Virus record (IMG/VR): IMGVR_UViG_3300032288_000988
Location: 1-20,864 of that record
Strand: one strand, 5' to 3'
Length of the DNA: 20,864 nt
Origin: a virus
Made by a program: the position numbers and the translations under genes
In this document: in pieces, positions 1 to 20,864 of the stretch
Layout of the letters: every line of letters starts with the position of its first letter
Numbering within the stretch: the stretch's first letter is position 1
Notes under the pieces: generated by a model
The model's input: the letters and a program-made list of their open reading frames with translations, nothing else
What the model was told of the DNA's origin: nothing
Database searches by the model: none

Positions 1-228
1 AGCCGCATGAGTCTGCGCCTGAGTCTGCATGGCGACCTGCTCTGTACGAATCTCCTCAACCCGCTGCTGTGCAACAAAACCGCGTTCAGCCATTGCCATG
101 TCGCGGTCATTCTGCAACCGGGCTAGTTCCAGCTCGTGCTTGTTGTCGCTCTTGGACTGGAAGAAATCTAACAACTTAGGCAGACCACCCGATGCAAACC
201 CAAGTAGAGTCGAGAATAACGTCATCAT
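1..228 (-). CDS. Conserved phage protein, amphipathic N terminus plus charged helix (3' end cut by window edge)
   Basis: An open frame of 76 codons starts at ATG 228 and runs off the left edge without a stop, so the C terminus is missing. The protein begins MMTLFSTLLGFASGGLPKLL, a hydrophobic/amphipathic segment, followed from about residue 25 by a charged, Gln/Glu/Arg-rich helix likely to form a coiled coil. The start overlaps the stop of the upstream gene (ATGA, or TGATG if the second Met at 225 is used), which suggests translational coupling. I recall similar short proteins in uncultured aquatic phages near fibre and lysis genes, but their function is unknown to me. It could be a membrane-associated or internal virion protein (inference). 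Confidence 0.75.
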   Translation of the reverse strand, partial: MMTLFSTLLGFASGGLPKLLDFFQSKSDNKHELELARLQNDRDMAMAERGFVAQQRVEEIRTEQVAMQTQAQTHAA

Positions 229-818
229 CTGAAAATACCTGCTCCGGGCAGTGCCCGCAGAACGGGATGGTTAGTCACATTGGCAAGCCAGATGATCAAA
301 CCGTAGCTCCCTGTCACAATAATAATCGCGCCCAAGATCACGCCTAAAATCGTCTCATTGCGTTGCTTGCGTGCGTATTCGGCCTTGGCTAATGCAATCT
401 TCTCGGCCTTGATCGCCTCTAGCTGCTCCTTTTTGGCCGCGTCATACGCCCGCTTCTGCTCGAGCGTCATGGCGTTGTACATCGCCCGCTCTTCCGCTTC
501 CTGCTTCTCCTTGATCAAGACCTGACGCATCAAAGCCTGATTGGAAGCGACCGCAGCGTTGTACTTGTCCGCAGCCTCCGATACGTCGCGCCGTGCGACC
601 TTCTTGACGACCTTCTGATGTACCTTGCTCGGAGCCTTCTGCTGCTCCTTTTTCTCCCGTCTGGCAGCTTCCTTTTCTGCTATCGCCCGAACGTCCTCGA
701 CCAGCCCATAACCTTCATTTACGACACCACGCGCTGCCTTTAGGCTGGATTCGGCAGCAGACAGGGGGTTAGCTGCTGCGCCAGCAATCTCGGATATCTT
801 ATCGATAGGATTAGACAT
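225..818 (-). CDS. Coiled-coil protein with one C-terminal membrane segment
   Basis: 197 aa. Residues 1-45 are Ala/Ser-rich, 46-75 are strongly basic (Lys/Arg/Gln), and about 95-153 form a long charged helix rich in Glu, Lys and Ala with coiled-coil character. Residues about 157-181 are a clear hydrophobic transmembrane segment (ILGVILGAIIIV followed by GLIIWLANV), leaving a short C-terminal tail. A C-terminal anchor with a long soluble helix would suit a membrane-tethered or DNA-ejection-related protein, but no family was recognised. An Rz-type spanin is less likely because the membrane segment is at the wrong end. The gene follows the 104-aa gene after a 30-nt gap and overlaps the next gene at its stop. 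Confidence 0.8.
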   Translation of the reverse strand: MSNPIDKISEIAGAAANPLSAAESSLKAARGVVNEGYGLVEDVRAIAEKEAARREKKEQQKAPSKVHQKVVKKVARRDVSEAADKYNAAVASNQALMRQVLIKEKQEAEERAMYNAMTLEQKRAYDAAKKEQLEAIKAEKIALAKAEYARKQRNETILGVILGAIIIVTGSYGLIIWLANVTNHPVLRALPGAGIFR

Positions 819-848
819 CGCATGGAACCCCCTATCTGTCTACCTTTA

Positions 849-1163
849 CTAGCCCCACGGAAGCGGAGGAGCCACCACTGGCGGGTTGATCTGATTCTGA
901 ATCTGCTGAGCAACGGCAGATTCTGTTGCGTCCTTGTCAACTCCGTTAGCCCAAATCCAGCCAAGCACCTGATCCTGCGTGAGGTCAGCGTAAGGCGTGA
1001 ACGTGCCCGTGGGAGCCGGGACACCACAGGTGTTGTAGATTGATCCGCTGTAGGTGCCATCGGTGCCGATGCACGTCCAATGCACGTTGAAAACAACATC
1101 CGTGTTGCCGCCCTCGCTAGGATAGCAATCCATCTGCTGAACAAGCCAAGTGTACGTAATCAT
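849..1163 (-). CDS. Conserved phage protein with C-terminal PYADLT...LGW module
   Basis: 104 aa. The N-terminal half is beta-strand-like and contains Cys13, Cys31 and Cys46. The C-terminal half has the pattern PYADLTQDQVLGW, then GVDKDATESAV, and a Pro-rich end (NPPVVAPPLPWG). From memory this resembles a family common near fibre genes of aquatic phages and cyanophages (possibly DUF7936). The family name is not verified and no biochemical role is known to me. Its ATG overlaps the stop of the 51-aa gene by one base (TAATG), so the S74 fibre, the 51-aa gene and this gene are probably translationally coupled. A role as a small fibre-associated virion protein is inference. Confidence 0.85.
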   Translation of the reverse strand: MITYTWLVQQMDCYPSEGGNTDVVFNVHWTCIGTDGTYSGSIYNTCGVPAPTGTFTPYADLTQDQVLGWIWANGVDKDATESAVAQQIQNQINPPVVAPPLPWG

Positions 1164-1318
1164 TATTTAGCTCCTTCTGATTTTGGCAACATTGACTCCA
1201 CTTGTTCTTTCAGTTTCTGGAAAAGCGGAAACGCACCTTGTGCGGTGGGCAACGAGCCGATCAGATTCACGATGGCAACGGCTTCCTCAAGCGTTACTTT
1301 CAATTCAACTGCGGACAT
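1163..1318 (-). CDS. Small 51-aa helical protein between fibre and conserved gene
   Basis: A short frame from ATG 1318 to TAA 1163 encodes 51 aa, beginning MSAVELKVTLEEAVAIVNLI and ending KSEGAK. It is flanked on both sides by one-base TAATG overlaps: the fibre stop overlaps its start, and its stop overlaps the next start. This packing, and the absence of any other frame that would fill the space, supports a real gene. The composition is acidic/hydrophobic and predicts two amphipathic helices. No family was recognised. By position it could be a small fibre assembly factor (inference only). Confidence 0.75.
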   Translation of the reverse strand: MSAVELKVTLEEAVAIVNLIGSLPTAQGAFPLFQKLKEQVESMLPKSEGAK

Positions 1319-2931
1319 TACTTAGTCTCCAACTGTGCAACACGAGACCGGAGGTCATTGATGATAGATTGTTGTTCTTGGATGGCTTTGACCAAAACAG
1401 GAATTAGGTCTGCATTGACAGCCTTGTAAGGCTCTTCACCTTCAGGCGCAGGATCAAGCCATTCTTGAATCATCTCAGGGAAGACCTGCTCAAACTCTTG
1501 AGCAATCCAACCACGGTCGCCTTTTATGTTTTTTCCCTTGCCATCCTTCCAATCAAACTTTCTAGGCTTAAGTGCCATGATTGAATCAAGACCAACATCA
1601 ATATCTTGGATGTTTTCTTTCAGGCGTTGATCAGAAATTGCCGTGATAGTGGTGCTGGTAGCATTAATGGTTCCAGCCCAGTTTACGTAAAACCTGTATG
1701 CAGACGCACCATTTGAGTACATCTGCAAACTACTTGCTGCTGCTGTTGAAGCAGAAGAATACGAAGTAATCGTGCCATCTTTACCCAAATCAATGCCTGT
1801 CGCGGTTCCCCCGTATGACGTTTTGTTAACTAGCAGATTCCCATTTGCATCCAGCGTCAGCGCTTGAGTGAAGGTAATCGTGTTGCCTGCAGTGCCGGAG
1901 GCGGCGGTATAAAACGCATGCGTGCCATTTACTTGCTGATACATCGTTGCGTAAGACGAAGAGGTATAGATAGGCAATCCACTACCGTTGTAGTAGGAAT
2001 TACCCATCACATACATTCCGTTTCCGCCAGAAGCTACAGCAAAAACACCGCCACTTCCTTGTCCTTGAACTGCTTTCCAACTCCCTACCCATGCGCTGGG
2101 TGTCATCCCAATCCCGAGGTTGCCGGACGAATCAGATACCATCGTGTTCGTCCAAGAAATTGAATTGCCTGCGGTGCCCGATCCTGCTACATACCAATTA
2201 TGACTACCGTTTCCAAAAGCATACATCGTTGCCGAATTAGTGGTTTTATAAATCCATGCACCACCATCAAAATATACGTTGCTAGTTAAATAGAAAATAT
2301 TGTTATAAGAAAAAAGACCGCCATTGTTAACAAGGTCTATCGACTTACCAAGCGAATTTGGGTACGGCGTCACCCCGAGACCAAGGTTGCCAGAGGAGTC
2401 GAGGCGCATACGCTCAGAACTGTTAGTGCTCCACGCCAACGTGTTAGTCGTAGGCAGGTACATTCCGTTAGTCTGGACAGTCGAGCCGTCAACCGTAACA
2501 CCCCCCGCAGACAACGCGGAGAAATAATTTACTGCAGCTACGACATCCGTACCATTCGACACCAACACCATCTTCTTGCCATTAGGCACCGAAACGCCAG
2601 TCTGACCGGAAACCTTGACCGTTACTGCGTAGCCACCAGTCGTATTGTTGTAAATAAAATATAGCTTTTTGTTTGTCGGTACGATCAGATTACGGGCAGC
2701 GGTAAGCGTGCCGGTAAGCTCGAGGAACATATTACGGGCTACACCCGTAGCGCCGTTCGGGATCGTGATTGTGGTATCTGCACCGTCCGTGATCGCCTGA
2801 GTCACATAGCCACTGATGGCCTGCTCGATCAGGGTACCGAGATTGGTGTTCGTCGTGGTGCCCCACGTACCCGACTGATCGCCGGTACCAATCAGCTCAA
2901 GCGCTAGGTTGGTGCTGTATGTACTAGCCAT
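1318..2931 (-). CDS. Tail fibre with C-terminal S74 (endosialidase-type) intramolecular chaperone
   Basis: 537 aa. Residues 1-135 look like a conserved virion-anchoring domain (STYSTNLALELIGTGDQSGT, then a beta-rich stretch with YFIYNNTTGG). Residues about 177-370 contain a repeated module marked by DSSGNLGLGVTP (178-189), DSSGNLGIGMTP (267-278) and DANGNLLVN (361-369), each followed by aromatic/Ser/Gly-rich segments. Residues 433-537 form the S74 domain with the diagnostic SDQRLKENI motif. Ser433 and Lys438 are the expected self-cleavage pair, followed by ALKPRKFDW, RGWIAQEFEQVFPEM and a C-terminal coiled coil. In known S74 proteins this domain trimerises the beta-helical fibre and then cleaves itself off. 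Part of the first module is noticeably AT-rich. It follows the repeat-protein gene by 10 nt. Confidence 0.93.
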   Translation of the reverse strand: MASTYSTNLALELIGTGDQSGTWGTTTNTNLGTLIEQAISGYVTQAITDGADTTITIPNGATGVARNMFLELTGTLTAARNLIVPTNKKLYFIYNNTTGGYAVTVKVSGQTGVSVPNGKKMVLVSNGTDVVAAVNYFSALSAGGVTVDGSTVQTNGMYLPTTNTLAWSTNSSERMRLDSSGNLGLGVTPYPNSLGKSIDLVNNGGLFSYNNIFYLTSNVYFDGGAWIYKTTNSATMYAFGNGSHNWYVAGSGTAGNSISWTNTMVSDSSGNLGIGMTPSAWVGSWKAVQGQGSGGVFAVASGGNGMYVMGNSYYNGSGLPIYTSSSYATMYQQVNGTHAFYTAASGTAGNTITFTQALTLDANGNLLVNKTSYGGTATGIDLGKDGTITSYSSASTAAASSLQMYSNGASAYRFYVNWAGTINATSTTITAISDQRLKENIQDIDVGLDSIMALKPRKFDWKDGKGKNIKGDRGWIAQEFEQVFPEMIQEWLDPAPEGEEPYKAVNADLIPVLVKAIQEQQSIINDLRSRVAQLETK

Positions 2932-2941
2932 TTTCTAGTTC

Positions 2942-4096
2942 CTATGCTGCAATCTGTGTCCAGTTAGGTGTCTGCGTATCGTTTACGTCAGCCCACGAAT
3001 TTGTTTGCGAGTCGTCTACAGGGGTCCATCCCGCAGTCTGAGAATCGTCTACACCCGTCCAAGTCCCTGTCTGGCTGTCATTTACAGCCACCCAATTAGG
3101 ATCCTGCGTGTCAGGGATAAGCCCCCAGACATTTACTTGCCCGATTATACCTGTTGCCGACACCCCTGTAACGAGGATAACGACAGAATTCAAGACGGTT
3201 ACAGACCCAAGCTCGCCTGTACCAGAAACGCCCGTAGGGCTGACAATTGCCGAGCCACTGGCAACAACGCTCCCTAGTTCAGCAGTTGCCTGTACCCCTG
3301 TAACAGGGGCATTTGCTATCCCGCTTACCGTAACCGTACCGGTTTCGCCTGAGCCTACGACACCGGTTACGCTAATCTGGGCAGCGCCTGAAACGACTAC
3401 ATTTCCAACAGCGCCAGTAGCCGAAACCCCCGTAGTACTGACATTTGCCGAGGCAAATACGGATACCGTGCCGGTCTGCCCAGTACCTTGAACTCCAGTT
3501 ACGGGGACAATCGCGTCCTGACGTACGATGACATCGCCCAGTTGCCCGGTGCCTTGGACCCCGGTTACTGAAACATTAGCCGCGCCGCTCGCTACAACTG
3601 TACCAACGTAGCCGGTACCAAAGACCCCAGTAAGAGGTACATTTGCGGTACCGGAAACAGCGACATCCCCGACTTGTCCAGTAGCGGAGACGCCTGTAAC
3701 AGCAGCAACAGCAGCACCAAATACAGTGACTGTGCCAGTTTGACCAGTGCCCTCAACACCAGAAACAGGAACATTTGCAGTGCCAGATACAGTGACCGTA
3801 CCCGTTTGGCCGGTGCCTACAACGCCCGTCAGAGGGATATTGGCCGTGCCGGTTACCGTAACCGTACCAACGGCACCTGTACCTGCGACTCCGGTAACAA
3901 GAACCGTCTGCCCAATAGCGACAGTAACTGTACCAACATAGCCAGTAGCAGTTACATCAGAATGTCCTTGACCCCAGCCCTGTTCACCCCAGCCGACACC
4001 AGAAGCACTCCAGCCTTGGAATGCGACAATAGCATCGATAGTCGTCGCCGATGACGCTGAAAATGGGGTGTCCGAAAAGGCAGAAAAGCCAAACAT
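2942..4096 (-). CDS. Two-tier tandem-repeat virion protein (22-aa and 11-aa repeats)
   Basis: 384 aa. The first 47 residues (MFGFSAFSDTPFS...) are unique and Trp/Gly-rich at their end. A degenerate repeat follows (48-67), then 12 units starting at residue 68 with an exact 22-residue period. Their consensus is TGVxGTGxxGxVxVxGxAxV, and the last unit is shortened to 19 residues. From residue 329 to the end there are five 11-residue units, D(S/T)QTxxWxxV(D/N), ending NWTQIAA. The alternating Val/Thr and Gly pattern suggests stacked beta structure, as in fibre shafts. I recall proteins with the same start and the same NWTQIAA end in uncultured aquatic phages, but no function is known to me. Its place between two fibre genes suggests a fibre or appendage component (inference). 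Confidence 0.85.
   Translation of the reverse strand: MFGFSAFSDTPFSASSATTIDAIVAFQGWSASGVGWGEQGWGQGHSDVTATGYVGTVTVAIGQTVLVTGVAGTGAVGTVTVTGTANIPLTGVVGTGQTGTVTVSGTANVPVSGVEGTGQTGTVTVFGAAVAAVTGVSATGQVGDVAVSGTANVPLTGVFGTGYVGTVVASGAANVSVTGVQGTGQLGDVIVRQDAIVPVTGVQGTGQTGTVSVFASANVSTTGVSATGAVGNVVVSGAAQISVTGVVGSGETGTVTVSGIANAPVTGVQATAELGSVVASGSAIVSPTGVSGTGELGSVTVLNSVVILVTGVSATGIIGQVNVWGLIPDTQDPNWVAVNDSQTGTWTGVDDSQTAGWTPVDDSQTNSWADVNDTQTPNWTQIAA
2945..3112 (-). repeat. Tandem repeats of 33 nt coding 11-aa Trp repeats (x5)
   Basis: Five consecutive units have an 11-residue period: DTQDPNWVAVN, DSQTGTWTGVD, DSQTAGWTPVD, DSQTNSWADVN and DTQTPNWTQIAA. An invariant Trp sits at unit position 7 and Asp-x-Gln at positions 1-3. 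They directly follow the 22-aa array in the same protein. Confidence 0.9.
3113..3895 (-). repeat. Tandem repeats of 66 nt coding 22-aa units (x12)
   Basis: Twelve in-frame units of TGV(x)(G/A)TG(x)(x)G(x)V(x)V occur with an exact 22-residue (66-nt) period over protein residues 68-309. A final 19-residue unit runs to residue 328. One further degenerate copy precedes them (about 3896-3955). The units differ widely in codons, so the array is not a recent slippage expansion. Protein-level selection keeps the Gly/Val positions. Confidence 0.9.
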
Positions 4097-4099
4097 GGC

Positions 4100-4384
4100 T
4101 TACTGTGGCTGCAGCAACGCCAACAACGCAGCCTTCTGCTCATCCGTCAGATTTGCCAACGGATCGACTGAGGGTGTGATTTGAACGGGTGCTGGCTCAA
4201 GAACCCAAACCTGCCGCCATACACCATCTTCACCTAGCTGCGGATATTGTTCGACAGCCACCATACCAGATTCACGCGGTACAGGCGTTGGAAGCACTAG
4301 AGGAATACCCTCTGCTTCAAGCAGTGCCACATCTACGTTTGGCGGGATTGATCCATCTGCATTTAAAAGAAATTGCTTAGGCAT
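4100..4384 (-). CDS. Small conserved protein between fibre genes
   Basis: 94 aa, starting MPKQFLLNADGSIPPNVDVA and ending LTDEQKAALLALLQPQ. The middle is Pro/Val-rich and contains the stretch EDGVWRQVWVLEPAPV. It lies 8 nt downstream of the glycine-rich fibre gene and 3 nt upstream of the repeat-protein gene, so it belongs to the fibre cluster. The shape (short N-terminal module, GxWxQxWxLEPA-like core, acidic amphipathic C-terminal helix) reminds me of small proteins encoded beside phage fibres that help fibre assembly. I cannot tie it to a named family, and the assembly role is inference. Confidence 0.8.
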   Translation of the reverse strand: MPKQFLLNADGSIPPNVDVALLEAEGIPLVLPTPVPRESGMVAVEQYPQLGEDGVWRQVWVLEPAPVQITPSVDPLANLTDEQKAALLALLQPQ

Positions 4385-4392
4385 AATGGTTC

Positions 4393-5535
4393 TCAGAAAT
4401 ACGTGATCACAACAGCGAGGCCATCTCCACCTGTGCCACCTGCACCGGAGTTTCCAACAGAGTTAAGCGACGCACCGCCTCCACCTCCGCCACCACCCCA
4501 GTTTCCACCATCGCCGCCCGTGCCAGCATTGCCAGAACCCGATGCCCCACCGCCATCACCGCTCTCACCGCCAAAACGGTAAGTTGTAGTCAGATCAGTA
4601 CCTGCAGCGCCATTTCCTGTTACTGAGCTCGTGGCTGGAGTTCCGGTATTCCCGTTAATCCATGATGGGGCTGTACTGTTCGTGGTATTGCACCCTTGGC
4701 CTCCAGCAATTACCGCGTTAGCTGCGGTTAAGCCTCCCCCTGCGCCGCCCCCTGCACCGCCACCCGTAGACCCTACACTTCCGGGATTACCTGTAGCCGC
4801 CTGTCCAGCACCGCCAGTGCCCCCTATACCTTGCGAACCTTTACCACCTTGTCCAGCAGTGGCCGTACCCGCAATACCGCCCGCACCGCCTGTACCACCC
4901 ACGGCATAAAGATAAGCGCCGAAAGTTGTATTCCCGCCGTTTCCTCCCGGATTGCCGTCTGTTGTATTTGTAGTTTGCGATGCTCCGCCCGTGCCACCTG
5001 CACCGACTGTAACTGTGACGGTTGAAGTCAGAGATGTCGCGCTGAACTCCGCAGTAGAATAGGCCCCACCCCCACCTCCTGCGCCACCAGCTCGCGCTCC
5101 ACTCGCTGCGCCTTTACGTCCAGATCCGCCACCACCACCCGCAGCAACGAGGATTACGTGAACATCCTTAGCTCCAGAAGGCTTGGTCCACGTAGAGCTA
5201 CCAGTCGTCGAGAATACCTGTATATCCGTAGTAGATACAGCAGCGGGGAAGGTGACGAACACATCTTTTGTGCCCGCGCTAAAATTGACAGCACTTCCTG
5301 AATTTGACGAGGACAAAATAGTATCGCGGGAAAGCGTCGTCCCTGACGCAGTATAGGTACCAATCCCTACTTCCCACTGAGACCCACCCGGCAATGAAAT
5401 GCAATAGTAGGTCGTATTTCCGTTTCCGATGGCCGAAAAACTCTGGAACCCGGTCGATGCTCCCGCTAATGCGAAAGTACCGGTGCCTGTGGTTGTTGAG
5501 GTTTCCTTTACTCTGTCTTTTACGACAAGTGCCAT
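4393..5535 (-). CDS. Glycine-rich tail fibre / receptor-binding protein
   Basis: 380 aa. Residues 1-103 form a conserved head domain (MALVVKDRVKETSTTTGTGT, then GFQSFSAIGNGNTTYY, WEVGIGTYTASGTTLSRDT and FSAGTKDVFVTFPA), likely the virion attachment part. Residues about 104-131 (FSTTGSSTWTKPSGAKDVHV) lead into a glycine-rich domain, a pattern I know from glycine-rich phage fibre domains (possibly Pfam Gly_rich_2, unverified). Residues 132-380 are dominated by Gly runs separated by Ser/Thr/Asn/Ala loops, reminiscent of the polyglycine-helix tips of T2/S16-type adhesins. Such loops determine receptor choice in those phages. A role in host recognition is inferred from the architecture and from the position beside the S74 fibre. 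Confidence 0.85.
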   Translation of the reverse strand: MALVVKDRVKETSTTTGTGTFALAGASTGFQSFSAIGNGNTTYYCISLPGGSQWEVGIGTYTASGTTLSRDTILSSSNSGSAVNFSAGTKDVFVTFPAAVSTTDIQVFSTTGSSTWTKPSGAKDVHVILVAAGGGGGSGRKGAASGARAGGAGGGGGAYSTAEFSATSLTSTVTVTVGAGGTGGASQTTNTTDGNPGGNGGNTTFGAYLYAVGGTGGAGGIAGTATAGQGGKGSQGIGGTGGAGQAATGNPGSVGSTGGGAGGGAGGGLTAANAVIAGGQGCNTTNSTAPSWINGNTGTPATSSVTGNGAAGTDLTTTYRFGGESGDGGGASGSGNAGTGGDGGNWGGGGGGGGASLNSVGNSGAGGTGGDGLAVVITYF

Positions 5536-5544
5536 TACAGTTCC

Positions 5545-5994
5545 TTAAGCGATACGGATAATCGCGTTGCTTGCATCAGGTGTCGGGAACTGAATCGTGA
5601 AGTTACCCGCTGTGGAGGTCTTATCCCCACCGAATGCGAGTACTGCAACAGCCTTATTGGACTGCGTGCTGTTGTAGATCAGTGCGCCGTTAGCTGTGAT
5701 GGTCGCAGTGGACCACGTAGTATCGTCGAAATCCAGAAACGCCGTCGTGCCCGACGAAGTAGGGGCAGTGGAAATCGTCAGCGTGTTGCCGCCAGCCGTA
5801 TAACCTGTGCCAGACACTTCATTCGTTGCAGAATATGCCGTCGTAGTCGCACCGAGCGTAGCCGAGCTGGTATACAGCGCGATCTTGAACGTATCCGCCG
5901 TCGTCGCTGCTCGGACCACAGTGGTACCAAATGCGTGAATCCCATCAAGGATTTCCACCTTGAAGGAAGTCGTCATTGCTTGGGTGATAGCCAT
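5545..5994 (-). CDS. Conserved small structural protein (beta-rich)
   Basis: 149 aa, starting MAITQAMTTSFKVEILDGIH. Recognisable segments are DTFKIALYTSSATLGATTTA, EVSGTGYTAGGNTLT, TWSTATITANGALIYN and a C-terminal IQFPTPDASNAIIRIA. The Thr/Ser/Ala-rich beta pattern without charged helices fits a virion surface protein. I recall close relatives in many uncultured aquatic phages between the adaptor and fibre genes, annotated only as structural or hypothetical. The start codon shares one base with the stop of the upstream 95-aa gene (TAATG), indicating coupled translation. It may connect the adaptor ring to the fibres (inference). Confidence 0.85.
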   Translation of the reverse strand: MAITQAMTTSFKVEILDGIHAFGTTVVRAATTADTFKIALYTSSATLGATTTAYSATNEVSGTGYTAGGNTLTISTAPTSSGTTAFLDFDDTTWSTATITANGALIYNSTQSNKAVAVLAFGGDKTSTAGNFTIQFPTPDASNAIIRIA

Positions 5995-6281
5995 TACAAA
6001 CTCCTGATAAGTCCTGCCAACTCTTCATACCCATTCTGGGTGAGTTTGGCAGAGATAGTGATCCGCTCAGACTCTTGAGCCTCGCGGAGATAAAAAACGA
6101 GCATCTGCTTGATCTGCTCACGAAATGCTCGAGCTTGTTCGGCAATCAATGGGTGGCTCTTGTCCCCCACATAGACAATCCGATCAATCGCCCGATCTGC
6201 AATCTCTTCTGGCGTGAAGCCACGATGTGAAGACGTGAAGACCTTCACCTGACCCAGCTGCATTTCCCCGGCATTACTCAT
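5994..6281 (-). CDS. Conserved small helical protein (RGFTPEEIADRAID motif)
   Basis: 95 aa. A short N terminus (MSNAGEMQLGQVKVFTSSH) precedes the conserved RGFTPEEIADRAIDRIVYVG, then HPLIAEQARAFREQIKQML, and a basic helical end finishing GYEELAGLIRSL. The fold is predicted to be mostly helical. I recall the same small protein in uncultured phages immediately after the adaptor gene, without an assigned function. It overlaps the adaptor gene by 4 nt (ATGA) and the next gene by 1 nt, so it is held in a tightly coupled cassette. It may be a small head-tail junction factor (inference). Confidence 0.85.
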   Translation of the reverse strand: MSNAGEMQLGQVKVFTSSHRGFTPEEIADRAIDRIVYVGDKSHPLIAEQARAFREQIKQMLVFYLREAQESERITISAKLTQNGYEELAGLIRSL

Positions 6282-6916
6282 GTTACAGGCACCCTAACTT
6301 GACCACTACGATAAGCATCCCTGCGATCCTTGCCGTCGCCCAACTGCTTGAGCAGAGCGAGACTTTCCTGATACTTTGCTTCATACATCGCCATAAGGTC
6401 TGTTTCACCCTTGAGGTACGTGTAGGCTTCACGGAGCGCCCCGTACAGCAGTACGGTCTCGAAGTTATCGCTCAGCCATGTCGTACCGGCAGTGACGATG
6501 GATTCCGGGTAGTAGTAATAGTGCATTTCCGCCGAATAGCTCAGATCAGGTGTCGGTCCCACAATCAAGGTATTGGCGTCAAAGATGCCGTAATGAGTCG
6601 GGGCACCTGTCGAGGAAGGGCTGGGGAATGCCTCCCGGATGTAGTTCACATCCTTGTTCAACAGGTAGGAATAGTTGCCCGTGGTCGGATCAATAATAGC
6701 GAGTGAGAACGTAGCAAGCCAATCAGTCGGCAACGACAGATATTTGTTGCCGCTGGTCAGAGTACCCGTCACGTTCTTCCTGATGGCAGGAAGCTGAACA
6801 GAGTTGTAGATCCTCTCCTCCGCCTGTTGGACGAAAGTAGGGATATTGTCTACAAACGACGTTTCCGTAGATTCAGTGTAGTCCTGAATCAGTTGAACAA
6901 GTTCAGCGTATGTCAC
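6278..6916 (-). CDS. Head-tail adaptor, SU10 adaptor / gp4-like
   Basis: 212 aa. The N-terminal helical part has YAELVQLIQDYTES followed by FVDNIPTFVQQAEERIYNSV. Then come KNVTGTLTSGNKYLSLPTDW, LNKDVNYIREAFPSP, the beta segment HYGIFDANTLIVGPTPDLSY, MHYYYYPESI, and a helical end with LLYGALREAYTYLKGETDLM. This order (NIPTFVQxAEERI, then YLSLPxDWL, then ALREAYTYLKGE) is what I know from SU10-type phage adaptor proteins. These form a dodecameric ring below the portal in short-tailed phages. The length is normal for the family. It is followed by two conserved small genes with overlapping starts. Confidence 0.85.
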   Translation of the reverse strand: MTYAELVQLIQDYTESTETSFVDNIPTFVQQAEERIYNSVQLPAIRKNVTGTLTSGNKYLSLPTDWLATFSLAIIDPTTGNYSYLLNKDVNYIREAFPSPSSTGAPTHYGIFDANTLIVGPTPDLSYSAEMHYYYYPESIVTAGTTWLSDNFETVLLYGALREAYTYLKGETDLMAMYEAKYQESLALLKQLGDGKDRRDAYRSGQVRVPVT

Positions 6917-6926
6917 TGCTTAATCC

Positions 6927-7130
6927 TCAGTCATCCTGCGGATCGTCGTGGAACATCGTACCCTTGGTAGCCGCACCGGTACCGCGAGTCTTCACCAGAC
7001 GCTTCTTCTTGGTGCCAGACATGTAGCGGCCCTTGACGCGAACATCGTTCAGGTCAACGTCATTGTCAGGATACCCGGACACATTCTGTACCGGGATCTT
7101 CTTGGGCATACGATAGATCTTCTCGGCCAT
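6927..7130 (-). CDS. Small basic conserved protein (RGTGAATKGT motif)
   Basis: 67 aa, starting MAEKIYRMPKKIPVQNVSGY and carrying PDNDVDLNDVRVKGRYM and KTRGTGAATKGTMFHDD. It is rich in Lys/Arg with an acidic tail, has no hydrophobic segment and is probably largely unstructured. The GTGAATKGT element recurs in small phage proteins that I recall from uncultured aquatic phages. It sits 5 nt after the 61-aa basic gene and 10 nt before the adaptor gene. Function unknown; a nucleic-acid-binding or internal head role is possible from composition only. Confidence 0.8.
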   Translation of the reverse strand: MAEKIYRMPKKIPVQNVSGYPDNDVDLNDVRVKGRYMSGTKKKRLVKTRGTGAATKGTMFHDDPQDD

Positions 7131-7135
7131 GTTGA

Positions 7136-7321
7136 TTACCTCGGGCCAGAGGACTTGCGAACCGGCTTGCGCTGATTCATCGCACGGGCCACGTTACGGC
7201 CATACTTCTTCATTTCACTGGAGGTCACCCCACCAGCCTTGAAGGTCTTGGTTTTGCCGGGGTGCATACGAGCTTCGTGCTTGCTCACTGCAGCCTGCGG
7301 CGACATCTTGGACTTCATCAT
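7136..7321 (-). CDS. Small basic conserved protein (FKAGGVTSSEMKKYGRN motif)
   Basis: 61 aa, strongly basic, starting MMKSKMSPQAAVSKHEARMH, then PGKTKTFKAGGVTSSEMKKY and GRNVARAMNQR. It has a good ribosome binding site (TTAGGAGATAC before the ATG). Its KAGGV element echoes the (K/R)GGxV elements in the small basic proteins at 8739-10121. No enzymatic motif is visible. It belongs to the group of Lys/Arg/Gly-rich proteins scattered through this assembly module. Function unknown. Confidence 0.8.
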   Translation of the reverse strand: MMKSKMSPQAAVSKHEARMHPGKTKTFKAGGVTSSEMKKYGRNVARAMNQRKPVRKSSGPR

Positions 7322-7328
7322 GTATCTC

Positions 7329-7706
7329 CTAAGTAGTCACTACTGTCACAGTGCCTACGGCCCCTGTGGCAACCAAATCGTTTGGGGTCAAACCGTTATC
7401 GTTCGCTCGAGCCCCGCCAACAGGGTTCCAGCCCCACTGTATCACCCTGCTACCCCCAGCACCATTATTACCGGGTTCGTAATAGCTTGTATCCGGACGT
7501 GGCTCCCGTACGGCCTGCGGGTCATTAACGGGATAAAGCCCAAGCTGCAACTGCGGCTGGTCAGGCTCCCAGCATTCCGGGCAAACCTTGATCGACACGT
7601 TCTTGGTCTTGATGACCAAGTTCTTGAGCTGCGTCAGTTTGAAGCGAAAACCGCAACGGTCGCATTCCGCGATACTGTTTTTGCCAGAGGCAAATCTGCT
7701 AGGCAT
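7329..7706 (-). CDS. Zinc-ribbon protein with C-terminal fibre-repeat-like tail
   Basis: 125 aa. Residues about 15-45 form a likely zinc ribbon: CDRCGF (C15, C18) and VCPECWEP (C42, C45), with a basic segment between. The middle (PQLQLGLYPVNDPQAVREPR) and the segment GGSRVIQWGWNPVGG are less regular. The end (NDLVATGAVGTVTVVTT) matches the core of the 22-aa repeat in the protein at 2942-4096. I recall related zinc-ribbon proteins in uncultured phages but not their role. It lies 6 nt after the connector-like gene and 7 nt before the 61-aa basic gene, so it is part of the head-tail cassette. A structural zinc-binding virion protein is more likely than a regulator, given the position (inference). 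Confidence 0.82.
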   Translation of the reverse strand: MPSRFASGKNSIAECDRCGFRFKLTQLKNLVIKTKNVSIKVCPECWEPDQPQLQLGLYPVNDPQAVREPRPDTSYYEPGNNGAGGSRVIQWGWNPVGGARANDNGLTPNDLVATGAVGTVTVVTT

Positions 7707-7712
7707 GGCTTC

Positions 7713-8432
7713 TTACCGCAGGAACGTCTCGCGGGGTACGAAGCGCACTGCCGCCTTCTCGCGGTCTTCAGTGGACGCCAACTCCCAAGCCTCGTCGTAC
7801 ATCGCCTTCAGCATCTGGGTACGAGCCTCCGCGCCGGGGATCTTGAGCGACAAGTAGTACGCCAGACCCGCCACCATGCACGGCAGGAACCTGAACGGGA
7901 TATCCTGCCCGTTGATGCCATCCCCCGCGTTCTGCATACGCCGCAGTCGCCAATACACAAAGGTGTAGGTTGTGCTGTTGTCCGGCTTGGGCCAGACCGT
8001 AAACCGAGGCGGGACTGTGGTATTAGCCGAGTCCGTTGCGCCCGTACGCCGTTCGATCCAGACCTGAATAGGACGCCCTGTGGCATTCTTGTTCGGGATC
8101 ATCGCGTAGGTACTGACCGAGATGCGCGTGATATTGATGTCGGTCTGATTGGTTCCCGTACCGGTTCGGATGACATGATCAAGCAGGTCAACGGTATCGA
8201 CCGGTAGGTCGTACGTCCCGTCGTTGTAGGTCAGCAGCTGCTCACCCTGCTCGATGGTCCACATGTTGATGCCACGGTTGGCCCAATCCATCGTCAGCAG
8301 GTTCAGACTCCGCCGTGCGGTACGGAAATCATAGCCCGTACGCAGCTCAGCCCCGCACCGCTCAAACGCTTCTTCAATGATTGCGTTGAGGTCGAGATTG
8401 AAATCCGACAGATCTGTGGTCTTGTATGCCAT
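7713..8432 (-). CDS. Putative head-tail connector / virion structural protein
   Basis: 239 aa. The conserved N terminus has DLNAIIEEAFERCGAELRTG and RTARRSLNLLTMDWANRGIN with WTIEQGEQLL. A beta-rich middle follows (YDLPVDTVDLLDHVIRTG, then GRPIQVWIERRTG and FTVWPKPDNSTTYTFVYWRL). A helical C terminus has FRFLPCMVAGLAYYLSLKIP and ends RFVPRETFLR. This helix-beta-helix order is similar in outline to P22 gp4/SU10-type adaptors and to the 212-aa protein at 6278-6916. It may therefore be a second ring or tail-tube-like component. I recall relatives in uncultured phages annotated only as structural. It is preceded by a 64-nt gap containing alternative hairpins. Confidence 0.85.
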   Translation of the reverse strand: MAYKTTDLSDFNLDLNAIIEEAFERCGAELRTGYDFRTARRSLNLLTMDWANRGINMWTIEQGEQLLTYNDGTYDLPVDTVDLLDHVIRTGTGTNQTDINITRISVSTYAMIPNKNATGRPIQVWIERRTGATDSANTTVPPRFTVWPKPDNSTTYTFVYWRLRRMQNAGDGINGQDIPFRFLPCMVAGLAYYLSLKIPGAEARTQMLKAMYDEAWELASTEDREKAAVRFVPRETFLR

Positions 8433-8447
8433 TTCGGTCTATTTCTT

Positions 8448-8495
8448 CCGGTTAACCTTGGAACCCTTTTTAACCGGTACAGATGTTCCGGTTCC
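8448..8495 (-). promoter_or_regulatory. Leader with mutually exclusive hairpins upstream of connector-like gene
   Basis: In the 64-nt gap before the connector-like start, AACCGG (8493-8488 on the minus strand) can pair with CCGGTT (8477-8472), and that same CCGGTT can pair with a second AACCGG (8453-8448). GGAACC (8495-8490) can instead pair with GGTTCC (8465-8460). The second AACCGG runs into GGAAG, a weak ribosome-binding-site candidate about 12 nt before the ATG at 8432. The pairings compete with one another, as in a leader switch. Function is inference. Confidence 0.4.
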
Positions 8496-8496
8496 C

Positions 8497-8742
8497 TTAC
8501 ATCCCTTGCTTGCGGTACGGACGGACTTTCGCCTTGATACCTTTGGGCTGCGGGACGAACTGCTTACCTTGGGCTTTTCCTTTTCGCTTTGCGGCAGAGG
8601 TTCTGGCGTACTCGGCTGGGGAAAGAGCTTTGATAGCAGCTTCAGGCAAGTATCTCTCACCCGTGTCAGAAGATCGCTTGCCACTTTTCGTTCTCCACTT
8701 CTGCTGCGTCCAAGCCTTCAAGGACTGTTGAGGGGCTTTCAT
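8497..8742 (-). CDS. Small basic conserved protein (KAWTQQKWRTKSGK motif)
   Basis: 81 aa from ATG 8742, which overlaps the previous stop as ATGA. The frame is open farther upstream, but ATG 8742 gives a normal coupled junction. Conserved parts are KAPQQSLKAWTQQKWRTKSG, TGERYLPEAAIKALSPAEYA and a Lys-rich end (KRKGKAQGKQFVPQPKGIKA) finishing YRKQGM. I recall closely similar small proteins in aquatic phages. Their role is unknown to me. The high Lys/Arg content and lack of membrane segments suggest nucleic-acid contact. It is the last gene of the overlapping basic-protein run and is followed by the only sizeable gap of this region. Confidence 0.85.
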   Translation of the reverse strand: MKAPQQSLKAWTQQKWRTKSGKRSSDTGERYLPEAAIKALSPAEYARTSAAKRKGKAQGKQFVPQPKGIKAKVRPYRKQGM

Positions 8743-9038
8743 CCGCGATACCCTCCACCCTTTTCCTTGTACTTCTTGGCGAGCAGCTGTGCTTTTCTCG
8801 CGCTCCACTGGCCTGCCTTCGTACCCTGCACGGCTCGAGCCTTGATGGAATTGAAGAGCTGTTTGCGCATGCTGGGCTTCGTGTAGTTGCCCGCCGCGTT
8901 GACCTTGCTCTTCACGTCTCCACCCTTCGCGTGCCGGATCGGCTTATCCGTACCGATGACAGGCTCAGTATCCCCGCGCCGTTTCGCACGGGGAACCTTG
9001 GAGGGAGCGATAGCGCCCATGCCACGAGAAGGTCTCAT
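8739..9038 (-). CDS. Small basic conserved protein (GNYTKPSMRKQLFNSIKA motif)
   Basis: 99 aa from ATG 9038. The frame stays open to 9107, but the upstream part lies inside the preceding gene, and ATG 9038 forms a TGATG junction with that gene's stop. It starts MRPSRGMGAIAPSKVPRAKR. Next come an AKGGDV element, then KSKVNAAGNYTKPSMRKQLF, and GQWSARKAQLLAKKYKEKGG with GYRG at the end. I recall this order (MRPSRGMGA, then NYTKPxMRKxLF, then GQWSARKAQxLAK) from many uncultured aquatic phage genomes, where it is hypothetical. It is very basic and helical in the second half. A DNA- or capsid-binding internal protein is an inference. Confidence 0.88.
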   Translation of the reverse strand: MRPSRGMGAIAPSKVPRAKRRGDTEPVIGTDKPIRHAKGGDVKSKVNAAGNYTKPSMRKQLFNSIKARAVQGTKAGQWSARKAQLLAKKYKEKGGGYRG

Positions 9039-9283
9039 CAGACCATCCTGCACCGGGTCTTGCCCTTCTTGGCGATGCCATCGATGACACCACCCTTCTT
9101 GTAGCAAGACATGCCACCCTTGCGCAGCTTCGTCACGCCCGGAGCGTATTCTTCCGCGTGCTTCATCGCTCGATCAGCAGCAAGATTACGGACGCCCGGA
9201 GCGTTTTCTGCGCGCTTAAGCATCTCGCGCATCTTCTCGCCCTTGATCGCAGCGGGGCCAAGACGTCGCATCGGACCGGCCAT
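9038..9283 (-). CDS. Small basic protein ending in shared KKGKT-R tag
   Basis: 81 aa, MAGPMRRLGPAAIKGEKMRE at the start, a helical middle (EYAPGVTKLRKGG) and the C-terminal cassette CYKKGGVIDGIAKKGKTRCR followed by MV. Both junctions are TGATG, overlapping one base with the neighbours. The last 12 residues (AKKGKTRCRMV region) closely match the ends of the two upstream proteins, here with Cys in place of Gly. The protein also has a second Cys in SCYKK. No family was recognised beyond the tag. It may be an internal virion protein or substrate of a shared partner (inference). Confidence 0.82.
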   Translation of the reverse strand: MAGPMRRLGPAAIKGEKMREMLKRAENAPGVRNLAADRAMKHAEEYAPGVTKLRKGGMSCYKKGGVIDGIAKKGKTRCRMV

Positions 9284-9723
9284 CAGACGAACCGTCCCTT
9301 AGTCTTGCCCTTCTTGGCAAGGCCGTCAGCCCGCTTGGAAGCGGAACCGACAGAGCCACCCTTGGCGTACTTCTTGACAGAACCGCCCCGCTTCATACCG
9401 CTAGAAACCTGAGTAGAATCAGTGACAAACTTCTTAGGCTCTCTAGAAAATGCGTCAGTAACGTATTTTTGATCTCGTGGGGAGAGCTTTTCAAAATCTT
9501 GCCCAGCAGACGCCATACGATTACGAGCATAAGCACGATTGTACTTATCCTTGTCATCGCGTTGCGCAGTCACAGTAACTTCTTTGCTATTCCGTTTAGC
9601 CTTATCTTCCGCCGTATCGGTGCTGTACTTCTTGCCCTTGAACTCGAAGGTACCCCCTGCCCCCTGCTCCTTACGGGCAGCGGCGAACGCTTTCTCAAAC
9701 TCGCTCAGTTCACGCTTAGCCAT
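9283..9723 (-). CDS. Basic protein with phage FEKAFAAARKEQG domain and shared C-terminal tag
   Basis: 146 aa. The N-terminal element FEKAFAAARKEQGAGGTFEF with KGKKYST is a motif I know from small phage proteins (an aromatic/basic helix followed by a FxxxGKxYxT strand). The middle is charged and Lys/Asp-rich with DFEKLSPRDQKYVTDAF. The C terminus carries two GG elements (MKRGGSVKKYAKGGSVGSAS) and the terminal tag ADGLAKKGKTKGRFV. The start shares one base with the previous stop (TAATG) and the stop with the next start (TGATG). Function unknown; the tag links it to its two neighbours. Confidence 0.83.
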   Translation of the reverse strand: MAKRELSEFEKAFAAARKEQGAGGTFEFKGKKYSTDTAEDKAKRNSKEVTVTAQRDDKDKYNRAYARNRMASAGQDFEKLSPRDQKYVTDAFSREPKKFVTDSTQVSSGMKRGGSVKKYAKGGSVGSASKRADGLAKKGKTKGRFV

Positions 9724-10121
9724 TAGACGATCCGTCCCTTAGTCTTGCCCTTACGCTCGATACCGCCACCGCGAGCATACTTTTTGACTTTGCTGCCCTT
9801 GGCTTCGGCTTCTTCATGCTTGATCATCGACTTCGGAGCGCCTTTCTTCTTCATGAAGGCGATTTCCTTCTTAATCATCTTCTTGGACTCTTTCATCTCG
9901 CCTCCTCCGGCGAACTTAAAATCGGAACTACCCTTGTTGGTCTTGGGGTTATTGATCCCCGCCTTGAGACCCTTGGCACGGCGCTGCTCCGACAGAGCAA
10001 TGGCAACGGCCTGCTTCGGGTTCGTAACCTTCTGGCCGGACGAGGACTTGAGCTTGCCGGAGCCAAACTCGCGCATCACCTTGGCAACTTTTCCACCCTG
10101 CTTACGCGCCTGCGGATTCAT
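9723..10121 (-). CDS. DUF6496-like basic protein with shared C-terminal tag
   Basis: 132 aa. Residues about 10-50 read KVAKVMREFGSGKLKSSSGQ and KVTNPKQAVAIALSEQRRAK, which I recognise as the DUF6496 pattern (from memory, not searched). The family is found in bacteria and phages and has no established function that I know. A Lys-rich helical part (MKESKKMIKKEIAFMKKKGA) follows, then KKYARGGGI and the terminal RKGKTKGRIV, the same tag as in the next two genes. Its start lies inside the end of the holin-like gene (20-nt overlap). Confidence 0.87.
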   Translation of the reverse strand: MNPQARKQGGKVAKVMREFGSGKLKSSSGQKVTNPKQAVAIALSEQRRAKGLKAGINNPKTNKGSSDFKFAGGGEMKESKKMIKKEIAFMKKKGAPKSMIKHEEAEAKGSKVKKYARGGGIERKGKTKGRIV

Positions 10122-10302
10122 CTTGCTTTCCCTTTTTCAACCATTTTTGGACTGTCTCTGTCTCGTAGATCCGGATCCCAGTCCAGACTATCGTGAACAC
10201 AGCAGCGATTGAAGGTAACATGTCAATTAGTGCCCCAATCACCGTGACGACTGACAGTGCGTCAACAGCATGCTTGGCAGCTTCTGTCTGCTCATGGGTC
10301 AT
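10102..10302 (-). CDS. Holin-like small membrane protein
   Basis: 66 aa from ATG 10302, beginning MTHEQTEAAKHAVDALSVVT. The hydrophobic part spans about residues 15-45 (VVTVIGALIDMLPSIAAVFT then IVWTGIRIYE), one long or two short membrane segments, followed by a charged tail QKWLKKGKQDESAGA. Size, membrane part and basic tail fit phage holins. I recall similar proteins (IWTxIRIYET near the end of the membrane segment) annotated as holin in uncultured phages. ATG 10302 lies one base after the previous stop with GGAA 8 nt upstream. An in-frame ATG at 10353 would add 17 residues (MTLIVVSISLYGHGTAD) overlapping the upstream gene. No endolysin is seen in the window. Confidence 0.72.
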   Translation of the reverse strand: MTHEQTEAAKHAVDALSVVTVIGALIDMLPSIAAVFTIVWTGIRIYETETVQKWLKKGKQDESAGA

Positions 10303-10303
10303 G

Positions 10304-10558
10304 TCAGCAGTTCCATGCCCGTAGAGACTTATTGATACGACTATTAGGGTCATTTGCGGTCTTCGCGCTGGTGAGCTTCTTCTTCATCCCTTTCATGCGG
10401 GCGCAAAATGAGTCACGTCGTTTACCGCCTTCTGGCTGCGGGCGCTTCAGTCCCGGCTTGCCGGGGTTTGCTGCGTTGTATGAGGCACGCCCCTTGGCGT
10501 TCAAACCGCCCTTTGGGTTCTTGCCTTCCTTACGAGTCCATGCCGGTGTCTTAGCCAT
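10304..10558 (-). CDS. Small basic conserved protein, DUF6321-like
   Basis: 84 aa. The pattern TPAWTRKEGKNPKGGLNAKG followed by RASYNAANPGKPGLKRPQPE and GGKRRDSFCARMKGMKKKLT and a C-terminal SRINKSLRAWNC is one I know from phage and bacterial proteins resembling DUF6321 (name from memory, unverified). It is strongly basic with two Cys and no membrane segment. The start overlaps the glycosyltransferase stop by one base (TAATG). It opens the run of overlapping small basic genes. No biochemical function is known to me. Confidence 0.87.
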   Translation of the reverse strand: MAKTPAWTRKEGKNPKGGLNAKGRASYNAANPGKPGLKRPQPEGGKRRDSFCARMKGMKKKLTSAKTANDPNSRINKSLRAWNC

Positions 10559-11313
10559 TACGCTGCATTGCTCATTGTGTCGGAAGAAGGTTTAAGCATC
10601 GGATACAGGATGTCGTTGCCGAAGTCACCCATGTACTCCATCACGCCCATGTGGCCCAGCTTGATCGTTGGATCGACCCAAACTTCAAAGCCCGCAGCGC
10701 GTGCGCGGTCACAGAAGAGGAAGTCCTCACCCATGTAGCCTTGCGGCTCACACTTGAAGTCGAAGAAGGCGTGGAGCATCCGCTCACCAGCCTTGGTATC
10801 GTGGTACCGCCATTCAGGATGTTCATCCCGCAACTTCAGGAATACATCCTTGCGGACCATCATGAAGGCCGTTGCGACACGCTTGGCCTTGACCAGACCC
10901 ATCGCATTCATCGTAAGCGAACCGTCTTCGCCTTCGTCGAGTGTGGCAATGTAGGTCTTGTCTGCACGCCGAACGGTCGGAACGCCTGCCACGATGCCCT
11001 TCTTGGGATCGCTGGTCCACGCCAGAAGGCGGAACACGTCCTGCTCGTCGAAGTTGATGTCAGAGTCGATGAAGAGAAGATCGGTGCAATCGGAGTTCAA
11101 GAAGTCGTCAGCCAGCAGGTTTCTGGCTCGAGATACGACAGAGCATCCGCAGATGCTACCGATTTGAAGATCAACGCCGTGGGCTGCTACCCGCGTAGCC
11201 AGCTTGACCAAAGACACCGCCATCTTGAGCGATACCTTGAAGTCATAGGCTGGCAACGCGAGGAACAGCTTCCGGCCATGCAGGTCGTACGAACGCTGCT
11301 GCTGTGGCTGCAC
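10558..11313 (-). CDS. GT-A fold glycosyltransferase-like protein
   Basis: 251 aa. After KLFLALPAYDFKVSLKMAVS there is a nucleotide-sugar-binding-like region. SRARNLLADDFLNSDCTDLL leads to the metal-binding DxD motif FIDSDINF (Asp83, Asp85). A further acidic motif, MGEDFLFCDRARAAGFEVWV (Glu196-Asp197), precedes LGHMG (His221), the usual order for GT-A enzymes with an ED catalytic acid and a metal-binding His. The enzyme would transfer a sugar from an activated donor. The acceptor is unknown and could be virion protein, host surface or DNA. It lies 3 nt after a small structural gene and overlaps the next basic gene, so it is co-expressed with virion genes. Glycosylation of virion components is inference. 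Confidence 0.85.
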   Translation of the reverse strand: MQPQQQRSYDLHGRKLFLALPAYDFKVSLKMAVSLVKLATRVAAHGVDLQIGSICGCSVVSRARNLLADDFLNSDCTDLLFIDSDINFDEQDVFRLLAWTSDPKKGIVAGVPTVRRADKTYIATLDEGEDGSLTMNAMGLVKAKRVATAFMMVRKDVFLKLRDEHPEWRYHDTKAGERMLHAFFDFKCEPQGYMGEDFLFCDRARAAGFEVWVDPTIKLGHMGVMEYMGDFGNDILYPMLKPSSDTMSNAA

Positions 11314-11316
11314 AGG

Positions 11317-11610
11317 TCACCCGTAGAAGAACGTAATGTACGCTACGTTGGTCAAGGTTACGTACGGATCCCCATCAAACAATACCCCTTCACCGGGGAT
11401 GAGGATCGTCCCTGCGCCAGAATTAGCCGCCGTGGGCGTACTAGCCTTGATTCGCTCCGTACCACTCGATCCACCATCAGTAATACTGATTGTACCGGCA
11501 GAAACGCCCGATACGTAGTAGATCGCCTTGATACGAGTGCGGGCACCGCCGACACCAGAAGCGCCGGTAGCATCCATCCACTTCGACTTAACGTCAGTTT
11601 GCATGGTCAT
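11317..11610 (-). CDS. Small beta-rich virion protein
   Basis: 97 aa, starting MTMQTDVKSKWMDATGASGV and ending LTNVAYITFFYG. The middle (IKAIYYVSGVSAGTISITDG then GEGVLFDGDPYVTLTNVAYI) is made of Gly/Thr/Ser-rich strands with few charges, typical of small phage head or appendage proteins. A strong AGGAGG ribosome binding site lies 6 nt before the ATG, which suggests high expression. I recall similar small proteins in uncultured phages with no assigned role. A decoration role is inference. Confidence 0.8.
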   Translation of the reverse strand: MTMQTDVKSKWMDATGASGVGGARTRIKAIYYVSGVSAGTISITDGGSSGTERIKASTPTAANSGAGTILIPGEGVLFDGDPYVTLTNVAYITFFYG

Positions 11611-11625
11611 GAGACCTCCTGACTA

Positions 11626-12141
11626 TTAAGCCGATGCCGGGAGGTACGTGCCGTCAGACTGGCGGACGATGTATTCCGGGGTGATGACAATAGCACCCGA
11701 GGTCGGGTTGCCCGTCGTGGCCGTGAACGTCGCGTAGATCAGGTAGTCCGAGGTGCCGACGTTGTTCGTCAGCGCGACCTGCGTAGCAGTGTCAATCGTG
11801 GCCTGAGCGACCTTACCGACCGCCGTGCCCGTATTGAACGTCGTGACCAGCTGGTTGTTCGAGCCAGAGCCCGAACCGATCACCACGCCGACCTGCGAAA
11901 CGCTGTTGCCAGCGATCGTCGTGACCACTTCCACATTGAAGCGGAGAATCTTCGCGCCAGCCGGAACCGTGCAGAGATACTGCGCCGTAGCGCCCGAAGT
12001 CTTGGCGACGCCAGACATGTTGACGGTGATCGGCTGAGCAACCGTGGTTACGCCGAGGTTACGAAGCGTACCAGCAGTCGTGCCGGTGGTGTCCTTGACC
12101 GTACCAAGCAGCCAAGGACCGAGATGTGTAGCAATACCCAT
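11626..12141 (-). CDS. Putative head decoration / structural protein
   Basis: 171 aa, starting MGIATHLGPWLLGTVKDTTG. It is Thr/Gly/Ala/Val-rich with a regular beta pattern (GAKILRFNVEVVTTIAGNSV, then DYLIYATFTATTGNPTSGAI) and almost no Lys. The end is VRQSDGTYLPASA. An AGGGAG site precedes the ATG. The composition and position shortly after the capsid gene fit a capsid decoration or fibre-like surface protein. It is separated from the capsid gene by the HNH insertion and terminator, which may allow separate control. The exact role is not established from sequence. Confidence 0.82.
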   Translation of the reverse strand: MGIATHLGPWLLGTVKDTTGTTAGTLRNLGVTTVAQPITVNMSGVAKTSGATAQYLCTVPAGAKILRFNVEVVTTIAGNSVSQVGVVIGSGSGSNNQLVTTFNTGTAVGKVAQATIDTATQVALTNNVGTSDYLIYATFTATTGNPTSGAIVITPEYIVRQSDGTYLPASA

Positions 12142-12164
12142 AATTTACTCCCTATGCACAAGTC

Positions 12165-12207
12165 GCCATACCATCGGTGCATCGTCTGTCTAGGAAGCTG
12201 GTATGGC
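12165..12207 (-). promoter_or_regulatory. 9-bp inverted repeat in leader of decoration-like gene
   Basis: GCCATACCA and its perfect complement TGGTATGGC (12165-12173 and 12199-12207) flank a 25-nt loop in the 96-nt gap between the HNH gene stop and the start at 12141. A smaller CTAGG/CCTAG pair (12190-12194, 12215-12219) overlaps the region. The repeat could be an operator, an mRNA hairpin or part of a nuclease target. It has no T-run, so it is not a terminator. Confidence 0.45.
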
Positions 12208-12237
12208 TGATGAACCTAGAATATCTACCTTATACCG

Positions 12238-12582
12238 TCAAATGGTCGGCGGGTCAAATAATTTGGGGGCGTAGGTCTTAAGCACGTGGCAGTTTTTGCA
12301 TAGGGTCTGCAGGTTGGCGGGGTCGTTGTTGCGGTGATCCCCGTCGATATGGTCCACATCCAGCTGGGTGTGATGTAGTGCCACGAACCCACATCGCTCA
12401 CATCCGTCCTTCTTGTGCTGGCGGTAATGGAACTTGGGGATGTGCAGTGCCTTTGAATGCCTGCTGCAGTACCGCTTGTAGAACGGGAACCCGAGTTTCG
12501 ACTTCTTGCCACTCGTACGAACCGGATTTTGACACCCCTCAGTCGCACAGGTAGGTCGGGGGCGGGGGGATAGGATGATCAT
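12238..12582 (-). CDS. HNH endonuclease (free-standing homing-type)
   Basis: 114 aa. The first half is basic with possible zinc ligands C12, C17, C39 and H42. The HNH core is clear: CERCGF (C61, C64), LDVDHIDGDHRNNDPANLQT (His78, Asn90) and LCKNCHVLK (C95, C98, His99), a beta-beta-alpha-metal site with a structural zinc. Such nucleases cut DNA at specific sites and in phages often act as free-standing homing endonucleases or assist packaging. Here the gene lies between the capsid gene and the next structural gene, with non-coding gaps of 135 and 96 nt on either side in an otherwise gapless genome, which suggests insertion. No clear ribosome binding site precedes ATG 12582, and a strong terminator lies upstream, so expression is probably low or from its own promoter. 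Confidence 0.92.
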   Translation of the reverse strand: MIILSPRPRPTCATEGCQNPVRTSGKKSKLGFPFYKRYCSRHSKALHIPKFHYRQHKKDGCERCGFVALHHTQLDVDHIDGDHRNNDPANLQTLCKNCHVLKTYAPKLFDPPTI

Positions 12583-12606
12583 GGGACTTAGTAACAGGTA
12601 ACGCGG

Positions 12607-12648
12607 ATCAGTACAAGGCTACCGAAATTTCTCTCATCGATACAAGGC
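12607..12648. repeat. Pair of short direct repeats between terminator and HNH gene
   Basis: On the plus strand, ATCAGTACAAGGC (12607-12619) and ATCGATACAAGGC (12636-12648) agree at 11 of 13 positions, 29 nt apart, with TACAAGGC identical. They lie in the 71-nt space between terminator and HNH start. No convincing promoter was found. The best minus-strand candidate, TTGTAC with TACTAA 17 nt on, matches consensus poorly. Confidence 0.4.
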
Positions 12649-12653
12649 CACAC

Positions 12654-12681
12654 AAAAAAGAAGGGGGCCGAAGCCCCCTTC
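12654..12681 (-). terminator. Rho-independent terminator after the major capsid gene
   Basis: On the minus strand GAAGGGGGC, a TTCG loop and GCCCCCTTC form a perfect 9-bp stem (12681-12673 with 12668-12660), followed by six T (12659-12654). The loop with its closing C-G pair is the very stable C(UUCG)G tetraloop. It lies 37 nt after the capsid stop and before the HNH gene. Confidence 0.93.
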
Positions 12682-12682
12682 C

Positions 12683-12704
12683 AAATCAACTAAGTTGTTG
12701 ATTT
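12683..12704 (-). promoter_or_regulatory. AT-rich hairpin between capsid stop and terminator
   Basis: AAATCAAC (12683-12690) and GTTGATTT (12697-12704) form an 8-bp inverted repeat with a 6-nt loop. It sits directly between the capsid stop codon and the terminator stem. It could stabilise the 3' end of the capsid mRNA or aid terminator folding (inference). Confidence 0.55.
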
Positions 12705-12717
12705 TGACCTAGTTTTA

Positions 12718-13632
12718 TTAGGTCGAGCCAGACGAGCCGAAGATGCCCAGCGGGTCAGACCAGCCGAAACTGTAGCGCTCGCGGGCCTTGTAACGGACGT
12801 TGCCCGTATCAAAGTCTCCATCCATCGAGTTCTGCATCGGCGTACGAACGAAGTGCTTCAGGCCGTTCGGGACATCCGTCAGGAGGAACCAGCCGTTCGG
12901 ATCCGTCAGGAAGTGGTTGACCGTGTAGCCTTCCGGAATGCTGCCCATCGCCTTCAGCGCGTTGATGTCATTGTCCGTCGTGCCGACACGGAGTTCCGTA
13001 TCCAGCAGACGCTTAGCAACGAACATCAGGGCCGGGGGGACGACCAGCTTACGGGGCTTGGCAGCGATCAGCAGGCCGCGTTCGTCGGTCCAGCCAGCAA
13101 TCTGAATGACAGCCGCCTCGAGGGAGGTTTCGTTCAGGTCTGCCTGAGTCGTAAACGTGTTGCTGTTGGTGCCACCAGAGACCAGCGGATGCGCCGTATT
13201 GCACAGCGAAACGCCGTCGCCACCGTTGTAGCCGGACGCCTGAAAGGCGTTGTTCAGCACGGAAGCGCCCTTGACCTGCTTGGTGTACGCCATAGCACGG
13301 GCCAGCGCCTTGGTATAACGAGCCGACAGGCTGTCATACAGGTTGTCCTCGACCGCCTCTTCGGTGATCGAGAAACCAAGGGCGATGGTCTCGTGGTTGT
13401 AGCGAGCCGTCCAAGCTTCCTGCGCGTTGTCGTAGGAAATCGCGTTACCTTCCGGCTTGACCGGGGCAGCGCTGAAGCCCGAAAGCTTCGTTTCCTCTTC
13501 AAACGAACGCTCGGAGGTCTCGGTCTCGTAGACTTCCTTGTGCTCTTCGCCGTAGCGAGCGTACTCCATGCCGAACAGGGCATTCAGGCCGGGGAGCAGT
13601 TCCTTAAGTAGTTGTGCGCGTGAAATAGCCAT
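12718..13632 (-). CDS. Major capsid protein, Mu gpT-like
   Basis: 304 aa. The start MAISRAQLLKELLPGLNALF leads to GMEYARYGEEHKEVYETETS, then a loop-rich FSAAPVKPEGNAISYDNAQE and HETIALGFSITEEAVEDNLY. These are the pattern of Mu gpT-like major head subunits in uncultured phages. The middle has LARAMAYTKQVKGASVLNNA, and the C-terminal half has AAKPRKLVVPPALMFVAKRL and NHFLTDPNGWFLLTDVPNGL. The protein forms the capsid shell. A strong ribosome binding site (AAGGAGT) overlapping the upstream stop fits high expression, and the gene ends in its own terminator. Length is normal for the family. The order scaffold, small protein, decoration, capsid is typical. Confidence 0.9.
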   Translation of the reverse strand: MAISRAQLLKELLPGLNALFGMEYARYGEEHKEVYETETSERSFEEETKLSGFSAAPVKPEGNAISYDNAQEAWTARYNHETIALGFSITEEAVEDNLYDSLSARYTKALARAMAYTKQVKGASVLNNAFQASGYNGGDGVSLCNTAHPLVSGGTNSNTFTTQADLNETSLEAAVIQIAGWTDERGLLIAAKPRKLVVPPALMFVAKRLLDTELRVGTTDNDINALKAMGSIPEGYTVNHFLTDPNGWFLLTDVPNGLKHFVRTPMQNSMDGDFDTGNVRYKARERYSFGWSDPLGIFGSSGST

Positions 13633-13642
13633 TAGTTACTCC

Positions 13643-14239
13643 TTAGACGCCAGTGGCGCGCTGGTACTGGTGCATACCCCAGTTCCACTTGACGATCACT
13701 TCGGTATAGCTGCCCGAAGCGTTGGTCGTTTCAGCGACAACGTCGATAACACGAACCGGGAACGTGTTGGTCGTAGCCGTGGTCGCATTAACTGCAACCT
13801 TGGAATCGCCCGTGACCGTCGAACCAGAGTTCTGGACGAGGACCGCGTTCTCACCAACTGCCGAACGAGTCACACCACCAATCGTCGTCGTGGCCGAGAC
13901 CACAGCAACCTTGAACAGCGTGTCCGGATCATCGGCAACATAAGCCTGCGCGTCCGACGTAACCGTCGAAGCGGGCCAATACTGCGTGAAGATCTTCTGG
14001 TTCGTCGAAGGGTTCGTGTACGACACGCCGAGGAACACACCGACCGGAGTCGCTGCATCCGTACCCGCGTCCTTATCCAGCGTACCGCTGGAATTCAGCT
14101 TGACCACATCGCCATAAAAAATATCCGTGCCAGACCCGCTAGCAATCGGAATTTGCCGAGTAGAGCCCGAGAAAACCTGACCACCGATCAGGTTAACCGG
14201 GCGAAGCCCATAAGGGGCGCTCACCGTAGGATAAGCCAT
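13643..14239 (-). CDS. Head decoration-like structural protein
   Basis: 198 aa, starting MAYPTVSAPYGLRPVNLIGG and continuing with the beta-rich segments GSTRQIPIASGSGTDIFYGD, VGVFLGVSYTNPSTNQKIFT and a C-terminal VIVKWNWGMHQYQRATGV. I recall this protein immediately upstream of gpT-like capsid genes in many uncultured phages, usually named structural or decoration protein. Thr/Ser/Val-rich strands without long helices fit a capsid surface protein. It has a good site (AGGAG) before the ATG and lies 10 nt before the capsid gene. A role in stabilising the capsid is inference. Confidence 0.87.
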   Translation of the reverse strand: MAYPTVSAPYGLRPVNLIGGQVFSGSTRQIPIASGSGTDIFYGDVVKLNSSGTLDKDAGTDAATPVGVFLGVSYTNPSTNQKIFTQYWPASTVTSDAQAYVADDPDTLFKVAVVSATTTIGGVTRSAVGENAVLVQNSGSTVTGDSKVAVNATTATTNTFPVRVIDVVAETTNASGSYTEVIVKWNWGMHQYQRATGV

Positions 14240-14253
14240 TGTAACTCCTAAAT

Positions 14254-14706
14254 TTATTTAGACCCACGACCGAAGCTTGTCGTGCTACGCTTCTCGTTAA
14301 AGAGCGGCATACGCTTGTCTTCGGTCTTCATGAAGTTATTGTCCACGGCCTCCATCTGAGACTGAGCCTGTGCGCCGTAGTACCGGGCACGCTGGTCCAT
14401 CATCTCTTCAGGGGCCTTGCACAACACCAACCCGCCAATCTCGATATTGTCCTTGTAGCGACTATTCGGATCGGCCTGCAGCATAAGTTCTGGATGGTCT
14501 ACTGCCTTCACAGGCTCCCACCCTTCTCTCAACTTTGCGGACATGTTCGTGGGGTCATTTTGTCCCATGAAACTAATCCGGATATACCTGAACACCCATC
14601 CCGCTTGGGGCTTGGGCATTGGCAGGGTTTCAGGCGGTGCCCACTGCTGCTTACGCTGAGCGGCTTCCCGATTCTCTACTTCACGAGCCAGACGACTATC
14701 AGCCAT
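14254..14706 (-). CDS. Conserved protein between scaffold and head genes
   Basis: 150 aa. The start MADSRLAREVENREAAQRKQ is a charged helix. The core has GWVFRYIRISFMGQNDPTNM, SAKLREGWEPVKAVDHPELM and IEIGGLVLCKAPEEMMDQRA, and the end is a basic tail (RSTTSFGRGSK). I recall the same protein in this exact position in related uncultured phages, without a function. It overlaps the scaffold-like gene by 8 nt. A capsid assembly or minor head role is inferred from context only. Confidence 0.86.
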   Translation of the reverse strand: MADSRLAREVENREAAQRKQQWAPPETLPMPKPQAGWVFRYIRISFMGQNDPTNMSAKLREGWEPVKAVDHPELMLQADPNSRYKDNIEIGGLVLCKAPEEMMDQRARYYGAQAQSQMEAVDNNFMKTEDKRMPLFNEKRSTTSFGRGSK

Positions 14707-15661
14707 TGTTCTTCTCCAGTTTCATCATTTCCTTTGCGTACGCTTCGTTCGACAGACCCAATCTACGGGCTATCGCAACTTGCGTCGGTGTCAGGCGAAC
14801 CTGACGTGGCGCGGTTGTCCGCGTTGCCGGAGCAACAACAGTAGCTGCTTTGGCGCGAGGAGGAGCAGATCCCTTGGGATCCTCGACCTTCTCCTGCGTT
14901 TGAGTCGGCTCTTCCTCGAAATACTCGGGGAATCGCTTCCTCATGGTCGAATCAACTCGGTTGTAGTAATCGTCGCTTCGCGGATCTACGCCCGACCGGA
15001 CTAGCTTTTCATGCAGACCCAGCGCGAGGGCAGTCATCTCCTCGTCACTACCGAACCAAGTATTCCGACTACGCCAAGACTCTGCCTTGGGATCGACGGT
15101 TTGGGCCGGAGCCTGTGCCTGTTGTACCTGTTTTACAGGTTTCTCCTCTTCTTGTAAAGAGGGTTTGAACTTCTGATAGCTCTGCAGCTTGATCTTGGCA
15201 TCCGTCAGGGCTTCCTGAGCGTCCGCGATCTGTCCGGCATCCCCGGACTCATAAGCCTGTTTAAGCTTATCCTTCGCGTTAGCAAGATCATTAGTAGCAG
15301 CCTTGGTAACCTCCTCAACGAGGACCTTCTCCCCTCGCCCAAGGCGTTCCTTCAGCTGCTTATTCTCTTCATAGGCCTGCTGTGCAACACGGAGGGCCTC
15401 CTCCTTTTCCCGGTGTGCACGCTCCTTCTCCCGACGCTCGTCGTGCCAGACCCGCTTCATCTGGCTCAGACGCTTCTTGACTTTCTCGGAGTAATCGTCA
15501 AGATCGTCGTTTTCGAGTTCCTCGACCAACGCCTTCGGCGCGGGCTTACGGTTGCGATCTTCTTCCGGTGTGTCGTCTACAATCTGGATATCGAGGCTAT
15601 CCTCGTCTTTCTTGCTCTCGACCTCGTCCGGAAACTTAAACTCTTCCTTATCTACTGCCAT
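14699..15661 (-). CDS. Putative scaffolding protein
   Basis: 320 aa. An acidic N terminus (VESKKDEDSLDIQIVDDTPE) precedes a long charged helix, about residues 55-150, with coiled-coil character (RLSQMKRVWHDERREKERAH then EEALRVAQQAYEENKQLKER). A Gln/Pro/Ala-rich linker and a C-terminal region with VRLTPTQVAIARRLGLSNEA follow. Highly charged, helical, low-complexity proteins between portal and capsid genes are usually scaffolds that shape the procapsid and then leave it. The C-terminal basic helix would be the capsid-binding part in such proteins (family knowledge). No protease gene is visible nearby. Confidence 0.8.
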   Translation of the reverse strand: MAVDKEEFKFPDEVESKKDEDSLDIQIVDDTPEEDRNRKPAPKALVEELENDDLDDYSEKVKKRLSQMKRVWHDERREKERAHREKEEALRVAQQAYEENKQLKERLGRGEKVLVEEVTKAATNDLANAKDKLKQAYESGDAGQIADAQEALTDAKIKLQSYQKFKPSLQEEEKPVKQVQQAQAPAQTVDPKAESWRSRNTWFGSDEEMTALALGLHEKLVRSGVDPRSDDYYNRVDSTMRKRFPEYFEEEPTQTQEKVEDPKGSAPPRAKAATVVAPATRTTAPRQVRLTPTQVAIARRLGLSNEAYAKEMMKLEKNNG

Positions 15662-15672
15662 ATTAATTCCCC

Positions 15673-16056
15673 TTATGCGCGGCTAATGCCACGAGGATCC
15701 TGCACGATAGCCTCAACGGTATCGTCGTTGATGATGCGGAACTCGGTTCCGTGAATCTTGATGCGCGTACCGGAGTACGCTCGAGTCAGAATAAAATCAC
15801 CCACCTTGCACCAAGGGCCGTCCGGAAAGCGCGTAGCGTCCTTGTAGGCACCGGGACCCACCTTGACGACGAACAGGACGACAGTCGTCTGCTCCTCGAC
15901 TCGAAGGGTCTCATCTGCCTTGATCAGGCCACTCTCCCCGTACTTCTCCTCGATGTTCGGCACCATGCACAACAGCTTGTACCCCGCCGGGTCCGGCAGT
16001 TGCTTCGCCTTCTCCTCTGCTGTCTTCTGCGTCTCCGAGACGTCGATATTACTCAT
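15673..16056 (-). CDS. GroES-like co-chaperonin (Cpn10 fold)
   Basis: 127 aa from ATG 16056, chosen because GGAG lies 7 nt upstream. An ATG 3 nt earlier or one at 16080 would add a few residues. After a charged 30-residue start comes GYKLLCMVPNIEEKYGESGL, then TLRVEEQTTVVLFVVKVGPG, CKVGDFILTRAYSGTRIKIH and FRIINDDTVEAIV. This is the Cpn10 order: beta start, mobile-loop region, VxxVGPG, VGDxVLxxxYxGxxI, and the final IxxDDxxAxV. GroES caps the GroEL chamber. Phage versions such as T4 gp31 help fold the capsid protein. The position between portal and scaffold supports a capsid-folding role (inference). It overlaps the upstream gene by 8 nt. Confidence 0.85.
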   Translation of the reverse strand: MSNIDVSETQKTAEEKAKQLPDPAGYKLLCMVPNIEEKYGESGLIKADETLRVEEQTTVVLFVVKVGPGAYKDATRFPDGPWCKVGDFILTRAYSGTRIKIHGTEFRIINDDTVEAIVQDPRGISRA

Positions 16057-16246
16057 CATCACTCTCCAGCTTTTTTGCAAGGTCTAGTATTAGATCCTTG
16101 GCGAAGTCGAGACCCTGAACGACTCCACAAAGGCGTTGATATTCGGGATAGTCACTGACTTTCCCGGCCACCAAACATTCTTCAACAACTTTGCGCTGCT
16201 CGAGGACCTTGCTGGTCAGGTACTCAATAGCGGATGAATACTGCAT
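16049..16246 (-). CDS. Small helical conserved protein between portal and co-chaperonin
   Basis: 65 aa, starting MQYSSAIEYLTSKVLEQRKV, then the segment EECLVAGKVSDYPEYQRLCG, and ending LDLAKKLESDDE. It is acidic and entirely helical by appearance, probably a small coiled-coil protein. It starts 8 nt after the portal stop and overlaps the co-chaperonin start by 8 nt. I recall a similar small protein at this position in related phages but know no function. A portal- or scaffold-associated factor is possible (inference). Confidence 0.8.
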   Translation of the reverse strand: MQYSSAIEYLTSKVLEQRKVVEECLVAGKVSDYPEYQRLCGVVQGLDFAKDLILDLAKKLESDDE

Positions 16247-16254
16247 AAATCTCC

Positions 16255-18708
16255 TTATTCGCGGGTTCTAGGCGGTCTGTTCGCCATCTCCCGTGTCTTG
16301 CCAATGTCGATACCCATGCGGACCCCTTCAGTGTGAGTCCGGTTGTCAGCCTCTTCCTCTCTGATCTCAAGTTCTTTGGACTTGATGAGGAAGTCCTGCT
16401 GATCCTTCTGTACCTTACGCTGCTGCTCTGCGGCTTTGATCTGCGAATCGACCTGCATCTGAGCGGCCTTGCGATCCGCCTCCTGCTTCTTGATCTGCAG
16501 GTCCTGCATCTGCATTTGCACGAGCGGGTCCTGCATCTGCTGTGCGGCCTGCTGGGCTTGAGCCTCGGCCACATCCTTCTGGAGGAGCTTGGCTGCAGCT
16601 TGGGCGGCAAGCTGGGAAAGCTCGACCTCGATCTGGGCAGGCAGCGTGTTCTCTCCGTCTTCGGTTGGCATCGGGGGCAACGCGGCACCCAGCTGCTTCT
16701 CGATATCCCGGCGATACTGGAACGCAACGTGCTCCATGATGTGTGCTTGGGCAGCGGCCAAGAGCGCCTGCGCCTGTGGGTTCTGGCCCATCTGCGCAGC
16801 AATCTTTGGGTCTTGCAGGAACGAGGTATGCACCGCAAGGTGCGCCTCGTGGTCCTGATAGATGAACGCCTTGACGGGTTTGCCGTTGATGATCGCCATA
16901 TTCTCCGACACCGGGTCCACCGGCTTAAGATCTTCTGGAGTCGGGATAATTTTGCTCGCGTTCTTTACACCGAGGTTCTCAATCATCTGCCGGTGCAGGT
17001 AGGGCAAGTCATAGATTTGCGGAGCCGTCTGCGACAACTGCAACACGGCTTGATACTGCACGACCCGCTGCGACATGGTCGCCGCGTTAGGATCCGACAC
17101 CGGAATCACATCGACTACGCTATAGTCGGCCTGCTTGGCCTTCTTGTTGCCTACCTCAGGCTGGTAGTCATAGTCATCTGGCGTGTTATCACGAATGATG
17201 CTGGCGAGGAGTTTGAACTCCTGCTTCATCGTGTAATGGATGCGAGCCTGCACCGCCGACATGACCTTGAGTACGCGCTCGAGGATGGCAAGCGTCGTAC
17301 CCACAGGGGCCTGAGCCGACATGTCGTTGACCTTGAGGTCCGCAACCGCTGCGAACCTGCGACCGTCCTCGACCACCTTGTCCATCAGCAGCGACAATGT
17401 CTGGCTTGGCTCCTTGTACGGGAGCGGCAGGATGTTGTCCTTGATGGCACCGCTTGGAAGATCTACGTCCCTGAATTCTCCGGGTGCGATGGGGGTATCG
17501 TCACCCTTAATGCGCAGGCCGCGACTCTTGAGGCCACCGGGGAGATTAGCCAGAGTGCCCGCGTCAATAAGTTGGCGGAGCAGGGACGTAGCGGCCTTAG
17601 AGTGTCCACCGATAAGGTGAACGAGGCCAAAGTAGTAGAACCCGAAGCCGGGAATGTAACCATAGTGAACGAAGTGCTGCCGCTTCGCCTTCAGGTTATC
17701 GCCTTCGAGCCAATTCCGTCGAATGGCGAGCACCGTCTGCGTCCCCTTCTCAATCGTTACGACGTAGGGGAGGGCGATGCCCGTCTCATTATTATCCTCG
17801 TCCACGTCCGGGTATCCCGGCAAGTCGAGGTTCACATGCATCTCAAGAATCTGGAACCGATTGTCAATAGACGTAGAGAACCCCTGCTCGAGGGCCTTCT
17901 GCTTCTCGACCTCGTCCATGACTGACTGCGGTTCGCCAAGGTCTACATCACGATAGAACCCCGCCACCTGCAGCTTGCGCAGCTCGTTCTTGGTCTTGCG
18001 CATCCGGTGCGTAACCCGCTCCGCCGACTCGAGGTTGCTCGCACCGTACGGCACGACGATATCTTCAGCCGGGATGAACACCGCTGTCTGCCGCTCGAGC
18101 GACGGGTCGTAGTAGATCTTCTTGAAGGAATTGCCAGACAGGCACAGCGAGATGAGCATGCGCTCATGCTCCGGGCGATATTCCTTCATCACCTCGGTCA
18201 GCTCATAGTTCATATCGTCCTGCACACGGACAGCAGAGTCGATCTTGTCCTGCGTCTCCTTGCCGATGATCTTGGCCTTGACCGGGCCCATCGCCGGGAA
18301 GGTCTCCATGATCGTCTCAGCTTGGAACTTGACCGCGCTCTCCATGAGCAGGGGGTGGAACACACCGCATGCACCGGGCCACGGCTCCGTCCGGTCCTCG
18401 TACTTGAGGCCGAGCAGCTTCAAGCCGTCTACGTATACGTTTAGCCAGTCCTTGCGACTAGCCAGATCTTGGTCGTACTCGCCCAGCAGATCACCAGCCA
18501 GCGTCGCCAGCTCCTGCTCCGACATATCCTCCGCAAGATTGGCGTCGAACGCGCCGTTTGCCTCCGCACGGGGGGTCAGATCAATCTCGAGCCCATCAAC
18601 GCCAAGGGTCATCTCCTCAGGATTGACGACCTCAATTTCGATCTCGGGACCTTCATCCAGCGACCCAAGGCCCATCGGGGCTTGATACAGTGACGGTTCG
18701 ATTGCCAT
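16255..18708 (-). CDS. Portal protein (P22 gp1-like)
   Basis: 817 aa, close to the length of large P22-type portals. The acidic N terminus (IEIEVVNPEEMTLGVDGLEI) precedes the portal core with LGLKYEDRTEPWPGACGVFH, PLLMESAVKFQAETIMETFP, ISLCLSGNSFKKIYYDPSLE and the wing/stem region with FGFYYFGLVHLIGGHSKAAT and LRQLIDAGTLANLPGG. The last about 150 residues are an Ala/Gln-rich long helix (AQAQQAAQQMQDPLVQMQMQ onward), equivalent to the barrel helices that project into the capsid in P22. The portal forms the dodecameric DNA entry ring for the terminase. An AGGAG ribosome binding site precedes the start. It follows the large terminase by 10 nt. Confidence 0.92.
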   Translation of the reverse strand: MAIEPSLYQAPMGLGSLDEGPEIEIEVVNPEEMTLGVDGLEIDLTPRAEANGAFDANLAEDMSEQELATLAGDLLGEYDQDLASRKDWLNVYVDGLKLLGLKYEDRTEPWPGACGVFHPLLMESAVKFQAETIMETFPAMGPVKAKIIGKETQDKIDSAVRVQDDMNYELTEVMKEYRPEHERMLISLCLSGNSFKKIYYDPSLERQTAVFIPAEDIVVPYGASNLESAERVTHRMRKTKNELRKLQVAGFYRDVDLGEPQSVMDEVEKQKALEQGFSTSIDNRFQILEMHVNLDLPGYPDVDEDNNETGIALPYVVTIEKGTQTVLAIRRNWLEGDNLKAKRQHFVHYGYIPGFGFYYFGLVHLIGGHSKAATSLLRQLIDAGTLANLPGGLKSRGLRIKGDDTPIAPGEFRDVDLPSGAIKDNILPLPYKEPSQTLSLLMDKVVEDGRRFAAVADLKVNDMSAQAPVGTTLAILERVLKVMSAVQARIHYTMKQEFKLLASIIRDNTPDDYDYQPEVGNKKAKQADYSVVDVIPVSDPNAATMSQRVVQYQAVLQLSQTAPQIYDLPYLHRQMIENLGVKNASKIIPTPEDLKPVDPVSENMAIINGKPVKAFIYQDHEAHLAVHTSFLQDPKIAAQMGQNPQAQALLAAAQAHIMEHVAFQYRRDIEKQLGAALPPMPTEDGENTLPAQIEVELSQLAAQAAAKLLQKDVAEAQAQQAAQQMQDPLVQMQMQDLQIKKQEADRKAAQMQVDSQIKAAEQQRKVQKDQQDFLIKSKELEIREEEADNRTHTEGVRMGIDIGKTREMANRPPRTRE

Positions 18709-18718
18709 TTAGAAACTC

Positions 18719-20242
18719 CTAGTAGTACGACTTGCGCCGACTACTCTTGAATGCTTTCATTTCTTCTGGCTCATCGCTTGGTAGCCTGATGAACCCACCT
18801 TGTCTAAACCTGATCAACGCCAGCGTCGCTGCGTCCACTTGGTCGTCGTTGCTGCCACTCGGGAAGTCATTACACTCCTCAATGACCTCCTGCGCCCACC
18901 GATGCTCCGGTGCCCACACGATGCCCGACCTGAACAGGTCCGACACTGCGTTCACACGACTGATCTTGTCCTGCCCGCGACCGGGCGTGAACTCACTGAC
19001 CGGGACCCCCATGCGCCGCATCTCCTGATAGAGTGCCGCACCGTTGGACTTCTTTTCTACAATAAATGAGTCCGGCTCCCAGTCCTTGTACTCCTGCAGC
19101 ACAAGCTCCTTCAACTCAGGGAACTCAAGGCGCTCCTTAATAGAGTTCAGGAGGATGATATTATAGTTGTTAACCTCTTCATTAAAGAAGACCCCCCACG
19201 TCTGCAGGGCATTATAGTCGGCACGGTTGGTCGCCTCCTGCGCTGCGTCGAGGGACATGATGATGAACTCGCAGCTCGGCGGTCTGTCTCCCTCCCACCG
19301 CTGCCACCACTCCCGTTTGATGAGTGCCCCCTCTTCCGACACGGGATTCTGCTCGTACTGCGCCATCCAGTACCGCACGTCCATCGAAGCCTTCTTGGCG
19401 AGCAGTTCCTCAATCGACCAGAACTCAGGCCACAGCGGTTTCTCATTCAGAATGGCCGGGAACTCCACCACCTCCCACTCGTCCGCGTCGTCATTCTTCG
19501 TCATATGGCTGACGATCTGACCGGTCAGGTCCATCTTGGACCACCGGGTCATGACCACGATGATCGCGCCTCCGGGCATCAGTCGCTGTACGGGGCCTGA
19601 CTGGAACCACTCCCACGCGGGTTCAAAAACCTCCGCACGGTTCTGTTTGGCGTCCTGCTCCGAGTGAGGATCATCAATAATAAATAGATCAGCGCCACGG
19701 CCAGCAAGAGCACCGCCAACACCGATAGCGAAATACTCACCATTAAAATTAGTACCCCATCGGCTAGCAGATTTACTATCCGCCTGCAGCTCGACTTGAG
19801 GAAATATGTCATGGTACAGGTCACTCCCGACCAGATTACGCACCCTTCTACCGAAATTCACCGCCAGATCGGCAGTGTGGGACGCCATGATCACCTTTTT
19901 ATGCGGGTATTTGCCTAGAAACCACGCTGGAGCGAGGTACGATATCATCTCGGACTTGCCATGACGTGGGGCAATGTTGACGATGACACGTTTCTTCTTG
20001 CCTTCAGCGATTTCTTCGAAGATTCTAGCCAGTTTCCGGTGGTGAGGACCCACTTTGTAGCCCGGATAGACATGGCTGATGAAGTCTAGGAACGATTCAC
20101 GCCCCTGAATCTTGGCTTTCTCGCTCTGATACGTCTTCAGCAGCTCTAATGTGCGGCGTTTCTCCTTCTCCTGCATAGTCGGCAGGGCTGCTTTCAGCTT
20201 CGCGAGGTCCGCAGGGGAGAATTGAGGGGCTACTTGCTGCAT
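18719..20242 (-). CDS. terL: Terminase large subunit
   Basis: 507 aa. The ATPase domain shows Walker A APRHGKSE (91-98), Walker B LFIIDDPH (186-193; catalytic acid Asp191 or Glu195) and a coupling motif VMTRW (230-234). The nuclease domain has the expected acidic residues: SLDAAQ (Asp332), VEKKSNG (Glu396) and DDQVDAATLAL (Asp466/467 and Asp470). A linker with QYEQNP precedes the nuclease. The enzyme docks on the portal, pumps DNA into the procapsid and cuts concatemers. The start is 2 nt after the small-subunit stop without a clear ribosome binding site, so translation is probably coupled. Length and motif spacing are normal. Confidence 0.96.
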   Translation of the reverse strand: MQQVAPQFSPADLAKLKAALPTMQEKEKRRTLELLKTYQSEKAKIQGRESFLDFISHVYPGYKVGPHHRKLARIFEEIAEGKKKRVIVNIAPRHGKSEMISYLAPAWFLGKYPHKKVIMASHTADLAVNFGRRVRNLVGSDLYHDIFPQVELQADSKSASRWGTNFNGEYFAIGVGGALAGRGADLFIIDDPHSEQDAKQNRAEVFEPAWEWFQSGPVQRLMPGGAIIVVMTRWSKMDLTGQIVSHMTKNDDADEWEVVEFPAILNEKPLWPEFWSIEELLAKKASMDVRYWMAQYEQNPVSEEGALIKREWWQRWEGDRPPSCEFIIMSLDAAQEATNRADYNALQTWGVFFNEEVNNYNIILLNSIKERLEFPELKELVLQEYKDWEPDSFIVEKKSNGAALYQEMRRMGVPVSEFTPGRGQDKISRVNAVSDLFRSGIVWAPEHRWAQEVIEECNDFPSGSNDDQVDAATLALIRFRQGGFIRLPSDEPEEMKAFKSSRRKSYY

Positions 20243-20244
20243 AG

Positions 20245-20790
20245 TCAGGCGGCGTGGGAGTCAGAACCAACGTCCAAGACCTTGTATTCGACTCCATCCA
20301 AGATCGAAAGTAGTTCTTTCTCAACTTCTTCAATGGGCTGCACCTTGTGAGTGACCTCAGACCGCTTCTTGAACGCATCCACTCCGTCCACTTCGCCTAA
20401 CGCTTTCAGCGCAGCGATGCGTGCCTTGGCATCCTTGGCTTCCTCGACCTCAAGTACGAGCTTGTTCACCACGTACAACTTCAATTCACTGAGTTCATCG
20501 ACCAACATGCAGTTGGTCTGGGCAATCATGCCCGCGAGGTAAGCCATTGTTTCGTTGGGATACTTGGCAAACTCAGGACGGAACTTGGGATTATGCACCA
20601 TCTCCCGTGCAAGCACTTCAGCCTGATTGATGTTGTCTGGGCCGGGAGTCAGATCGTCACCTTTTATATCCGCGATCAGCTTGATCGTACGGATTCGCAT
20701 CTCCAGTTCCTCTGATGGCGTCAGGTCCGCAAGGGTGGCACTGGCGGGCAGAGGAACATCCTCGTCGATTTCGGGGATAAGTGGTTCCAT
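20245..20790 (-). CDS. terS: Terminase small subunit-like protein
   Basis: 181 aa from ATG 20790 (MEPLIPEIDEDVPLPASATL). The frame extends upstream to a TTG at 20826, but that triplet lies inside a promoter-like TTGACT, so ATG 20790 is preferred. The helical core has EELEMRIRTIKLIADIKGDD, KFRPEFAKYPNETMAYLAGM, a long coiled helix (DELSELKLYVVNKLVLEVEE) and GEVDGVDAFKKRSEVTHKVQ with VEKELLSILDG. I recall this protein directly upstream of terL in related uncultured phages. Small subunits bind the packaging site and recruit the large subunit. The assignment rests on position and this remembered similarity. No helix-turn-helix was clear. Confidence 0.8.
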   Translation of the reverse strand: MEPLIPEIDEDVPLPASATLADLTPSEELEMRIRTIKLIADIKGDDLTPGPDNINQAEVLAREMVHNPKFRPEFAKYPNETMAYLAGMIAQTNCMLVDELSELKLYVVNKLVLEVEEAKDAKARIAALKALGEVDGVDAFKKRSEVTHKVQPIEEVEKELLSILDGVEYKVLDVGSDSHAA

Positions 20791-20797
20791 CCCGCTG

Positions 20798-20826
20798 TAT
20801 ATATACCAAAAATCGACCTGAGTCAA
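20798..20826 (-). promoter_or_regulatory. Sigma70-like promoter for the assembly operon
   Basis: On the minus strand TTGACT (20826-20821) is followed after 17 nt by TATATA (20803-20798), with a second TATATA two bases earlier. The -35 box matches 5 of 6 consensus bases and the -10 box 4 of 6. Predicted transcription start is near 20791, which would place the terS ATG (20790) at or within a base or two of the mRNA 5' end. Confidence 0.6.
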
Positions 20827-20864
20827 AAAGTGAACCGGGGGGTGTTTATGTAAAGGGGGGTGGG

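Follow-up and report, generated by a model that had tools for sequence, protein, structure and literature searches.

A C-terminal peptide shared by unrelated small late proteins of lake phages: a candidate docking signal, possibly for virion loading

Why should neighbouring genes that differ in almost everything else end in the same peptide? The question is raised by a 20.9-kb virus record (the whole stretch of DNA analysed, called the window below), which covers the structural module of a tailed phage. Its genes encode a terminase, a portal, a GroES-like protein, a probable scaffold, the major capsid protein (MCP), an adaptor and tail-fibre proteins, assigned partly by homology to annotated relatives. 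No gene for a separate prohead protease was identified in the window. A sequence-only reading had noted three consecutive genes whose products have differing N-terminal parts and a common C-terminal tag following a GG element. These open reading frames were confirmed, all on the minus strand. The relevant features are the following.

12718..13632, minus strand: MCP (phrog_371, major head protein), left boundary of the variable interval and marker of the clade
10304..10558, minus strand: DUF6321 protein (Pfam PF19846), untagged in the window
10102..10353, minus strand: putative small membrane-protein-like ORF (a hydrophobic stretch in the translation), untagged, within the variable interval
9723..10121, minus strand: tagged protein 1, 132 aa, DUF6496 body with a reduced tag, ending KKYARGGGIERKGKTKGRIV
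9726..9785, minus strand: C-terminal tag of protein 1, YARGG-GIE-RKGKTKGRIV, a reduced form with no RADG
9283..9723, minus strand: tagged protein 2, 146 aa, body with the module FEKAFAAARK..FEFKGKKYST
9286..9375, minus strand: full-length C-terminal tag of protein 2, KKYAKGGSVGSASKRADGLAKKGKTKGRFV, which fits the clade-wide consensus
9038..9283, minus strand: tagged protein 3, 81 aa, orphan body
9041..9106, minus strand: C-terminal tag of protein 3, CYKKGGVIDGIAKKGKTRCRMV, delimited by sequence and consensus
8739..9038, minus strand: phrog_17747 protein (E=3e-28), untagged, which closes the tagged cluster
8497..8742, minus strand: phrog_14910 protein (E=4e-32), right-hand boundary gene, kept in relatives
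7713..8432, minus strand: Pam1-like adaptor protein (phrog_12985), homologue of the annotated adaptor of DSL-LC04, right boundary of the variable interval
6927..7130, minus strand: small conserved neck-region protein with the terminal peptide RGTGAATKG

The three tags end in RKGKTKGRIV (protein 1), KKGKTKGRFV (protein 2) and KKGKTRCRMV (protein 3), and are preceded by the elements YARGG, YAKGG and YKKGG, respectively. The composition-based probability that [KR]GKT[KR][GC]R stands by chance at one set position of the C-terminus is about 6e-7 per protein. The tag is real, but longer than the first description had it: the full form spans about 22-30 residues. The earlier description of protein 1 also needs correction, as its N-terminal part is DUF6496 (Pfam PF20106, E=4e-7, 30.7 bits against a gathering cut-off of 24). 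Protein 2 has homologous tagged bodies in loci L275, L277 and L298. Proteins 2 and 3 have no match in Pfam or PHROG.

Full-length BLASTP comparisons among the three proteins yield E-values of 1e-3 to 1e-5, almost wholly due to the last 35-42 residues. Once the tails are cut off, no E-value between the bodies falls below about 1. The genes were checked for being an ordinary paralogous family, and this explanation was ruled out: there is no full-length similarity, and none is detectable between the bodies. At the DNA level the longest runs common to pairs of tags are 21, 17 and 11 nt, the first two being those reported before. The gene junctions GTCTAATGG, GTCTGATGG and GTCTGATGA also bear out the earlier description, each stop codon overlapping the next ATG by one base.

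IMG/VR was scanned with a DNA pattern and searched with proteins, which gathered about 280 loci; genes were called by simple ORF rules. The tag was found on 503 unique small basic proteins in 276 IMG/VR loci. Their consensus is KKGG-x-V-(S)SAS-K-RADG-[I/C]-A-x-[R/K]-GKT-[K/R]-G-[R/K]-[M/F/I]-V-stop. Most copies lie at the extreme C-terminus, and in 388 of the 503 proteins the end is exactly five residues past GKT. The motif is internal in some DUF6496 and SKKQ-type proteins, and in L295:12444-12638, a homologue of window 7136-7321, it occurs as AADGITKKGKTKGRN close to the N-terminal end of a conserved small protein (MAYKSAADGITKKGKTKGRN...). Thus a free C-terminus is not always required.

The tag carriers form a large group of mostly uncultured lake phages. 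At least one marker gene of a single phage lineage is present in 258 of the 260 strict-tag loci. The MCPs of 22 longer tagged contigs are 74-87% identical to that of the window, and TerL, detectable in 20 of them, is 53-78% identical. Since these loci were found partly through the tag itself, only a sample anchored on the MCP can serve as a test of prevalence. In this sample, fetched by the MCP alone and restricted to complete MCP-adaptor intervals, 29 of the 33 intervals of the window type have a C-terminal tag, with a mean of 2.0 tagged genes per interval. The remaining four contain internal or variant copies, e.g. MKGRTKGRIC and KGKTKGKM...C. The concern that most relatives might carry homologues lacking the tag was checked here, and the relatives do carry it. 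In the sister clade of the DSL-LC04 type the tag was observed in none of 40 MCP-adaptor intervals.

Among named phages, the closest relatives by MCP identity to the window are MinM2/Pag-Yong1 (72%), DSL-LC04 (65%) and pelagiphage HTVC027P (64%). MinM2/Pag-Yong1 was traced by searching with full tagged proteins; tblastn searches of INPHARED found nothing with the short tag peptide and only weak matches with an artificial concatenate. Its MCP-adaptor interval has one tagged gene, encoding a 308-aa protein (WEV89192.1, MM2_5) that ends in RDGCAKRGRTKGRFI. The tag probably predates the split between MinM2 and the window clade, its spread over many bodies coming later, an order read from the MCP identities, not from a tree.

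Planktothrix phage Pag-Yong1 has counterparts deposited as MinM2 and Pra-JY27. The records OQ594354.1, OL906435.1 and PP438419.1 do not differ in length (65,014 bp) or in the tagged protein, and name Synechococcus, Planktothrix agardhii and Planktothricoides as hosts. As the MinM2 genome is thus deposited under three cyanobacterial hosts, its true host is uncertain. This phage may be a culture contaminant or may infect an associated bacterium.

A pattern scan of 84,980 prokaryotic genomes returned ten stretches only, and the tag was rejected as a bacterial motif. Two of the ten (L285, L287) come from lake MAGs; both are short contigs that contain several tag copies. The others, judged for the most part by titles and counts alone, look like single chance matches. 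A text search of the literature for the tag peptide returned nothing, and the same was true of DUF6321/DUF6496 and packaging signal peptides.

All C-terminal tags lie between the MCP and adaptor genes in each of six complete or near-complete genomes. In the window, a glycosyltransferase-like gene (10558-11313), present in only some relatives, is directly upstream of the variable cluster. HNH or homing-endonuclease-like genes occur at various points in or beside the interval (window 12238-12582; L302:7662-8252 and 13006-13503), and such insertions are a possible driver of its turnover.

The bodies to which the tag is attached are very diverse. Those of the 503 proteins fall into 163 clusters, of which 119 have a single member; masking affects these counts but not their order of magnitude, and the largest cluster is partly held together by low-complexity sequence. 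A larger and looser tagged set, which includes a few false positives, has 225 body clusters, and the MCP-anchored sample, chosen without the tag, has 66 bodies in 46 clusters. For 110 representative tagged proteins, Pfam and PHROGs gave hardly any functional homologues, and a profile search of PDB sequences produced nothing significant. Even without packaging, a constant peptide on well over 100 bodies that have nothing else in common clearly exemplifies modular recruitment.

The bodies also turn over rapidly. When two phages have MCPs of 85-95% identity, they hold 96-97% of a set of twelve core genes in common, as against about 2% of their tagged bodies; the genomes for this comparison were picked from tagged contigs. 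Even at MCP identity above 95%, only 30% of tagged bodies are shared.

Body and tag can be separated. Orthologous bodies exist with the tag, without it, or with a different terminal peptide. In the sample, DUF6321 is tagged in 13 proteins (e.g. in L104 and L160) and untagged in 142. A body that starts with MPxYRKPTxKE has the tails KGQGRVIRSKKTRIC or RGQGAARKTKGCKIC in the sister clade and the GKT tag in the window clade. In DSL-LC04, a protein with a body 45% identical to a tagged one has a different tail.

What is conserved in the tag is the peptide. At its invariant residues nearly all synonymous codons are used and third codon positions vary widely. The earlier proposal of a recognition peptide on unrelated bodies is strongly supported: there are many bodies, one clade, one slot, a terminal position and conservation of the peptide. 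It is probable that the tag is recognised by some specific conserved partner.

Three other explanations were considered. One is a non-specific nucleic-acid-binding tail, basic and protamine-like, with which small late proteins would coat phage DNA or RNA or condense it. The tail and the bodies are indeed strongly basic, the bodies having a median pI of 9.9 (above 9 in 92%) and about 13% lysine, and the genes sit in the late structural module. AlphaFold2 models of proteins 1 and 2 are folded over a small N-terminal region (pLDDT about 80), and the tail holding the tag is disordered and of low confidence; residues 95-146 of protein 2 are mostly below 50. However, the residues D, G, A, G, K, T and the terminal hydrophobic residue are kept at fixed positions, and a non-specific basic tail would tolerate scrambling. 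We consider this explanation unlikely.

Secondly, the docking partner might lie outside the virion. The phage co-chaperonin, host machinery or a protease reading the tag as a C-degron could be that partner, and the timing, folding or stability of diverse late proteins would be controlled in this way. Recognition ends often consist of basic residues followed by a hydrophobic, free C-terminus (cf. the ClpX C-motifs), and the GroES-like gene is kept across the clade. However, a C-degron would not need the upstream RADG and KKGG, and the confinement of tags to the MCP-adaptor interval in the six genomes favours a partner in morphogenesis. Docking outside the virion thus seems quite improbable.

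Finally, the shared DNA and the stop-start junction might be a recombination cassette that allows genes to be swapped with translational coupling retained, the peptide itself being functionless. Runs of at least 17 nt occur in 23% of within-genome tag pairs, among them pairs from the window, against 3% of pairs between genomes, so that tags are sometimes copied or exchanged as DNA. The shared patches have sharp borders, with identity falling to background beyond about 75 nt upstream and 15 nt downstream of the stop codon. On the other hand, the median run shared within genomes is 9 nt, and synonymous codons match about as codon usage predicts (somewhat more at some glycines), hence DNA identity is not what is conserved. 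The stop-start overlap is common but not universal: it occurs in 20 of 36 tagged genes from a set gathered mostly without regard to it, somewhat more often than in neighbours, whose rate is lowered by the simple ORF picking. Counts from the DNA pattern scan were not used here because the pattern required the overlap. Given free variation of synonymous sites under conserved amino acids, the opposite of selection for DNA identity, and an overlap absent from many tagged genes, the cassette is weakly supported and, as the main function, largely refuted and very unlikely: tags are occasionally copied as DNA and maintained as a peptide.

Returning to recognition by a specific partner, the tag may well be a targeting signal at the C-terminus by which interchangeable late proteins attach to one shared partner, most likely so that they are loaded into the virion. 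The low-confidence tail of the models and the high pI of the bodies count for this reading as well. The MCP-adaptor interval would then be a hypervariable cargo locus where small basic late proteins come and go, many of them sharing a flexible basic tail of roughly 25 residues (KKGG, then RADG-[IC]-A-x-[KR]-GKT-[KR]-G-[RK]-Phi-V). The tail would be read at the protein level by a conserved head or neck component, most likely the MCP, scaffold, portal or adaptor. The tagged proteins would be built into or loaded inside the virion and delivered with the DNA, and their diverse bodies could be host-specific effectors or DNA-binding proteins. Capsid loading is a plausible role for the tag, and we give virion loading and delivery of the tagged proteins an even chance. 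A broader proposal, which we put forward tentatively, is a general C-terminal cargo-address system, where any small protein gaining the tail would become virion cargo; hundreds of effectors would have been recruited at one locus, and sister clades would use other terminal peptides and other partners.

The link of tagged bodies to the virion is indirect, by homology. DUF6321 forms the C-terminal part of SSCSM1_29, a 517-aa 'virion protein' of Synechococcus phage S-SCSM1, and of a 'structural protein' of Sf-FS3. Mass spectrometry identified 45 virion proteins of S-SCSM1, according to the searched text of PMC9602691; gene 29 is not named in that text, and hence its mass-spectrometric status rests on the GenBank product name. 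The largest tagged family has the SKKQ body, which matches the N-terminus of PHROG families annotated 'virion structural protein', and also gene 165.1 of phiKZ (PHIKZ165.1) and a 'structural protein' of phage Eowyn. As DUF6321 and SKKQ proteins of other phages have no tag, virion association of these bodies does not need it.

The closest analogue is in phage T4. The T4 capsid-targeting sequence (CTS) is N-terminal and is cleaved by gp21. The lake-phage peptide lies at the opposite, C-terminal end and is unrelated in sequence. In both cases a short conserved terminal peptide is all that is common to small hypervariable late proteins with unrelated bodies, in T4 the internal proteins IPI, IPII and IPIII, and the turnover of bodies between close relatives (about 2% shared, against 96% of core genes) is also of the T4 type. 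The lake phages have far more bodies, however, and the window yielded no candidate for a separate protease gene. The internal proteins of T4 are a highly diverse set in which the CTS alone is conserved (PMC3012670). The CTS is described as bringing the proteins into the scaffolding core and, according to the title of Mullaney and Black, permits proteolytic processing (see also PMC9391042). Packaging is proven for T4; for the lake-phage tag it is inferred. The tag thus resembles the T4 CTS in architecture, but is neither homologous to it nor a member of the T4 system.

The jumbo phages phiKZ and SPN3US carry many cargo proteins inside the head as head or ejection proteins (PMC5694885, PMC7411985). 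The SKKQ body domain of the tagged family occurs in phiKZ and in the Eowyn protein too, but these jumbo-phage proteins are without the tag: what they share is the body. The small basic phage proteins DUF6321 and DUF6496 are optional carriers, and the tag is also found on many bodies matching no family.

If the tag is a packaging address, virion cargo would be predictable by sequence alone in abundant uncultured phages, for proteins that mostly lack a family assignment. It would then define an effector locus in which to seek anti-defence proteins, and the T4 CTS would have a compact counterpart at the C-terminus. The relative Pag-Yong1/MinM2 makes a direct test of virion loading possible.

Several other peptides bear some likeness to the tag. 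The sister-clade terminal peptides (KGQGRVIRSKKTRIC, RGQGAARKTKGCKIC, RGTGAATKG) follow a KGG element, are rich in basic residues and glycine, and occur on an orthologous body, as the tag does. However, in the sister genomes listed they are present on one protein only, whereas the window clade has an array of tagged proteins, and their homology to the tag is not established. In the window, the neck-region protein at 6927-7130 and its homologues (e.g. L295:12644-12865) have RGTGAATKG...ARGPMA at or near the end, alignable with RADGCATKGKTKGR; a relationship between the RGTGAATKG peptide of the window protein and the tag is possible.

A histidine-rich variant of the motif, GEHxVQKKGHTK[AG], is present in SKKQ and other bodies (L428:11870-12550, L429, L185); the region with this GHT variant has no meaningful match among isolates. 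Lastly, the N-termini of many tagged proteins from many loci have a basic-aromatic-GG element (MKKRKVKRYDEGG, MKRKTRKFYEGG) that resembles the KKYAKGG preceding the tag.
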